64,000 bases of DNA from Fimbriimonas sp. (GTDB taxonomy: Bacteria; Armatimonadota; Fimbriimonadia; Fimbriimonadales; Fimbriimonadaceae). Under the pieces are notes generated by a model. That model did no database searches and had not been told where the DNA came from. It saw nothing but the letters and a program-made list of their open reading frames with translations. Of the stretch, positions 1 through 64,000 are shown in pieces. The DNA is taken from positions 62,001-126,000 of the forward strand of contig JARLGV010000056.1 of assembly GCA_031292555.1 (NCBI GenBank), read 5' to 3'. Every line of letters starts with the position of its first letter. Within the stretch, counting starts at the first letter, position 1. The position numbers were made by a program, and so were the translations under genes.

Positions 1-1
1 C

Positions 2-850
2 TACCGCCTTTCTAGCGTCGGATTCGACTGGACCATACATGCCCATGTACCTGCCAACGTCCGCCGAGGGGCCCCGCTCGTCGTCGTGCTCCATGGGGCG
101 ATGGGGTCGGGAGACGGGTACCTCACCAAGAACCGGTGGATCGAGGAGAGCGACGCGAACGGGTTTGTCGCCATCGCTCCGGACGGACTTCCCGCCCGAC
201 CCCGGCTTAGGCCCCAGGCGAAACTGAACCCACGGCTGTGGAACAGCGGTGAACTGAACGTTTCCTCGCCGAGATCGCGCGTCGACGACGTGGAGTTCCT
301 CAAAGAGATGATTGAGGACGCGGTCACCCGGTTTGGCGCGGACCCGAAGAGGGTGTTTATGACCGGACACTCGAACGGAGCCGGTATGACATTTGTGTTT
401 GCCCACGGACATCCCGAAATGCTCGCCGCCATCGCACCGGCTCTCGGCCAGAATCTCACTTCGGTTGCTCCCCTCAAGAACGGTGTACCGACCCTCTATC
501 TCTTGGGGACAGCCGATCCGCTCAATCCGATCGAAGGCGGCACGCGTCACTTACTTTGGGGGAACGCGCAGCAAGTGCCTCCAATTCAACAGTCGATCGA
601 CGACTGGAAGCAAGCGCTCGGAATCAACGACCACCCGACCGTCGTCCGCGACGACGAATCGGTGAAAGCCATGCTCTACCCGCCCGGAATGAACCACGCG
701 ACGTTCGAGGTTCGGTTCCTGAAAGGCCAGGGCCACGGCTGGCCCGGCGGCCAGGCTTCCGGGCTGCCCGAGTCCCTAATCGGCCCAAGCCTCGGCAAGA
801 TCGATGCCACCCACGAGATCTGGACATACTTCGCCCGCTTCATGAAGTAG
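2..850 (+). CDS. PHB-depolymerase/feruloyl-esterase-type alpha/beta hydrolase, 5' end outside the window
   Basis: Seen: the frame is open from the first bases of the window, so the gene starts upstream; about 282 residues are visible. A GTG at 86 lies inside the conserved strand APLVVVLHG and is not the start. The nucleophile elbow is GHSNG (near residue 120 of the visible part), and the segment GHGWPGG near the C-terminus supplies the catalytic His. An Asp in TADPLNP is the likely third residue. Known: this pattern (VVLHG oxyanion strand, GxSxG, late HxWPGG) belongs to the LpqC/polyhydroxybutyrate depolymerase and feruloyl esterase families, which are secreted serine esterases acting on polyesters or feruloylated hemicellulose. 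Inference: next to glycosidases it may release acyl groups from plant polysaccharide. The substrate cannot be read from sequence. It converges on the next gene with a gap of about 35 bases. Confidence 0.85.
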   Translation, partial: YRLSSVGFDWTIHAHVPANVRRGAPLVVVLHGAMGSGDGYLTKNRWIEESDANGFVAIAPDGLPARPRLRPQAKLNPRLWNSGELNVSSPRSRVDDVEFLKEMIEDAVTRFGADPKRVFMTGHSNGAGMTFVFAHGHPEMLAAIAPALGQNLTSVAPLKNGVPTLYLLGTADPLNPIEGGTRHLLWGNAQQVPPIQQSIDDWKQALGINDHPTVVRDDESVKAMLYPPGMNHATFEVRFLKGQGHGWPGGQASGLPESLIGPSLGKIDATHEIWTYFARFMK

Positions 851-885
851 CCGCCCCTCCGCAAAAGCCAGCTGACGATGTCGGT

Positions 886-2232
886 TCAGCGACCGGTCGA
901 CGCCAGAGTAAGCACTGTCACCGATAGCGGAGGAAGCGTGCCTGACCATCGGTTCTCATGAAGATGAGTATCCGGCTTCGAATCCCAATGAGGATTCAAA
1001 TCGCCATCGCTTTTTCCCCAGAAGACGTGGACTGCGGCAGACATATAGCTGGTCGTACCGTCGATGCGCACGTTAACATCGCGAGAGACCAGTTCTCGGT
1101 TGGCAAGCCAAACCGTCATTCGCTTACCGTCCTTCGAACGAGACGCATAGACATCGTCGTCCGTGGTTGCTAACATAACGGGCTCTGCAAATTGCCCCCA
1201 CAGAGCAAGCGCCCTGCCCGTCGGATGCAAGTCGTTTCTTGGCCCCAAGGCGTAGAAAGGGGATGACGACGCCTTGTCGTCATCCATCCATCGCGTGGTC
1301 CAGACCATCGCAGACGCAACCCGCGGTGCTTCTGCAAGATGACCCAAGGTCGCAAAGGTGACCAGCGCGTGGCCAATATCATTTTGGTCCGGCCATCCGC
1401 CCTCCGAATAGTCTTTGGCATTCGTCTCGGCTACCACAACCCGGAGACGCGATCGTTCAGCGGGCGGCGCATACCGGTCGATCGCCTGAGAAGCGGTCCG
1501 GGCCGTCTCAATCAGGTCCGGTTTGGTGAGAAACCGTGCATAGCTGCCCCACTCCCAACCCGTGTATAGGCTCACGCTTAGGAAGTCAATATACGGGGCA
1601 GCCGACGGAAGAAACGTGGACCACCAGCCATCGTTATCGCCGCTGGCCCCTACCTGAATCGTCGGATCAATCGCTTTCATGGCGCGTGAGAATCGCTTCA
1701 CCGTCTCCGCAACCGCAAGCGGGTCCAGTTTGTGGTTCCAGTTCTCGTTCCCGATCTCCCAATAACGGACGCCATATTTCTTGGTCACCTGCGAGTAACG
1801 AACCCAAGAGACTGCGTTCTCCAGCCACTGCTCGCTGGTGCGCCCGGCCTGCTTCTCGGCGTCAAAGCCGACCACCACGAAAGGTTCGCATCCAACCGAC
1901 CGTGCCAATTGGATATATGCATCGAAATCCATGCGTTTGCCTTGCACGGTCGCATACCATCCAAGCGATATCGGCTCCGCCTTCTTGTACGGAGGTGACG
2001 ACCATAGATGGAAGTTGGACTTCTCGCCCCCCGGAAAGCGCAGCCACCGGACCCCCATGTCCTTGAGCGCATCTGCGAGAGGCCGCGCAGATGGCCGGTT
2101 TGCATCGGCGTCCCGAATATAGTTCAGATCGATCCCAAAGAACCGATCGAGATCGTGTCGCAAGACACGGTCAGGATGAACAACGATATCTGGACGAATG
2201 GGGGTTCCAAAGATCATGATTGGGGGTGGCAT
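886..2232 (-). CDS. Clan GH-A glycoside hydrolase, GH51 alpha-L-arabinofuranosidase-like
   Basis: This 448-residue protein has a TIM-barrel fold pattern. The acid/base candidate is Glu163 in WEIGNENW and the nucleophile candidate is Glu269 in VVVAETN, about 106 residues later, as in clan GH-A retaining enzymes. An early RFPGG segment (around residue 70) resembles GH51-type arabinofuranosidases and their relatives. A C-terminal beta-sandwich follows from about residue 350. No signal peptide is visible, so it may be cytosolic or its N-terminus may be unusual. The ATG follows directly after the TGA of the upstream lipoprotein gene (zero spacing), so translation is probably coupled. It is the last gene of the LacI-pseudopilin-lipoprotein operon. 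Exact family (GH51, GH39 or GH30-like) is uncertain; membership of clan GH-A is well supported. Confidence 0.78.
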   Translation of the reverse strand: MPPPIMIFGTPIRPDIVVHPDRVLRHDLDRFFGIDLNYIRDADANRPSARPLADALKDMGVRWLRFPGGEKSNFHLWSSPPYKKAEPISLGWYATVQGKRMDFDAYIQLARSVGCEPFVVVGFDAEKQAGRTSEQWLENAVSWVRYSQVTKKYGVRYWEIGNENWNHKLDPLAVAETVKRFSRAMKAIDPTIQVGASGDNDGWWSTFLPSAAPYIDFLSVSLYTGWEWGSYARFLTKPDLIETARTASQAIDRYAPPAERSRLRVVVAETNAKDYSEGGWPDQNDIGHALVTFATLGHLAEAPRVASAMVWTTRWMDDDKASSSPFYALGPRNDLHPTGRALALWGQFAEPVMLATTDDDVYASRSKDGKRMTVWLANRELVSRDVNVRIDGTTSYMSAAVHVFWGKSDGDLNPHWDSKPDTHLHENRWSGTLPPLSVTVLTLASTGR

Positions 2233-2496
2233 TCAATGACGGGGCGGTGCGGCAGGTGGTCCACTGGCGAACATGCTGAAGATCATTTTCGCTGACTTCT
2301 CATTCCCTCTTGCTCGATCGAGAAAGAGCTTCTGCTCCTCCGGCGACAGCTTCGACCAATCGCCTCCAGTCCGCTGAGCCGCCGCTTTGAGCGGCGCCTG
2401 GGCGGACTGAACGGCGCTATGGTCGATGCCGTCGTCGTTGTTCGCGCAACCAGTCAAGACCAAGAACAGCGGACAGAGCCAAAGCCAGCGCTTCAT
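2233..2496 (-). CDS. Small secreted lipoprotein of unknown function
   Basis: This 87-residue protein has a clear lipoprotein signal: a hydrophobic stretch ending in the lipobox LTGC (Cys at about residue 18), followed by an acidic linker. The mature part carries a short helical motif, WSKLSPEEQKLFLDRARGN, then a proline-rich tail. I do not recognise a function. The start is the ATG that overlaps the pseudopilin stop (ATGA), chosen because it places the charged KR pair just before the hydrophobic core; a longer reading frame would start 7 codons earlier. Its position between a pseudopilin and a glycosidase, with overlapping or abutting codons on both sides, says that it is made together with both. 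A role as a membrane-anchored partner of the pilin-like protein or the enzyme is inference only. Confidence 0.7.
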   Translation of the reverse strand: MKRWLWLCPLFLVLTGCANNDDGIDHSAVQSAQAPLKAAAQRTGGDWSKLSPEEQKLFLDRARGNEKSAKMIFSMFASGPPAAPPRH

Positions 2497-3380
2497 TGCC
2501 CCGGGCTCACGATCCAACGGTGCTGGTTCAAATAGAGGTTCGCCTCGACGAGTTGGCCCGGCTTGAAGTACTTCGCGCTGGTATCCGCCATCACGTAGTT
2601 GGCGCCACCGTTATACTCACGCAAGACGGTCGTGATCGGCGTCGAATCCCAGTAGTTCACCAGGAACCAAAGTGGACGCCATGTGGCATTCCAATCGTCA
2701 CCACAGTAGTTCATTTGGGTGTTCGTGGTATTCGCGCAACCAGACGATGCTGCCCAATACTGATCCATATCCGTCGCACCATCATTGAGCATGATCAGCT
2801 CGGATGGGAACTGAACCATCGAAGCGCCCGTCGCTGTACCGATCGGCGCGTAGTCGCCTCCGTAGTAGACGTTGCCGTCCGGCCCTGGACCGAAGAGGCC
2901 CACCTGCCCCCCCGGCGCCTTCTCTGACGGGTTGAACGCCCAATCGTCGTCACCCTTCGAACCGATTGCGATGGCGTTGGCAAAGTAGGAGTTCACGCCC
3001 ACCTGAGACAAGGGTATCAATTGTGGATAGGACAACCACCACGATTGGGCCGACATACCGGTCAGCGTCGCCGAATCCCCCGTTGACTTGAAGATCTGGA
3101 GGTTCTTGATGTACGGCTGGGTGACTTCCCTGGAACTCCACCGCACATGGCCATTCCAGCTATTGCCGTAAATCCCCTCGGTTGACAGAGGATAGGTATC
3201 GTCGTTGTCACCGAGGTAAATCTGGATGCCGGTTCCAAGTTGTTTGAGTTGGGCCAGGTCGCTCGTCTTCTTCGCCGCCACTTTCGCTTGGGCAAACACC
3301 GGAAATAGAATTGAGGCCAGGATCGCGATAATCGCGATGACGACGAGGAGTTCAATCAATGTAAATGCACTATGCTTCAT
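2493..3380 (-). CDS. Type II secretion/type IV pilus-like pseudopilin (prepilin-type N-terminus)
   Basis: This 295-residue protein starts MKHSAFTLIELLVVIAIIAI, a class III prepilin leader. Cleavage and methylation are expected just before Phe in A-FTLIE, with Glu at mature position 5. The following ILFPVFAQAK and the DNDDTYP motif are typical of the large pilin-like family expanded in Armatimonadota and of DUF1559 proteins in Planctomycetota. The start was set at this Met rather than 10 codons upstream because only this gives a short basic leader. The rest is a globular domain rich in Gly, Asn and aromatic residues. It sits 10 bases after the LacI gene and overlaps the lipoprotein gene by 4 bases. 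Known: pseudopilins assemble into short envelope-spanning fibres. Which fibre this joins, and what it binds, is unknown. Confidence 0.9.
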   Translation of the reverse strand: MKHSAFTLIELLVVIAIIAILASILFPVFAQAKVAAKKTSDLAQLKQLGTGIQIYLGDNDDTYPLSTEGIYGNSWNGHVRWSSREVTQPYIKNLQIFKSTGDSATLTGMSAQSWWLSYPQLIPLSQVGVNSYFANAIAIGSKGDDDWAFNPSEKAPGGQVGLFGPGPDGNVYYGGDYAPIGTATGASMVQFPSELIMLNDGATDMDQYWAASSGCANTTNTQMNYCGDDWNATWRPLWFLVNYWDSTPITTVLREYNGGANYVMADTSAKYFKPGQLVEANLYLNQHRWIVSPGQ

Positions 3381-3390
3381 TGCAGTGTCC

Positions 3391-4434
3391 TTATGTGTTA
3401 TACGTTGCATTAGGAGGCGGGCCGGTGGACCGGCGAATCTTCAGCGATACTTCGAGCATTGCGTGCGCCTCTTGGGGCGTTCCCTCAATGGTCCCGATGA
3501 GGAACTCGGCAGCGTGCCGCCCAAGCGAATCGATGTCCATGCTCACCGAAGTTAGCGGTGGATTGGTGATCGAGGCGTACCACGTGTCGTCGTAGCCGAT
3601 TACAGAAATCTCGCCAGGAACTCGGAAGCCGGCACTTGAGATGGCGTCGATGGCTCCGTGGGCGCTGAGGTCGTTGGCCGCGAAGATCGCCGTTGGACGA
3701 CGATCTGCCGGGAGTTCCATCCATTGGGCCGTCGACAGGCGGGAGACCTCGCGACTGAACCCTCCCAACTTCACGAGGTTCGGATCGAATTCGATCCCCG
3801 ATCCCGCCAACGTATCTCTAAACGCCTTGAACCTTAGCGCGCTCGTGTGGATCTCGGGCCGCCCAGTCAGGTGGGCGATCCGCCGATGACCAAGCGAAAT
3901 CAGGTGTTCGGTTGCGAGCTTCCCACCTTCGTAGTCGTCAGAGTTGACGGTTGCGGGAGCGTACTGGCGTTGTTGCGTAATCGAAACCGTAGCAATGCCT
4001 TGCCGTCGGCACTCCTCGTAGATCGGCGTCTCGTTCGGAGGAATTACTAAGATCAGACCGTCGATCCTGCGATCGATGACCTCGACCGCCCGAGTCGCCT
4101 CCTCTTCGGCAACGGACGTATACAGCATCAAGTTGTATCCGTGTCGCGCTGCCACCGCTGCCACCCCGCCGGTCACCACCGAGTAGAAAGGATCGGGCAC
4201 GTCAAACGAATGCACGTACGGCAACATGAGCCCGATCACGTGGCTTCGCCCCGTGACGAGGGCGCTGGCCACCGGGTCCCGCCGATAGCCCAATTCCTCG
4301 GCCGCGCGTATCACGCGCTCGCGTGTAGCATCAGAAACGCGCACGGTTTTGCTCTTGGCCCCATTCAGCGTCACCGAGACGACCCCTATGGTCGTCCCGG
4401 CTCTCGCAGCAATGTCGCTCATAGTTATCTTCAT
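3391..4434 (-). CDS. LacI-family transcriptional regulator
   Basis: This 347-residue protein has an N-terminal helix-turn-helix (residues about 4-25, SDIAARAGTTIGVVSVTLNG), a hinge helix region (about 50-60) and a periplasmic-binding-protein-like effector domain (about 62-340). The effector domain carries the usual segments FAANDLSAHGAIDAI and ISVIGYDDT. Known: LacI proteins bind short palindromes with a central CG and are released or activated by a sugar. Two such palindromes lie 13 and 57 bases upstream of its start codon (see the operator entries), so autoregulation and control of the divergent alpha-mannosidase gene are likely. It is the first gene of a four-gene operon ending in a glycosidase, so the inducer is probably a sugar released by those enzymes. 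No strong ribosome binding site precedes the ATG. Confidence 0.93.
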   Translation of the reverse strand: MKITMSDIAARAGTTIGVVSVTLNGAKSKTVRVSDATRERVIRAAEELGYRRDPVASALVTGRSHVIGLMLPYVHSFDVPDPFYSVVTGGVAAVAARHGYNLMLYTSVAEEEATRAVEVIDRRIDGLILVIPPNETPIYEECRRQGIATVSITQQRQYAPATVNSDDYEGGKLATEHLISLGHRRIAHLTGRPEIHTSALRFKAFRDTLAGSGIEFDPNLVKLGGFSREVSRLSTAQWMELPADRRPTAIFAANDLSAHGAIDAISSAGFRVPGEISVIGYDDTWYASITNPPLTSVSMDIDSLGRHAAEFLIGTIEGTPQEAHAMLEVSLKIRRSTGPPPNATYNT

Positions 4435-4446
4435 GGCGGTGACGCA

Positions 4447-4464
4447 TGATTAAGCGCTAGATCA
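4447..4464. promoter_or_regulatory. Putative LacI-type operator O1 (perfect palindrome TGAT-NN-AGCGCT-NN-ATCA)
   Basis: The 18-base site reads TGATTAAGCGCTAGATCA. Outer TGAT/ATCA and the six central bases AGCGCT are perfectly symmetrical about a central CG; only the two spacer dinucleotides break symmetry. Length, central CG and location directly upstream of a lacI-family gene match known operators of this family. Binding by the neighbouring regulator is inference. Confidence 0.7.
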
Positions 4465-4490
4465 CTTCACGTGCATTGTACACTAGAAAT

Positions 4491-4508
4491 TGATCAAGCG
4501 CATAATCG
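4491..4508. promoter_or_regulatory. Putative LacI-type operator O2 (imperfect copy)
   Basis: TGATCAAGCGCATAATCG matches the O1 consensus TGAT-NN-AGCGCT-NN-ATCA at 12 of 14 defined positions. Its centre is 44 bases from that of O1, about four helical turns, so both sites could be bound on the same face of the DNA. It lies between the divergent lacI and alpha-mannosidase genes. Confidence 0.6.
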
Positions 4509-4681
4509 GACACGCGGGGAAATGGGGCGACCAGACAAAAACAGCTCATCGACGCGGCTCGGCATTCCGAAACGACTTAGGATTTGACGACAGATCACCT
4601 ACCTCGCCCTCAAACTTCGTGAGGATCGGGTAGTTTCTGAATTGCCGCCTGGAATAATTCACAGGTACTCGGACTTCCCTT

Positions 4682-7600
4682 ATGGCTCCTAAGAACCTCA
4701 ATCGTTCGTTGCGTATCGGGACAGGTTTCCTCGCGATGGCCGCAGCGTTTGCTGCCTCCGCTCAAACCTCTCAACCGATCGACCTCTCGAAGGGTCACAC
4801 CCTCTACGTCGTCCCTTATGCCCACCTGGACACGCAATGGCGCTGGGCCTACCCGCAGACCATTCGGGAATACATCAAGAACACCTTGACCCGGAATTTC
4901 GCCCTGATCGACCGATACCCACACTACATTTTCAACTTCAGCGGGTCTCGCCGGTACGAGATGATGAAGGAATACTATCCGGACCTCTATCAGAAGCTGA
5001 TCGGCTATGTGAAGGAGGGACGCTGGTTCCCGTGCGGATCGTCGGTGGATGAGGACGACGCGAACGTCCCGTCCGGCGAGTCGATCATCCGCCACATTCT
5101 CTACGGCAACCACTACTTCCGCCGCGAATTCGGCGTAGCCAGTGAAGAGTTCATGCTCCCAGACTGTTTCGGGTTCCCCTACTCGCTGCCTTCCATTCTT
5201 GCCCATTGCGGCATAAAGGGTTTCTCGACCCAGAAATTGACCTGGGGCTCGGCCGTCGGCATTCCGTTCAAGGTCGGCGTTTGGGAGGGTCCCGACGGCA
5301 AGAGCGTCGTCGCGGCCCTGGATCCCGGCTCCTACGGCGGACCGGTTAGCGAGGATCTCAGCCAGAACACGAGTTGGCTGGCGCGAATTCAGAAGACGGG
5401 AGACATCTCCGGCGCGTATGTCGACTATCACTACTACGGCACCGGCGACCAAGGCGGGGCGCCCAACGCCCGATCGGTAGACTGGATGGAGAAGAGCGTC
5501 GAAGGCACCGGCCCCGTCACCGTCGTGTCCGCCAAGGCGGACGACATGTTCAAAGCGCTCAAGCCGAATCAGATTGCAAAGATGCCTCGGTACAAGGGCG
5601 AACTGCTGCTGACCGCCCACTCCGCCGGCTCGATCAGTTCGGAGGCGTTCATGAAGCGCTCCAACCGCAAGAGCGAATTGCTCGCCGACGCCGCTGAGAA
5701 AGCCTCGCTCGCCGCAAACCTGGTTGGCAACACGACTTATCCGTCCGACCGGCTTTACCGAGCGTGGGATCTGGTGCTCGGTTCGCAGATGCACGACATG
5801 CTGCCAGGAACCTCGATTCCCAAGGCGTATGAGTTCTGCTGGAACGACTTTCTGCTCGCCCAAAACCAGTTCGCTTCGATCGAAACCGACGCGGTAGGAG
5901 CGGTCGCCGCACGATTGGACACCCGCGGAAAGGGGACGCCACTCATTGTTTACAATCCACTTTCGACCGCCCGAAGGGACCTCGTTGAGGCGACGATCCC
6001 GGATTCGTTCCGGGGCGGCTCGGTCGCAGTAAGCGGTCCCAACGGTAAAGACGAGACGGGCCAAATCCTCGCCAGGAAGGACGGCATGGTTACCGTCGCC
6101 TTCCAAGCGGAAGCGCCAGCGACTGGGTTTGCCGTCTACTCAGTTCACGCGGCAGCCCATCCTGCACCGGTCAAGTCCGACCTGAAAATAGACGCTCGCC
6201 ATATCGAGAACAGCCGATATCGGGTCACCGTTAACGAGGCAGGCGACATCGCGTCGATCGTCGACAAGCAGACCAAACGAGAGATCCTCAAAGCGCCCTC
6301 TCGGCTGGAGATGCAGTACGAGAACCCGAGCGCCTATCCGGCTTGGAATATGGACTGGGACGATGCCAAGCTGCCGCCGCGCGATATCGTAGGAGGACCA
6401 GCCAAGTTTCGGATCGTAGAGCGCGGTCCGACCCGCGTCGTGCTCGAGGTCGAGCGCCGGGCGAAGGGCTCCAAATTCGTGCAGGACATCCGCCTCACTT
6501 CGGGCGGAGACCAGGTCGAAGTGCTGAACAAGATCGACTGGGCAACCCGAGAACGCGCCCTCAAGGCATCCTTCCCGCTCACCTGCGGCAACCCGGAGGC
6601 AACCTATGACCTTCAGTTGGGCGCCACCCGCCGCGGAAATAATGACCCCAAGAAGTACGAGGTGCCCCAGCACCAGTGGTTCGACCTGACGAACACGGCC
6701 GGAACTTACGGGGTCGGCATTCTCAACGACTCCAAGTTCGCTTCCGACAAGCCCAACGACGACACCGTCCGGCTGACGCTGCTTTATACGCCTGGCGTGC
6801 GCGGCGGCACCGAAGACCAGGCGACCCAAGACTTTGGCCGTCACGAAATCCTCTACGCCATCGCTCCCCATCGGGGGGACTGGCGCGTCGGCCAGGTTCC
6901 GTGGAAGGGCAAGCGCCTCAACCAACCCCTGCGCGCGTTCGTCGTTACGCCCCACGCCGGAACCCTGGGCAAGTCGTTCTCGTTGGGTTCGACCAGCAGC
7001 AACGATGTCGAAATCCAGGCTTTGAAGAAGGCGGAGGATTCGGACGAGATCGTGGTTCGCTTCCGCGAGATCAACGGCTTCGGGGCCAAAGGCGTTCGCG
7101 TCAAGTTCGCCCAGCCAGTCGTTTCGGCTCGGGAAGTGAATGGTCAGGAGATGCCGATCGGCCCGGCTACCATATCCGGAGGCGAACTCGTCGCCGACGT
7201 GCCGGCCTACTCGCTCAAGACCTATGCGATTCGGTTGGCAAAGACGAAATCCGAGGCTTCGGTCCCTCCGATCGTAGCCCAAACGCTGAAACTGCCATTC
7301 AACGCCGACGTCGTCTCGACAATCGCCCATCCCGGCGACGGCGAATTCGTGAACCATCAGTCGCTCGCTGCCGATCAGTTGCCCTCGACCTTGACGGTAG
7401 ACGGAGTGAAATTCGCACTGGGACCAAAGAACGACGGCGCCGAGAATGCCGTAGCGGCCCATGGGCAGAAGATTTCGCTGCCGAAGGGATTCAACCGCCT
7501 CTATCTCGTCGCCGCTGCCGACTCCGATACGGCGGCGACCTTCAAACTCGGCAAGTTCTCTGCGCCGTTGGTCGTTCAAGACTGGACCGGCTATGTGGGC

Positions 7601-8980
7601 CAGTGGGACAACCGAACGTGGTCGGTGAATCCGGGACCCAACTTCAACAATTACGGCGACAACATGAACGGTCTGGTTCCAGGCTACGTGAAGCACGGCG
7701 AGGTTGCTTGGTTCGCATCGCATGACCACACGCCGACCGGAAACACCTACTACCAGTACACCTATCTATACAAGTACGGCATCGACATTCCGAAGGGAGT
7801 CACGTCCGTGACGTTCCCGAACGACGCGCATGTCAAGATTCTTGCGGCCAGCGTCGCGCGCAACACGCACGATCGGATCGCTCCTGTGCAGGCCCTCTGC
7901 GATACCCTTGCCGACCATTCGGGAGGTGGAGCTCCGAGCGTCACCCCCAATTCGGGAACGTTCACCGACTCGACCGAAGTTCGCATCGACCCGCCTCTGT
8001 ACTGGCACGGTGGGACGATTCACTATACGACCGACGGATCGACGCCGACCGCGTCGTCGCCGACCTATAAGGGACCATTTATGGTCAGCAATCCGACGAC
8101 GGTTTTGACGGTCCACGTCGACGTGGACGGCAAGACAAGCACGGTAGGCGGCGCAACGCTCATGGTGAACGACACCACACCCCCTTCGATCGTCGCCGCC
8201 AGCATAGCCAAGGAACTCGGGTTTGCCAAGGTGGTGTTCTCCGAACCGCTGGACAAGGCGAGTGCCGAGACGGTGGCTAATTACCGCCTCGACTCGAACG
8301 CCGAAATCGCTTCGGCCGAACTGGGCCCCGATCAGCGCACCGTCGAGTTGACGCTCGCCCACCCAACTGCCTCGCTGGAGCCGGATCGGCTCTCCGTCAG
8401 CGGGGTGAAGGATCGTGCCTCGACTCCCAATGTCGCCAAGGCGTCCGTCGACCTCAAGGTCCATGGCGCGGTGTTTACCAGCCCGGCCCTCGCACCTCAG
8501 GAGTCGCGCGTTTTCAGCCGCATTCAGGGCATGCCCGTGCACGGCGGCGATTCCTGGACGCTAAACCTGTTCTGCAAGATCGATGCCCAACCCGAGGACC
8601 GCGTGATGATCGCCGGCTTCGGTCGATCGATCGACGGTCAGACGGGTGCCGGCCGCTACTTCACGAAGTTCGCCCGGGGCATCAACTTCTGGGTCACCGG
8701 CCGCGACGTGGCGACCGACGTTCCGCTCGACCTCGGCAAGTGGCAGATGCTCACGGCGACGTACGACGGAACGACGATGAGGCTCTTCAAGAACGGCGAG
8801 AAGATCGCGGAGGAGACTGTCCAACTGGAAAATGACAGTAGCCAGGTTCGCGTCATGCCGCTCGACGCATGGGAGCGGGAGCGCCGGTTCGGGGGCGAGG
8901 TCCGCGACCTAACGGTCTGGGACATGGACTTGCCGCCGGCCGCCGTCAAGCGAATGTGGGAGGCGGGTCGAGACAAATGA
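4682..8980 (+). CDS. Secreted GH38 alpha-mannosidase with carbohydrate-binding and LamG-like C-terminal domains
   Basis: This 1432-residue protein has a signal peptide (residues 1-27, AAAFAASAQ). The GH38 catalytic domain shows the zinc-binding AHLD motif (His48, Asp50), NVPSGES, and the nucleophile Asp161 in PDCFGFPYSLP. The mid-domain and GH38 beta-sandwich domains follow to about residue 860. A further beta-sandwich rich in aromatic residues spans about 870-1070. Next is a chitobiase/hexosaminidase C-terminal-type domain (about 1080-1160, with IHYTTDGSTPT), an SbsA/Big_5-like Ig domain (about 1165-1250) and a LamG/concanavalin-like domain (about 1260-1432). Ordinary GH38 enzymes are about 800-1050 residues, so the C-terminal third is an accessory substrate-binding array. 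Known: GH38 enzymes remove terminal alpha-mannose with retention, using zinc. The gene diverges from the lacI operon across two operators and overlaps the next gene by four bases (ATGA). Confidence 0.95.
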   Translation: MAPKNLNRSLRIGTGFLAMAAAFAASAQTSQPIDLSKGHTLYVVPYAHLDTQWRWAYPQTIREYIKNTLTRNFALIDRYPHYIFNFSGSRRYEMMKEYYPDLYQKLIGYVKEGRWFPCGSSVDEDDANVPSGESIIRHILYGNHYFRREFGVASEEFMLPDCFGFPYSLPSILAHCGIKGFSTQKLTWGSAVGIPFKVGVWEGPDGKSVVAALDPGSYGGPVSEDLSQNTSWLARIQKTGDISGAYVDYHYYGTGDQGGAPNARSVDWMEKSVEGTGPVTVVSAKADDMFKALKPNQIAKMPRYKGELLLTAHSAGSISSEAFMKRSNRKSELLADAAEKASLAANLVGNTTYPSDRLYRAWDLVLGSQMHDMLPGTSIPKAYEFCWNDFLLAQNQFASIETDAVGAVAARLDTRGKGTPLIVYNPLSTARRDLVEATIPDSFRGGSVAVSGPNGKDETGQILARKDGMVTVAFQAEAPATGFAVYSVHAAAHPAPVKSDLKIDARHIENSRYRVTVNEAGDIASIVDKQTKREILKAPSRLEMQYENPSAYPAWNMDWDDAKLPPRDIVGGPAKFRIVERGPTRVVLEVERRAKGSKFVQDIRLTSGGDQVEVLNKIDWATRERALKASFPLTCGNPEATYDLQLGATRRGNNDPKKYEVPQHQWFDLTNTAGTYGVGILNDSKFASDKPNDDTVRLTLLYTPGVRGGTEDQATQDFGRHEILYAIAPHRGDWRVGQVPWKGKRLNQPLRAFVVTPHAGTLGKSFSLGSTSSNDVEIQALKKAEDSDEIVVRFREINGFGAKGVRVKFAQPVVSAREVNGQEMPIGPATISGGELVADVPAYSLKTYAIRLAKTKSEASVPPIVAQTLKLPFNADVVSTIAHPGDGEFVNHQSLAADQLPSTLTVDGVKFALGPKNDGAENAVAAHGQKISLPKGFNRLYLVAAADSDTAATFKLGKFSAPLVVQDWTGYVGQWDNRTWSVNPGPNFNNYGDNMNGLVPGYVKHGEVAWFASHDHTPTGNTYYQYTYLYKYGIDIPKGVTSVTFPNDAHVKILAASVARNTHDRIAPVQALCDTLADHSGGGAPSVTPNSGTFTDSTEVRIDPPLYWHGGTIHYTTDGSTPTASSPTYKGPFMVSNPTTVLTVHVDVDGKTSTVGGATLMVNDTTPPSIVAASIAKELGFAKVVFSEPLDKASAETVANYRLDSNAEIASAELGPDQRTVELTLAHPTASLEPDRLSVSGVKDRASTPNVAKASVDLKVHGAVFTSPALAPQESRVFSRIQGMPVHGGDSWTLNLFCKIDAQPEDRVMIAGFGRSIDGQTGAGRYFTKFARGINFWVTGRDVATDVPLDLGKWQMLTATYDGTTMRLFKNGEKIAEETVQLENDSSQVRVMPLDAWERERRFGGEVRDLTVWDMDLPPAAVKRMWEAGRDK

Positions 8981-10032
8981 CCCGAGCCGCCGCAACGAAG
9001 ATGCTGCTCCTCATCGGAGCGGCATCGATGTTGCACTCGCCGGCCCGCGCTCATCCGGCGAACATCCCGGTAGCCCGCGTCTCCGTCCAGGTCGACGGCA
9101 AGTTCGAAATGAGCTTCACTTTCGACATTCTTGCCTTCGTCCTCGACCAAACCCCCGAGTTGGTCCTCGACGCCCCGATGAACGCGTTGCTCGACGGGCC
9201 CTCGGCCGACCTCCAGAACCGGCTGAACGATGCGAAGTCGCGCTTTCAGGAGGAGTTATCGGTAGGCGGAGAGGCGCGGAACGGAACCATCGACTCCATC
9301 GATTGGCCCTCCGCCGCCGACATTCATCAGGCGATCGCCAACGGCCAATTGCCACGCCTTCCGGTTATGATGACCGCCACTCTCCACGGGCACATGAAGC
9401 CTGGAGTCCGAGAGATCTCGTTTCGATTCGCCGACGTGTTGGGTCCGATAGTGCTAAGCACCGAGTTCCCCTACCGTGAGCCCCAATCCGAGTCGCTCGA
9501 TGCCGGCGACTGGAGCCACGTTCTGACCATTCCTACTCAAACCGAAATCGATGCTGCTGCCGCAACGATGACGCCTCATCGTGCGACGCCCAAACCGGCC
9601 GGGCCCGTTCCCGGTGAAGCCGATGCGAAGCGGGCGATTCAGAGCCAATACAACCGATGGTCCAGGGCGTACATGGGCCATGACACCGACACCCTGTTCG
9701 CCATCCTGGCTCCCGGCTACACGATCAAGACGGCAAAGGGCGCCCTCATCACCCACGACGAGTACGAGGCGATGCTGAAGCTTCGGAAGCAGAAACACAG
9801 CGACACCACCCGCTATAGCACCGAGATCGTGCGGATCACGCTGAAAGGAAACGTCGCCGCCATCTGGTCGCGCGAGACCACGACCGACCCTGGCCTCGAC
9901 CAGATAACCGGCAAACCGAAGCCGGTCAGCTACCTGCACGACTACGTCGACCTCTGGGTCTACACCAACGGCAAATGGCTCCTAAAGAGCACCGCAACCC
10001 AAAAGGAAGTCGTCATCCCGACCAGCCATTAA
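8977..10032 (+). CDS. Secreted protein with C-terminal NTF2-like (DUF4440/SnoaL-type) domain
   Basis: This 351-residue protein has a signal peptide (MTRAAATKMLLLIGAASMLH..., cleavage near ARAHP). The ATG overlaps the TGA of the alpha-mannosidase gene (ATGA), so the two are translationally coupled; that start was preferred to one about 100 bases upstream inside the mannosidase. The first 180 residues form a domain I do not recognise; its opening resembles the extracytoplasmic part of HupE/UreJ-type proteins only loosely. Residues about 215-345 look like an NTF2-like fold of the DUF4440 kind: a long helix with YNRWSRAYMGHD, the segment LFAILAPGYTIKTAKG, and terminal strands with YVDLWVYTNGKWLLKSTATQ. 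Known: such domains bind small ligands or act as simple hydrolases or isomerases. No function can be assigned. Confidence 0.8.
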   Translation: MTRAAATKMLLLIGAASMLHSPARAHPANIPVARVSVQVDGKFEMSFTFDILAFVLDQTPELVLDAPMNALLDGPSADLQNRLNDAKSRFQEELSVGGEARNGTIDSIDWPSAADIHQAIANGQLPRLPVMMTATLHGHMKPGVREISFRFADVLGPIVLSTEFPYREPQSESLDAGDWSHVLTIPTQTEIDAAAATMTPHRATPKPAGPVPGEADAKRAIQSQYNRWSRAYMGHDTDTLFAILAPGYTIKTAKGALITHDEYEAMLKLRKQKHSDTTRYSTEIVRITLKGNVAAIWSRETTTDPGLDQITGKPKPVSYLHDYVDLWVYTNGKWLLKSTATQKEVVIPTSH

Positions 10033-10148
10033 TGTCCTGGCGTTACCGACGTCTTCAGCGGCGGCGATGTCGTGTCCGATTGCGCAGGAGCGTCCCGCCA
10101 CTGACAGGGCTTGTCCTTGTCCACATCTCGGTCGTGATGCGAACAACA

Positions 10149-10194
10149 GCGCCGAAGGCGCGGATCCATAGCAGCCTTGGGTGAAGCCCAAGGC
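10149..10194. repeat. Two-hairpin REP-like palindromic element
   Basis: Two perfect hairpins lie 12 bases apart: GCGCC-GAA-GGCGC (10149-10161) and GCCTTGGG-TGAAG-CCCAAGGC (10174-10194). A similarly built pair (CCGC-AAA-GCGG, then GCAGCCC-TGAAA-GGGC) occurs at 26476-26509, so this looks like a dispersed REP-type family. It lies in the leader of the YbjQ-repeat gene. Confidence 0.6.
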
Positions 10195-10225
10195 TCATAT
10201 GGGGATGCACGTTCGGCGCTACTAC

Positions 10226-11410
10226 ATGCACCCCATGACACCGCTGGTTCGTTCTATTGTTGTGGCAGTCAATACCGGCTTTTCTGGAAATGAGATCTAC
10301 TGTTTGGCGAAGAAGGAGATGGCGCCCGGCGAACTTGTCATCGGCAACAGCGTTTGTTCCATGGGGTTCGTGGGGACCATCGGGTCCGGGCTCCGAACAC
10401 TAACGGGTGGCGAGGTCGCCCAGGTTACCGAGATCGTTCACCAAGGGCGGCAAGCCGCTTTGGAGCGGATGACGGCGTGGAGCGACTTGAGGGGGGCGAT
10501 CGGGATCTCCGGCGTCACCACCGAGTTGGTTCAGCACGGCGGAAGCATGGAGTTCCTCAGCGTTGGCTCGGCGGTGCACCGCAAGGGATACATGGCGCCC
10601 AGCCTCGAATTCACTTCGTCGTCCGACGGACAAGAGCTGTATTGCCAGATCGACTCCGGGTTCAAACCGCTTCACTTCGCGTTCGGCAACGTCGCCTACT
10701 CAATCGGATTGGGTGGCGGCATCGCGGGAGCGTTCCGCGGGCTCGCGAAGGGCGAAATCAAGGAATACAGCGAGGTGTTCAATCACACGCGCCACCTTGC
10801 CCTCCAACGGATCCAAGCGGACGCCCGGAAGCACGGCGCAAACTGCGTGGCCGGCATCCGCACGTCGATCATCCCCTTCCAGGGCATGCAGGAGATGGTC
10901 ATGGTCGGCACCTCGGCTCGGCACGAGGCCTACCCGTCAGGATACGACACGGCGCCTGCCACCAGTGACCTGACTTGTGAGGAAACCTGGAACATGGCAA
11001 ATCTGGGTTACCTGCCGATCCGACTCGTTCTCGGCTGCTCGATCTACTCCATCGGCTTCGTCGGCGGAATCGCCGCCGCCTTCAAGTCGCTCGCACGGGG
11101 CGAAATCAGCGAGCTGACCAAGCTCGTATACGACGCACGCGAAAACGCCCTCCACCATATCGCACGGGATGCCGAGGAGTGCGGAGCCGACGATGTCGTC
11201 GGGATCAAGACCTACGTCTACTCACTCGGGAGCGGCATCATCGAGTTTCTCGCGATCGGCACCGCGGTCAAGAAGATGCCAAACGTGACGACGGTTTCCG
11301 ATTCCCTGCCTCCTCAAGCGGTCATGCGAGACAAGGACACCTTCATTAACACTGCTGAAACACTTCGCGGTCAGAACCTGAACGAGTCCAAGAAGGCGGG
11401 CGCGGGATAG
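10226..11410 (+). CDS. Triplicated YbjQ/UPF0145-domain protein
   Basis: About 394 residues, made of three tandem copies of the YbjQ (UPF0145, 'putative heavy-metal-binding') fold, about 90 residues each, at roughly 5-100, 125-220 and 250-340. Each has the family's strand-helix-strand pattern: a first strand, a Gly-rich turn (SMGFVGTIGSG; SIGLGGGIAGAF; SIGFVGGIAAAF), a long helix (EVFNHTRHLALQRI; KLVYDARENALHHI) with the following GAN/GADDVVGI, and a last strand ending in GTAVK or similar. Known: E. coli YbjQ is a single domain of about 107 residues that assembles as a ring-like oligomer; its function is unsettled. No signal peptide or membrane segment is seen. The start is uncertain: GTG 10181 lies in a hairpin, ATGs occur at 10199, 10205, 10226 and 10235, and none has a good ribosome site. 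Confidence 0.82.
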   Translation: MHPMTPLVRSIVVAVNTGFSGNEIYCLAKKEMAPGELVIGNSVCSMGFVGTIGSGLRTLTGGEVAQVTEIVHQGRQAALERMTAWSDLRGAIGISGVTTELVQHGGSMEFLSVGSAVHRKGYMAPSLEFTSSSDGQELYCQIDSGFKPLHFAFGNVAYSIGLGGGIAGAFRGLAKGEIKEYSEVFNHTRHLALQRIQADARKHGANCVAGIRTSIIPFQGMQEMVMVGTSARHEAYPSGYDTAPATSDLTCEETWNMANLGYLPIRLVLGCSIYSIGFVGGIAAAFKSLARGEISELTKLVYDARENALHHIARDAEECGADDVVGIKTYVYSLGSGIIEFLAIGTAVKKMPNVTTVSDSLPPQAVMRDKDTFINTAETLRGQNLNESKKAGAG

Positions 11411-11425
11411 AACGATCGGCTAAGA

Positions 11426-11487
11426 GCATGGCTCAAAAGCAAGGACGCCCCAAGCGCTGAGGCGTCCTTCTTGCTTTTGAGCCATGC
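11426..11487. terminator. Strong stem-loop terminator after the YbjQ-repeat gene
   Basis: The arms 11426-11449 and 11461-11487 are complementary over 24 base pairs with one 3-base bulge and an 11-base loop. The core GGACGCC...GGCGTCC is followed on the plus strand by the T-rich TTCTTGCTTTT, as in a Rho-independent terminator. It sits 16 bases after the stop codon. The A-rich left arm would give a U-rich run on the other strand too, so it may work both ways. Confidence 0.8.
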
Positions 11488-11557
11488 TGCGTTTAAAGTG
11501 AACAACGCTACTGGCAATCCAGCATTTCTATCGGGCAGCGAATTAACGATGGCGACG

Positions 11558-11595
11558 GGAGAGTGACAGTTGTATACTGCAAAATAGTACTCTCC
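11558..11595. promoter_or_regulatory. Candidate promoter with flanking inverted repeat upstream of the EAL gene
   Basis: A consensus-like -10 box TATACT (11573-11578) is framed by a 7-base inverted repeat, GGAGAGT (11558-11564) and ACTCTCC (11589-11595), spaced by 24 bases. No good -35 box is visible. The arrangement would suit a dimeric repressor over the promoter of the downstream c-di-GMP phosphodiesterase, but that is inference. Confidence 0.35.
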
Positions 11596-11686
11596 GATTC
11601 TAAGGTGACATGAAGGACCACGGCATCGCACAAGTGTGCACCTACGCAATCGCCACTGTGGAGGCGCAACTTGTTTTGGCCTGTCC

Positions 11687-13294
11687 ATGGGCCGGAAGCC
11701 GGGGAGCACCTTGAACAAGGCTTCCGCGATCTGGCTAGCGGTCGCGGTCGGAGCGCTTACGATCGCCATCCTGATCTTGGTTGCGATCCAGTTGGCCAAG
11801 CGAGAGAGCATCGAATCGGTCAGCGTGGTCGCCTCAACCATTTCGGGAGACGTGTTAAGACGGGCCGACGGGGCCGCCGACCAGATGTACGAGGGATACC
11901 GTCGACTTCAGTCATCGGGCGAACTCGATCCGTGTTCGGACCGAAGCATCGCCCTGATGCAGGACATCAGCCTCCGATCCTCCCAGATCCAATTAGTCGG
12001 CTTTGTAGCGAACAACCAGCTTCTATGCTCATCCATGGGACGGTACCGCCCAGGAATTCCCGTCGGCCCCGTCGACTACCACAGCAGCATGGGCACCAAC
12101 GTACGCTTGTCCGTCGAATTGCCCATGGCGCCCCATACCCGATTCCTCATGAACGATAAGCAAGGGTTCGCGATGGTCATGCATCCGGAAATCCCGATCA
12201 ACGTGATGGTGAACCAGCCGAAGATTTCGGTGGGAATCTTCTCGTACAGCACGGGCAAGGAGATCGTCGGGCGGGGAGAATTCGACCCCAAGTGGGCTCG
12301 ACTTCTGGGAAGCAACTTCCGCAAGACCCTCGTCACGAGTGGCGAGGTCGTTGCCCTGAGCCGGTCGCAGAAGTATGACTATGTCGCGTTCGCCGCACTG
12401 CCGGGAGCCCTCGTCGCGGCTCGCACCCGGGTATTCGCGCTAGTGATGGTGCCCATCGGGCTGGTCCTTGGACTGGCGCTCACCGTGAGCTTGGTGCTTG
12501 TGGGTAGGCAGCAACTCTCCTTCCCGGCCGTTATCCGAACAGCCATACGCAAGAAGGAGTTCTTCATGATGTATCAGCCGGTCGTCGACCTGCGGTCCGG
12601 GCAATGGACGGGCGTCGAGGCGCTGGTTCGCTGGAATCGAAGCGCCGGAGAAATCGTTCAGCCCCACCTCTTCATCCAAGCGGCGGAGGAGAGTGGAATG
12701 ATCACCAAGCTAACCCAGGAGGTGATCGGAATGGTTGCGCATGACGTGCTCGATTTGGTCAAAGAACATCCAGAGCTTTCGATCGCCCTGAACTTCTCGC
12801 GTGACGACCTTCACTCGGACGAGACGATATCCCGGCTCAAGAAGCTCCTGGCGGAATCTGGAATCCATCCTAACCAATTTATGGTGGAGATCTCGGAGCG
12901 GGGATTACTCAGTGCGGACGTCGCGGCCAAGATCATTCGGACCATCCGCGAGTTGGGGGTTCAGGTCGCGGTCGACGACTTCGGAACCGGATACTCCAGC
13001 CTGTCATACCTGACGACTCTGGACCTGGACTATCTGAAGATCGACAAAACGTTCATCGACACGATCGGCGTCGACACGGCTACCAGCGGTGTCATCCAGC
13101 ACATCATCGCCATCGCCAACTCGCTCAACCTCAAGATGATCGCCGAAGGAGTCGAGACAGAAGACCAGGTTAGCTACCTGCGCGAGCACGGCGTTCAGTT
13201 CGCCCAAGGCTGGATCTTCAGCCAGCCGATGACCATCGACGAATTCAGAACCGAGTTTGCCGCCCGGTCCCGAAACGCCTCGCATTCGGCCTAA
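11687..13294 (+). CDS. CSS-motif/EAL-domain cyclic-di-GMP phosphodiesterase
   Basis: This 535-residue protein has a transmembrane helix (about 9-33), a periplasmic CSS domain with Cys83 (DPCSD) and Cys114 in the name-giving LLCSSMG motif, a second membrane helix (about 245-268), and a cytoplasmic EAL domain from about 285. The catalytic signature E311-A-L, the segments NFSRDDL, EISERG and DDFGTGYSSLSYL, and the late EGVET with QGWIFSQP are all present, so it should be an active c-di-GMP hydrolase with no GGDEF partner domain. Known: CSS-EAL proteins such as E. coli PdeC (YjcC) are controlled by disulfide state of the two periplasmic cysteines. The start at 11687 was chosen to give a short basic N-terminus before the first helix; longer forms start at 11636. 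The gene converges on the sialidase, with one base between the stop codons. Confidence 0.92.
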   Translation: MGRKPGSTLNKASAIWLAVAVGALTIAILILVAIQLAKRESIESVSVVASTISGDVLRRADGAADQMYEGYRRLQSSGELDPCSDRSIALMQDISLRSSQIQLVGFVANNQLLCSSMGRYRPGIPVGPVDYHSSMGTNVRLSVELPMAPHTRFLMNDKQGFAMVMHPEIPINVMVNQPKISVGIFSYSTGKEIVGRGEFDPKWARLLGSNFRKTLVTSGEVVALSRSQKYDYVAFAALPGALVAARTRVFALVMVPIGLVLGLALTVSLVLVGRQQLSFPAVIRTAIRKKEFFMMYQPVVDLRSGQWTGVEALVRWNRSAGEIVQPHLFIQAAEESGMITKLTQEVIGMVAHDVLDLVKEHPELSIALNFSRDDLHSDETISRLKKLLAESGIHPNQFMVEISERGLLSADVAAKIIRTIRELGVQVAVDDFGTGYSSLSYLTTLDLDYLKIDKTFIDTIGVDTATSGVIQHIIAIANSLNLKMIAEGVETEDQVSYLREHGVQFAQGWIFSQPMTIDEFRTEFAARSRNASHSA

Positions 13295-13295
13295 A

Positions 13296-14480
13296 TCAGG
13301 GCATCGTGGGCCGCCACTCTCCGTAGCGAATGCGATACCCCTCCCTTCCTCCGCCGAGATCGGAGACCTGTTCGAACAGGATGCCGATCCGTCCACCGGG
13401 CAACGGACAAAGGTTACTGTAGGCGAAAGAATCGGGTGCGATCACGCCGGCGGGAACCCACGTTGTGCCGCAATCCGAAGACAGCCGCAGAGTGCCGTTG
13501 CGTCGGGTCTTTGGGTCGTTAGGGTTCGAGAACGCCAGCAGATCGGGCTTGAAGCTCAGTCGAACGATTGAACCCATGCAGACCGGATCGACCAGGTCGG
13601 GGCGCGGCGTCGCTTCGCTCCAGGTAGCGCCCCCGTCCAGGCTTCGGCACTGAAGCCGGAAGCGCCCCTTCGCTTGGTTTCGGCAGTTCATCAGGATCGA
13701 ACCGTCGGCAAGTTCGGCGATCTGCGTTTCGTTCGGCTGGAGATCCGGCCCCTTTGGCGCAACGGTTCCCCGCTGCCAGGTCCTGCCGTGGTCGTCGCTG
13801 AAGACGGCGAACACGTCGTACTTACCGCCACCACCTCCGTTCAGTGGAAACACCATCCGTCCTCGGTGAGGACCACGCGTCAGTTCGATTCCGATGCCGG
13901 GCCCGCTCGCGTCCGATCGATCGTTTGAGGCCTTGGCCTCGGCACTGATGTCTCGGGGCGCGCTCCAAGACCGGCCATCGTCGTCGCTGAAGGTCAGGTA
14001 CGTTAGGCAGGAGCGCTCTCGGCTCAAACCCGGCTCGGCGGTCATCTCGTTGAGACCGGCCGGATACCGCTGATACATCAGCCACACCCGTCCCTGGCGT
14101 GTCGGCAAGACGCACGGGTTGTTCAGCGAGTTCGGCTCGTCACGTTCGACGACCTGCAACGGCCCCCAAGCCTTGGAACGGCTTGCACGCCTCCGCAAGA
14201 CGAGCACGTTCGACGCTTGGTCGCTCACCGATCGACGCCCTTCGGCAAACGCCAGAAGAGTCCCCTTCGCCGTTCGGCAGATCGCCGGAATTCGAAACGT
14301 GTCGTACGGGACTGAGACGTCCATTCGACCGCTCACAAACACATCTTGAAAGTCGGCGGATATCGGCGCCGGCAGCAGGGATAGGAGCATGTCCCGATTA
14401 TGAAACGCCCATTCGTCCCAAGGCTGATCCGGTTCACAGCTTTCGATACCGAAAGCCATTTTCGGGTCGAACGCAGACAT
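13296..14480 (-). CDS. GH33-type exo-alpha-sialidase (BNR/Asp-box six-bladed propeller)
   Basis: This 394-residue protein carries the sialidase FRIP motif (FRIPAI, about residue 65) and several Asp boxes: SDDDGRSW, SDDHGRTW, SLDGGATW and the degenerate SSDCGTTW. NPNDP and the final YSNLCPLP region match the part of GH33 propellers that holds the catalytic Tyr/Glu pair and the third Arg. The start at 14480 (MSAFDPK) leaves 52 bases to the divergent beta-galactosidase; an upstream extension of the frame reads antisense through that gene and was discarded. No signal peptide is visible, so it may be cytosolic or exported in another way. Known: GH33 enzymes remove terminal sialic acid, or KDO/DHA-type sugars in pectin-degrading relatives. 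The true substrate cannot be told from sequence. Confidence 0.87.
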   Translation of the reverse strand: MSAFDPKMAFGIESCEPDQPWDEWAFHNRDMLLSLLPAPISADFQDVFVSGRMDVSVPYDTFRIPAICRTAKGTLLAFAEGRRSVSDQASNVLVLRRRASRSKAWGPLQVVERDEPNSLNNPCVLPTRQGRVWLMYQRYPAGLNEMTAEPGLSRERSCLTYLTFSDDDGRSWSAPRDISAEAKASNDRSDASGPGIGIELTRGPHRGRMVFPLNGGGGGKYDVFAVFSDDHGRTWQRGTVAPKGPDLQPNETQIAELADGSILMNCRNQAKGRFRLQCRSLDGGATWSEATPRPDLVDPVCMGSIVRLSFKPDLLAFSNPNDPKTRRNGTLRLSSDCGTTWVPAGVIAPDSFAYSNLCPLPGGRIGILFEQVSDLGGGREGYRIRYGEWRPTMP

Positions 14481-14532
14481 TCTGCCGGTAGACTTTCGCT
14501 GATCTTTCGGATACGACAGACCGTTTACTGCC

Positions 14533-17500
14533 ATGAACCCAAGTCTCATCCTTGCGTCTGCATTTCTTCTCTCCCTCCTCGGCCACGGTTCGCCGGCCAA
14601 GGAGCAGACGGAGAACCTCGCCCTCACCGCCAAGGCGTCCGCATCGGAGTCGCTCCTTCCTGACTTGACGCCCGAAAAAGCGAACGATGGTGACCGGCAT
14701 ACCCGATGGTCCGGAATTCCCGGCCACAACTCGGGTGTGTGGTTCGAATTGAAATGGGCCACTTCGGTGCCCATCGAAGAGGTGGTTGTCCGCCAGTACG
14801 ACCGATTTACCGAGGAATGGGACCTCGAAACCTGGGACGAAACCGCCCGAGACTGGGTCGTCCGGCAGCACTTCGGCAAGAAGGGGCGACGACTGCCTTT
14901 GGTCGTGGTAGCGACGGTGCCTACAACCAAGACAACCGCCGTACGCATCGCCAACATCACGAACGGTCCGAGCTTCAATGAGGTCGAGATCTACTCGCAA
15001 TCCCAGACCTATCCGCCAAAGATCTCGGTCGCTTCGGATCTACAGGGCAACTATATCGGCATGCTGACCGACTCCTTCGGATCGGAACCGACTCCTCATA
15101 CTGCGGTGACGATGACCGGACGCGCCACCGACGGCCCTTGGTCGTTCAAGACGGAGTCGGATGAGAACGGCCTCTTCTCCGTCCCGATGCATCTTGGTGA
15201 AAGCGGTCCATTGGACGTCCATTCCGCGAACGGCGCCGTCGCCCACCTCGATCCCGCCGGATTCCAATACGGACTTACGCCGATCGGAATCTATCAGAAG
15301 CGGACGAGCCTGGACGGCAAGTGGCGGATCAAGCTCGATCCTCCTGGCGGATTTTGGAAGCCGGAGTTCAGTGATGCAGATTGGAAGGACATCTCGGTTC
15401 CCTCGAACTTCGAGATGAAGGGGTTCCGCAGCCTCGACGGGATCGCCGGCTACCGGCGCACTTTCGAAGTGCCGGCCGGGAGTGGTCGGCTGAAACTGCG
15501 ATTTGACGGCGTCTACAGCGGCGCCGAGGTCTGGGTGAACGGTAAACGAATGGCATATCACGAGGGAGGCTTCACCCCCTTCGAAGTCGACGTCACCGAT
15601 GCGGTGCGGGCCGGCGCAAACCTGCTCGCCGTCCGCGTGACCGAGCACACGCCAGTTAGCGACAACCTCGATCACATGAGTCTTTACGCAGACTTTCCGC
15701 TCACCGGAATCAACCGGAAGGTCTACCTGTTCCGAGTCCCGGAGGCTCACGTCGCCCGATATGCCGTCCACACGGAGTTCGAACCCGGCAACAAGGTTGC
15801 CTGGCTCACCGGACAGGTCTTCGGCATCGACGAGGGATCCGGATCGAACTCGAACCTCTCCGTCAAACCCGTCCTCAGGGATCGCAACGGCCGCACGGCG
15901 ACAACCACGAGCGACGTCATTCAACTCACTGGATCGACTAACAGGAGCCAGCAGAAGTCCGGCGAATTCCGGCTCCGGATCGAAAATCCGCAAACTTGGA
16001 CGGCCGAGCAGCCCAACCTGTACACGCTTTCACTGGAGCTACGAAGGGGCGATGCGACCGTTCAGAGGCTTAGCCAGACGGTCGGCCTCCGCCAAACCAC
16101 CATCCAGGGCACCCAGTTACTCATCAACGGGACCGCGGTCAAGATTCGAGGTACTTGTCATCACGATCAGGACCCCATCGACGGACGGGCCGTAACTGTC
16201 GCACGCACGAGCCAAGACCTTCACCTGATCAAGGAAGCGAATCTGAACGCGGTTCGGACATCCCACTATCCGCCGATTCCCGAACTGATCGAACTCGCCG
16301 ACGAGATCGGGCTTTACGTCGAAGACGAGGCGTCGTTCTGCTGGGCCGATACGACAGAAGACCTTCAGAACGCGCCCCGGATCATCCAGTTGACGGCTGA
16401 AATGGTCGCTCGCGACCGAAACCACCCGAGCGTGTTCATGTGGTCGATCTGCAACGAGAGCAGTTTCGGGATCGACTTCGAGCGAAGTCACGAGTGGGTC
16501 CGGCACAACGAGCCGAGCCGCCCAACGGCGGCTGCGACCAGCGCATGGCTCGACATCGCCACCCTCCACAACCCAATTTCGATCCGCCGTATCAATGAGA
16601 ACGAGAACATCGACAAGCCCCTCTTGTTCGACGAGAGTTGGTGCATCTATCAGGGCATCTTCAACGACGTCGCCGAAATGTGGGTGGACCCCGGCATGCG
16701 GGACTACTACGTCGCTCCGCTGCAGCAGATCTATCGCACGATGATGGACAGCAAGACGACTCAGGGTTCCCAGATCTGGGCGTGGTCGGATGACATCTTC
16801 TGCGTGCCGGGTCGAGGCTTGGAGTACGGTCGGGGAGCGACCCTGAGCCACTTCATCGACGGCCAATACCAGATGCCCGGGCGTGGCCTCGTTGGAGACG
16901 CACCGTGGGGAGTCGTTGACGGCTGGAGGCGACTCAAGCCGGAGTTCTGGATAACCAAGAAGCTCCACTCGCCCGTAAAGGTCGCGGAAGGCGTCCTCGC
17001 CCTGCCGCCCGCCGGTTCGCCGATCCAGATTCCGGTCGAGAACCAATACGATTTCACCAACCTATCCGACCTGAAGATCACCTACACGATCGGGAAACAG
17101 AAGGGGATCGGCGTCGCAACGGTTCCACCCCATTCGCGAGGCACGATTTCGATCCAACCGGCCTCGGAGGTCAGGGATTCCGACGTGCTCGATCTGTCGT
17201 TCTTTGATCGGTCCGGATTGCTCGTCGACGAGTACCGGCTTCCGTTCGGCAAGCGTACTGGCAGCGTCGACTCGCCGGCCACAGAAAGTTCCTTGATGGT
17301 AAAGGAAGGCAATGTCCTCGCCGGCGAAGGCGTGGAGATCGTCGGCAAGGACTTCGATCTGCTTTTCGACCGGGGCGGATACCTTCGACGGTGCGTCTCC
17401 CATGGCTCGCCGACGCTCTTCGAACTACCTTCCCTTCATGTGCTGCCCACCGAGACCCCGCTTCAACCGATTCCGTACCGTGCGACGTGGTCGGGGACGG

Positions 17501-18105
17501 GATTCAAATGGGTCCGGGACGGCGCCGACATCTTGGTGACGATCGAGGGAAACTATCCCGAGTTCGAAGGATCGTACGAGGTGCGCATTACGCCGGCAGG
17601 CCGGATGACTGTCCAATCCTCGTTCAAGTACTCAGGGGCGGACCGGAACGCGCGCGAAATCGGGCTGGCGTTCAGCGTCCCCCGGCAATGCGACACGCTC
17701 TCTTGGGATCGCAACGCCGAATGGAGCGTCTATCCGCCGGACCATATCGGCCGCCCAATCGGTACGACGACCGCATTCGCCAAGCACTCCGACGCCGTTC
17801 CGCCGACCTGGTCTTGGTCGCTGGATAACACGCCGATGGGCTGCAACGATTTCCGAAGCACCAAGCGAAACATCAACGGCGGCCGAATCGCTTATCCGGA
17901 CGGCATCGGAGTCTCAATCCTGTCGAACGGTACGCAGAACCTTCGCGCGATGGTCGATACGGATCGGATCGACGTGAACGTCAGCGACTGGTTCGGCGGT
18001 ACCAACGTCGGCTGGGGAGAATGGATCAGCAACTACGGACGGGGAAAGACTATCCATAAGGGCGACCGCCTCACCTCCACGATTCGACTCGACTTGGTCC
18101 GCTAG
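14533..18105 (+). CDS. Secreted GH2 beta-galactosidase-like enzyme with N-terminal F5/8C domain
   Basis: This 1190-residue protein has a signal peptide (residues 1-22). A discoidin/F5/8 type C domain (about 25-155, with [15 protein letters not shown]) and a short beta domain (about 160-250) precede the GH2 core: sugar-binding domain (about 255-390), Ig-like domain (about 395-530) and TIM barrel (about 530-800). The acid/base is Glu642 in SICNESS and the nucleophile Glu701 in FDESW. C-terminal beta-sandwich domains run to the end and resemble domains 4 and 5 of long beta-galactosidases. Known: GH2 enzymes are retaining and hydrolyse beta-galactosides, beta-mannosides or beta-glucuronides. The NHYQDQ-type region here reads CHHDQDP, consistent with galactosidase but not proof. 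The gene is divergent from the sialidase, and its stop codon shares the palindrome CTAG with the ECF42 sigma gene. Confidence 0.92.
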
Positions 18106-19358
18106 GGGCCCGAAACGGCCTGCACTTCGGCGAGCCGTCGGTGCAGGTAACGGCGCTCCGCGTCGTTACCGACCAGTCCTAAGGCGGTCCGATACGATTC
18201 GGTCGCGGCTGAGTTCTCGCCTAGCCGCCGGTACATATCGGCCCTCGCAGCGTGCAAGAGGTGGTAATCCGCCAACTCGCCCGAAGCGAGGAGCGCGTTG
18301 ACGATCTCAAGCCCGGCCGATGGCCCAGCCGCCATCGCCACCGCCGCCGCGCGATTCAACGCCACGACCGGTGTTGGCTGAATCCTCTCCAGCAGTTCGT
18401 AAAGTGAGACGATCTGGCTCCAGTCGGTCGCCTCAAAGGATGCCGCCTGGCAATGAAGCGCGGCAATTGCCGACTGAATGCCGTAAGGGCCCGGGCCGCT
18501 CCGCAGCGCCCGTTCGACCATCGGCAGCGCTTCTTCGATTTGAACTTGATCCCACAGGTTGCGATCCTGATCCTCAAGCACGATCAGGTCTCCAGCCGCA
18601 TCGAAGCGGGCCCTCCGGCGTGAGTCGTGAAGGAGCATCAGCGCCAGCAGGCCGAGGGCTTCGCCCGGCACGGTCGGCTCCATGAGGCCTCGAACCGTTC
18701 GGCCCAACGCGATCGCCTCCGCGCACAGGTCCGTTCGCACGAGCGTCTGTCCGGCTGTCGCCACATAGCCTTCGTTGAAGACCAGGTAGATCACTTTGAG
18801 TACGGCGTCTATTCGATCCGGCATATCGGCCTTGCCCGGAACGACATAGGGAATGCCTGCCCCACGAATCTTCTGTTTCGCACGGACGATGCGCTGCGCC
18901 ATCGTCGCTTCGCTCACAAGAAAGGCGCGCGCAATCTCTCCCGTCTCCAGACCGCCAAGGGTGCGAAGCGTCAAGGCCACCTGAGCCTCGAGCGCGAGCG
19001 CAGGGTGGCAGCAGGTGAAGAACAGCCGCAAGCGCTCGTCGGGAATGTCGTCCGGATCGTACTCAGGAGGTTCTATCGCCTCGTCTAGTGCCGCAGCATA
19101 GGTTCGCAGCAAGCCGGTCGAGCGCGAGCGAAAGCGAATCGCGTCCATCGCCTTGTGCCGCGCCGTTTGAACCACCCAAGCAACCGGATGGTTAGGAACT
19201 CCGTCTGCCTTCCAACTTGAGGCAGCCGCTGCAAATGCGTCCTGGACGGCATCCTCCGCAATATCGAAATCCCCGACCTGGCGGATCAGGATCGACACGA
19301 TCCGTCCCCAATCGGATCGGTATATCGACTCGATGACGGCTTCGATTTCGTGGGGCAC
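18102..19358 (-). CDS. ECF42-type RNA polymerase sigma factor with C-terminal DUF6596/TPR-like extension
   Basis: This 418-residue protein begins at a GTG with a CATAAT box 5 bases upstream. Sigma region 2 (about 10-80, with [11 protein letters not shown] and RHKAMDAIR) and region 4 (about 125-180, with [24 protein letters not shown]) are clear. The C-terminal half (about 185-415) is the long extension that defines the ECF42 group (segments [47 protein letters not shown]), which ends in TPR-like helices. Known: ECF42 factors have no classical anti-sigma factor; the extension itself matters for activity, and the genes lie beside DGPF/YCII proteins. That is true here: the YCII gene starts 76 bases away, divergently. 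The last four bases overlap the beta-galactosidase stop. Confidence 0.93.
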
Positions 19359-19373
19359 GGCGAATTATGGAGA

Positions 19374-19397
19374 AAAATCGAAGGACCTGTCGATTTT
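19374..19397. promoter_or_regulatory. Perfect 8-base inverted repeat in the divergent ECF42/DGPF promoter region
   Basis: AAAATCGA (19374-19381) and TCGATTTT (19390-19397) are exactly complementary with an 8-base spacer. They occupy the middle of the 76-base gap between the sigma factor and YCII genes, where both promoters must lie. It may be a regulator site or a divergent promoter motif. Confidence 0.4.
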
Positions 19398-19434
19398 CGG
19401 CTGGCTTGTTCGACTCATCTTCGGAGGCAATGAA

Positions 19435-19782
19435 ATGAAATACATGCTATTGATTTACGACAACGAACAGGACTGGGCCAAGTTGACGGAGGACGAGCGA
19501 GGGCAGCTTTTCGGCGAGTACATGACGTTCACCAATGAGATCGTCGCTTCGGGGCACTTCCTGGCCGGCGCGCCCCTTCAACCGATCGCCACTGCGACGA
19601 GCGTTCGAGTTCGAGAGACCGAGCGTTTGGTGACGGACGGCCCATTCGCCGAGACCCGGGAGCAGCTTGGCGGCTACTACCTCGTCAATGCCGCCGACCT
19701 CGACGAAGCAATCGGAATCGCGGCTCGAATCCCCAGCGCTCGATTCGGCACCATCGAAGTCCGACCCGTTATGGACATGTAG
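19435..19782 (+). CDS. YCII-related/DGPF-domain protein, ECF42 partner
   Basis: This 115-residue protein opens with MKYMLLIYDNEQDW and contains the family signature TDGPFAETREQLGGYYL, followed by DLDEAIGIAARIPSA and a strand ending in VRPV. This is the complete length of a YCII/DGPF single-domain protein. The start is fixed by a strong ribosome site (GGAGG, about 8 bases before the ATG); a longer frame upstream would read through the promoter region. Known: DGPF proteins are the conserved genomic companions of ECF42 sigma factors and are thought to belong to their regulon; their biochemical activity is not established, although the fold resembles ferredoxin-like dimeric alpha/beta barrels. 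Confidence 0.93.
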   Translation: MKYMLLIYDNEQDWAKLTEDERGQLFGEYMTFTNEIVASGHFLAGAPLQPIATATSVRVRETERLVTDGPFAETREQLGGYYLVNAADLDEAIGIAARIPSARFGTIEVRPVMDM

Positions 19783-19854
19783 CCGAACAGCACTTAAGGA
19801 TCTGCAAGAGCCGTCGTTGGCAGCGGACGTAGGATCCCGTCCAATCGGCGACGG

Positions 19855-21165
19855 CTAAGCCCAATGGAACGAGCCGGATGTTTGGAAAAACCGGGGGACT
19901 AACTCGTACGCGGCCAGCGTCGCGGCGATCCCCACTATGACGACGAGGCCGACCGCGAGACTTATCCTTCGAATGAAGGCCTTATCCCCCGCCATGCGCA
20001 TCACGATTGGAATCATGATGGTGACGCTGGAGGTCGAGGCTATCCCCGCCCCAATTCCGCCGGCCACCGTCGTCAATACATGCTGAGAAGCCAATTGTCC
20101 GGCCGACGCGACGGCGGACGAACTCGACACCAGCCCGCCGATCGCGCATACCGCGTAGAAGCCGGCACTGCCGATGAACCTCTGGGCGAGCGTCCCAATC
20201 ACGCTGAGGACAAGAAAGACCATGCCAAATTCGAGCGCCCTCTTCAACGAGAAAGGTGATTCGACCTGGATATGCGGCGATGTCTCCACACTCCGATTCT
20301 CGCTTGGCATAGGCACGAACGACAGGGCCATGCAAGTCACGAACATTGCGCCGAGAGGAATGCAGCCGACGGCCAAGCAAGCCGGACCCAGTATCCCGAG
20401 GATCACTGCATTCCTAAGCAACATCGCCCCCGCCGCCAGCATGATGCCACGAAAGGCAGGCCCGGCGATCGCGTCGTTCGATTTCACGCGCGAAGACAGG
20501 TCGGCTACTGCGACCATGCTGTTCACAAGCCCGGCAAGGAAGCCGGACAAGCCGATCTCCTTGGTACCGAACAACTTCAGAAGGACGTAGTTGCCGAAGC
20601 CGATCGCTGCGATAAGCACGACCGTCACCCAAACCGTTCGCGGCTGTACCAGGTTCCAAGGGTCGACCGGGTGGGTCGGCAGAACCGGATAGATGACGAA
20701 CGCCAGAATGCCGAGAAGAATCCCAGATCGCAGCTCCGCTTCAGTGATGCCAACGCTGAATCCTGAAAGTGGCTTCTTCCACGCCAACAGCCCGGCCGTC
20801 ACCAATCCCAACACAACGGGTGCAAACGTATGGCCCTTTCCGCAGAGGATTCCGATGAATCCAACTACCAAAAGGGCGGCTGATGTCGTCATCTCGACCT
20901 CGTCGTCCACCCTCATCGAATGGATGTTCAGGAATACGATGAAGGGAACCAATAGGGCGAGCGCGGTCAGAGCATAGGCGTCGCCAAGAAAACCACCCAC
21001 GCAGCCCGTGGCAGCAAGAAACGCAAAAGTCCGTACTCCCGCCGCCTTGCTACGGCGCTCGCGCTCCAGGCCGATGAAGAGACCGAGGCCGAGCGCCAGA
21101 AGCAGACGAGTCAGCGTATACAGGTAAGGCCAGCCCGACTCCGTCACAAGGAGATCGTTCCTCAT
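19855..21165 (-). CDS. MgtC/SapB family membrane protein with DUF4010 domain
   Basis: This 436-residue integral membrane protein has about 12 hydrophobic helices. The N-terminal third is MgtC/SapB-like, with LGLGLFIGLERERR and GVRTFAFLAATGCVGGFLGD. The remainder is the DUF4010 region, with the signature segments GFGNYVLLKLFGTKEIGLSGFLAGLVNSMVAVADLS and a late SSSSAVASAGQLAS. The ATG has GGGAG one base upstream, so the ribosome site is poor. Known: MgtC-type proteins occur in the inner membrane and relate to magnesium and cation homeostasis; the two-domain version has no settled function. It lies 101 bases downstream of the Gfo/Idh/MocA operon on the same strand and might be read through from it. 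Confidence 0.9.
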   Translation of the reverse strand: MRNDLLVTESGWPYLYTLTRLLLALGLGLFIGLERERRSKAAGVRTFAFLAATGCVGGFLGDAYALTALALLVPFIVFLNIHSMRVDDEVEMTTSAALLVVGFIGILCGKGHTFAPVVLGLVTAGLLAWKKPLSGFSVGITEAELRSGILLGILAFVIYPVLPTHPVDPWNLVQPRTVWVTVVLIAAIGFGNYVLLKLFGTKEIGLSGFLAGLVNSMVAVADLSSRVKSNDAIAGPAFRGIMLAAGAMLLRNAVILGILGPACLAVGCIPLGAMFVTCMALSFVPMPSENRSVETSPHIQVESPFSLKRALEFGMVFLVLSVIGTLAQRFIGSAGFYAVCAIGGLVSSSSAVASAGQLASQHVLTTVAGGIGAGIASTSSVTIMIPIVMRMAGDKAFIRRISLAVGLVVIVGIAATLAAYELVPRFFQTSGSFHWA

Positions 21166-21266
21166 GCTCCCGACTCGGTCGACCTTCTAATCATCATTGA
21201 CTCCCTGACCATCGCGCTCGTGCAACCGAATTCCCTAACCAGTTGCGGAGCGGCAGTGACCGTATC

Positions 21267-22274
21267 CTACACCTCTTCGATCCGCACCATGCGGTTCCCC
21301 TCGTCCAGGGATGTGATTGCCGCCTGGATCACAATCTGGGCATCCAGACCCTCTTGGCCCGATCCGTCGATTTCCTCCGGTTTGGCCCCGTCCGCCAATT
21401 GCTGGATGAAGCAGCGCAACCGCTCTCGAAAAGTGTCGTCGAAATCGCGATATCCGCCGAACACCGGGTTCGAGTAGACCCGACGCTCGGCCGAGTCGGC
21501 CGGATAGAGGGAGGCCGTCTGCCACATCTCCTCCACCAGCAGCCGCCCCTTGACCCCGGCGACCTCGCAACGCTCTACGCTGTGAGCCCTTGCGATGTCG
21601 TAGCTGCTCGTCAGGTGCCCCACCGCTCCGTTGGCGAACTGCATGTTGATGCTCGCGGTCGACCAGATGTTCCTTCCCGGCGCGACGATCGCGAAGCACT
21701 GAACCGCCTCGACCGGCCCACAGAACCAGTTCATGATGTTGACCGAATGCGGGTTCAGCGCTTTGAGATGGTAATTCTTCGACTCGAACTGCTCGAACCG
21801 GCCGATCCAGAGCGCCATATTGCAGAAGATCAGATCGCCGATCGCCCCCTCGTTCATCCACCGTTTGGCCGCATAGGCGGCCGGCGTGAACCGGTGGTTC
21901 AGGTCGATCGCGAAGCACCGGTTCAGGGACCGGGCGAACGCCACCATCTCGCGAGCCTTCTCAATCTCGTTACTGATCGGCTTCTCGCAGAGCACGTGGC
22001 ACCCGTGAGCCAGTGCCTGCATCGTCGGCTCATAGTGGTCGCTAGAGTACTCGTAGCCGCCGGTGGCGACGCTCACGACATCGGGCGATACGGACGCCAG
22101 CATCTCCTCCACGCTGAGGAACGAGGGCGCCCCGTACCGCTCGGCCGCTTGAGACGCCCGCTCCGGGATTCGATCGCAAACCGCCACCAACGTCGCATTC
22201 GGGTCCGCAAGGTAGATCCTCGAATGCAAATTCCCGATGTGCCCGAGACCGACGACGGCGACGCGCAGGCTCAT
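21267..22274 (-). CDS. Gfo/Idh/MocA family oxidoreductase (second of a pair)
   Basis: This 335-residue protein has an N-terminal NAD(P)-binding Rossmann fold (VAVVGLGHIGNLH, residues 4-16) and the family motif EKPISNEIEKA (about 95-105), where the Lys helps catalysis. A C-terminal alpha/beta dimerisation domain includes FAIDLNHRFTPAAYAAKRWM and HSVNIMNWFCGPVEAV. Known: these enzymes oxidise or epimerise a sugar or inositol hydroxyl. Its start overlaps the stop of the first Gfo gene by four bases (ATGA), so the two subunits or successive enzymes are made together. Sequence similarity to the partner is moderate, so they probably act on related intermediates. The substrate is unknown. Confidence 0.92.
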   Translation of the reverse strand: MSLRVAVVGLGHIGNLHSRIYLADPNATLVAVCDRIPERASQAAERYGAPSFLSVEEMLASVSPDVVSVATGGYEYSSDHYEPTMQALAHGCHVLCEKPISNEIEKAREMVAFARSLNRCFAIDLNHRFTPAAYAAKRWMNEGAIGDLIFCNMALWIGRFEQFESKNYHLKALNPHSVNIMNWFCGPVEAVQCFAIVAPGRNIWSTASINMQFANGAVGHLTSSYDIARAHSVERCEVAGVKGRLLVEEMWQTASLYPADSAERRVYSNPVFGGYRDFDDTFRERLRCFIQQLADGAKPEEIDGSGQEGLDAQIVIQAAITSLDEGNRMVRIEEV

Positions 22275-23362
22275 AGCCGCTCGGTATTCGGATCGCCGTG
22301 AATTGCAGGCAGCGGATGCGGCCGCACCAGTGCCCCGCCGTTCTCATACGACTCGATGACAGCGAAGATGTACTCCATGGTCGCCAACGCATCCCGGCCG
22401 GAGGCCCGCACTTTCTCGTGGTGCACTCCGTTCGTCACGTCCTCGAGGAACGCATGGATGCGGTCCGGGAACGTCTGATTGAAGTCGGTGACCCCGGTAT
22501 TGAGCACCTCCGGCGCTTGTTTGCCGTCCGCGTTTGGCGCGCCCCAATAGGTCAGCTTCTCCACGCAGTTCTCGATGCAAAACGTGCCCCGGCTGCCGGC
22601 AACTTCGCAGCTCCACCAGCCGCCGAGTCCCCATACCGCATCGCCCCGCTGGCTGAGCAGGTAACCGACGGTGTCGTCGGCAAATCGGACGTGGACGCTG
22701 TTGACCGAAAGGAGCAAGTCACCCTTGTTCTTGCGAAATCCGGGCTTGGTCGAGAAGGACTGAATGTGGGTGATGTCGCCGCAGAAGTAGCGCATCACGC
22801 TAAACGGGTGCGTCAAGAACGCCTTCATGTGAGCGTACGCCTGGTTGAAGCGCGCCGTACCCTTCCCGCCGTACGTGAACTCCCCGCCGTCGAAGCCCAT
22901 CTTAAACAGGCAATAGATCGTCTCGCCGATCTGGTCCTCGTCCATGTACTGCTTGGCACGCGCGGCCGTCTGGGTGAAGTAGTGGTTCAGGTTGCAGCCG
23001 AGGCTGACCTTCTGACTCGCCGCGTACCGCACCATCTCGCGACACTCGCCGATGTCGTTCGAGAGAGGCTTCTCGCAAAGCACGTGCTTGCCCGCCGCAA
23101 GCGCTTCCATCGCCGGCTCGTAGTGCCAGCTTCCCTGCTCATAGCCACTCGTGGTCACGTCGACAATGTCCAAATCCTCGTGGGCGAGCATGTCTTTGAC
23201 GCTGTAGTACGCCCGAACCTTGTAGCGCTCCGAGAACGAGTCGGCTCGCTCCCGGTTCACGTCGCAGACCGCCGCCAGCGTTCCTAGCTCGTCCTTTTCG
23301 TAGCTGTCGGCGTGAGTCCGACCGATACCGCCCAATCCGACCAATCCTACTCTTAAAGCCAT
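22271..23362 (-). CDS. Gfo/Idh/MocA family oxidoreductase (first of a pair)
   Basis: This 363-residue protein starts MALRVGLVGLGGIGRTHAD, a textbook Rossmann N-terminus, and has EKPLSNDIGECREMV (about residue 100) with the conserved Lys, then GCNLNHYFTQTA. The start at 23362 was chosen over one 126 bases upstream because it has a strong ribosome site (GGAGGAG, 5 bases before ATG) and begins right at the nucleotide-binding fold; the longer frame would overlap the sulfatase-like gene. It follows the sulfatase-like gene after 2 bases and precedes its paralogue with a 4-base overlap. In this operon it probably oxidises a sugar or cyclitol freed or modified by the other products; that is inference. 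Confidence 0.93.
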   Translation of the reverse strand: MALRVGLVGLGGIGRTHADSYEKDELGTLAAVCDVNRERADSFSERYKVRAYYSVKDMLAHEDLDIVDVTTSGYEQGSWHYEPAMEALAAGKHVLCEKPLSNDIGECREMVRYAASQKVSLGCNLNHYFTQTAARAKQYMDEDQIGETIYCLFKMGFDGGEFTYGGKGTARFNQAYAHMKAFLTHPFSVMRYFCGDITHIQSFSTKPGFRKNKGDLLLSVNSVHVRFADDTVGYLLSQRGDAVWGLGGWWSCEVAGSRGTFCIENCVEKLTYWGAPNADGKQAPEVLNTGVTDFNQTFPDRIHAFLEDVTNGVHHEKVRASGRDALATMEYIFAVIESYENGGALVRPHPLPAIHGDPNTERL

Positions 23363-23364
23363 GT

Positions 23365-24771
23365 CTACTCCTCCGCTCCGAGCGCCTTCGCCTGAAGCCG
23401 CTGTGCCGTTCCCGGGTCGCCAATATGCAACGTGTCGTATGCCTGCTGCGAACTCTCGAAATAGTCGATGCCGGGCGTACCGTGCCATCCCGGCTGATTC
23501 AAGATCGGATTCGGTAGGCCGGTCTCCGATTCCCGCTTCGCGATCCAGGCCTCCATCCGCGCCTTCAGAAACGCAACGACGTCGGGCTCCTTGTCCGCCA
23601 GGTTGTTCAATTCCTCGGGGTCCTCGATGAGGCTATAGAGCTCGACCGGCGGCTTGAAGTGGAAGTCGGGTTCCAGCGCGACGATGAGTTTCCACTCGGG
23701 AGTACGCCATCCGTGCTTCCGCATCCAGGTGCATTCGGTGAAGTAGAGTTCCGGATCGTGGGTGTTGCATTCGCCGGTGGCAAGCGGCAAAACGCTGGAC
23801 CCGTCGAACCGGATCGACGTCTCCAATCCGGCCAGATCGAGCACGGTCGGCACGAGATCCATCATTCTCGTGTAGCCGGAAACTCGCTTCCCCGCCGGCA
23901 CCTTGCCCGGGTACCGAATGATGAGCGGGATGTGGAGGGTGTTGTCGTAGGTGCCGTGGTGGTCGAACCAACATTCGTGCTCGTCCAACGTCTCCCCGTG
24001 GTCGGCGGTTACGACGACGATCGTGTTCTCGGTCAAGCCGAGCCCTTCGATTGCGTTGAAGATCTGCTGGATGCTGTTGTCCATGTACGCGACCGCGCCG
24101 TCGTATTGGGCGACCTCGAACTTGGCGTCGGTGATGCCGACCGGCATCCACGAGGCAAAGTAGTCGCAGAACGGCTTGAACTCCATCACCGGCCTCATCG
24201 ACTTGTTGGCCGAGTCGAGTTCATTGCCGTGGTAGAACATCCGGTTAAAAGGGGGCGGCGGCAAGTACGGGCTGTGCGGGTCCATGTGGCGAAGGAACAG
24301 GAAGAACGGTTCTTCACCGGCTGCCAACCTCTCTAGCTCCGGAATCGCCACCTCGTTCATGTTCTCCGCCTTGTGGGCGTACCCGTCTGGACCGGGATTC
24401 CAATTGGAGTAGTCGATGTACTTGTCGAACTCGCGCACCGAGGGCGACTGGAATCCGACGCAGGTGGAAACATAGCCGAACGGCTTGAGTATCTGCTGCA
24501 GCGCTTTGACTCCCGTCTGCATCTCCCCTCGGTGCCGAAGGGCGACGACCTGAGTGCTGAAGCAGTCCATACCCGTCAGCATGTTCGCATAGGCGCTGGT
24601 GGTCGGGATATGGGGGCTGAAGTGATTCTCGAAGATCGTTCCTTCCTCAGCGAACTTCGATATGCAGGGGGTCGTGAGGCGCCGGTAGCCGTAGGCGCTC
24701 ATGTGATCCGCGCGTAGCGAATCGATCCCGATCAGAACAATGTTGGGCTTGACGCCGGTGTCGTTTTTCAT
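23365..24771 (-). CDS. Sulfatase/alkaline-phosphatase-superfamily enzyme with Thr at the catalytic position
   Basis: This 468-residue protein has the arylsulfatase-A-like fold: an N-terminal metal site in IVLIGIDSLRADHMSAYGY, FFLFLRHMDPHSPYLPP, and the second metal site VVTADHGETLDEH with a following HHGTYDNTLHIPLIIRYPG. The catalytic segment is HIPTTSAYANMLTG (about residues 54-67). In classical sulfatases this is C/S-x-P-x-R-x-x-x-L-T-G, where the Cys or Ser becomes formylglycine; here that position is Thr and the Arg is Tyr. It is therefore more like phosphatase or phosphotransferase members that use an unmodified Thr, or an altered sulfatase. No signal peptide is visible, so it probably acts in the cytosol. 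It is the central gene of the sulfotransferase-isomerase-Gfo operon. Confidence 0.88.
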   Translation of the reverse strand: MKNDTGVKPNIVLIGIDSLRADHMSAYGYRRLTTPCISKFAEEGTIFENHFSPHIPTTSAYANMLTGMDCFSTQVVALRHRGEMQTGVKALQQILKPFGYVSTCVGFQSPSVREFDKYIDYSNWNPGPDGYAHKAENMNEVAIPELERLAAGEEPFFLFLRHMDPHSPYLPPPPFNRMFYHGNELDSANKSMRPVMEFKPFCDYFASWMPVGITDAKFEVAQYDGAVAYMDNSIQQIFNAIEGLGLTENTIVVVTADHGETLDEHECWFDHHGTYDNTLHIPLIIRYPGKVPAGKRVSGYTRMMDLVPTVLDLAGLETSIRFDGSSVLPLATGECNTHDPELYFTECTWMRKHGWRTPEWKLIVALEPDFHFKPPVELYSLIEDPEELNNLADKEPDVVAFLKARMEAWIAKRESETGLPNPILNQPGWHGTPGIDYFESSQQAYDTLHIGDPGTAQRLQAKALGAEE

Positions 24772-24825
24772 ATTCCAGTCCAGATTGATGTGAATTCGTT
24801 TACAGCGGGGCGCATCCGATCGGCC

Positions 24826-25617
24826 CTAGCCAACCGCCCTGAGGCATGCGTTCAGGTAACCGCGAGACTCCGCCGCGATTGTGCAGCACTGCTCCAGCGA
24901 GTAATCTTTGGCGCCGATAATCTCCAGGTCGACTGGTCCCGTGTAGCCGTTGTCGGCAAGCACGCGGATATATCCGAGCAGATCGATGTCGCCTCGGCCG
25001 TTCGCCTGCATCTCCGGCTTGCCCGGGCCCTGCTGCATCCCCTTGCAGTCGCGGATGTGGATGTGCTTGACGCGGGAGACCACGGCTTTGAGCGCGTCGA
25101 CCGGACTCTCGCCCGCCCGATGGATGTGGGATGGGTCCATATCGATGCCGAAGTTGGGCGACGTAATCGCCTCCATGACTTTGAGCGTCGTCGGCGTATC
25201 GAATATCGACGCGCCGACGTGAGCCTTTACGCAGAGCGTCACTCCGTATTTCTCCGCCATCGCGGCGAGCGAACCGAGCGAGTCGATCGATTCTTGGAGC
25301 GATTTCGCATCTCCCGACGAACCACCCGGCCCGCAATTGATAACGGGTATCCCGATCTCAGCCGCCGCTTGAAACGCTGACTCCATCACCGCCGGATCCT
25401 GGGAAGGCTGCTCCATCGCCAATAGCTCCAGTCCGTAAGTCTGGGAGAGTTCCTTGATTTGGGGGGCCAGGTCCTCCCACCAGTCGAGGACAAGGTGCTC
25501 GCTCATCCCGTTGATCGCCGACAGCTCGATGCCGTCGTACCCGGCCATCGCCAGGCAGCGGAACGCCGTCTCCATGTCGTAGCCGCCGAACAAGACCGAA
25601 TTTGCACCGAGTTTCAT
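24826..25617 (-). CDS. Sugar phosphate isomerase/epimerase (xylose-isomerase-like TIM barrel)
   Basis: This 263-residue protein belongs to the AP-endonuclease-2/sugar isomerase superfamily. The order of metal ligands is visible: a Glu in GYDGIELSAING (about 30), CVKAHVGASIFDTP (about 150), FGIDMDPSHIHRAG (about 180) and VKHIHIRDCKG (about 210), matching the Glu-Asp-His-Glu type metal centre of IolE/IolI-like enzymes. The start at 25617 (MKLGANS) was preferred to one 11 codons upstream because the barrel begins there. It follows the sulfotransferase gene by 10 bases and precedes the sulfatase-like gene by 54. Known: relatives interconvert keto-sugars or inosose intermediates, often together with Gfo/Idh/MocA oxidoreductases, as here. 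Confidence 0.9.
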   Translation of the reverse strand: MKLGANSVLFGGYDMETAFRCLAMAGYDGIELSAINGMSEHLVLDWWEDLAPQIKELSQTYGLELLAMEQPSQDPAVMESAFQAAAEIGIPVINCGPGGSSGDAKSLQESIDSLGSLAAMAEKYGVTLCVKAHVGASIFDTPTTLKVMEAITSPNFGIDMDPSHIHRAGESPVDALKAVVSRVKHIHIRDCKGMQQGPGKPEMQANGRGDIDLLGYIRVLADNGYTGPVDLEIIGAKDYSLEQCCTIAAESRGYLNACLRAVG

Positions 25618-25627
25618 AGTTGGGTAA

Positions 25628-26338
25628 TCACACTCCCTGATACAGGGCATCTTGAGGGAAGAAGTCGAATTCGCGATGATGGGAAGCCGACTTCCAGCGG
25701 CTCACCGCCTCCGGCTGAACAGGGATTCGAGCAAGAGGGATGCCCAGAAAACCTTCCAGCCTAGAAAGCGTGGCCGATTGGTCAAGGACGAACTCCTCGA
25801 ACCGCACATCCATTCGACGCTGAGGCGATGGCGTCGTTCGCATGATCTCGTACTGGTATTGCCAACTGATCGCCCGCCGAGTGCTCAGATCGTCCGTGGA
25901 GTCATACGGGATGCCGAAATCGGCGAGGTCGTCGGTAAGGTGATCGGAGAGAATGCTATCCCGAGGGTCCCGCGTCCAATAGATGTAATGAATCTCGGGA
26001 AACATCCGGATGATCCAAGGCAAGATCAGCGTCGTTTCCGGGAGCTTCCATCCCCGATGTTCGGAAGTGCTGGCCTGGACCGATGAAAGATACGATTCCA
26101 CGAGCCGCGTAAACGCCGGATCGATTGGCATCGAGTGCAGTTTAGAGAAGTCCCAGTGAAGCCCGCCCAAGTGGACAACGTGCTTCGCCATCACCCGGCA
26201 AGCCTCATACAAGTCGCCCGGTGGGATCAAATCGCTCGACGCATTGAGCTTGGAGCCCATATAGACTCCGCTTTCGACCAGGGTTCGAGACATAGCCCGG
26301 GTCCCGGAGTGCCCCCGCCCAATTACCGTGACGATCAT
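25628..26338 (-). CDS. PAPS-dependent sulfotransferase family protein
   Basis: This 236-residue protein starts MIVTVIGRGHSGTRAMSRTL, whose GRGHSGTR loop matches the 5'-phosphosulfate-binding loop of sulfotransferases. The 3'-phosphate site is seen as YWTRDPRDSILSDHL (about residue 120). A C-terminal helix EEFVLDQSATLSRLEGFLGIP is also family-typical. The start at 26338 has the ribosome site GGAGAG; an upstream ATG extension of 10 codons was rejected. Known: these enzymes move sulfate from PAPS to sugar or other hydroxyls; some family members lack activity. It is the first gene of the operon. A sulfotransferase together with a sulfatase-fold enzyme and two dehydrogenases suggests a route for making or editing a sulfated or phosphorylated sugar or cyclitol (inference). 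Confidence 0.86.
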   Translation of the reverse strand: MIVTVIGRGHSGTRAMSRTLVESGVYMGSKLNASSDLIPPGDLYEACRVMAKHVVHLGGLHWDFSKLHSMPIDPAFTRLVESYLSSVQASTSEHRGWKLPETTLILPWIIRMFPEIHYIYWTRDPRDSILSDHLTDDLADFGIPYDSTDDLSTRRAISWQYQYEIMRTTPSPQRRMDVRFEEFVLDQSATLSRLEGFLGIPLARIPVQPEAVSRWKSASHHREFDFFPQDALYQGV

Positions 26339-26475
26339 CTGCTCTCCCTTGTACCCATTCGGGGCCAAGGAAACAAAGGGGGCCGTCTACGGGGAGTGGG
26401 GCGAGGGGAGCGGGGAGCGGGCCGGATGGGGCCAATGTCAACGCGGAACGCATCGACCAGCGCCGATTCACCCCC

Positions 26476-26593
26476 GCCGCAAAGCGGCCTAATGCAGCCC
26501 TGAAAGGGCGAGACTAACTAAGCCCAGGCCGCCGGCCCGGGAATCGGTTGCCGTGCGAACCCCGTCCTGAAGGGGCGTCCTTAACGGCCTGGG
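26476..26593. repeat. Cluster of REP-like palindromes
   Basis: Three hairpins are visible: GCCGC-AAA-GCGGC (26476-26488), GCCC-TGAAA-GGGC (26497-26509) and CCCC-GTCCTGAA-GGGG (26560-26575). An outer pair CCCAGGCC (26523-26530) and GGCCTGGG (26586-26593) encloses the last one. The loop sequence CCTGAA(A)GGG and the layout resemble REP/RAYT-type repeats. A related two-hairpin unit is at 10149-10194. No transposase is nearby. Confidence 0.65.
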
Positions 26594-26685
26594 ATGGTCA
26601 TCGGACCGCCCTTGTTATGCCGCCGAATCGTCCCATTCAGGGCCGGTTGGATCGGCAACGCCTGTTCCCAGGGCTGGCGCCTTTC

Positions 26686-26716
26686 GCTGGCAGAGCCTCG
26701 CCCACTTCGGGGCTGC
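26686..26716. repeat. Dispersed repeat, copy 1 (inverse copy at 56087-56116)
   Basis: GCTGGCAGAGCCTCGCC (26686-26702) followed 6 bases later by GGGGCTGC (26709-26716). The exact reverse complements of both blocks occur in the same order and nearly the same spacing at 56087-56116, 29 kb away and also between genes. Confidence 0.6.
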
Positions 26717-26750
26717 AAACATCGATCCGACCGCACCACGCGAAACGGTG

Positions 26751-26756
26751 TATCCT
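26751..26756 (+). promoter_or_regulatory. Candidate leaderless -10 box of the GH127-like gene
   Basis: TATCCT lies 6 bases before the ATG at 26763 and there is no ribosome binding site between them. A start of transcription 6-7 bases after the box would place it on the start codon itself. The same layout precedes three other genes in this window. Confidence 0.45.
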
Positions 26757-26762
26757 CGCGCC

Positions 26763-28559
26763 ATGCTGTCCTTCTCTGTCGCTCTCGCGGTGGTATGCGC
26801 GACGACTGCTACGGTTGGGTTGGCCAAGGGCAAACGGGTGATCGAGCCGTTCGACTATCGCGGCGTTCGCCTGACAGGCGGGAGGCTGGGGCATGAGGTC
26901 GACGAAGTCCGGGACTACTACCTGAACCTACCGCTCGATGACCTACTCCACGGTTTCCGGGTCCGCGCCGGCCTGCCAGCCCCCGGCAAAGAGCTGGGAG
27001 GCTGGTACACCGGCGACAACGGCAACGTCTTCCCTCAGATTCTGTCGGGCATTGCACGCATGTATGCTTCGACCGGCGACGCCCGATGCCTGGAGAAGGC
27101 GCACGCAATGCTGACCGAATGGACCAAGTGCATCGGTCCCGATGGCTACCCGATGTACACGAACCATCCAACCTCGCGCCAGTACTTCTACGAGAAGGTC
27201 GCCGGCGCGATGGTCGATATGGCGCGCTACTGCAAGCGGAAAGACGCGCTCGACGCGTTGAGCCGAGTGACCGATTGGGCGGTGAAGTCGTTCACCCGGG
27301 ATAGGGTCTACGCGAACGCTAACGGCGACCGGAACAACCCTCTCTGCGACAGCGGCGAATGGTACACGGTGAGCGAAAACCTCTACCGTGCCTACCTCGA
27401 GACAGGAGACGAGAAATACCGTGACTTCGCCAAGGTATGGGAATACACGGACTACTGGGACACCTTCGCTCACAATGGCGATATCTTCGTGCCGAGAGCC
27501 AACGGCGAGCGCACCGAAGCGTATCACGCCTATAGCCATGTGAACACCTTCGCCAGCGATGCCGCCGCCTACCTCGTGACCGGCGAACCGCACTATCTGG
27601 ACGCTCTGAAGAACGCCTACGACTTTCTGCAGGCGACCCAAGTCTTCGCAACCGGCGGGTACGGTCCCGACGAGCAGTTGGCCCCCCACGCCCGGATCCT
27701 CCAACTCCTGAAGGCCACGAACAACACGTTCGAAACCCAGTGCGGCTCGTGGGCCGCTTTCAAGATGTCGAAGTACCTGATGTCGTTCACCGGCGACGCC
27801 AAGTACGGCGACTGGGTCGAGCGGCTCACCCTCAATGGCATCGGGGCAAGCCTGCCCATGTCGAGCAGCGGCCAAGTCACCTACTACTCGAACTATCGCC
27901 CTGGGCCGGTCACCAAGGAACTCTTCGGCGACGGATGGTCTTGCTGTACCGGTACGCGTCCCCAAGCGGTGGCCGACTACGCCGACCAAGTGTTCTTCCG
28001 GGACGACCGATCCCTCTATGTGAACCTGTTCACGCCGTCGACGGCGACCCACACGGTCGCCGGCCAAGCGTTCACGGTCACTCAACAGACGCGATTCCCC
28101 GAAGTATCGACGACTAGCTTCACGTTCTCCCTTTCCCATCCGGTGAGGTTCGCACTGAAGCTGCGCTCACCCGGCTGGCTTGCCGCCCCGATCACGGCAA
28201 CGCTGAACGGTGCTTCCGTCAAGGTCGCCACCGACGACTTGCAATGGGCGGTGATCGATCGACACTGGAAGGACGGCGACCGCCTTGAGGTGAACCTCCC
28301 CGCCAAACTGTGGACCTGCCGCTTCGGCAACGATGCCAAAGCGCCCGGAGCAATCATGTTCGGACCCGTCGTACTCGCATTTCGATCCCTCGACGGCGAC
28401 CCTACCGCCAAACTCAATCTCGACGATCCCGCCAAATGCCTGGTCCCAGTCGCCGGCGAACCACTTTCCTTCCATGTCAAAGATGACGCCAACATCCTGG
28501 CGCGCCCCTTCTATGCCTTTCAGCAAGGCGAGCCGTACTACATGTACTTCGGGCTGTAG
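26763..28559 (+). CDS. GH127-like (DUF1680) beta-L-arabinofuranosidase-type enzyme, secreted
   Basis: This 598-residue protein has a signal peptide (MLSFSVALAVVCATTATVGLA). An alpha/alpha barrel of the GH127/GH146 type follows, with GGWYTGDNGNVFPQILSGIA, YANANGDRNNPLC, SYHAYSHVN-like segments and a C-terminal beta domain. Known: in the characterised enzyme, a zinc-bound Cys is the nucleophile, in a Glu-Cys-Cys-Cys cluster. Here FETQC gives Glu324 and Cys327, and DGWSCCTGT gives Cys394-Cys395. The family's ETC is ETQC, one residue longer, and the CxCC motif is shortened, so the metal site is similar but not standard. It is followed after 44 bases by a GH43-like gene. L-arabinofuranose release is the likely role; specificity is inferred. 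Confidence 0.82.
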   Translation: MLSFSVALAVVCATTATVGLAKGKRVIEPFDYRGVRLTGGRLGHEVDEVRDYYLNLPLDDLLHGFRVRAGLPAPGKELGGWYTGDNGNVFPQILSGIARMYASTGDARCLEKAHAMLTEWTKCIGPDGYPMYTNHPTSRQYFYEKVAGAMVDMARYCKRKDALDALSRVTDWAVKSFTRDRVYANANGDRNNPLCDSGEWYTVSENLYRAYLETGDEKYRDFAKVWEYTDYWDTFAHNGDIFVPRANGERTEAYHAYSHVNTFASDAAAYLVTGEPHYLDALKNAYDFLQATQVFATGGYGPDEQLAPHARILQLLKATNNTFETQCGSWAAFKMSKYLMSFTGDAKYGDWVERLTLNGIGASLPMSSSGQVTYYSNYRPGPVTKELFGDGWSCCTGTRPQAVADYADQVFFRDDRSLYVNLFTPSTATHTVAGQAFTVTQQTRFPEVSTTSFTFSLSHPVRFALKLRSPGWLAAPITATLNGASVKVATDDLQWAVIDRHWKDGDRLEVNLPAKLWTCRFGNDAKAPGAIMFGPVVLAFRSLDGDPTAKLNLDDPAKCLVPVAGEPLSFHVKDDANILARPFYAFQQGEPYYMYFGL

Positions 28560-28603
28560 ACGCACTAATGCGCGGCCCCGTCTGGACAGGAGCATAATCC
28601 GAT

Positions 28604-30679
28604 ATGATTCCTGCGGCGATTCTGATCTTGACGGTTACCCGGCTCGCCTCCGGGGCGCCAACCGACCTGGATTCGAACGCCGCGCCCGACGGGCAAATCA
28701 TGATAAGCCAGGGCACGGTCATACCGGCGCTTCCGAAGCAGTGGCGGATTCCCGCCGCGAAATCCGTGACGCTGGATTTCGCCCAATCGAGCTTGGCCGA
28801 TGCTTGGCTGCGGCACCCGATTCTCGGGGACCCGAGTTTCGATTCGTTCGAACGGTCGCCCGGCAATCCGATCATCCGCGGGTCGGCGCCCTTTCTCTGG
28901 CCGGTGAACGTTTCCTTTCTCGACGACCCGATATCTGGCAACTGGTACGCCTATATCGGCCTCTACATGGAGGGCTATGCCATCGGCCCAGCACTGCCCA
29001 AGACCCATTGCGAGGTGTACCGATCGACTAACAAGGGCCGAACCTGGGACAAGGTCGGACCGATCTTCGACGATCCGGCATTTCGCTTCGAGGGCGACGC
29101 GTATCCCGCTTCGATCGCCCCGGACGTAAAGGTCGTCTATCACGACGGTCGATATCACATGACATACGACTGGTGCACCGACAACACGACTTGGGAGAAC
29201 GCGTCATCCCCCAAGGGGGGCGCCGACACCGGTTGCGCCTATGCCTGGGCTCTGCATCCGGAGGGTCCGTTCCACCGAGCCCCCCGACCGATTCTTCGCA
29301 CATCGGAAATCCAGCGTGTGAACCGTAGAAGCTCACGCTATTGCCGAGTCTATGCCACGTCGATCGTGCGGCGAAAGCGGGATTGGCTCGTCCTCGTCGA
29401 CCTGGACTCGGGTTCGCACTTCGCATGGGGGCAGGTCGTCCTCACCGCGAATGACCCTAGCGGACCGTGGTCGCCTCCTTTGTTGGTCACCAGCCTGGAA
29501 GGCGATCGGTACTATCCCTCACCGGTCGAAGCATTCCCCGCGTTCGTCCACGGTGGGTACGTCTACGACCCGCTCACCTCGGTCGGGCTGAACCGCAACT
29601 TCCAGACGATCATGCGGGCGCCGATTGAATCGGCCCATCGGCCGGATGCTTGGCAGTTGTACCAACACGGCTCGGCTTGGCACGCCGAGTGGAATCCCAA
29701 CGAAGGTTTCGGGCTGTGGGGCCAGACTTTCGCGGGTGCGGTGGATAGCCGCGGCATCCTCAACGTGCTGTTCCCATCGCGGCATCTCGGCGACGGCTCG
29801 GGCACAATCAACGCCGCGTTCCGGTCGTGGTCAAAACCGTTCCGGCAAAGTGGTTTCACGCTGAGCGCCCACGGAGCAAGAACGCTCACCCTCACGCGGG
29901 TTGCCTACAGGGACTTCGACCTCCACGCCGAGTTCACGCTCAAGGGCACGGCGGCGCGCATCGCCTGGGACTATGGCGCGCCTCTCGGGGCTCAGGGTCG
30001 AGCCGACGGTGGGCCCGATCCGGTGACCTGGACGAAGCATGCCGGGTTGGAATTCACCGAATTGACCTGGCGCCTGATGTCGGTCGGGGAGGAGGGCACC
30101 GAGAGGATCATCGCCGGCGGCAAGCTAGTCGCGGGCAGAACGCGGTCGGTGCATGTTTCTCGCGCCGGAGAGAATCTGACCCTTGACGTAGGCGGAAAGC
30201 GCGTTTGGAGCGGTGCATTCCCGGTTGGCTCGGGGCCCCTCGCCCTGCTGCTCGAGCCGAATACAAACCTACAAGTAGCCCGATTCGCGGTTAAGGGCAC
30301 TCCACGCGCCGCGTCCCAGACCTGGCTGGCCTCCGAGGCCATATCAGGCGCCGGAATTGCGGAAGGGAGCTATGACCGGCAAGTTGGGCCGGCATGGCGT
30401 TACGCGGTCGGCGCGGTCTGCCGCACTCCTCACGAGCGGGCCAAATGGAATTTTCGGGGCCGTGGATTTCGCTTGTGGTCGCCGCGTGGGCCGCACTACG
30501 GTCGAGTCTCCGCAATACTGGACGGAGTTCCGTTAGGCGACCTGGATCTCAGTTCCAATGCCGAACGCCCCTCAGAGTTAGTTCTGACCCGTGGCGACCT
30601 CTCCGACGGCTTCCACGCCCTCGTTCTGAAAGCCGACGAACACCCTATGCCCCTCGACAGCCTGGAGGCAGTTCAATGA
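28604..30679 (+). CDS. Secreted GH43-like beta-propeller glycosidase with C-terminal beta-sandwich domains
   Basis: This 691-residue protein has a signal peptide (residues 1-18). The first 400 residues show a five-bladed propeller pattern: NPIIRG near residue 88, repeated 'GPWSPP' and 'GPFHRAP' type blade ends, YHDGRYHMTYDWC, WLVLVDLDSG, and ESPEAFP-like PSPVEAFPAFVHGGY. These resemble GH43/GH62/GH117-type enzymes; candidate catalytic acids are the Asp in YDWC, and the Glu in VEAF, but they are not certain. A jelly-roll domain (about 410-560) and another galactose-binding-like domain (about 570-690, PAWRYAVGAVCRT, FRLWSPRGPHYGRVSAILDG) follow. The gene overlaps the next by four bases and follows the GH127-like gene, so it is probably a partner in arabinan-type or mixed glycan breakdown. 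Confidence 0.72.
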   Translation: MIPAAILILTVTRLASGAPTDLDSNAAPDGQIMISQGTVIPALPKQWRIPAAKSVTLDFAQSSLADAWLRHPILGDPSFDSFERSPGNPIIRGSAPFLWPVNVSFLDDPISGNWYAYIGLYMEGYAIGPALPKTHCEVYRSTNKGRTWDKVGPIFDDPAFRFEGDAYPASIAPDVKVVYHDGRYHMTYDWCTDNTTWENASSPKGGADTGCAYAWALHPEGPFHRAPRPILRTSEIQRVNRRSSRYCRVYATSIVRRKRDWLVLVDLDSGSHFAWGQVVLTANDPSGPWSPPLLVTSLEGDRYYPSPVEAFPAFVHGGYVYDPLTSVGLNRNFQTIMRAPIESAHRPDAWQLYQHGSAWHAEWNPNEGFGLWGQTFAGAVDSRGILNVLFPSRHLGDGSGTINAAFRSWSKPFRQSGFTLSAHGARTLTLTRVAYRDFDLHAEFTLKGTAARIAWDYGAPLGAQGRADGGPDPVTWTKHAGLEFTELTWRLMSVGEEGTERIIAGGKLVAGRTRSVHVSRAGENLTLDVGGKRVWSGAFPVGSGPLALLLEPNTNLQVARFAVKGTPRAASQTWLASEAISGAGIAEGSYDRQVGPAWRYAVGAVCRTPHERAKWNFRGRGFRLWSPRGPHYGRVSAILDGVPLGDLDLSSNAERPSELVLTRGDLSDGFHALVLKADEHPMPLDSLEAVQ

Positions 30680-31818
30680 AGACATCGCCATTGAGTCGAC
30701 GGAAGTACCCGATCGCGGCGGCGGCCTTGATCTGTGGATTCGCCAGCATGGTCGTCGGGACCGGTGCGGGACTCGAGATGAGCAGGCCGGCCCATTTCAA
30801 CTCGGCGTGGACGATCACTTGGACTCTTTCGATTTGCGGCGCGATCTGCGCGCTGATCTTGGTCCGATTGTCAAAGGAGCGCGATTCTCGCCTGGCTGGG
30901 AACATCGCCCTTGGCTGCGCACTCTTAGGATCTTGGTGTCCGACCTACAGCTACTACGGCAACTACTTCACATACCCGTGGTTCGTGGTCGCGTCGTTGG
31001 CTGCCCTCAGCACGGTGGGCGCATACATGTGCGGCATGCGACTTGTGCCGCTGGCTTCCTTCTCTTTCCTTGCCGCCTGGTTCGGCCCCACCTTTTTGCC
31101 TCCAACTCAAGGGGTACACCCAGTCCTTCGAGCGGATGGCTTGGAGTGTGAACTAAACCGCATTTCGAACTGGAGGGACGGTTCGCCTGACTTTACGTTA
31201 AGGGACCTTCAGGGCCGCCCGATTGTCTCAACTGTGGACTGTGGGCGGGTTAGGACTCACGAAACCTCAGGACCGCTTCTTCCCGAAGACGATGAGATGG
31301 ATCCCCTCTTGCGTGATGACGACGACCAAGCTCCAACCGGTGCTCTGGCCAAATTCGGACTCCGACTTGCCAAGCCATCTTGGGCGTCCTCGACCTCCTT
31401 GTCGATCATCGTTCCCCGTTGGCCCCACACATCGGTGGCGCACCTTGTGATCCCCCTTAAGGCCCCTCCACAAAGGCCTCAGACGGTAAGGAGCGGAGAA
31501 TACACGCTCACAATCAAGCAAGCGAGGTGGGGCAAGTCGACAACCTCGCTGCCCGTCGTTCAATGCCTGAGGCTGGTCGTCGAATACTCAGGCTTTGGAT
31601 ACTCAGGCTCCGCGGGGCAGGAGATCGGCATGGTCGACGATCTCGGCAACCGGCTGGGAATGGACGGTGTCTGCAGTGTCGACGGGTCGGCAAATGGCGC
31701 TTCGGTCACCTTGGAGCTTACCAAGCTCAACCCGAAAGCCAAGTCGCTGCGAATCGAATTGTACAGCCCCGACCAGATCGAGAAAGGCACGACCGTTTTC
31801 AACTTCGGCAGGGTCTAG
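30676..31818 (+). CDS. Membrane protein of unknown function with four to five N-terminal helices
   Basis: This 380-residue protein starts at the ATG overlapping the previous stop (ATGA); an upstream frame reads through the GH43-like gene. Hydrophobic segments lie at about 12-33, 44-64, 74-93 and 100-140. The C-terminal 230 residues are soluble and probably extracytoplasmic, with short strands and a DLGNRLGMDGVCSVDGS-like region that recalls an Ig-like or DUF4352-type beta domain. I do not recognise the family. Translation coupling to a glycosidase suggests that it is needed with it, but nothing in the sequence identifies a transport or catalytic motif. Confidence 0.7.
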   Translation: MKTSPLSRRKYPIAAAALICGFASMVVGTGAGLEMSRPAHFNSAWTITWTLSICGAICALILVRLSKERDSRLAGNIALGCALLGSWCPTYSYYGNYFTYPWFVVASLAALSTVGAYMCGMRLVPLASFSFLAAWFGPTFLPPTQGVHPVLRADGLECELNRISNWRDGSPDFTLRDLQGRPIVSTVDCGRVRTHETSGPLLPEDDEMDPLLRDDDDQAPTGALAKFGLRLAKPSWASSTSLSIIVPRWPHTSVAHLVIPLKAPPQRPQTVRSGEYTLTIKQARWGKSTTSLPVVQCLRLVVEYSGFGYSGSAGQEIGMVDDLGNRLGMDGVCSVDGSANGASVTLELTKLNPKAKSLRIELYSPDQIEKGTTVFNFGRV

Positions 31819-31883
31819 ATCGGCGCAAGAAGCCGGAAAGGGAGGTCCGCATGCGATCCCCCGTTTACGCTCCTTGCCTAACA

Positions 31884-31948
31884 ATTCCCGTTCGCCATTC
31901 TGGTCGGGGACCTCGCAAGGAGTGAGGAACCTGCCCAAAGCAGTAGTT
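31884..31948 (+). repeat. Direct repeat A of the composite element
   Basis: Begins ATTCCCGTTCGCCATTCTGG and ends CAGTAGTT; about three quarters of its bases match 32046-32109 in the same orientation (shared ATTCCCG, CATTCTG-TCGG-GACCT, GTAGTT). It resembles the widespread dispersed CATTCTGAGCG-type intergenic repeats. Confidence 0.6.
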
Positions 31949-31950
31949 TT

Positions 31951-32044
31951 GTTTCACGCAAAGGCGCAAGGAGCGCAAAGAAAATGCTTCCATTGAGGCT
32001 CGACCCGTTCCCTCCCCTTTGCGCTCTTTGCTTCGTTGCGTGAC
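31951..32044. repeat. Inverted repeat of CGCAAAG type
   Basis: The left arm GTTTCACGCAAAGGCGCAAG... (31951-31980) is the approximate reverse complement of 32017-32044 (CTTTGCGCTCTTTGC... TTGCGTGAC), leaving a 36-base centre. CGCAAAG-rich arms are a known type of dispersed non-coding repeat. It may act as a terminator for both converging genes. Confidence 0.6.
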
Positions 32045-32045
32045 C

Positions 32046-32109
32046 ATTCCCGGTCGTCATTCTGATCGGTGACCTTGCAGGAAGTGCGATCCTATCCGAG
32101 GCGGTAGTT
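32046..32109 (+). repeat. Direct repeat B of the composite element
   Basis: Second copy of the unit at 31884-31948, starting ATTCCCGGTCGTCATTCTGA and ending GCGGTAGTT. Both copies flank the inverted repeat. Confidence 0.6.
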
Positions 32110-32113
32110 GATC

Positions 32114-33832
32114 TCAGGCTTCGCGCAACGCTACCGGCCGATCGTCGGGCGATTCGGCGCTCTTGGCGCGACGCTCGGCTCGCTCTAGAGCCTCGGCCGG
32201 CGTCTTGAACAGGAGCCCGACCGCCAGAACCGTCGTTGCGCCAATAAATGCGAACCAGGTGAACGACACTTGCCAGCCCAGGTTCAGGCTCCAAGCCGGA
32301 TTAACCTTGCCCGGCAGGTCGCCGAGGACGGAGGTCGCCAAGAGGCCGCACACGAGCGCGATCGAGTTCCCCCGATCCGATCCGCGCGACCTCGTAAAAA
32401 TTCCCAAGAGGAAGACTCCAAGCATGGGACCGAGGATGTATCCCGCAATGCCAAGCACCACCGGAATGATCCCAATATCCGGATTCTTGACCTTCAGGTA
32501 GGCAAAGGCTCCCGCGACGACGATCATCAGCACCGCGAAGAGGATGGTGAAGAACCGGGCCACCTGCAGGATCTTGTCCTCCCCGTATCCGCGCGGCTTG
32601 GCTACGAACGGCACGTAGAAGTCGTTGGTCGCGCTGGTGGCCAGCGAATTCAAAGCCGCTGAAAGCGAGCCCATCGCCGTCGCGAAAACCCCCGCCAGCA
32701 CGATCCCGCGAATCCCAGTTGGCAGCACGTTCAGAATGTACGCCCCAAAAACGTCCGCGCTCGCTTTGGGTTGGAGCGCCGGATTCAGCTTGTAGAAGGC
32801 CAGCAGCAGGATGCCGATGAACGTGAACGTCGATGCGATCGGAATGTCCATGAAAGCAGCCGTCAACAGGCTCCTTCGTGCCTTCTTGTGGGTTTCTGCT
32901 GTCAACAGCCGCTGCGCCATATCCTGATCGGTACCGAACGCAGCCAAATTCATCGCCGTCGAGGCGATCAGCGCCGAAACCAACGTGTAGTCGTTGGTGA
33001 CGATCTCCTTGAGATAGCCGAGAACGCCCATCGGTACCGGCTCAGCGCCGGCCGGAATCATCTTCTGGGCAACCTGCCAATCCTGAATGCTTCCCCGATC
33101 GAATCCAGACACGAAGTAGCCCTGGATCGTGCTCATCTTGGGTACCAGGTGGGCAAGCGCTCCGAATCCTCCGATATGGACCAGCAGCGTTCCCGCCGCG
33201 ATCAACGCGGAACCGAACATCAAACAGGCCTGAACGACATCTGTCCATACAACCGCCTTGATACCGCCCTTCACCGTGTAGATCCCAGTCAGGATCGAAA
33301 GCAGCACGATCGCCACCAGATAGGGCATCACGTCGTTCACCGGTTGCTGGGAAACTACGACCGGCCTTCCGCCGTTCTCGACGACCTGCCATGCCAACAC
33401 CATCACGATCGACGGGATGAACAACCGTGTACCTGACGCCAGCGTCCGCATCACCAGGAAGAGGCCGGAAACGAAGTTCTTGGTTGTCGGCCCGAAGCGG
33501 ATCTCCAGGTAGTCATACACCGTGTAGACCTTGTAGACATAGAACGGCTTGAGGAACCACTGGGCCACGATCCATCGGCCGATGATGACGCCGAAAGTCA
33601 GGAGTGCGTAAGCCAGACTCTGCTTCTTGAACCCCTCGGTCGGCGCCCCAAGGAAGGTCGCCGCGCTCGTCTCGGCCGCGATGATCGACGCCATCACCGC
33701 CCACCACGGGATACTCCGACCGCCAAGAGCGAAATCCCGGAGAGTGTCCTCCCTCCGACCCATGATCAACCCGATCGTCGAGATCGCCGCGAAGTACAGG
33801 AGGATAATCCCGATGTCGATGCCAAGACCCAC
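32114..33832 (-). CDS. Sodium/solute symporter (SSS family)
   Basis: This 572-residue protein has about 13-14 membrane helices and SSS-family features: an early sodium-site helix (GLIMGRREDTLRDFALGGRSIPWWAVMASIIAAETSAATFLGAP, first 70 residues), GGIKAVVWTDVVQ and the SAALNSLATSATNDFY segment. The GTG at 33832 was chosen because it gives the normal short N-terminus (GLGIDIGIILLYF) and has a TATACT box just 7 bases upstream; an ATG in frame at 33910 would add 26 residues of low hydrophobicity. It lies 148 bases after the xylonate-dehydratase-like gene on the same strand, so it probably imports the pentose or pentonate, or a related sugar, used by that pathway (inference). Confidence 0.9.
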   Translation of the reverse strand: MGLGIDIGIILLYFAAISTIGLIMGRREDTLRDFALGGRSIPWWAVMASIIAAETSAATFLGAPTEGFKKQSLAYALLTFGVIIGRWIVAQWFLKPFYVYKVYTVYDYLEIRFGPTTKNFVSGLFLVMRTLASGTRLFIPSIVMVLAWQVVENGGRPVVVSQQPVNDVMPYLVAIVLLSILTGIYTVKGGIKAVVWTDVVQACLMFGSALIAAGTLLVHIGGFGALAHLVPKMSTIQGYFVSGFDRGSIQDWQVAQKMIPAGAEPVPMGVLGYLKEIVTNDYTLVSALIASTAMNLAAFGTDQDMAQRLLTAETHKKARRSLLTAAFMDIPIASTFTFIGILLLAFYKLNPALQPKASADVFGAYILNVLPTGIRGIVLAGVFATAMGSLSAALNSLATSATNDFYVPFVAKPRGYGEDKILQVARFFTILFAVLMIVVAGAFAYLKVKNPDIGIIPVVLGIAGYILGPMLGVFLLGIFTRSRGSDRGNSIALVCGLLATSVLGDLPGKVNPAWSLNLGWQVSFTWFAFIGATTVLAVGLLFKTPAEALERAERRAKSAESPDDRPVALREA

Positions 33833-33839
33833 GGAAGCA

Positions 33840-33845
33840 AGTATA
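33840..33845 (-). promoter_or_regulatory. Candidate leaderless -10 box of the SSS transporter gene
   Basis: Read on the minus strand, TATACT is followed by 7 bases and then the GTG start, with no ribosome site. Transcription would start at or within a base or two of the GTG. Confidence 0.45.
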
Positions 33846-33980
33846 GAACGGCAGATCGCGGAGCGGGCCGAGGGGCGCGACCTTTGAAAGCAATGGCCCC
33901 CATCACTCAATGCTCCCTGCTGGGTCGGGCCAATCTCGGACCGCTACCCGGACCCCGCGTTCCGCTCCCCGCAACCCCAC

Positions 33981-35867
33981 TTACCCACACATCTTGGCGA
34001 GGATCGAATCTGTGTCATAGACGCAACCTCCCCAGAGGCCGCCTCCAGCCGTGACGAGGGCGGCCCAGAGGCGGGTGTCGTCGGGGAGGCGTGGGTCGGC
34101 GGACAGGTCGTCGCGCATCGGGCGGTCGGCGAAATCGGGGCAGTCCAACACATTGACCGACGCGGTGAAATTTGCCCGGTCGATAATGATCTCGACGATG
34201 TCGCCGTCGACGACCTTACCGATCGGACCTCCTGCGAGGGCCTCCGGTCCGACGTGGCCGATGCATGCCCCAGTGCTGATGCCGCTAAAGCGCGCATCGG
34301 TCACGAGCGCGACCTCCTTTCCAAACGGAAGAAACTTCAACGCGCTCGTTAGTTGGTAGGTCTCTTCCATTCCGGCGCCGAGAACTCCCCGGCAGATCAG
34401 AACGATCACATCTCCCGCCACGATCGTCCCGTCTTTGATCGCGGCGATCGCCGCCACCTCGGTTGTAAACACCCGTGCCGGACCGCGCTTGCGATAGACA
34501 CCGTCTTCGTCGATCACGGCGGGATCGATCGCCGTCGCCTTGATTATGCTTCCATCCGGCGCGATGTTCCCGGTTGGAAACGAGATCGTACTTGCCAGAC
34601 CCTTGTTCCGTGCCTGGCTTGGAGAGGAGATCACGTCGTCCGGATCGACTCCATCTCGGTCGATCAAGACCTGCCTCAGGCGCGTTCGCCGCTCGGATCC
34701 GGCCCACTCGTCCAAGTTCTCGCCGACCGTCTTGCCGTTGATCGTGAGGCACTCGACATCCAGCATCCCCAGATCGCGGAGGTGGAGCATCACTTCGGGC
34801 ACGCCGCCCGCCAGATAGAACCGAACGGTTGGATGGTTCGCCGGACCGTTCGGAAGGACATCCACCAGACGAGGAACGGCCCGGTTGACGCGCATCCAGT
34901 CATGAACGGTCGGGCGTCGCAACCCAGCCGCATGGGCGATCGCCGGAATATGGATCAGGAGATTCGTCGAGCCCCCGCACGCGGCATGGACCAGCATCGC
35001 ATTCTCTATGGCATCGTCGGTCAATATGTCGTTACCGACCATGCCTGCTGCTTCGGCAGCGACGATCGCCTCCGCCGTTCGAGTCGCCACGTCTAGCCAG
35101 ATCGCCTGGCCGCTGGGGGCCAACGCCGCGTGAGGAACGGTCATGCCGAGGGCTTCCGCCACCGCCTGCGCAGTAGCTGCCGTACCGAAGAACTGACAAC
35201 CCCCACCCGGAGTCGCGCAGGCACGGCACCCGGCCTCCGCCGCTTCCTTGAGTGTCATCACCCCGTGGGCAAACCGTGCTCCAATGCTCTGAATCTTCGC
35301 CGCATCCTCCCCCTCCTCAGGAGGCAATGACACTCCGCCGGGAACGATCGCACATGGCATGTCGCCCATGGACGCGAGTGCCATCATCATGGCCGGAAGC
35401 CCCTTGTCGCAGGTCGCTACGCCAATAACCCCCTTTCGCGTGGGCAGTGAACGGATCAAGCGCCGCAAGACGATCGCCGCGTCGTTGCGGTATGGCAGCG
35501 AGTCGAACATGCCCGTCGTCCCTTGGGTCCGACCGTCGCATGGGTCAGACACAAAGCCGGCGAATGGAATCGCCCCCAGCCGAGCCAACTGCTCCGCACA
35601 CTCCCTCACCTGCAACCCGACTTCCCAATGCCCAGTGTGGTAGCCAAGCGCAATCGGTTTGCCGTCTTCGCCTCTGATACCGCCAAGCGTCGAGAGAATC
35701 AGGAAATCGTCGCCCTTCGTCTGGCTCGCTTCCCATCCCATGCCTGCGTTCTGAGAGAGCCCAAACAGATCGCCGGACGGAGATTGCAGCAGCATCTCCT
35801 CGGTGAGCGGAAGCTCGCCCGGTGGCCCAGGAGCTCGCGTCGCAACTTCGTAAAGATCCGGCTTCAT
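33981..35867 (-). CDS. yjhG: YjhG/YagF-type D-xylonate dehydratase (IlvD/Edd family)
   Basis: This 628-residue protein is an IlvD/Edd-family dehydratase of the YjhG/YagF subgroup by length and segment pattern. Iron-sulfur cysteine motifs are seen: [13 protein letters not shown] (about 105), [16 protein letters not shown] (about 150) and [20 protein letters not shown] (about 220). Later come [45 protein letters not shown] and [23 protein letters not shown], the last holding the active-site Ser region. Known: YjhG and YagF dehydrate D-xylonate to 2-keto-3-deoxy-D-xylonate in the cytosol. It follows the FAH-family gene by 18 bases and precedes the symporter. Together they give two steps of the non-phosphorylative (Weimberg-type) pentose route. 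D-xylonate is the best substrate guess; a related aldonate is possible. Confidence 0.92.
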
Positions 35868-35885
35868 CGCATCATCCTGGTTCAG

Positions 35886-36710
35886 CTAAGGGAAAGGCGC
35901 GGCAACCTCGTTTTCGAGCGTCACCTCACCGACTGTGATCGACACTCGATGCATCGGTGCGAGAGTGAACTCCGGCCCAGGAACGATTCCCGTGCCGGTC
36001 ATCAAGAACACGCCGCGCGGAAACGTCGTCTCGCGGCAGAGATACGAAGCCAGATCAAGCAGAGACCTCTTCATTTGCCCCGTGTTTGCATCGCCTGCGA
36101 ACACTTCGAAACCGAACGCCGAAATCGAAACGTGAATGGGCAGGTTGGCCATGTCCACATCTGAACACAAGATGATTCCCGGCCCGACGGCGCACGATCC
36201 GTCATACGTCTTTGCCTGAGGGAGATACAGCGGATTGTCGCCTTCAATGCTGCGGCTCGAAACATCGTTGCCGGCGGTGTATCCGACGATCTGGCGATGT
36301 CGATTGATGACCACCGTCAGTTCCGGCTCCGGCACGTTCCACTTGCTGTCTCGACGAATCCGGATGCATTCGCCGTGGCCGACCGTCCGCCAGCCCACTG
36401 ACTTGAAGAATATCTCTGGGCGCTCTGCTTCATACACCTTTGCGTATACGTCGGCAACCGCCGATTCCGCCTCGCGCTCGACTCGACTCCGAAGATAGGT
36501 CACCCCTGCTGCCCATACCTCCTGGTCGTCCTCAACCGGTGAAAGCGGCTTGCCCAGTTCGACGCTTTCGCGGGGCAGGGCCCTAAGAACGTCCAGCATT
36601 TCATCGAAGGGAAGCTCCAGCAGAAAGCCAAGCGTGAGCCCCTCTGGCAGACCACCGTCGTCAGCAACCCATCGCGGGCCAGTTTTGGTTTGAAATCGCG
36701 AGAGATTCAT
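35886..36710 (-). CDS. FAH-family 2-keto-3-deoxy-pentonate dehydratase (AraD1/KdaD-like)
   Basis: This 274-residue protein has the fumarylacetoacetate-hydrolase fold. [12 protein letters not shown] (about 72), [17 protein letters not shown] (about 105), [13 protein letters not shown] (about 130) and [32 protein letters not shown] (about 152) match the metal-binding and active-site segments of archaeal and bacterial 2-keto-3-deoxy-D-arabinonate/xylonate dehydratases. The start at 36710 has an AGGA ribosome site; a 9-codon longer form was rejected. Known: the enzyme converts 2-keto-3-deoxypentonate to 2-oxoglutarate semialdehyde, which a dehydrogenase (not in this window) turns into 2-oxoglutarate. 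It is the first gene of the pentonate operon. Confidence 0.88.
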
Positions 36711-36743
36711 GGCAGGTCCTTCGCGTTCTACCTCCAAACAGGT

Positions 36744-39700
36744 CTATGTTACGTGTGCCACCGGTTTGGGATCGTCGGCAAGGAGGCGATCGACGAGGGT
36801 GAGCAACTCCTCTACGTTGATGGGCTTGGTGACATAGGCCCGCGCGCCGGAAGCCATAAAGCGCTCAATCTGAGCGGACGTAGCGTCGGCGCTCACAATA
36901 ATGACAGGAATGCCTTTGGCTTCCGGCATTTCGTTGAGGCGCTCAAGAACGTCCCTTCCAGTCATATCCGGCAGATGGTTGTCCAGCAGAATTAGGTTCG
37001 GACGAAGCTTGCGAGCCAAATCGAGAGCGATACTGCCTTGCATGGCGGTGATCAAGCGAATTTGATCGCGAATTTGGAAGATCACCTCAAAGAGACGGAG
37101 ATTCGAGGGGTTGTCTTCGACGCACAAAACGGTCTTGGGTTCCTTAGGAAGTTCCGAAGCTAGACTGGGCGTCACCGGTTCCTGACTAGATCCGTCTGAA
37201 GGGCTTGGATCCGGGCAATACTTCAGGTGGACGGTGAAAACGGCGCCTTCCGCCGGCCTAGATTCGACGTTCAGTGCACCGCCCATCGCATGCACAAGGC
37301 GTTGCGTGAGCACCAAACCAAGGCCGGTTCCCTCAACTGACGTGTTCTCCGCGCCGAGGCGATCAAAGGGCGTAAAAAGCCTTTCCATTTGGGCAGTCGT
37401 TAGGCCAGGGCCCGTGTCACGAACCTCAATAAGTACAGTCTCATCCTCTACCCTGCAAGAGAGCTCGACTCGTCCGCCCGACCGGTTGTACTTGACGGCG
37501 TTGGACACCAAGTTTAGAAGAACTTGCCTCAGGCGTTGCGTATCGGCAAGCCCGAAGCAGTAGCATTCCGAGCCTGTACGTCTGATCAGCGCAACGTCGT
37601 ATTCCTCCGCCAATGGCTTTAGCAGCGAACAGGTGTCGCCGATCAGGGCAGAAATAGAAACCCGCTCCAACGACACATCGAGCGTTCCCGACTCAACCCG
37701 CGAAATATCGAGGATCTCATTAATCAGCTCCAGCAAGTGGCGTCCGGACTTGAGGATGTAGGCAGCGCCCTCCCGCACATCGGGCTGTGAGGATTGAATT
37801 TCGAGAAGTTGGCCAAATCCGATGATCGAATTCAAAGGCGTCCTTAACTCATGGCTCATACGGGATAGGAACTCGTTCTTTGCCTGGTTTGCCCGTTCCG
37901 CCTCATACTTTGCCTTGCTGACTTCATCGTAAGCGCGCTCAATCTGGGCGGTCCTCTCGACCACCCGCATCTCCAACTCCCGCTCCGATATGATCCGATC
38001 GTGAATGTCAGTGCAACTGCCAAACCACTTCAGAACCCTTCCCTGGGCGTCGCAGTAAGGGACCGCCCGCACAACGAACCAACGGTAGCTATCGTCGGCT
38101 CGCCGAATCCTAACTTCATATTGAAGCGGCTTTGGTGACTCAACGGCCCGCGCCATTGCCGATTCCATCATGGACCGATCGGCAGGATGTATCGGTGCCA
38201 ACCATCCGAAGTCCTTGGCTTCGCTGTGAGGTTGGCCCGTAAAGTTGGACCAGCCTCCGTTGACGTATTCACAAGAGAAGTCAGGAAGGCATACCCAAAC
38301 GATATGCGGAAAAGACTCCATCATCGTTCGAAGCGAGGCCTCGCTATCGCGTATCGCCTGCTCGAACCGTTTCCTCTCGGTCAGGTCGCGAAAGGACATG
38401 AGCCGTCCGTAATAGGTTCCGTCGACTCCGATTACAGGAGCGGTGAACCGCTCAACGACTTTGCCGTTCTTAAGGGCAATTTCATCCTGAACGGAAAAGT
38501 GGGGGTCTTTCCTGATCGCTTTGATCGTAGTCTCAACCGGACCGAGGTCTTCTATGAGGGTCAGCATCAATTGACGCTGAACGTCAAAGTCGGTGCAATT
38601 CCGTTTCTCGACAGGAATCTCCCAGATGTCGAACGATTTCTCGTTTTGAAGGACTACTTTCTCGTGGTTGTCGACAACGATGATGCCATCTGCCGATGAA
38701 TGGACCTGCGCCTCTAGGCATGCTGTCTTCCATTTGATCTCCTCGTCCGCTCTTTTCTGTTCGGTAATGTCTTGAATTGTGCCTTCAATAAGCGACTTGC
38801 TTCCGCTCGCGTCCACCTCAATGCGGAAACGCATCGTGACGAATCGGATGTCGCCACTGGGCCGCACAACGCGCAGTTGAATCTCATGCTCGCCGGCCTG
38901 CGGACGATGCTTAAGGTCCTTGTCCAGAACGAGAGCCTGGTCGTCCGGATGGACGCAATTGAGACAGTTCACCCACGACGGAGTAAACCCACCTGGTTCG
39001 TAGCCGACGATTCGGTAGTACTGATCGGAGAGCCAGATTGGGCCGTTCGGACCTTGTATACGCCAACTTCCAACGTTCGCGAGTAGCTGCGCCCGCGCAA
39101 GGTTTGCCTCGCTTTCGGCAAGAGCCCGCCTGGATCGAAGCTGCTCCGTAATGTCGATTGCCGACACGAGACGAAGACTCCTGCCGCCGTGAGTCGAGTC
39201 GCTGACGTCTCGCATCGTCAGTTCCACGTCGATAATGGATCCATCCTTCTTTCGGTGACGCCAGACGCCGTGGTAGGCCGGCTTCGTCGCAAACAGCGAT
39301 CGTGAGGCCTCCATTAGCGGAACGTCCTCCGGGGGACGGATTTCGGCTGTCGTCATCTGCAGAAACTCCTCGCGAGAATATCCGTAGCGATCGACCGCCG
39401 CGGCGTTCACGTCAAGGTACTGGAACGTATCTACATCCACGACAAACATTGGGTGCGGATTGTGCTCAAACAGATAGCGATAGCGATGCTCACTGTCAAA
39501 CAGTGCCGTCTGACGGTGGTGACGCTCGGTGATGTCCGTGCAAACGCCGGTTAGGCGCCACATGCCTGGTTCAAGGGGCACAATATCGACGACTTCGTAA
39601 AACCAGAGAATCTCGCCAGAATCGGTCCGCAAACGGAATTCCTGTTGATATCCGGACTCGCCCGTACGGATAGCTTGCTCGCTGATCCGCTGCATCACGG

Positions 39701-39890
39701 GAATGTCCTCCGGGAGCTTGGAGCGGAAGAATGCAATCGCGTTATCGCGGCCAACCTTCACATCCAGATGGATGAACTTGTGGACAGCTTCTGCATTGCG
39801 TATATCCAGACGCCAAATCAGTCCGCCGTCGACATCTACGACGTCAGCTTCCCAAAGAATGCATCGGGCGCCCCTTAGAACACGAGCCAT
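36744..39890 (-). CDS. Soluble PAS-rich hybrid histidine kinase with C-terminal receiver (five-PAS form)
   Basis: This 1048-residue protein has no membrane helix. An N-terminal sensor region (about 1-125, opening with CILWEADVVD and ending in TGVCTDITER) is followed by four PAS/PAC units ending near 255, 385, 510 and 640 (SAIDITEQ, GTIQDITEQ, MSFRDLTER, GSCTDIHDR). A coiled coil leads into the HisKA helix with His680 in SHELRTPLN. The ATPase domain has NLVSNAVKYN, DTGPGL and GTGLGL. The receiver (about 925-1045) has Asp970 in LILLDNHLPD and Lys in TKPIN. The kinase is therefore complete. It is transcribed after its shorter paralogue with a 76-base gap; AAGGAG lies directly next to its ATG. 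The signal is probably cytosolic, such as redox or a small ligand. The phosphotransfer target is not visible. Confidence 0.93.
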   Translation of the reverse strand: MARVLRGARCILWEADVVDVDGGLIWRLDIRNAEAVHKFIHLDVKVGRDNAIAFFRSKLPEDIPVMQRISEQAIRTGESGYQQEFRLRTDSGEILWFYEVVDIVPLEPGMWRLTGVCTDITERHHRQTALFDSEHRYRYLFEHNPHPMFVVDVDTFQYLDVNAAAVDRYGYSREEFLQMTTAEIRPPEDVPLMEASRSLFATKPAYHGVWRHRKKDGSIIDVELTMRDVSDSTHGGRSLRLVSAIDITEQLRSRRALAESEANLARAQLLANVGSWRIQGPNGPIWLSDQYYRIVGYEPGGFTPSWVNCLNCVHPDDQALVLDKDLKHRPQAGEHEIQLRVVRPSGDIRFVTMRFRIEVDASGSKSLIEGTIQDITEQKRADEEIKWKTACLEAQVHSSADGIIVVDNHEKVVLQNEKSFDIWEIPVEKRNCTDFDVQRQLMLTLIEDLGPVETTIKAIRKDPHFSVQDEIALKNGKVVERFTAPVIGVDGTYYGRLMSFRDLTERKRFEQAIRDSEASLRTMMESFPHIVWVCLPDFSCEYVNGGWSNFTGQPHSEAKDFGWLAPIHPADRSMMESAMARAVESPKPLQYEVRIRRADDSYRWFVVRAVPYCDAQGRVLKWFGSCTDIHDRIISERELEMRVVERTAQIERAYDEVSKAKYEAERANQAKNEFLSRMSHELRTPLNSIIGFGQLLEIQSSQPDVREGAAYILKSGRHLLELINEILDISRVESGTLDVSLERVSISALIGDTCSLLKPLAEEYDVALIRRTGSECYCFGLADTQRLRQVLLNLVSNAVKYNRSGGRVELSCRVEDETVLIEVRDTGPGLTTAQMERLFTPFDRLGAENTSVEGTGLGLVLTQRLVHAMGGALNVESRPAEGAVFTVHLKYCPDPSPSDGSSQEPVTPSLASELPKEPKTVLCVEDNPSNLRLFEVIFQIRDQIRLITAMQGSIALDLARKLRPNLILLDNHLPDMTGRDVLERLNEMPEAKGIPVIIVSADATSAQIERFMASGARAYVTKPINVEELLTLVDRLLADDPKPVAHVT

Positions 39891-39966
39891 CTCCTTACCT
39901 CACAGACGGTTGCCAAACTTTGCAGTTCAGCCGGAATCCTCCGGCTTACCTTCTCGCCGAAGCCTA

Positions 39967-42726
39967 TCACCTATAGGAATCGAACGGTCGTGGCTCAAGC
40001 TGGTCGATCACCGATAGGAACTTCTCGACATCGATGGGTTTGGTCAGGTGCCATCGTGATGTCGGGCATCGCCTAATCTCGTTATCGCCCTCCAACGGCT
40101 CGGATATGAGGCACGCGATGGGAATCCCAGCCGTCGAGGCGTCCAACTGTAGCATGGCAATGACCTCCTCATGCGACATGTCGGCCAAGGCGTTGTCCAA
40201 GAGAATCACGTCAGGCACATGCTGCCGAGCTAACTCGACGCCAAGCCCACCCTGAATGGCGGTCAAGAGCCTGAGATTCGGACGCATGGTCGCCACGAGT
40301 TCGAAGAAACGAAGAAGCGAGGGATCGCTTTCGATGCAGAGCACCACGACGTCTCCCGGCGCCCACCCATCGTCGCGCGCGGAAGTCCCATTTGACTCGG
40401 TCTTGGTTACCGATTCGTCCAATGGCTGCTGAAGCTCGATTCGAAACACGCTTCCCTTTCCGAGCGTACTCTCGACCGTGAGGACGCCACCCATGGATTC
40501 GACAAGCCTGCGAGACAGCACCAAACCGAGTCCCGTTCCTTCGACATCGGAATTCGAGGCCGCAAGGCGATCGAACGGTGTAAACAACCTCTTGAGATCC
40601 GAGTCTGAGATGCCCCATCCGTTGTCGCGAACCTCAATACAGACATTCCCGTTTGGCCGCGTGAAGCACGTGAATGCAACAATGCCGCCCGGCTCGTTGT
40701 ATTTGATCCCATTGGAGATCAGGTTGATGAGGACTTGCTTAAGTCGCTGGGGGTCGGCAAGGACGGACAGGTGGGAGGCTGAGGAGTTACCGGCATCTAT
40801 CACGATTTGGTGAGCCATCGCGGCCGGACGCATGAGGATACAGGCTTCTTCAAGTAAGTCGCTGATGCGAAGCGGGCGGTGGTAAACCTGCATCCGACCA
40901 GACTCCACCCGAGCGATATCGAGAATCTCGTTGATGAGGTCCAGCAAGTGCCTTCCGCCCTTAAGGATATAGGAAATGCTTTCGTCAAGTTCGGGGTCCG
41001 AGTTCTGCATCTCGAGAATCTGACCGAATCCGATAATGGAGTTAAGAGGGGTTCGCAGTTCGTGGCTCATTCGAGAAAGGAACTCACTCTTTGCCGAGTT
41101 CGCCCGATCCGCCTCCTCCTTGGCCCCCTTCAGGGCTCGGTTCGAAGATTCGAGTTGGGCGGTTCGCTCGGTAACGCTACGCTCGAGTTGCTCAGACGCT
41201 CTCTTATGCTCAGTTATGTCCCGGAACAGCCAAATCCGTCCGTAAAGGGCGCCATCATGCCCCTGCACGGGAGCCGTATATTGGTCTAGGAATCTGCCGT
41301 CGACAAGCTCGATCTCGTCCTGCGAAACGGCCAATGGATCGCTAGAGAGTTGGGTAATTTGCTTTTCGATCTGTGCCTTGTCCTTGCACATCGAAATCGT
41401 GTGGCCCAACTGCAGTCGACCCGTCGGCATGTCCCAGATCTCCTGGGGGATCTTCCATAGTTCACGCACCCGATCGTTTTGGAGGATCCGTTTGCCGTCC
41501 TTGTTCAGCACCAAGATGCCGTCAATTGATGAATTGACCTGCGCCTCGAGAAAGGCAGTCTTCCAGAGCAGTTCCTGACGCTGCAGGTGCTCATCGGTGA
41601 TATCCTGAAGCGTTCCTTCGAATCCTGAAACCAGACCGTCCGGATCGAACGTACCGTGAACCCGGCTCGTCGCGTACCTCGTTTCGCCATCGGGTCTCAT
41701 GATGCGGAATTGGCCCTCGATTGAACCTTCTGCCGAGGCAGCCATCAGGTCCGACAAGACGATCGTCGCGCGATCATCCGGATGGACCATGCCTATAACA
41801 GTCTCCCAGCATGGAACGAAGGAACCCCGGTCCCAACCGACAATTCGAAAGAACTCGTCCGAAAGATCGAATCGGTCCGTAGAAAGATCGTATGTCCAGC
41901 TTCCCATTCGGGCCAATTGCTGTGCGCTTGCAAGCGTTTCTTGATTACGGCGCAGAGCTTGGTCTGCCATGAGCCGTTCAGTAACGTCGACTGCCAAGGT
42001 CAGTCGAACAGGCGTGCCATCGGACGTAAGATCATAGGCGATCAATGACTTGGCGTCCACAAAGAGGGGCGTTCCATCTTTCCTGCGATGCCGAAGTACT
42101 CCCCAATTGACGAGCCCCAAATCCTGTCGATTCGCCTGTTCCTGGAGCATGTCCCTTTCCTCCGGGACCCTGATTTGTTTCACGTCCAATCCGATGAATT
42201 CATCCCTCAAATAGCCGTATTGCCGCAGGGCGGCCTCGTTCGCTTCAAGTATTCGAAGGTCGTCGAGCCCAGTCACATACATCGGAAGGGGGTTGCTCTC
42301 AAACAGAAAGCGATATCGCTGTTCGTTATGCACAAGCTGGCTTCGATAGCGCCGCTCCTCCGTCACGTCGGTGCAGACCCCAATCAACCGCCAACGCCCC
42401 TTAGAAACGACCTCGATGCTGACGGCCTCAAACAGCAACGCCGTTTCTCCATCTGCTTTTCGCACACGGAACTCCTGCTGGTATCCGGTTTTTCCGCTCT
42501 TGAGTGCGCGAGTGCTTATCAAGTCTGCTGCCGGATCGTCCTCCGCGAGCCTGGAAGTATGAAAAGCCAACGAATAATCGGCGCCGGCAGGAACTACAAG
42601 GGGCAAGATCGCCTGAGCCGACTCCTTGTTCAGGACCTCGAGCTTCCAGTCCAACTCGCCGTTCCAATCCACAACGTCGGCCGTCCAGAATAGGCAACTG
42701 GCTCCCTGTAGATGATGCTTAGGCAT
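39967..42726 (-). CDS. Soluble PAS-rich hybrid histidine kinase with C-terminal receiver (four-PAS paralogue)
   Basis: This 919-residue protein is a close paralogue of the next gene downstream. It starts with the same unusual sensor (CLFWTADVVD, ending IGVCTDVTEE) and has three PAS/PAC units ending near 255, 385 and 510 (AVDVTER, GTLQDITDE, WLFRDITEH). His555 lies in SHELRTPLN, the N box is NLISNGIKYN, and the receiver has Asp844 in VILLDNALAD with Lys in TKPID. The distance between its His and that of the paralogue is 125 residues, the length of one PAS unit, so the two differ by gain or loss of the PAS next to the kinase core. The start at 42726 was chosen because the paralogue begins at the same point; an upstream extension to 42891 is unlikely. 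Confidence 0.92.
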   Translation of the reverse strand: MPKHHLQGASCLFWTADVVDWNGELDWKLEVLNKESAQAILPLVVPAGADYSLAFHTSRLAEDDPAADLISTRALKSGKTGYQQEFRVRKADGETALLFEAVSIEVVSKGRWRLIGVCTDVTEERRYRSQLVHNEQRYRFLFESNPLPMYVTGLDDLRILEANEAALRQYGYLRDEFIGLDVKQIRVPEERDMLQEQANRQDLGLVNWGVLRHRRKDGTPLFVDAKSLIAYDLTSDGTPVRLTLAVDVTERLMADQALRRNQETLASAQQLARMGSWTYDLSTDRFDLSDEFFRIVGWDRGSFVPCWETVIGMVHPDDRATIVLSDLMAASAEGSIEGQFRIMRPDGETRYATSRVHGTFDPDGLVSGFEGTLQDITDEHLQRQELLWKTAFLEAQVNSSIDGILVLNKDGKRILQNDRVRELWKIPQEIWDMPTGRLQLGHTISMCKDKAQIEKQITQLSSDPLAVSQDEIELVDGRFLDQYTAPVQGHDGALYGRIWLFRDITEHKRASEQLERSVTERTAQLESSNRALKGAKEEADRANSAKSEFLSRMSHELRTPLNSIIGFGQILEMQNSDPELDESISYILKGGRHLLDLINEILDIARVESGRMQVYHRPLRISDLLEEACILMRPAAMAHQIVIDAGNSSASHLSVLADPQRLKQVLINLISNGIKYNEPGGIVAFTCFTRPNGNVCIEVRDNGWGISDSDLKRLFTPFDRLAASNSDVEGTGLGLVLSRRLVESMGGVLTVESTLGKGSVFRIELQQPLDESVTKTESNGTSARDDGWAPGDVVVLCIESDPSLLRFFELVATMRPNLRLLTAIQGGLGVELARQHVPDVILLDNALADMSHEEVIAMLQLDASTAGIPIACLISEPLEGDNEIRRCPTSRWHLTKPIDVEKFLSVIDQLEPRPFDSYR

Positions 42727-43142
42727 AGTCCTGCCGGCCCCACAAAACGCGATCGGCCCGGATGGGCGAGAATCGAGACCGATTGAATTGCGGAGTTGAG
42801 TGACTCGATTCTGGCACGGTTCGCGCCGACACGTTGTTGGACGATCATTCAAGGTGCACGCGCAATCGCCAGATTCGACCGGTATTGACACACGTTTGGT
42901 ATCGGTAGCTTTCGCTCGAATCTAAAGACATCTCCGGCGATTGCTCAGAAAGTTCGGAGATGAAGAGCGACCACGGGCGGATACTTGCATCGCCCAGGTA
43001 GTTTCGCCTCTACCTTCCTTTAACTGCCGGAACCGCCTTTGTCGCTTCCTGGCGCAGCCGTTAATGGTTTGTTAAGCTGGAGAAGAAGTCGCGCAATTCG
43101 TTCGTGCTGGCGCTACCCTAATGCGGTCTCAACGGCATCTTC
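42727..43142. other. Intergenic region between divergent kinase and transporter genes, with one inverted repeat
   Basis: 416 bases without a gene. An exact 8-base inverted repeat, CATCTCCG (42929-42936) and CGGAGATG (42955-42962), is separated by 18 bases and could be a regulator site or hairpin. A TTGACA hexamer occurs at 42885-42890 but lacks a -10 box at proper spacing. Short frames are not credible as genes. Confidence 0.6.
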
Positions 43143-44486
43143 ATGCCCGTATCCCCACAAATCCCCATGGCAAAGTTAGTCGTTCCAAACCAACCGGCAA
43201 CCTCGAAAGACGGAATCGAAGTAAGAAGCTGGCCCGCATGGACAGTGTGGATGATGATCATCGGGTACGCCGGCTACTACCTTTGCCGATCCGACTTTAG
43301 CGTTGCCAAGCCCCTTATCCTCGACGCATACAAGCATCAAGGCGTGAACAAGGAAACGCTGGGGATCGTTGCCGCTTGGGGCACCCTCTTCTATGCCGGC
43401 GGGAAGTTCCTGTTTGGGTCGCTGGCCGACATGCTGGGTGGCCGCCGAATGTTCCTGCTTGGTATGGCCGGCGCCATTGCTTTCACCGTACTCTTTGGCG
43501 CTGGAGGCCCTCCGCTCTTTCTCGTGGCTTGGGTTGGGAATCGGTTTATCCAGGCATCCGGATGGGTCGGCATGGTCAAAATAACGTCGCGGTGGTTCAG
43601 CCATAACGTGTATGGCAGGGTGATGGGATTCATCAGTCTGAGCTACCTCTTTGGGGACTTCGTATCACGCCTGTTTCTCAGCAAACTGATCCATTACAAG
43701 GTCGGCTGGCAGAGCATTTTCTTCATTTCGGCCGTTGTGCTTACGGTCATCCTTGTCCCCACATTCTTCGTCATCCGCGATCACCCGGCCGATCGTGGCA
43801 TGCCGGAACCGCCGGAAAACCCAGAATCCTTGTTTGCACCAGAGCCCGAAGCCGCAGCGTCGCCTTCCCTCCGGTCACTGCTGATACCGCTGCTATCCAG
43901 CCCGACTTTCTGGGTTGTCTGCGTGCTTTCCTTTGGATTCACATTTATGAGGGAAACGTTCAATGATTGGACGCCCACATACCTCCACGAGTCAGCCGGA
44001 ATGCGGGAAGAGGATGCCGGCTACGCCAGTTCGCTCTTCCCGCTTTTCGGCGGCTTCAGCGTCATCGCAGTGGGTTTTCTTAGCGACCGTCTCGGACGGT
44101 CCGGAAGGGCGCTGCTGATCACCGCCGGACTTGCCGCTGGAACCGTTGGCCTACTTGCCTTGTCATCAGGTGCGTTCAAAAGCCAGACGGCAGTCGTCGT
44201 TGCTCTTGTCGCGGCAATCGCTTTCCTCCTGATCGGGCCCTATTCCCTTCTCGCGGGAGCCATCTCGCTCGGATTCGGCGGCAAGAAGGGTAGCGCGACG
44301 GCCGCCGGCTGGATCGACGGAATCGGCTATATCGGCGGTATCCTGTCCGGCAACTTGATCGGCTCGATCGCAGAGCATATGGGTTGGGAACCCGCCCTAC
44401 GTATTCTGGCAATCACGGCAGCCGTGTCATGCGTTGTCTCGCTTGTCTATTGGATGCAGGAACGACGGGCAATGGTGACCGTTTGA
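43143..44486 (+). CDS. Organophosphate:phosphate antiporter-type MFS transporter (OPA/GlpT-like)
   Basis: This 447-residue protein has 12 membrane helices and OPA-family marks: MIIGYAGYYLCRSDFSVAKPLIL in helix 1, LFGSLADMLGGRRMFLLGM between helices 2 and 3, GNRFIQASGWVGMVKITSRWF in helix 4 and a central basic loop. Known: GlpT/UhpT/UhpC-like proteins exchange organophosphates (glycerol-3-phosphate, hexose phosphate or phosphonates) for phosphate. The next gene, a TIGR03364-like FAD oxidoreductase, is usually found with phosphonate breakdown genes, so a phosphonate or phosphate ester is the likely cargo (inference). Start is 43143; an internal ATG at 43167 is equally plausible. No strong ribosome site is seen at either. 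Confidence 0.9.
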   Translation: MPVSPQIPMAKLVVPNQPATSKDGIEVRSWPAWTVWMMIIGYAGYYLCRSDFSVAKPLILDAYKHQGVNKETLGIVAAWGTLFYAGGKFLFGSLADMLGGRRMFLLGMAGAIAFTVLFGAGGPPLFLVAWVGNRFIQASGWVGMVKITSRWFSHNVYGRVMGFISLSYLFGDFVSRLFLSKLIHYKVGWQSIFFISAVVLTVILVPTFFVIRDHPADRGMPEPPENPESLFAPEPEAAASPSLRSLLIPLLSSPTFWVVCVLSFGFTFMRETFNDWTPTYLHESAGMREEDAGYASSLFPLFGGFSVIAVGFLSDRLGRSGRALLITAGLAAGTVGLLALSSGAFKSQTAVVVALVAAIAFLLIGPYSLLAGAISLGFGGKKGSATAAGWIDGIGYIGGILSGNLIGSIAEHMGWEPALRILAITAAVSCVVSLVYWMQERRAMVTV

Positions 44487-44501
44487 ACCTTCGGCTTGGT
44501 T

Positions 44502-45638
44502 ATGGAAACAAAAAACAGATATGACGCAGTCGTCGTAGGGGCCGGAATAATCGGCTTGGCCCACGCCTATCATCTCGTCCGCGCAGGTCAACGAGTCCTG
44601 GTCGTTGAGAGGGGCCAAAGGGCCGTAGGGGCCTCGATTCGTAATTTCGGGATGGTGTGGCCCATCGGCCAACCGCCCGGCAAGATGTATGAAATGGCTC
44701 TACGAAGCCGCGAGATCTGGCTCGACGTCTTGAGCGAAGCCGGGATCTGGCACGAGCGATGCGGTTCGATGCACCTCGCGTACCACCAATACGAGGCAGA
44801 TGTACTCGTAGAGTTTGAGGAGAAAGCAGGAGCACTCGGGTACGGTTGCCAGTTCATCCCGCCGAGCGGGGTCACGCTACGAAGCCCGGCGGTCCGAAGA
44901 GAGGGCCTTCTTGGCGCGCTCTGGAGTCCAACCGAGCTCTGCGTATCACCAAGACAGACGACCGCATCTTTACCGGACTACCTGACCTCTCTGGGAGTGG
45001 AGATCAGGTTCGGCACTGCAGTTTCAGCAATCGAATCGAATGGCGTAGTTGCGGGCGGACAACAGATCCGATCCGACCGGATTCTGCTCTGCACCGGCGA
45101 CGATTTCGAGACACTGTTCCCTGGCTTATTCGCCGAGTCTGGGTTGAATCGGTGCAAGCTCCAAATGATGAAGCTGAGGCACGGCCGAACTGGCTTCCGG
45201 ATAGGCACCCACCTATGTGCCGGCTTGACGCTTGGCCACTATGCGAATTTCAAGGTCTGCGAATCCCTCCCCGGGGCATTGGAACGAATTTATCGCCAGC
45301 ACCCGAGCTACGAATGCTACGGGATTCACCTGCTAGTGAGCCAACACGAGGATGGTTGCCTTACGGTTGGCGATTCGCACGAGTACGGTCTCGCACCCGA
45401 TCCTTTCCTAAAACAGGAAATCGATCAGCTCATCCTGGACTACTTGAACACGTTCCTGGACACCAGCGAATTCGATGTCACCGAACGGTGGTCGGGCGTC
45501 TACGCGAAACACAAGGAACTCCCCTACTTTGTGTCTGACCCGATCCCAGGCGTCCGTGTGGTGACCGGCGTCGGCGGTGCAGGAATGACCCTGTCATTTG
45601 GACTTGCCGAGGAGCAAACGAGAGATTTGGTCGCCTAA
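44502..45638 (+). CDS. FAD-dependent oxidoreductase, TIGR03364-like (phosphonate-associated DAAO fold)
   Basis: This 378-residue protein opens with the dinucleotide-binding motif VVVGAGIIGLAHAYHLVRAG and the second FAD motif VVERGQRAVGASIRNFGMVWPIGQ, the latter being the mark of the TIGR03364 family of the DadA/glycine-oxidase superfamily. C-terminal GVRVVTGVGGAGMTLSFGLAEE closes the FAD site. Known: relatives sit in 2-aminoethylphosphonate and other phosphonate clusters and oxidise amino- or hydroxyphosphonates. It follows the OPA transporter by 15 bases, so import and oxidation of one substrate is likely. The usual partner (a HAD-type phosphonoacetaldehyde hydrolase) is not in this window. 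A TTG start six bases earlier is possible. It converges on the nitroreductase gene. Confidence 0.87.
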   Translation: METKNRYDAVVVGAGIIGLAHAYHLVRAGQRVLVVERGQRAVGASIRNFGMVWPIGQPPGKMYEMALRSREIWLDVLSEAGIWHERCGSMHLAYHQYEADVLVEFEEKAGALGYGCQFIPPSGVTLRSPAVRREGLLGALWSPTELCVSPRQTTASLPDYLTSLGVEIRFGTAVSAIESNGVVAGGQQIRSDRILLCTGDDFETLFPGLFAESGLNRCKLQMMKLRHGRTGFRIGTHLCAGLTLGHYANFKVCESLPGALERIYRQHPSYECYGIHLLVSQHEDGCLTVGDSHEYGLAPDPFLKQEIDQLILDYLNTFLDTSEFDVTERWSGVYAKHKELPYFVSDPIPGVRVVTGVGGAGMTLSFGLAEEQTRDLVA

Positions 45639-45654
45639 ACCAGCAATAGCCCTT

Positions 45655-46317
45655 CTATAGGAATTCGGCAATCTCTGCTAGGCTCTTCCTCTGCAAGTCT
45701 GGCACTTGGCAGTCGGACGCCGGGTATCCGACCGGCAGGATGAGGTATGGCTTTTCGTTCGCCGGGCGGTTACAAATCGAACGCAAGAATGTCATCGGCG
45801 CTGGCGTGTGAGTCAGAGTCGCGAATCCGGCTCGATGCAGCGACTGAATCAGGAAGCCCGTTGCAATCCCGACCGACTCGGCCATGTAGTAGTTTTTGAC
45901 GCGGGTTCCATCGGGAAGCAGATCATAGTCGCGTCGAAATACAACAATGAGCCAGGGCGCGTCGGTCAGATGGGACTTGTGGAAATCCGTCCCGAACGGC
46001 TCCAGAGCGTCAAGCCACTCCTGGGGCGCCCGGCGCTCATAGAAGTCCCGTTCCTCCTTCTCTGCCTCCTCACGAATCCGAGCCTTGATTTCCGGATCGG
46101 AGATGGCGACGAACGTCCAAGGCTGCTTGTGGGCGCCGCTGGGGGCGGTTCCGGCGATTCGAATGGCCAGTTCAATTGCCTCTCTGGGAACAGGTTCGCT
46201 TGCGAACATGCGGATCGTGCGACGGCGGTTTGCGGTCTCGAAGTCCACTTTCAGGGCACATAGAGATTCGTCGATGGACGGCCTCTCCGGTTGATAGGGG
46301 ACGGTGGGAAGTGGCAT
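45655..46317 (-). CDS. Iodotyrosine-deiodinase-type nitroreductase-family flavoprotein
   Basis: This 220-residue protein is of the FMN nitroreductase fold: RRRTIRMFASEPVP (31-44) is the FMN phosphate site and GTAPSGAHKQPWTFV (56-70) the next FMN contact. The substrate-lid residues of iodotyrosine deiodinase are kept with exact spacing: Glu89-x3-Tyr93-x20-Lys114, which corresponds to Glu157, Tyr161 and Lys182 of the human enzyme. The end of the protein (LPVGYPAS... VPDLQRKSLAEI) also follows IYD closely. Known: IYD reductively removes halogen from halotyrosines. It is probably cytosolic here, as no membrane anchor is present. The gene is leaderless-looking: TATTGT lies 6 bases before the ATG. 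No halogenated-compound gene is adjacent. Confidence 0.9.
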   Translation of the reverse strand: MPLPTVPYQPERPSIDESLCALKVDFETANRRRTIRMFASEPVPREAIELAIRIAGTAPSGAHKQPWTFVAISDPEIKARIREEAEKEERDFYERRAPQEWLDALEPFGTDFHKSHLTDAPWLIVVFRRDYDLLPDGTRVKNYYMAESVGIATGFLIQSLHRAGFATLTHTPAPMTFLRSICNRPANEKPYLILPVGYPASDCQVPDLQRKSLAEIAEFL

Positions 46318-46323
46318 GAAGGC

Positions 46324-46329
46324 ACAATA
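46324..46329 (-). promoter_or_regulatory. Candidate leaderless -10 box of the deiodinase-like gene
   Basis: On the minus strand TATTGT is followed by 6 bases and the ATG at 46317, with no ribosome site between. Confidence 0.4.
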
Positions 46330-46485
46330 CCTTCAGAGACTTGCCTTGACACCGCACTGTGGCTTCCCCTCCCGGGCTACATTAGACGTGGGCCCAGGAC
46401 CTTCTAATGATCGGAAGGAGCCTCCATGAGCCCTTTGGCGGATCGTTATTTGTCAGAACACCATCACACACGATAATGGCTGTGT

Positions 46486-47562
46486 ATGCTCACGATCGAC
46501 CCACCAGAAGACGCAGCCATGATGCAGCAAGCCGATATCTTGGAAGAGCCATCGTCCGATGTTCTCAAACAAGGCAAGATCCTGATCGTCGACGACATGC
46601 CGGCAAACGTTCGGCTATTGGAAATGATCTTGGAGCGTGCCGGGTATCGGCATGTCCGAAGCACGAGCGATCCAAGACAAGTCCTGGACCTGTACCAGAG
46701 CTTCAAGCCTGACCTGCTTTTGCTCGACCTAAACATGCCCTACATCGATGGCTTCGAGGTGATGAGGCAGATACGTGCCAGGTCCCGCGAGAACGCAGTT
46801 CCCATTATCGTCCTCACTGCCGACGCCGAACTCAGCACCAAGCATCGTGCTCTCAAGCATGGAGCAAGTGACTTCCTGACCAAGCCCTTCGATGAAACCG
46901 AAGTTCTGTTGCGGATGGGCAACATCCTCCGAACCCACTTCTACAGCCAGCTTCTCGAAGCGAAGGTCAGGGAGCGGACACGAGACTTGGTCAAGGCTCA
47001 ACTCGAAACCTTCAACAAGCTCGCGATCGCCGCCGATTATCGGGACGACAACACCGGTCACCATGCAAAGCGAGTTGGCAGAATGAGCGGCATGATCGCC
47101 CAGGCGCTCGGGCTGCCCGACACCTTCGTAGGGCTGATCGTTCAGGCGGCTTCGCTCCACGATATAGGCAAGATCGGTGTCTCCGACATGATCCTTCTGA
47201 AGCCCGGAAGACTCACAACCGAGGAGTTCGAAACCATGAAGCAGCACACGGTGATCGGCGCAAAAATCCTCTCGGAAAGCTCGTCTCCAATGCTCCAACT
47301 TGCTGAGGAGATTGCGCTTCACCATCACGAGTTTTGGGACGGGAACGGCTACTCCGGCCTTCAGGGCGATGCTATTCCGATTTCTGGAAGGATCGTTGGA
47401 GTCGCCGACTTCTTCGATGCTTTGACCCACGAGCGTCCCTACAAGAAGGCGTGGTCCGTCGAAGATACGGTCAGAGCCATTCAAGAGCGATCTGGAACGC
47501 AGTTCGATCCACGTGTCGTCGAAGCTTTTATGTCGCTGAATCACACGGAACTGGCCGAATAG
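46486..47562 (+). CDS. RpfG-like response regulator with HD-GYP domain (c-di-GMP phosphodiesterase)
   Basis: This 358-residue protein has a receiver domain (about 28-150) with the acidic pair in VDDMP, Asp81 in LLLLDLNMP and Lys in TKPFD, a short coiled linker, and an HD-GYP domain (about 170-350). HD residues His225-Asp226 lie in LHDIGKIG, and LHHHEFWDGNGYSG holds the second histidine cluster. The naming GYP motif reads GYS here, a conservative change near the product side. Known: RpfG-type proteins hydrolyse c-di-GMP when phosphorylated by a hybrid kinase. The PAS-rich hybrid kinase 200 bases downstream on the same strand is the obvious partner candidate. Start at 46486 or at 46519; GATAAT sits 8 bases before the first. 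Confidence 0.93.
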   Translation: MLTIDPPEDAAMMQQADILEEPSSDVLKQGKILIVDDMPANVRLLEMILERAGYRHVRSTSDPRQVLDLYQSFKPDLLLLDLNMPYIDGFEVMRQIRARSRENAVPIIVLTADAELSTKHRALKHGASDFLTKPFDETEVLLRMGNILRTHFYSQLLEAKVRERTRDLVKAQLETFNKLAIAADYRDDNTGHHAKRVGRMSGMIAQALGLPDTFVGLIVQAASLHDIGKIGVSDMILLKPGRLTTEEFETMKQHTVIGAKILSESSSPMLQLAEEIALHHHEFWDGNGYSGLQGDAIPISGRIVGVADFFDALTHERPYKKAWSVEDTVRAIQERSGTQFDPRVVEAFMSLNHTELAE

Positions 47563-47763
47563 GTCTATTGGACCTACTCGGACGACTGAACGTTTCCTCG
47601 ACCATTGGCCTATGACCTAAATTGCCGCGCCCGTTCAAGCAATCGCCGTTTCTGACCCTAAAATTACCTCTATACTGAATCGAATGACGGGCGCATGCAA
47701 CGATCCTCGTTTGGCGGGGTGACTTGACGCCAACTCCGAAGCTCAACAAGAGATCGATTGCCG

Positions 47764-50535
47764 ATGGAAGGTGGAAAAGAGTCGGTGCAAGTGAAACCTG
47801 CGACGCTCGATGGACCCATCGCAGCGTTCGGGACGAATCTGTTTCAGGATCGATACCTTGCCCTTGGCCGTGCGACCGGTTCAATGGTGTGGGCAGCAGG
47901 CCCCGACGGACAAAGGGCAGACATGCCGGATTGGCCCACAATAACCGGCCAATCGATGGAGGCAAGCCGCCGCGACGGTTGGCTCGAAATGATCCATCCG
48001 GACGATCGCGAACAGACCATGCGGATCTGGACTGATTGCCTGCGAACGCAGACGACCTACAACGTCGAATACCGATTGCGCTCAACTGACGGTACATTCC
48101 GCTGGTACAACGCCCGGGCAGTTCCCGTTCTCAATGAGGACGGGTCGACAAGGGAATGGGTGGGTATCTGTGAGGATATTCATGACCGGCACATGATCGA
48201 GATTGAGCAAGGCCGGTTCTACTCGATCGGTGTCGATATGGTCGTAGTCGCGGGCCTGGACGGCTACTTCAAGAGGCTCAGTCCCCGATGGGCGGCTCTC
48301 CTTGGTTGGCCAGAACACCATCTCCTGTCACATCCGATCGACCGTTTCCTGCATCCGGACGATCTGGAGGCTACCCACCGGCTTCGTCGCGACCTTGCGC
48401 AGGGTCGGGAGTGCCGCAATTTCGAGAACCGGTACCTGGCACACGACGGAACTTACCGGTGGATCTCATGGAACCTGCTTCCGATCGTGGAGGAGGGTCT
48501 GATCTATGCGTCGGCCACCGACGTCACTCAACGCAAGGAGTACGAAGAAGCGGTCCGGTTGAGCGAGGAACGATTTCGCCGCACCTTCGACCATGCCGCC
48601 GTCGGAATTGCCCACGTGGGCCTGGATGGGAAGTGGCTCCAATTCAATCGGGCGCTTTGCGACATTCTCGAATACTCACCGGAGGAGCTTCGGCAACTGA
48701 CATTTGGCGACATCACACATCCAGACGACGTCGAGGAGGACTGGAACAATGCTCAACGACTGGCCCGAGGCGAGATCGAGACCTACGCGAAAGAAAAGCG
48801 GTACATCCTGAAAGACGGGTCTACTCGGTGGGTCTACCTGACGGTCTCTCTCCTGCGCGACGACGGCGGGGATCCCTTAAATTTCATCTCGGTAATCGAG
48901 GACCTCTCCGCCCGCAAAGCTGCCGAACAGGCGCTGATCGAGAGCGAAGATCATTACCGCTTCATGATTGATACGAATCCCCAGATGCCTTGGACGGCCG
49001 ATGCCCACGGAAACATGACGGACTTTTCCGACCGCTGGCTTGAAATGACGAATCTGTCGCGCGAGGAAACACGTGGGAATGGATGGCTGCAAGTAATCCA
49101 CCCGGACGACCTAAAGCGGATGACCGACGCTTGGCGCCGTTCGGTCAGTTTGGGCGCCGTCTACGATGTCGAACACCGAGCAAGAACAAGAGACGGCAGC
49201 TATCGATGGATGAGAGCCCGAGCCGTGCCAAGACGGGACGCCAGCGGAAAGGTTATCCGATGGTACGGCAGCACAGAAGACATCGAAAAGCAAAAGGACG
49301 TTGAGGCCAATTTGGAGCGACTGGTTGCGGAACGGACGGTCGCCCTTAACGAAGCAAACGCAGCCCTGATCAAGGCTCGCGACGAAGCTCTGGCGGCATC
49401 TAGAACGAAGTCGGAGTTTCTAGCAAATATGAGCCACGAGATCCGAACTCCGATGAACGGAGTAATCGGATTGACATCCCTTCTGCTCCAAAAGAAGTTG
49501 GAGCCAGAGACGCTCGAGATGGTGAAGACGATTTCGTCCAGTGGAGAGACGCTTCTCCGGGTTATCGACGATATCCTTGACCTTTCGCGGATGGAGGCGG
49601 CAAAGTTCGCCATCGAACCGACAAGCGTCGATCTGAATTCTCTGTGCCACGACGTGGTCGCGCTCTTTCAAAGCCATTCCCAATCGAAGAACATCGCCCT
49701 GCACTGCGATCCGCCGGATGAACTCGTTCCCCTTTGCCTGACCGATTCGGTCCGTCTACGCCAGGTGCTGTCCAATCTGATTTCAAACGGCGTCAAGTTC
49801 ACAACCCGGGGGAAGGTCACGTTGAGATGGCGATGGCAACCATCGAGCGATCGCATTCGAGTCGAATTTGAGGTTTCCGATACTGGCGCCGGCATTCCCG
49901 AAGACCGGACCGATGCGATCTTCGAGAGCTTTACCCAAGCGGACGGGTCCACTCAGAGACGGTTCGGTGGAACCGGACTTGGCCTAACGATTTCGAAGCG
50001 CATCGTCGAATTGATGGGAGGCACGATCTCGGTGGTAAGCAAGGTCGATGAAGGCACCACGTTCACCGTCGTCCTGGATTTCGGTCAGGCGCCATATGCA
50101 CTCGACCAGTCCGCTATTCAGCCGGCCCGCGACGCCGATCTGCCGATCGGTTCATTTCACGTTCTGCTCGCCGAAGACAACTCGGTGAATGTAACAGTCG
50201 CATGTAGCATGCTCCAACATTGCGGCTGTACCGTGGAAGTCGCTGAGAACGGATTGAGGGCGATTGCCCTTGCGTCCGAAAAGATCTTCGACCTGGTCCT
50301 CATGGACGTACAGATGCCAGTTTGCGATGGTTTGGAGGCCACGAGGGTCATCCGCCTCAAAGAACGACGTGAAGGTTCGCGACGCGTCCCCATCTATGCC
50401 CTTACGGCAAACGCGATGAGTGGCGATCGCGAGGAGTGTATCGATGCCGGCATGGACGGATTCCTGGCCAAACCAATCCCGCTTTCCGCCCTGCAGGCGG
50501 TTCTGTCGGAAGTACATTCGGTTCAGCGAAGCTGA
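47764..50535 (+). CDS. PAS-rich hybrid histidine kinase with receiver domain
   Basis: This 923-residue soluble protein has four PAS/PAC units: about 30-140 (ending GICEDIHDR), 145-265 (SATDVTQRK), 270-395 (SVIEDLSARK) and 395-515 (GSTEDIEKQ). Each carries the WxxxxHPDD motif (MIHPDDRE, HPDDLEA, THPDDVEE, VIHPDDLK). A coiled coil leads to His558 in SHEIRTPMN. The ATPase domain has NLISNGVKF, DTGAGIPED, FESFTQADGST and GGTGLGLTIS. The receiver has Asp848 in LVLMDVQMP and Lys in AKPIP. It is a complete BarA-like soluble kinase of a different lineage from the two paralogues upstream. The ATG at 47764 follows a TTG two codons earlier. A TATACT box at 47671-47676 could be its promoter. Confidence 0.93.
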   Translation: MEGGKESVQVKPATLDGPIAAFGTNLFQDRYLALGRATGSMVWAAGPDGQRADMPDWPTITGQSMEASRRDGWLEMIHPDDREQTMRIWTDCLRTQTTYNVEYRLRSTDGTFRWYNARAVPVLNEDGSTREWVGICEDIHDRHMIEIEQGRFYSIGVDMVVVAGLDGYFKRLSPRWAALLGWPEHHLLSHPIDRFLHPDDLEATHRLRRDLAQGRECRNFENRYLAHDGTYRWISWNLLPIVEEGLIYASATDVTQRKEYEEAVRLSEERFRRTFDHAAVGIAHVGLDGKWLQFNRALCDILEYSPEELRQLTFGDITHPDDVEEDWNNAQRLARGEIETYAKEKRYILKDGSTRWVYLTVSLLRDDGGDPLNFISVIEDLSARKAAEQALIESEDHYRFMIDTNPQMPWTADAHGNMTDFSDRWLEMTNLSREETRGNGWLQVIHPDDLKRMTDAWRRSVSLGAVYDVEHRARTRDGSYRWMRARAVPRRDASGKVIRWYGSTEDIEKQKDVEANLERLVAERTVALNEANAALIKARDEALAASRTKSEFLANMSHEIRTPMNGVIGLTSLLLQKKLEPETLEMVKTISSSGETLLRVIDDILDLSRMEAAKFAIEPTSVDLNSLCHDVVALFQSHSQSKNIALHCDPPDELVPLCLTDSVRLRQVLSNLISNGVKFTTRGKVTLRWRWQPSSDRIRVEFEVSDTGAGIPEDRTDAIFESFTQADGSTQRRFGGTGLGLTISKRIVELMGGTISVVSKVDEGTTFTVVLDFGQAPYALDQSAIQPARDADLPIGSFHVLLAEDNSVNVTVACSMLQHCGCTVEVAENGLRAIALASEKIFDLVLMDVQMPVCDGLEATRVIRLKERREGSRRVPIYALTANAMSGDREECIDAGMDGFLAKPIPLSALQAVLSEVHSVQRS

Positions 50536-50579
50536 CGCCGGCGACCCACCGATCCGGAATTCATGCAAGAATGAGGACC

Positions 50580-51857
50580 ATGAACGCACTCGGCGTCCTT
50601 GCGATTCTAGTCGTGAACACCCTTTCCTCTTCTGACTTACCAAAGCCTTCTCTCGAACAAATCGCCTGGCAAGACGACGAGATCGGCATGTTTCTCCACT
50701 TCGCGCCGAACACGTGGCAAGACGCCGAAGGCGACGAACTAACGACGCCGTTGGACCAGATCAATCCGGCAAAGCTGGATACCGATCAGTGGGCGAAGAC
50801 TGCCAAATCGATGGGAGCCAAGTACCTCGTCTTCGTCGCTAAGCATGTCGGGGGGTTCTGTTGGTGGCAGACCAAGACGACCGATTACTGCGTGAAAAAC
50901 ACGCCGTGGAAGGGTGGAAAGGGTGACGTCATGGCGGATGTGGCCAAGTCGTGCAAGAAGTACGGATTGAAGCTCGGCGTGTATCTCTCACCGGCGGATC
51001 GAAAGCACGGCATCGAGGTCGGAGGCCGCACCAAGGATCCCGCCAAGCAGTCCGAGTACATCCAGATCTTTCGAACTCAGCTCACCGAGCTTCTCACCCA
51101 CTACGGACCGATCTTCGAGGTCTGGTTCGACGGCAGTTTGTCGTTCGACGCGTCCGATATTCTTAAGTCCTATGCTCCACACGCCATCGTCTTCCAGGGC
51201 CCGCAAGCCAATATCCGGTGGGTCGGTAACGAGGAGGGGTTTGCACCCTACCCGTGCTGGAACGGCGCGAGATATGACTCAAAGACCTGGGGCACCTTAA
51301 CCGCTCAAGACGGAACGCCGGATGGGGATCGATGGCTGCCGTCCGAAGTCGATTGCCGGATGCGTGACACCTGGTTCTGGAACACGAAGAACGAGCGCTC
51401 CGTAAAGACTCTCGACCAGCTAATGGAGATGTACGAAGGCAGCGTGGGCCACGGGGCGGTCCTCCTTCTGAACAACACTCCCGACACGTCCGGCCTAATT
51501 CCCGCGACCGATGTTGCCCGTGCCAAGGAGTTTGGCGACGAGATCAAGCGGCGCTACGGCCTGCCGATCGTCTACAGCCAAGGCAAGGGGGAGACCGTCG
51601 AAGCGATGCCTTCCGCGCCCGCCACCATCGACGCCGCAATCACGATGGAGGACATCAGCCAGGGCGAGCGAATCCGCGAATACGTGATCGAGGGAATGGT
51701 CGACGGGAACTGGGTCCAGTTGGCGAAGGGTTCCGCCGTCGGCCACAAGAAGATCGACAAGTTCGATACGGTCAAAGTCAGCAAGGTCCGCATCCGCGTG
51801 CTGAAATCGGTTGGAGAGCCGGTCATCCGCAAGCTAGCCATTTTCAGAACTCAGTAA
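50580..51857 (+). CDS. GH29-type alpha-L-fucosidase, secreted
   Basis: This 425-residue protein has a short signal sequence (about 1-20). The GH29 barrel shows EIGMFLHFAPNTW, KYLVFVAKHVGGFCWWQTKTTDY, KYGLKLGVYLSPADR, and the nucleophile Asp184 in EVWFDGS. A C-terminal F5/8C-like beta domain (about 320-425, ITMEDISQGERIREYVIEG) follows, as in many bacterial GH29 enzymes. The start was chosen at 50580 because GAGGA lies four bases upstream; ATG 50571 is three codons earlier. Known: GH29 enzymes retain configuration and release terminal alpha-fucose. The acid/base residue is not fixed by sequence in this family. It follows the hybrid kinase gene by 44 bases on the same strand but has its own ribosome site. 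Confidence 0.93.
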   Translation: MNALGVLAILVVNTLSSSDLPKPSLEQIAWQDDEIGMFLHFAPNTWQDAEGDELTTPLDQINPAKLDTDQWAKTAKSMGAKYLVFVAKHVGGFCWWQTKTTDYCVKNTPWKGGKGDVMADVAKSCKKYGLKLGVYLSPADRKHGIEVGGRTKDPAKQSEYIQIFRTQLTELLTHYGPIFEVWFDGSLSFDASDILKSYAPHAIVFQGPQANIRWVGNEEGFAPYPCWNGARYDSKTWGTLTAQDGTPDGDRWLPSEVDCRMRDTWFWNTKNERSVKTLDQLMEMYEGSVGHGAVLLLNNTPDTSGLIPATDVARAKEFGDEIKRRYGLPIVYSQGKGETVEAMPSAPATIDAAITMEDISQGERIREYVIEGMVDGNWVQLAKGSAVGHKKIDKFDTVKVSKVRIRVLKSVGEPVIRKLAIFRTQ

Positions 51858-51920
51858 TTCTAGGTGGATTGGGATGCCGGATGAAGGATTTCCCCTTTGG
51901 CGAAGTCCTCTCTTTGTACC

Positions 51921-52418
51921 ATGGAAATTTCCTTGGCATCCTATACCGAACTAAAGGCGCCCGTGCGAACGGTTGAGGAAGTGGACCTGCTCTTGCGGGA
52001 TCTGCGTCCCTGGCTGTTTCGCCTCGCGCTCGCCATCACCACGCGCCCGGACTCGGCCGAAGATGCGGCTCAAGAGGCGTTGATCCGCGCCGCCAAATCG
52101 CGCCACAAGCTGACGTCCGTCCAGGAGCCTCGGGCATGGTTGCGCACCGTCGTCGTGCGCTGTGCCCTAACTTCCATCTCGAAGATCACACCTGAGCGGC
52201 TCATCGACCAAGAGATCCATCGGGACCCGACTGAGACCTTGGCAGTACGTCAGATCCTAGATCGAATGGACCCCACCGACCGGGTCGTTCTCGCCCTCAG
52301 CCATTTTGAGGAACTGAGCTATGCCGAAATTGCCGACACGTTGGGCATTCCGGTCGGCACGGTCGGATCACGGCTTCATTCCGCTCGAGAGTCGTTCAAG
52401 AGAGAGTGGACACGGTGA
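51921..52418 (+). CDS. ECF-family RNA polymerase sigma factor
   Basis: This 165-residue protein has sigma region 2 (about 30-85, LFRLALAITTRPDSAEDAAQEALIRAA and PRAWLRTVVVRCAL) and region 4 (about 110-160, LDRMDPTDRVVLALSHFEELSYAEIADTLGIPVGTVGSRLH). It is the normal length for a minimal ECF factor. The start was set at the first ATG (51921); a TTG eight codons upstream is possible. Its TGA overlaps the GTG of the next gene (GTGA), which encodes a small single-pass membrane protein. This is the classical arrangement of an ECF factor and a membrane anti-sigma factor. Confidence 0.92.
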   Translation: MEISLASYTELKAPVRTVEEVDLLLRDLRPWLFRLALAITTRPDSAEDAAQEALIRAAKSRHKLTSVQEPRAWLRTVVVRCALTSISKITPERLIDQEIHRDPTETLAVRQILDRMDPTDRVVLALSHFEELSYAEIADTLGIPVGTVGSRLHSARESFKREWTR

Positions 52419-52720
52419 GCGAAGATCCTATGGACGTTCTGCAGCAGTTCTACGACGGCTGCCACTCCGTTGCCGTGCCGCAGTCGCTTGTTCTGAACAC
52501 CACGCGCAGTCGGACATGGCTCGGATTCGCGATTCCCGTCGCCGGCATTCTCGCCGGTGGAATCCTCGCTCTGCTCATTGTCATGCTGCCTTCTAACCCA
52601 TCTTCCCAGATCGGGGACGAAATGGCTCGCGCTCTGGCCAACTCCCAGATGCGCTCGCAACCTGACGTCGGCGGTTCCGACCACGCCCGCCACCTGGGAG
52701 CCAGAAAATGGACCGCATGA
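52415..52720 (+). CDS. Small single-pass membrane protein, candidate anti-sigma factor
   Basis: This 101-residue protein has an N-terminal soluble stretch (about 1-35, DPMDVLQQFYDGCHSVAVPQSLV), one membrane helix (about 38-60, LGFAIPVAGILAGGILALLIV) and a short polar tail. No zinc-binding HxxxCxxC motif is visible, so it would not be a ZAS-type anti-sigma factor. The GTG start overlaps the sigma-factor stop (GTGA), and its own end overlaps the next gene by 13 bases. Position and topology suggest anti-sigma activity; there is no sequence proof. Confidence 0.7.
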   Translation: MSEDPMDVLQQFYDGCHSVAVPQSLVLNTTRSRTWLGFAIPVAGILAGGILALLIVMLPSNPSSQIGDEMARALANSQMRSQPDVGGSDHARHLGARKWTA

Positions 52721-54423
52721 AGCTTTGGTTGGTTCCAATCTACGCGACAATCGGTTTCCTTTTGATCGTCTTCGCTCTGCCCGCGTCGCGATGGATCGTC
52801 TTGACCCAATTCGACGTCATCGCGGGCCGCTGGCGTTATATAGGCAGCCAAAACGGATCGATGGAGCAAGCTGCCGTGAGTCCCGTCCAGCGCGGCATCG
52901 ACTCTGACCCCATTAGCACGGACGATACCGCGAAGTTCCTGCGGCTCTTGTCACCTTCCAATCCCGACCCGGACCCGAATGCATATGACAAGCGCTTTCA
53001 GGAAACGTGTCAGATCTGCAAACAGAAGAACGATATGCGTTTTTGGGGCCCGTTCATACGTGTCGCATCGCTTCAAGCCATAGTCCCTCGCCATGACGAG
53101 AAGCGCAATGAGTCGTCCATTGCGAACCATCCGCTCGTGCTCGAAATGCTTCGGAGCGGTTGTCTGGCGGCAATCAAGCTCCAGCCCAACAACGCGTGGC
53201 CGCGGGCAATCCTGTCCGCCGCCCAGTTCCGGTTGGGCGATCTCGTGGCATCTCGGCAGACGCTTCTCGAGACCGAAAACTGCTCCCAGTTCGACGACTT
53301 TGCCTGGATTGAGACCGACATGCGGTACCGGTATTTGGTCGATCATTACGGCTATCGAGGCGAGAGAGTACGCACTTGGATTCTATTCTCGACGATGTAT
53401 CCTGACGTCAATTCGATTCAATCGGTTTGTTACCGGCTGTCGCTCGCATCCGACACCTCGGCTCGGCTCGCGACCGCGCATCTGTCCAAGTTGATGATGG
53501 ATCAAGGGAGATCCTTCATCGAAGTCATCGTTGGGCGCAACATCCTGAACATCGCGCTTGCGCCCGGCCGGAAGAAGGCGATCTATAACGAGTTGTCGCC
53601 CGAACAGTTGAAAGTAGACGCGGCAGATCTCATGCACGCGGCCCAGGATCGGGCCGATCTCTTGCCAACGGTTGCCGTATACCAGTCGATTTCGAGTCAT
53701 GTGAAGAAGATGGGGGGGCTGGGAGTTGACAACTCCGAAATCCTCAACCTCCAGCCGGCAGTCTCGGCGGGCTCCCTTGTCAGCCTCCTGCTGCTACCGC
53801 TCGCCCTCGGGTTTATGTGGCTTCGAGCAAGATTTCCAAGGTTCGCAGCAGCTTCTCCGTACTTGATCTGGATCTCCGCTTACTTCTGCGATCTGATGTT
53901 CGGACCGTGGGCCGCCGTTGGCACCGGGATCGCGACGACTTGGCTACTCTTCTTCCCGGCCCTCAATCCGAAGGCACGCAAATATGTCGACATGCTCGGC
54001 GTCGCGGTATGCGCACTTACGCTAATCGCCTCGGCCTGGGTATTCCCCCTGATCATGCCTGGGCTGCTCTTCCTCTGTGGCCTGGTCATGGAGCGCCGCA
54101 TCACCCAAGTGAAGCCGGGACTCGTCGCCACCATCGTCGTCGTCGCATGCGCACTGAGCGCGATCTGCTGGACGTCGATGGCCTCTCGACATTACTGGCC
54201 GGATGGAGTTGTTTTTGGACTTCTATGCGGGATCGGTCTCTTCTCGGTAATCCCGGTCAAGCCGCCCATTCGATGGCCCCAAGTGGCAGGCATGTCCGCG
54301 CTTGGCCTGGGTTTGATCTACGGCCTGATGGTTTACCGAGACATTGCGTCCGACCGACAAATCGCAACCGTCAACCGAGAGTTGACGACGTACGCCGACC
54401 GGGTTCGGAACGGAGGAAACTAG
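52708..54423 (+). CDS. Large membrane protein of unknown function in an ECF sigma operon
   Basis: This 571-residue protein has an N-terminal membrane helix (about 7-28), a soluble region of some 320 residues with helical TPR-like pairs (ALSAAQFRLGDLVASRQTLLETENC; LMHAAQDRADLLPTVAVYQSI), and six C-terminal membrane helices from about 355 to 560. A pair of cysteines, CQICKQK (about 97-103), could form a disulfide or bind metal or heme; the motif lacks the His of a CxxCH site. The ATG follows GGGAG by 6 bases. It overlaps the small membrane protein and completes the sigma operon, so it may be the sensor for that factor. I do not recognise the family. Confidence 0.72.
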   Translation: MDRMKLWLVPIYATIGFLLIVFALPASRWIVLTQFDVIAGRWRYIGSQNGSMEQAAVSPVQRGIDSDPISTDDTAKFLRLLSPSNPDPDPNAYDKRFQETCQICKQKNDMRFWGPFIRVASLQAIVPRHDEKRNESSIANHPLVLEMLRSGCLAAIKLQPNNAWPRAILSAAQFRLGDLVASRQTLLETENCSQFDDFAWIETDMRYRYLVDHYGYRGERVRTWILFSTMYPDVNSIQSVCYRLSLASDTSARLATAHLSKLMMDQGRSFIEVIVGRNILNIALAPGRKKAIYNELSPEQLKVDAADLMHAAQDRADLLPTVAVYQSISSHVKKMGGLGVDNSEILNLQPAVSAGSLVSLLLLPLALGFMWLRARFPRFAAASPYLIWISAYFCDLMFGPWAAVGTGIATTWLLFFPALNPKARKYVDMLGVAVCALTLIASAWVFPLIMPGLLFLCGLVMERRITQVKPGLVATIVVVACALSAICWTSMASRHYWPDGVVFGLLCGIGLFSVIPVKPPIRWPQVAGMSALGLGLIYGLMVYRDIASDRQIATVNRELTTYADRVRNGGN

Positions 54424-54548
54424 CGAGCACAGGTGTCTGCTGGGCGGCTGCATGTGCTAGATGAGTTCGCCCCAACAGGTCTTGAGATAGTCGATTTTCG
54501 GCGAATCCGGCGACAATGTATACCGAAAGGTATGGTTAGTGACTGTCG

Positions 54549-56030
54549 ATGGGCATTTCCTGGGTTCTGGCGTTGTATGTTCCACTCCTGGCGACGATGA
54601 ATCAGCAGGCAGATTCGCCTGGCGTTACCGCCATCAAGTCGTTCGTCGACTGCCTCAATGCGAACAACCTGTCGACGATGGAACGATTCGTCGACGACCG
54701 ATTCAAGCGTCGTTCAACCACTGAGAAAGAGCTTGCCGGGCGAGCCCAACGTCTTCTCGACTTGGATTCACTCGGTGCGCCCTTCGCCTTTGATTCGGTG
54801 CTGGAAGACACCACTGCCAAAGTAATCGTTCTCGTCAAGAACGCTCTGGGACAGCCGTTCGAGATCAAGATGAACTTCGACGCGGACCCGCCTCACAGGG
54901 CCCTCAGCGTCTACATGGGCGGCCCGGGCAGTCAGTCCGCCCCACCCCCGAAAGAATACGACCACTGGCGCGATCTGCCGGATCTCCTTGATCAGATTCG
55001 CACGGACACCAAAGTTCCTGCCATGTGCCTTGAGGTGGTGGACCACGGCGAAGCCCGACTGGCTGTCAGCGGAACTCGAACAATGTCCGCCTCGGTAAAG
55101 GCTGCGGCTAGCGACCGATGGCTGCTTGGTTCGATCACCAAGTCGATCACCGCGACCATGATCGCCCGATTGGTGGACCGCCACGTTCTGCGCTGGGACT
55201 CGACAATCAGCGAGATCCTCCCAAAGATGCCCATGCGTGAGGGCTACCGAAAAGTGACGATCCTTCAGTTGCTCCAACACCGTGCCGGAGTCGTCCAGGA
55301 CCTATACGTCAACCCGGATTTCCTGGCCAAGGCTGCCGGCGAAAACACGGACCGCGTCAAGATGCGGGAGCACTACACCGAGTTTGTCCTCAGCCGCGAG
55401 CCGATCGGCGCTCCCGGAGAACGTATGCGTTACTCGAACGCCGGCTATTCGGTAGCCTCCCACCTTGCCGAGTTTGTAACAGGCAAGTCCTACGAGAGAT
55501 TGGTCAAGGAACTTGTATTCGATCCCCTGAAAATGCGTTCGGCCCTGTTCGGCGTGCCGGGGCAACCGGGCAGCCCAGGTGGTCCCGGACAGCCGATGGG
55601 TCACACATTCACGGGAGATAAGCTGGAGCCGAATCTGATCGACGACCCTCGATGGTGCGGGACCCAGACGGCGGCGGGAGCCGGACTCTCCATGACTATC
55701 GACGACCTCATGAAATTCGTCCGTTACCACCTCGCCGGTATGCGAGGACACGCGACGATGATGAGTCAGGCCAACTTCGACGTGCTCCATCGTCCACTCG
55801 ACCTGGGTGACACCTACGCTTGCGGCTGGCTGATTACCCGAGATTTGACCCGCGAGCCGTTTCATGGGCACAACGGTTCGGACGGAACCTTTCGCGCAGA
55901 GATGGCAATCTGGCCCGACCGGGACCTGGCGATCGTAGCCATCGCCAACGCCGGATCCCGGTCCGATCCGTCGCCCCCTCTCCAAGCCGTCGTAGCCGTT
56001 TACAACCGCCTGGACAAGCAGCGAAAGTAG
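54549..56030 (+). CDS. Beta-lactamase-fold serine hydrolase (class C/esterase type), secreted
   Basis: This 493-residue protein has a short hydrophobic signal sequence. The first 120 residues form a DUF3887-like domain (AIKSFVDCLNANNLSTMERFVDDRFKRR). The serine hydrolase domain (about 145-485) shows the SxxK motif SITK in LLGSITKSITATMIARLV, the YxN motif YSNAGYS, and the third motif HNGSDG. A hydrophobic, Pro/Gly-rich stretch (GVPGQPGSPGGPGQP) forms a flexible loop. Known: family members are beta-lactamases, esterases or D-peptidases. The combination with an NTF2-like N-terminal domain is common in secreted enzymes whose substrates are unknown. A GAAA-loop hairpin (ATACC/GGTAT, 54520-54533) lies in the leader. 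Confidence 0.9.
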   Translation: MGISWVLALYVPLLATMNQQADSPGVTAIKSFVDCLNANNLSTMERFVDDRFKRRSTTEKELAGRAQRLLDLDSLGAPFAFDSVLEDTTAKVIVLVKNALGQPFEIKMNFDADPPHRALSVYMGGPGSQSAPPPKEYDHWRDLPDLLDQIRTDTKVPAMCLEVVDHGEARLAVSGTRTMSASVKAAASDRWLLGSITKSITATMIARLVDRHVLRWDSTISEILPKMPMREGYRKVTILQLLQHRAGVVQDLYVNPDFLAKAAGENTDRVKMREHYTEFVLSREPIGAPGERMRYSNAGYSVASHLAEFVTGKSYERLVKELVFDPLKMRSALFGVPGQPGSPGGPGQPMGHTFTGDKLEPNLIDDPRWCGTQTAAGAGLSMTIDDLMKFVRYHLAGMRGHATMMSQANFDVLHRPLDLGDTYACGWLITRDLTREPFHGHNGSDGTFRAEMAIWPDRDLAIVAIANAGSRSDPSPPLQAVVAVYNRLDKQRK

Positions 56031-56086
56031 CCGGTGGTTCCAGCCGTAAACAGTCATATTGGGCGAGCAGAGCTACGTCCGCATCA

Positions 56087-56116
56087 GCAGCCCCAAGGCG
56101 GCGAGGCTCTGCCAGC
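56087..56116. repeat. Dispersed repeat, copy 2 (inverse of 26686-26716)
   Basis: GCAGCCCC (56087-56094) and GGCGAGGCTCTGCCAGC (56100-56116) are the reverse complements of the two blocks of copy 1. It lies between two convergent genes. Confidence 0.6.
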
Positions 56117-56180
56117 CCACTTGGGGTTGCTGTCGGGCTCTTTCCTATTCGCCTCTTCGCCATACGCGAGTCTCGCCGCG

Positions 56181-57023
56181 CTACTCGTGCCGGACTAGGC
56201 GGTCGTGCTCTTCGGTGTCGATCATCTCGACCACCGGATGGCCGTCTTCGTCGACCCAAACGCCGCAACGTTCGGCCATGGGGCTGACCTCGAGGTCGAC
56301 CAGGCTGCCATCCATCCGGTAGATCGGATGGTAGAACGCGCCCACTTTCTCAGCGTTTCCGGTCAGGTAATGCCCGATCAGCGCTCGGCGAAAACGGTCG
56401 GAGGTCCGGTTCGGAAAGCTGCCGTGTACCAATGATCCGTTGAAGAACAGCACGTCGCCTCGCTTCATCACGACCGGCTCCGGTTCCATACCCTCCGGCA
56501 GCGACACCGTAACGTCAGTAAAACTCTGAGAGGTATCCGCCTTCACCGTGCAGAGCATAGGCAAGCTTTGGGTTCCACGTACGACCTGCAAGCAGCCGTT
56601 GTCCTCATCGCAGTCATCGAGCGCCATCCATGCCGCAACACACGTACCCGGCTGTGCCCGCAGATAGAAATTATCCTGATGGAGCGCCTGCCCCCTGGCA
56701 CCTGCCGGCTTGTAGTAAAGCATGGTCTGGACCAAAAACGGACTCTCGCCCAACAAGTCGGTCATCACGCGATCGAGGCGCTCGTCGATCCCCCAGTCCA
56801 GCGAGAGCTTGTCCCAGTGGTGCATGTGGATCATGCGAGGGTACTTCTTCAACGGATCGTTCGACGTGGCGTCGACGCCCGACGAGTCACCCGGACGGCT
56901 TTCCCGGCGCAACTCCATAAAGTGATCGGTAAGGAGATCGCACTCCTGATCGGTGAAAAGCGATCGGGCGATATAGAACCCGACCTCGTAGAATTTTTGC
57001 TGAGCAGTCATTGTTTGGGACAC
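56181..57023 (-). CDS. Phytanoyl-CoA dioxygenase (PhyH) family Fe(II)/2-oxoglutarate enzyme
   Basis: This 280-residue protein has the PhyH jelly-roll fold with a facial triad: His-x-Asp in GQALHQDNFYLR (about 115) and the distal His in NGSLVHGSFPNRT (about 200), followed by the 2-oxoglutarate Arg in the same segment. GCLQVVRGTQSLP is another family mark. A GTG start at 57023 is preceded by GGAAG; the ATG at 57011 is the alternative. Known: such enzymes hydroxylate small molecules in the cytosol. It follows the GH172 gene by 43 bases on the same strand, so it may act on a product of that pathway, but the substrate is unknown. Confidence 0.9.
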   Translation of the reverse strand: MSQTMTAQQKFYEVGFYIARSLFTDQECDLLTDHFMELRRESRPGDSSGVDATSNDPLKKYPRMIHMHHWDKLSLDWGIDERLDRVMTDLLGESPFLVQTMLYYKPAGARGQALHQDNFYLRAQPGTCVAAWMALDDCDEDNGCLQVVRGTQSLPMLCTVKADTSQSFTDVTVSLPEGMEPEPVVMKRGDVLFFNGSLVHGSFPNRTSDRFRRALIGHYLTGNAEKVGAFYHPIYRMDGSLVDLEVSPMAERCGVWVDEDGHPVVEMIDTEEHDRLVRHE

Positions 57024-57066
57024 CCCGACTTCCGTCGAGTAATAGACTTATTCTAACCGGTCGCCA

Positions 57067-58626
57067 CTACTCAGGGTCATTCATCTTCCGCTTTCCGGTT
57101 CGGATTTCTTCCCACCGGATCTCCTCGATCCGGGTCCGGGTTAGGCTGGGATCCATGTACCAGTAGGCGACGCTCTTGTAGTGGCCGCTGCAATTGTTGC
57201 CCGTGCCGTGCTCGATCGTGAAACGTCCCTTACGGATAAACGGAACCGGGTCGGCAACGTGTAGGCGGTACCCGTAGATCTGAACGTTCGTTCCCCACTC
57301 CCCGCCGATGGCATCGCCTGAGAGCGGGCCCACGTACCCACGGATTCCCCAGGCATCGTTTACGTAGTCTTCTGCGCCCGTGCCGTACATGGTCAATCGA
57401 GGGTCGTCGTCGACGAAGAACATCTCGTCCCCTTCTCCGGCCGCCCGGTCGGTCGGCCCATCCGACATATCCGCATTGAATCCGCATCCGACGAAGTGAC
57501 CAGCCCCAAAGGCATAGAGAAACTCCACGTTGTCGTAGCCGTCGAGGTTCAGCAATCGGCACGCCAGCCCCTCATAGTCGCGATGATCCGGCCCGTACGG
57601 CGTCTCGGTGTGCCAGCGCGCCCGGAAGCGGAACAGGTCTTCATCGATCTCCTTCTCGGGTTGATGGAGGACCGCTGACATCAACTTAACCGGAAGCACG
57701 GACCGATTCACCAGCCGGACATGAGCTTTCCTGTGATGGGGCATCGGGAAGTAGCAGTAGTACTCCCCCGCGCCGTTGCGCCCCAAAAACAGGGAATGCG
57801 GCTTCGGCTCCTGCCCGTAATCGAGAAACATTGGCCCAATCGGCGCACGCACTGATGCGTCTCTAGGCTCGTCGTCGTCGAAATGGGCGACTAGCCAGAG
57901 GTTCTCTCGAATGTGGGCCAATTCGTGCGCCGGCATATCGGTCCGTAACGCAAGGTGCAGTCCTTTGAGGATTCCGGCGCCGGCGTGGTCGAGCAAAGTC
58001 ATCTCCTCGCCCGGCGCTAACTCGAATGCCCGGTTCTTGGCATGGGACATGTCGACGATCGGCTTTCCGCTATCCCAATTATCAAGTACTGCTTTGGCTT
58101 CGCGAACCGGCTCGGTGTCCAGCGATTTGCCAACGTCGAAGCTCTCGATACGGGTTCCTGGCGGGAAGAGAGTCGCGTTGACGTGATAGTAGAGATAGTC
58201 GTCCTCTGGCTCGATCGTCACTTTGCAGTGATGCTGAAAAGGGATCGGGCAGTAAGACGTGTGGCCCATCGGCAGCGCCTCCGCCTTGGACCGGGCGTAG
58301 TTCTCAGGACTCTCGCCGCCGATGCCTTGAGATAAGGGCAGCAGATCGAAGAGCTCGGCAAACGGGCATTCGATCGCCGGATTCGGGCTTCGGTCGATGA
58401 AGATTCGAACAGTCCCCTTCTGCGGGTCGGCGGTCCAGATGCGCGTGATGCACCCCGGGCCCTCGGACTCCATCATCACGGCCGCTCTTCCTTCTCGTCG
58501 GATGTAGTTGCTCCAATCGTGATTGCCTCCACGCCGGTCGTAGCTGGACGCCATCGTGCTTCGTTGGACCTTCCGCTTCGCCAACAGTAGTGGATTCGAT
58601 AAACTTTCAATTCCCAAGTGCATCAT
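57067..58626 (-). CDS. GH172 (DUF2961) alpha-furanosidase-type enzyme
   Basis: This 519-residue protein has the DUF2961 double jelly-roll segments NYIRREGRAAVMMESEGPGCITRIW (first 65 residues), AGEGDEMFFVDDDPRLTMYGTGAEDYVNDAWGI (about 396-427) and HGTGNNCSGHYKSVAYWY near the end. Glu398 and Glu419 are 21 residues apart, as are the catalytic glutamates I recall for the characterised GH172 enzyme (270 and 291). Known: GH172 members cleave or form alpha-D-fructofuranosides and alpha-D-arabinofuranosides, working as oligomers. No signal peptide is visible. It lies between the DUF4038 enzyme and the PhyH gene. A furanose substrate is likely given the GH127-like and GH-A arabinofuranosidase-like genes elsewhere in the window. 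Confidence 0.9.
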   Translation of the reverse strand: MMHLGIESLSNPLLLAKRKVQRSTMASSYDRRGGNHDWSNYIRREGRAAVMMESEGPGCITRIWTADPQKGTVRIFIDRSPNPAIECPFAELFDLLPLSQGIGGESPENYARSKAEALPMGHTSYCPIPFQHHCKVTIEPEDDYLYYHVNATLFPPGTRIESFDVGKSLDTEPVREAKAVLDNWDSGKPIVDMSHAKNRAFELAPGEEMTLLDHAGAGILKGLHLALRTDMPAHELAHIRENLWLVAHFDDDEPRDASVRAPIGPMFLDYGQEPKPHSLFLGRNGAGEYYCYFPMPHHRKAHVRLVNRSVLPVKLMSAVLHQPEKEIDEDLFRFRARWHTETPYGPDHRDYEGLACRLLNLDGYDNVEFLYAFGAGHFVGCGFNADMSDGPTDRAAGEGDEMFFVDDDPRLTMYGTGAEDYVNDAWGIRGYVGPLSGDAIGGEWGTNVQIYGYRLHVADPVPFIRKGRFTIEHGTGNNCSGHYKSVAYWYMDPSLTRTRIEEIRWEEIRTGKRKMNDPE

Positions 58627-58679
58627 CGCAGTACGGACTGTTTAGCACAGTTGGCGTCGCAATGTCGCGTCGGGCCCCG

Positions 58680-60068
58680 TCAACTGCCGCTGGCTTCCAG
58701 CACGAGCACCCAGTCGGTTACTTGTGGCCCCGCCGAGTTGGCGCCCGGGGTGGGGATGTCCACTTTCCCCGAATTCGGAAAGGGCGACCCGACGACCGGC
58801 TGATAGGTCCCGCTCGTCGGGTCGTACCAGCGAGCCGTCACCGGTCCGGCAAGCCTGCTCATCTCGACCGTGACCGTGCGTTGGCTTGGGATGTAGGCGA
58901 GCACCAGTTTTCCATCCGGAGTCGAGGCTACCGACGCGTAATCGCTTGTGCTGATGCTGTCGTGGGGCGATCCCGATGCCGAATACGTTCCATAGCCCGA
59001 AGTAACGATCGAATGGCCCTGATCCGGGACTAACGCGTACCATGGCCGATTCTGCAGGAGCGCCTTGCAGTAGCCCAGTTGAGTGACTCCGGCAGTGTCA
59101 AGATTTGCCTGCCATCCTGCCGCGAAGGGCCAGACGTAGTGATTGCCGTAAACTTCACCGACTCCTCCGCTCAAATAGGTCCAGTAAGCCTCGTGCCGCA
59201 ATCGCATAGCGTCCGCCCCATTCTCGAACTCATAGTCGGCCTCGATCATGAAGACCGGAACAACAGGGTTGAGATTGTAGTCTCGCAGGACCTCGGCGTA
59301 AGTTGGATAGTAGGTGTACGCCGCGTTCAGTCCCACGATGCTTGCCCAATTCGAGTCGCTCAGAGAACTGCTAAGGTAGTAATCCAGTTCAATCGTTTGG
59401 ATGTGTGCTGGATCGCTTGAACGAATTCCTTTGGCGACTGAAGTGACGAGGGCATCGTCGTCCCGGTTGCTCCACGTTTGAAAGTCGTTGCCGTTCAGCC
59501 AGACGATATTGGGAAAACTCTTGTACCGATTGCCGAGGTATTTGCCGAACGAGGTGCACTTGGCTTGACCGTTGCTGTGCATCCAGGCCAGAAAGCTCCC
59601 GGTCTCAGCCGGATCCAGCAGCACGACAAGCCCGTGTTTGGCAGCTAGACGGAGAACGGCATCGCAGTGGGCGAAATAGGCTTCGTTCGGCGTCGAGAAG
59701 TCCTTCGGATTCGTGAAGGGCGCTACACCGCCAACGGTTGTACCGTCGGCTCGGCCCCCGGTGTAGTCGGCGCAAAGTAAGTTCACCCAAACCGCGTTGA
59801 ACCCGTTCTTCGCCCGATCCGCCAAATACGAATCAGCATCTGCCAAGGACAGATTCACCATCAGCGCTTGGGGTGCGTCACCGACAAGTAGGAAAGGACT
59901 TCCCTGTCTGTCCACGAGATAACGATGGTTGGCGCTAACGTGAAGAGGATACGGTGAGGCGGCTGGCATAGCTGGGGTCGAGGTTCCGCCTCCTCCGCAC
60001 GAAGCGATGGCAAGACCCATGACTGTGACGATCATCCCGTTTCGCGCGATTCCCATCGACGTTATCAT
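58680..60068 (-). CDS. DUF4038/GH140-like apiosidase-type lipoprotein
   Basis: This 462-residue lipoprotein has a lipobox-type N-terminus (MGLAIASCGGGG). A TIM barrel with HRYLVDRQGSPFLLVGDAPQAL and NGFNAVWVNLLC opens the DUF4038 domain, and the last 90 residues form the associated collagen-binding-like beta domain (YIPSQRTVTVEMSRLAGPVTARWYDPTSGTY). Asp195 in WLNGNDF and Glu276 in VFMIEADYE match in position and spacing the Asp acid/base and Glu nucleophile of GH140 apiosidases. Known: GH140 removes apiose from rhamnogalacturonan II, but many DUF4038 proteins have other or unknown targets. It ends 53 bases before the GH172 gene. Start at 60068; Met5 and Met12 are alternatives. Confidence 0.83.
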   Translation of the reverse strand: MITSMGIARNGMIVTVMGLAIASCGGGGTSTPAMPAASPYPLHVSANHRYLVDRQGSPFLLVGDAPQALMVNLSLADADSYLADRAKNGFNAVWVNLLCADYTGGRADGTTVGGVAPFTNPKDFSTPNEAYFAHCDAVLRLAAKHGLVVLLDPAETGSFLAWMHSNGQAKCTSFGKYLGNRYKSFPNIVWLNGNDFQTWSNRDDDALVTSVAKGIRSSDPAHIQTIELDYYLSSSLSDSNWASIVGLNAAYTYYPTYAEVLRDYNLNPVVPVFMIEADYEFENGADAMRLRHEAYWTYLSGGVGEVYGNHYVWPFAAGWQANLDTAGVTQLGYCKALLQNRPWYALVPDQGHSIVTSGYGTYSASGSPHDSISTSDYASVASTPDGKLVLAYIPSQRTVTVEMSRLAGPVTARWYDPTSGTYQPVVGSPFPNSGKVDIPTPGANSAGPQVTDWVLVLEASGS

Positions 60069-60092
60069 ACGGGCTTTTCACGACCGTCGGTC

Positions 60093-61532
60093 CTACTTTG
60101 AGGGCAGTGCCTTGAGCCAATCGACCAGAAGGCCGGACGGCCCATCGGGACCGGTCGGCTCAAGATATTCTGCATCCAGGCTACGCCAAAGATCCCTCTT
60201 CTCCCGGTCTGACAGCGTCGGTCCGGGCGGCATCCATCCTTGCTCTATGTAGGTCTGCACCAGTCCCTTCTTCGCTTCGAAATTCTGGAATCCCACCGTC
60301 GTCTCCGCCGATGTCGGGAAATTAAGCGCAGTCGGCCCTCGGTGGCAATTCCCACAGTTCATGGCTTGGCGGATTCGTTCTAGAGACTCGCCACTAAGCT
60401 CGGGATCGCTAGAAGTGCGCCGAAGGATCTCATCTGTGCGCTCCCTACCAACCGGCCCGACCGAAGGACCGTACTCGTCGTACGCCACCTCCTTCAAGTC
60501 GCAATCCACGTACCGCCCGATCGCTGCATCCATTGTTTGAATCGTCTGAGCGGCAAGCCGATCCTCCAGTATCAGTTGGCCAGCGTCCGAGAATGTGAAG
60601 GTCCGTTTGGGATGGATCGGCAAAACTGGCGTCTTGTGACAGTCGTAACAGTTCTTGCTGGGGCTCTTGTCCAAGAGCATTGTCGGCACGATCTTGGTCG
60701 TCGATCCCTCCATGGCACGTACCCTCATGAAGTCCGCGAGATAGCCAGTGGCTTTGCTTACCCCAAATCTTTCGCGGCGGACCGCCACCATCGAGATGCT
60801 TCGAACTGGCTTGACCACCGTTTCTCCGGGAGGAACGGCGGCAAACTGGATCCACCGGTCGATGTAGGTTCCGTCTGCCTGCCGGTCATTTGGCGCAAGA
60901 ACCAGCATCCTACCGTAAGTCGCGGTGTCAACCGACTTGAGGAATCGGCTTCGGTAGAAAAGAACGACCCACTTTCGCTCCGGCGGTAGCGACTCGTTCT
61001 GCCGCCGAATCATACGAAGCGCCTGGGAATAGCTCGAAGGGTCCGACATCGATTGGAGGAAGTCTTGGTCGCATACAAGCCGGGGCAAGCGAAGCGCGTC
61101 GCCGTGCCGGAACCAATACTCGCGATCGGTGATCGGATATCCCAGTAGGTTCGTGTGGACGCCGTCCCGGTTGTGATAGGCCATGCGAATCTGAGACTGT
61201 AGAAACGAAACGAAATTGCCCAGTGCCTGCTTCCGTAAAGGGTCAGTGAAGAACCTGGGGCGATCGAGATTCGGGCCGATCACGGCATAGGCATCGATGC
61301 ATCGCTGGACGACATCGTCCTTGGAGAGGATTTTTCCGGCGCCGGTATCGAATGTCGGCGTTAAAATTGTGCGGATCTGCCGATCTCGCCAGGCGATCCA
61401 CTCTCCGGTCGACCATCGGGTCGACCCGTCGTCCACCGCGATCGCCGACGCAACGATTGCGGCTGCGAGAAAACACACACAAGCTCCCAAGAAGATGAGC
61501 TTGACCGGTGGCTTGCGTTCTTTAGCCCCCAT
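60093..61532 (-). CDS. Membrane-anchored protein with two c-type heme motifs
   Basis: This 479-residue protein has a basic start and a single N-terminal membrane helix (about 10-32, LIFLGACVCFLAAAIVASAIA). It carries two CxxCH motifs, CYDCH (about residue 297) and CGNCH (about 395), so it should bind two hemes c outside the cytoplasmic membrane. The region around them (MDAAIGRYVDCDL, ERIRQAMNCGNCHRGPTALNFP) is reminiscent of diheme cytochrome peroxidase/DUF1587-like proteins but I cannot assign a family. No catalytic motif is obvious. It lies between the epimerase and the DUF4038 gene on the same strand, and overlaps neither. A role in electron transfer for a secreted oxidative enzyme is possible. 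Confidence 0.8.
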   Translation of the reverse strand: MGAKERKPPVKLIFLGACVCFLAAAIVASAIAVDDGSTRWSTGEWIAWRDRQIRTILTPTFDTGAGKILSKDDVVQRCIDAYAVIGPNLDRPRFFTDPLRKQALGNFVSFLQSQIRMAYHNRDGVHTNLLGYPITDREYWFRHGDALRLPRLVCDQDFLQSMSDPSSYSQALRMIRRQNESLPPERKWVVLFYRSRFLKSVDTATYGRMLVLAPNDRQADGTYIDRWIQFAAVPPGETVVKPVRSISMVAVRRERFGVSKATGYLADFMRVRAMEGSTTKIVPTMLLDKSPSKNCYDCHKTPVLPIHPKRTFTFSDAGQLILEDRLAAQTIQTMDAAIGRYVDCDLKEVAYDEYGPSVGPVGRERTDEILRRTSSDPELSGESLERIRQAMNCGNCHRGPTALNFPTSAETTVGFQNFEAKKGLVQTYIEQGWMPPGPTLSDREKRDLWRSLDAEYLEPTGPDGPSGLLVDWLKALPSK

Positions 61533-61633
61533 CTGTTTTCCGACCTATATCCAAGGGACTAATGTCGTCTACGAATTATTCCGACATTCTGGTCAAATCC
61601 GGTTATATTGGGACCACAAACGCACCAGGCGCT

Positions 61634-62410
61634 TCAGGATTCTGGTTGAAAGATGTTATCAACCGGCTTGTAGCCCAACAATTCTCGGGCGTTGGAGAGA
61701 TCGGCCAAACACGGCGTGTTCTTGGAGACCCCGTAGAAGATGGCGAACTGAAGCCGGAGATCGTCGATGCACAAACCGATTAGTTGGGCAAGGTCGCGAT
61801 GCGAAACGAATGCCCACTGCATGCCCTCGAATCTCTTCGTTCTCATCGACTCGAAGGTCTCGTAGGCGGCGATTCTCAGCACGATTCCGGAAACGCTTTT
61901 GTGAGAGTAGAGGCGGCATAGCGCTTCGCCAAAGCACTTGCTCGCTCCATAGAGATTCGGCGGATTGATCGGATCTTCCGGGCGAAGTTGAGTACCACGG
62001 GGGTATCCGGCGACCGCATTCACCGACGAAGCGTAGATCACTCTTCGGCAACCCTGCGTCTTGGCCGCTTCGAATAGATTGTACGTACCGACGATGTTGT
62101 TTGGCAGAAGATCTTCCCACGTAGCCGACACGCGGTGGTCGGCCGCGAGATGGACAATCGTATCGATACCTTCGCACGCCTGGTTCAACCCCTCCAGGTC
62201 CGCAATATCGCATACGACGACCTCGCCAAATTCGGCGACCTGATCGATCTTGGCCTCATCGCCCCGCACCAGGAGACGTAAATCATATTGACTGGAGTGA
62301 GTCTCGGCGAAGTAGGAGCCGATACGCCCTGCACCGCCCGTAACCAATACGCGGCGCTTCCCCTCTACTGCCGCGAACGGCTCGTCACGCAAATCGAAAC
62401 TCGACCCCAC
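61634..62410 (-). CDS. NAD-dependent epimerase/dehydratase (uronate-dehydrogenase-like short-chain enzyme)
   Basis: This 258-residue extended short-chain dehydrogenase has VLVTGGAGRIGSYFAET (20-36) as nucleotide-binding loop, HLAADH after strand 4, SSVNAV with the catalytic Ser region, and YGASKCFGEALCRL with the Tyr-x3-Lys pair. The GRIG variant of the loop, the short length and the SKCFGE segment resemble uronate dehydrogenases more than UDP-glucose epimerases (about 310-340 residues). Known: uronate dehydrogenase oxidises glucuronate or galacturonate to the lactone using NAD. A GTG start is used; GTAAAT lies 8 bases upstream. It is 69 bases after mtnA on the same strand. Substrate assignment is inference. 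Confidence 0.83.
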   Translation of the reverse strand: MGSSFDLRDEPFAAVEGKRRVLVTGGAGRIGSYFAETHSSQYDLRLLVRGDEAKIDQVAEFGEVVVCDIADLEGLNQACEGIDTIVHLAADHRVSATWEDLLPNNIVGTYNLFEAAKTQGCRRVIYASSVNAVAGYPRGTQLRPEDPINPPNLYGASKCFGEALCRLYSHKSVSGIVLRIAAYETFESMRTKRFEGMQWAFVSHRDLAQLIGLCIDDLRLQFAIFYGVSKNTPCLADLSNARELLGYKPVDNIFQPES

Positions 62411-62479
62411 GGCGTACGATTTACCCCAAACCGACCGGTCCGCCCCGAAGTCAGCGGAATTCTGCGTCCAGCAGTTTCT

Positions 62480-63445
62480 TTATGTGAACCGATAGGGCGC
62501 CCGATGGACCCCTTTCTCGGTGACGATCGCGGTGATCAGGTCGCCGGGCGTCACGTCGAACGCCGGATTATAGACCGGTGTTCCGGACGGGCCGACTTGG
62601 ACTCCCTCAATATGGGTTAGTTCCTCACCGCTGCGTTCCTCAATCGGGATCAAGTCGCCGGTTGAGAGCTTGGCGTCGACCGTCGAGGTCGGAGCAGCGA
62701 TATAGAACGGGATGCCATGATAGTGCGATTGAACCGCGAGCGAGTATGTGCCGATCTTGTTCGCCGAGTCTCCGTTGGCGGCGATGCGATCGGCGCCCGC
62801 GATCACGCAATCCACTTTGCCGGCGCGCATGAGCGACGCGGCGACGCCGTCAGCAATGCTGTGGAAGGGGATTCCCTCGTCGAGCAGTTCGTAAGCGGTA
62901 AGTCGAAGGCCTTGCTGACGTGGCCGGGTTTCGCAAGTGTAGACGTGAATCCTCTTGCCGTCCTCATGGGCGGTGCGGATCACGCCTAGAGCGGTTCCGT
63001 GCCCTGCCGTCGCCAGTGCGCCCGTATTGCAGACCGTCAGCACGTTGAACCCTTGGCCGATCAACTCCGCCCCGTTCCGCCCGATCGTGCGGTTCATCGC
63101 AAGATCCTCGCGCTCAATGGCTTGGGCTTCTGTCAGCACTGATTCGAAATCCCATGTTGGAATAGCCCCGATTCGATCGATCGCCCAGAAGAGGTTTACT
63201 GCGGTTGGCCGGGAGTCGGCCAAATCCTGCGAAGCCTTCGCGCGATCGACTCCATGCTTCGCCGCCAGCGCGAGGCCATATCCGGCCGCCACTCCGATGG
63301 CGGGAGCTCCGCGAACCGCCATCGTCTTGATCGCTTCAACCACGTCCTCATACGCAGTCAACTCAAGCCACTCCTCGCGGATGGGCAGCACGCGCTGATC
63401 GAGCATCAAGAGACGCCCATCCTCCCATTTCATCGGTCGAATCAC
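62480..63445 (-). CDS. mtnA: S-methyl-5-thioribose-1-phosphate isomerase
   Basis: This 321-residue protein is of the aIF2B/MtnA family. TMAVRGAPAIGVAAGYGLALAA (about 40-60) holds the phosphate-binding RGAPAIG loop. The catalytic Cys lies in VCNTGALATAGHGTALGVI (about 140) and the catalytic Asp in VIAGADRIAANGDSANKIGT (about 218), both as in characterised MtnA enzymes. Length is slightly shorter than the usual 340-360 residues. Known: MtnA converts 5-methylthioribose-1-phosphate to 5-methylthioribulose-1-phosphate in methionine salvage. None of the other salvage genes (mtnK, mtnB, mtnC, mtnD) is next to it here. A GTG start with a TACCAT box 6 bases upstream was preferred over ATG 63433. It is 21 bases after the hydrolase gene. 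Confidence 0.95.
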   Translation of the reverse strand: MIRPMKWEDGRLLMLDQRVLPIREEWLELTAYEDVVEAIKTMAVRGAPAIGVAAGYGLALAAKHGVDRAKASQDLADSRPTAVNLFWAIDRIGAIPTWDFESVLTEAQAIEREDLAMNRTIGRNGAELIGQGFNVLTVCNTGALATAGHGTALGVIRTAHEDGKRIHVYTCETRPRQQGLRLTAYELLDEGIPFHSIADGVAASLMRAGKVDCVIAGADRIAANGDSANKIGTYSLAVQSHYHGIPFYIAAPTSTVDAKLSTGDLIPIEERSGEELTHIEGVQVGPSGTPVYNPAFDVTPGDLITAIVTEKGVHRAPYRFT

Positions 63446-63451
63446 TTGTCT

Positions 63452-63457
63452 ATGGTA
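63452..63457 (-). promoter_or_regulatory. Candidate leaderless -10 box of mtnA
   Basis: TACCAT on the minus strand is followed by 6 bases and the GTG at 63445; no ribosome site is visible. It lies in the 21-base gap after the preceding gene. Confidence 0.4.
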
Positions 63458-63466
63458 CCGGGGACG

Positions 63467-64000
63467 TCAGTTGAGTTTCTTAAACACCTGAGTCGGACAA
63501 CAAAGGCTGAATTGCCGCCGTCCTACCAGGTATCGCGCCTCGGCGAAAACCGCCACGTTGTGGTCGGCGGCAATCGGCACGATGATCGACGGCCGAGAAA
63601 CGCCAGGTTTGGCCCCGTCGATCTTCAGGGCGCCCGCCACCTTGTAGGTCGATTTCCGAAAGTCGAGATTGTCCGCCTCAGCCACCCACACCGCAAGCTT
63701 GACGAGTTTGGGGCCGTTCGAGTCAAGCGAAACCTTGAGCGCACGTTTGTCACCTGGAATCTCTTCAAGCGACCAACTTTGCTTGGGCATTCTGAAGTCG
63801 CCCGCGATGGACCGTGCGAAAGCGCCAATCGACTCGATCGCCTCGATCTTATTTCCAAGATCGTGCCCTGCATTCGGTACCGTGACCGCCCATTTAGGCT
63901 GGTGTAGATCATCCCAATATTGGCTGAGCGCATCGACCGTCCAGTACGGATCGTTCGCCCCCTTGACGATGAGGGTTGGCATCGTGATGTTCGATCGATA
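63467..64000 (-). CDS. PhoPQ-activated pathogenicity-related-type hydrolase, C-terminal part only
   Basis: The frame is open to the edge of the window, so the 5' part of the gene lies beyond 64000; 177 residues are seen. KGANDPYWTVDAL (about 12-24 of the visible part) holds the acid of an alpha/beta-hydrolase triad and VPNAGHDLG the His. The nucleophile Ser is outside the window. The last 100 residues form a beta-rich tail (KVSLDSNGPKLVKLAVWVAEADNLDFR). This layout matches the PhoPQ-activated protein family (PqaA type), large envelope hydrolases of unknown substrate. The ATG at 63982 lies inside the conserved strand (YSIEHHMPTLIVKG) and is not the start. Confidence 0.82.
   Translation of the reverse strand, partial: YRSNITMPTLIVKGANDPYWTVDALSQYWDDLHQPKWAVTVPNAGHDLGNKIEAIESIGAFARSIAGDFRMPKQSWSLEEIPGDKRALKVSLDSNGPKLVKLAVWVAEADNLDFRKSTYKVAGALKIDGAKPGVSRPSIIVPIAADHNVAVFAEARYLVGRRQFSLCCPTQVFKKLN

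Follow-up and report, generated by a model that had tools for sequence, protein, structure and literature searches.

A protein of three fused YbjQ (UPF0145) domains in Fimbriimonas and an apparently undescribed family of bacterial relatives

A gene encoding three tandem YbjQ domains

We analyzed a 64,000-nucleotide stretch of the genome of Fimbriimonas sp. (hereafter the window) and found an open reading frame on the + strand, from positions 10181 to 11410, that encodes three tandem YbjQ_1 (PF01906) domains. In a profile search, the whole protein matched PF01906 with an E-value of 8.6e-41 (139 bits). Because the frame contains no internal stop codon, and because it is 61–71% identical along the entire chain to proteins from ten further species in its taxonomic family, we regard it as a real gene. 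A previous sequence-only reading of the window had placed the start at the ATG at position 10226; however, ten orthologues from the same family begin at a codon aligned with a GTG at position 10262. The GTG is therefore most likely the start, yielding a 382-aa product with its stop at 11410, and the upstream ATG is probably too early. The features are as follows:

10262–11410, + strand: triple-YbjQ gene, 382 aa, probable GTG start (orthologues start at the aligned codon)
10271–10582, + strand: repeat 1, YbjQ_1, 40 bits; triad E51, R63 and E97; private invariant C14 (profile scan and 63-row alignment)
10601–10924, + strand: repeat 2, YbjQ_1, 52 bits; triad E165, R177 and E211; private invariants FxFGNVAY (139–146) and H178 (profile scan and 63-row alignment)
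10955–11275, + strand: repeat 3, YbjQ_1, 60 bits; triad E281, R293 and E328; private invariants W243 and Y290 (profile scan and 63-row alignment)
11291–11341, + strand: conserved C-terminal tail, residues 344–360, L-P-P-Q-A...D-x-D-T (alignment; mostly confident in the model)

In the numbering of the window protein, repeats 1, 2 and 3 span residues 4–107, 114–221 and 232–338. When scanned singly against PF01906, they scored 40.2, 51.8 and 59.8 bits, respectively, each exceeding the curated Pfam cut-off of 23 bits, and they were 28–36% identical to one another; the proposal of three fused, distinct repeats in the sequence-only reading was thus borne out. The assignment to YbjQ/UPF0145 held as well, since the profile identified every repeat as YbjQ_1 and YbjQ crystal structures ranked first in a fold search (Foldseek, 1y2i and 1vr4, probability 1.00); neither the profile nor the fold searches placed a repeat in another family or revealed one lacking the YbjQ core. 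A profile search of PDB sequences likewise returned 2gtc (5.9e-5), 1vr4 (9.4e-5) and 1y2i (9.1e-4). A match to 4qvr spanning two repeats was too weak for use (Z 5.2–6.2, rmsd 4.1–5.5).

The window protein shares with the UPF0145/YbjQ proteins (PF01906; 1y2i, 1vr4, 2gtc) the domain fold, the profile, the helix Arg and the GTA end strand. However, those proteins are single domains that form pentamers, whereas three domains are fused here. They also possess profile positions 1–18, whereas the best-scoring stretch in every repeat of the window protein starts at position 19, and a short helix motif, S-D-L-x-x-E-x-W...G-Y-x-P, stands in for positions 1–18 in each. The N-terminal strand corresponding to these positions is a common, uncurated requirement for membership in the family, and the Pfam cut-off is reached without it.

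A literature search found no description of tandem YbjQ proteins, and NCBIfam contained no model that accepts the triple-YbjQ proteins. The triple form of this known family is therefore apparently undescribed.

Immediately downstream of the gene (11636–13294) lies a gene for a CSS-motif and EAL domain protein of the cyclic-di-GMP phosphodiesterase type, and the upstream gene (8953–10032) encodes an N-terminal part without assignment followed by a DUF4440/SnoaL-like C-terminal domain. When the neighborhoods of homologues were compared, the CSS-motif/EAL gene was not retained beside the triple-YbjQ gene; no neighbor was common across clades and the adjacent genes had no functional theme, and a conserved gene neighborhood was accordingly rejected. 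A link to viruses was rejected after zero matches in the phage and viral-contig collections, the plasmid collection gave only weak or partial relatives, and anti-phage defence was rejected as PADLOC detected none.

Conserved residues in each repeat

We aligned 63 triple-YbjQ sequences, whose rows were 52–87% identical to the window protein, and mapped the conserved residues of the aligned repeats. Every repeat of each of the 63 sequences carried an unvarying Glu-Arg-Glu triad: its first Glu belongs to the GE capping the long helix, the Arg lies within this helix, and the second Glu opens the last strand. Of these residues, the Arg and the second Glu did not vary in 11 single-domain relatives from the same taxonomic family either, and the complete triad was invariant in four two-domain proteins. 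In addition, each repeat carried private invariants among the 63 sequences, namely C14 in repeat 1, FxFGNVAY and H178 in repeat 2, and W243 and Y290 in repeat 3. The suggestion in the sequence-only reading that a fused form might help to reveal conserved residues proved correct in this respect.

Because the triad is invariant in every repeat of every sequence, no repeat has decayed, and the triad together with the repeat-specific invariants suggests a distinct role for each repeat. An equivalent Cys or His in all three repeats was not found in the 63 aligned sequences, which lends no support to a thiol/imidazole metal site recurring in each repeat; the only fully invariant residues of these types were C14 and H178, each in a single repeat.

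Distribution and origin of the triple form

We scanned one genome per species and obtained 204 relatives. The best 80 of these all aligned with the triple protein over the whole or the greater part of its length, and among them at least 74 loci besides the window contained a full-length triple reading frame. Contrary to the rarity implied by the sequence-only reading, the triple form is a widespread family of single origin. The carriers belong to Armatimonadota, Cyanobacteria/Melainabacteria, Legionella, other Gammaproteobacteria, Rhodocyclales, Bdellovibrionota and Vulcanimicrobiota (Eremiobacterota), together with single MAGs labelled as other phyla. The distribution was patchy: the gene was present in 11 of 61 genomes of the taxonomic family of the window, about 20 of 151 genomes of its phylum, 8 of 22 Legionella genomes and 2 of 116 genomes of one cyanobacterial class. 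Betaproteobacterial copies, one of them from the isolate Uliginosibacterium gangwonense, nested within a cyanobacterial clade (support 99/99 to 100/99), which points to horizontal transfer. Given the patchy distribution and the lack of a common neighbor, the gene stands alone and has probably moved horizontally.

In a tree of single repeats, which is based on few columns and in which the long branch to single domains is uncertain, repeats 1, 2 and 3 each formed one clade (support 85/96, 100/97 and 97/95, respectively). This grouping by position indicates that the triplication arose once, before the spread of the gene. Repeat 3 was nearest to a separate two-domain YbjQ family (85/84), comprising pairs annotated as 'heavy metal-binding domain-containing protein' in Streptomyces and Armatimonadota. 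These proteins share the N-terminal helix motif and the E-R-E triad and are the nearest relatives of repeat 3, yet they represent a different family, with two domains per chain and, in several genomes, adjacent gene pairs near a gene of approximately 130 aa.

Two loci showed local peculiarities. One (L091:3–2375) contains a tandem pair of triple-YbjQ genes, the first truncated by the contig end. In Stenomitos frigidus (L074:1569–2858), the gene is divided between two frames, neither of which covers a portion of repeat 2, and this reflects either a broken gene or a sequencing error.

Predicted structure and cell location

AlphaFold2 gave a mean pLDDT of 82.6 and a pTM of 0.83 with the 63 sequences, higher than the values obtained from a shallower alignment of 11 sequences (78.0 and 0.79). 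Residues 331–360 formed a block with pLDDT 87–97, and low confidence was found in the Gly-rich loops at residues 38–45, 151–160 and about 261–280. According to DSSP, each modelled repeat consists of a short N-terminal helix, a long strand, the Gly-rich loop, a long helix and two strands. The model favours the packing of the three YbjQ folds as a compact single-chain unit.

In 23 of the 63 homologues, from cyanobacteria, Legionella, Rhodocyclales, Bdellovibrionota and one Melainabacteria, the tail is followed by a terminal transmembrane helix, whereas the window copy and 39 others lack it. The hydropathy of the C-terminal 19 residues separated the two groups (2.2–3.0 in those with the helix, 0.84 or less in the 40 without it). 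Sequence analysis detected no N-terminal signal in any of the 63 homologues. Together with the terminal hydrophobic helix in 23 of them, this result points to a cytosolic protein that some lineages anchor by its tail.

Possible assembly and function

We propose, with a probability of roughly 0.5, that the product is a stand-alone cytosolic chain of three YbjQ domains, forming a compact pseudo-symmetric unit that acts as a scaffold or buffer binding ligands or partners. Domains that are otherwise separate subunits of a pentamer are here covalently joined; they may lie side by side via their edge strands, with the conserved tail closing or bracing the unit. Fusion would convert identical sites into three different ones in a fixed order. 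In cyanobacteria and Legionella the unit would lie against the inner membrane on its cytoplasmic side, and in the lineage of the window it would be soluble. Rather than catalyzing a reaction, it would most likely serve, we infer, as a scaffold or buffer that binds a small ligand or a partner protein at putative inter-domain sites.

The sequence-only reading envisaged a pseudo-symmetric ring bearing three ligand sites. Such a ring is a plausible hypothesis; a closed three-membered ring, an open arc and stacked five-membered rings are all conceivable. Solved YbjQ proteins are pentamers that have the fold of RcsF and DUF1471 (PMC4092069), and each of three PDB entries for YbjQ contains five chains. 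Three does not divide five, and the pentamers do not account for how three domains would close a ring. RcsF, DUF1471 and dodecin are related to the triple protein as small alpha/beta folds by structure comparison; however, they show no sequence match to it and differ in assembly.

The pentamers, together with the individual conservation of the repeat positions, are consistent with an assembly of five chains in which every repeat position would build a separate pentamer, so that 15 domains stack as three five-membered rings. The confident placement of domains within the chain by AlphaFold2 (pTM 0.83) favours within-chain contacts instead, although it does not prove them, and we consider stacked rings unlikely.

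The name YbjQ in a report on thiamin-phosphate synthase presumably stands for the differently named YjbQ. We set aside the thiamin-phosphate-synthase activity given for YbjQ (PMC7084401), as the two names were apparently confused. A heavy-metal-binding function, as the Pfam and NCBI names imply, draws on the family name; this inherited label is weakened because no Cys or His is common to the three repeats, C14 and H178 each being single, and although the triad carboxylates could bind metal, we regard such a function as quite improbable.

A 3+2 pseudo-pentamer of the triple chain and a two-domain YbjQ protein from the same genome is very improbable: the window's genome carries both proteins and repeat 3 is closest to the two-domain family, but 11 of the approximately 20 triple-bearing Armatimonadota genomes, some at least 98% complete, show no two-domain protein among the listed matches, and approximately 20 show two-domain proteins and no triple, an independent occurrence that contradicts an obligate partnership and makes it unlikely.

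C2CD5 is a eukaryotic trafficking protein, and Pfam also includes YbjQ_3 and YbjQ_4. The YbjQ-like domain of C2CD5/CDP138 (YbjQ_2) belongs to the same YbjQ-like superfamily, whereas the C2 domain is absent from the triple protein. Weak YbjQ_2 matches were found in 56 of the 63 triple proteins (best, 1e-5), with at most 19.7 bits against the cut-off of 29.1 for PF23025 among the members with scores shown. A special kinship with C2CD5 was rejected, as these matches are weak and bacterial single-domain YbjQ controls score equally.

UPF0145 is a very common family for which we know of no function. A tentative and rather doubtful proposal is that the triple proteins represent a hitherto undescribed family in which each chain is a pseudo-symmetric YbjQ trimer with three distinct binding sites, anchored in the membrane in some members. 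In architecture, such a family would be a bacterial counterpart to the multi-YbjQ portion of C2CD5, and it would offer a handle on UPF0145 function. Because the order of the sites is fixed, the fused form permits them to be mutated singly, as a homopentamer does not, and the residues to mutate are the E-R-E of each repeat, C14 and H178. Moreover, the tail-anchored forms would localize the protein to the inner membrane and so limit where its role has to be sought.

Two-domain gene pairs were located at L034:1471–3071 (same genome as the window, contig C121), L019:175–1887, L036:124–2244 and L137:2043–4129 (a Streptomyces plasmid). The upstream gene of the pairs is far more divergent, and the nearby gene of approximately 130 aa had no Pfam match in the L036 copy, the one scanned. 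Comparable two-domain gene pairs were also observed among the cyanobacterial matches.
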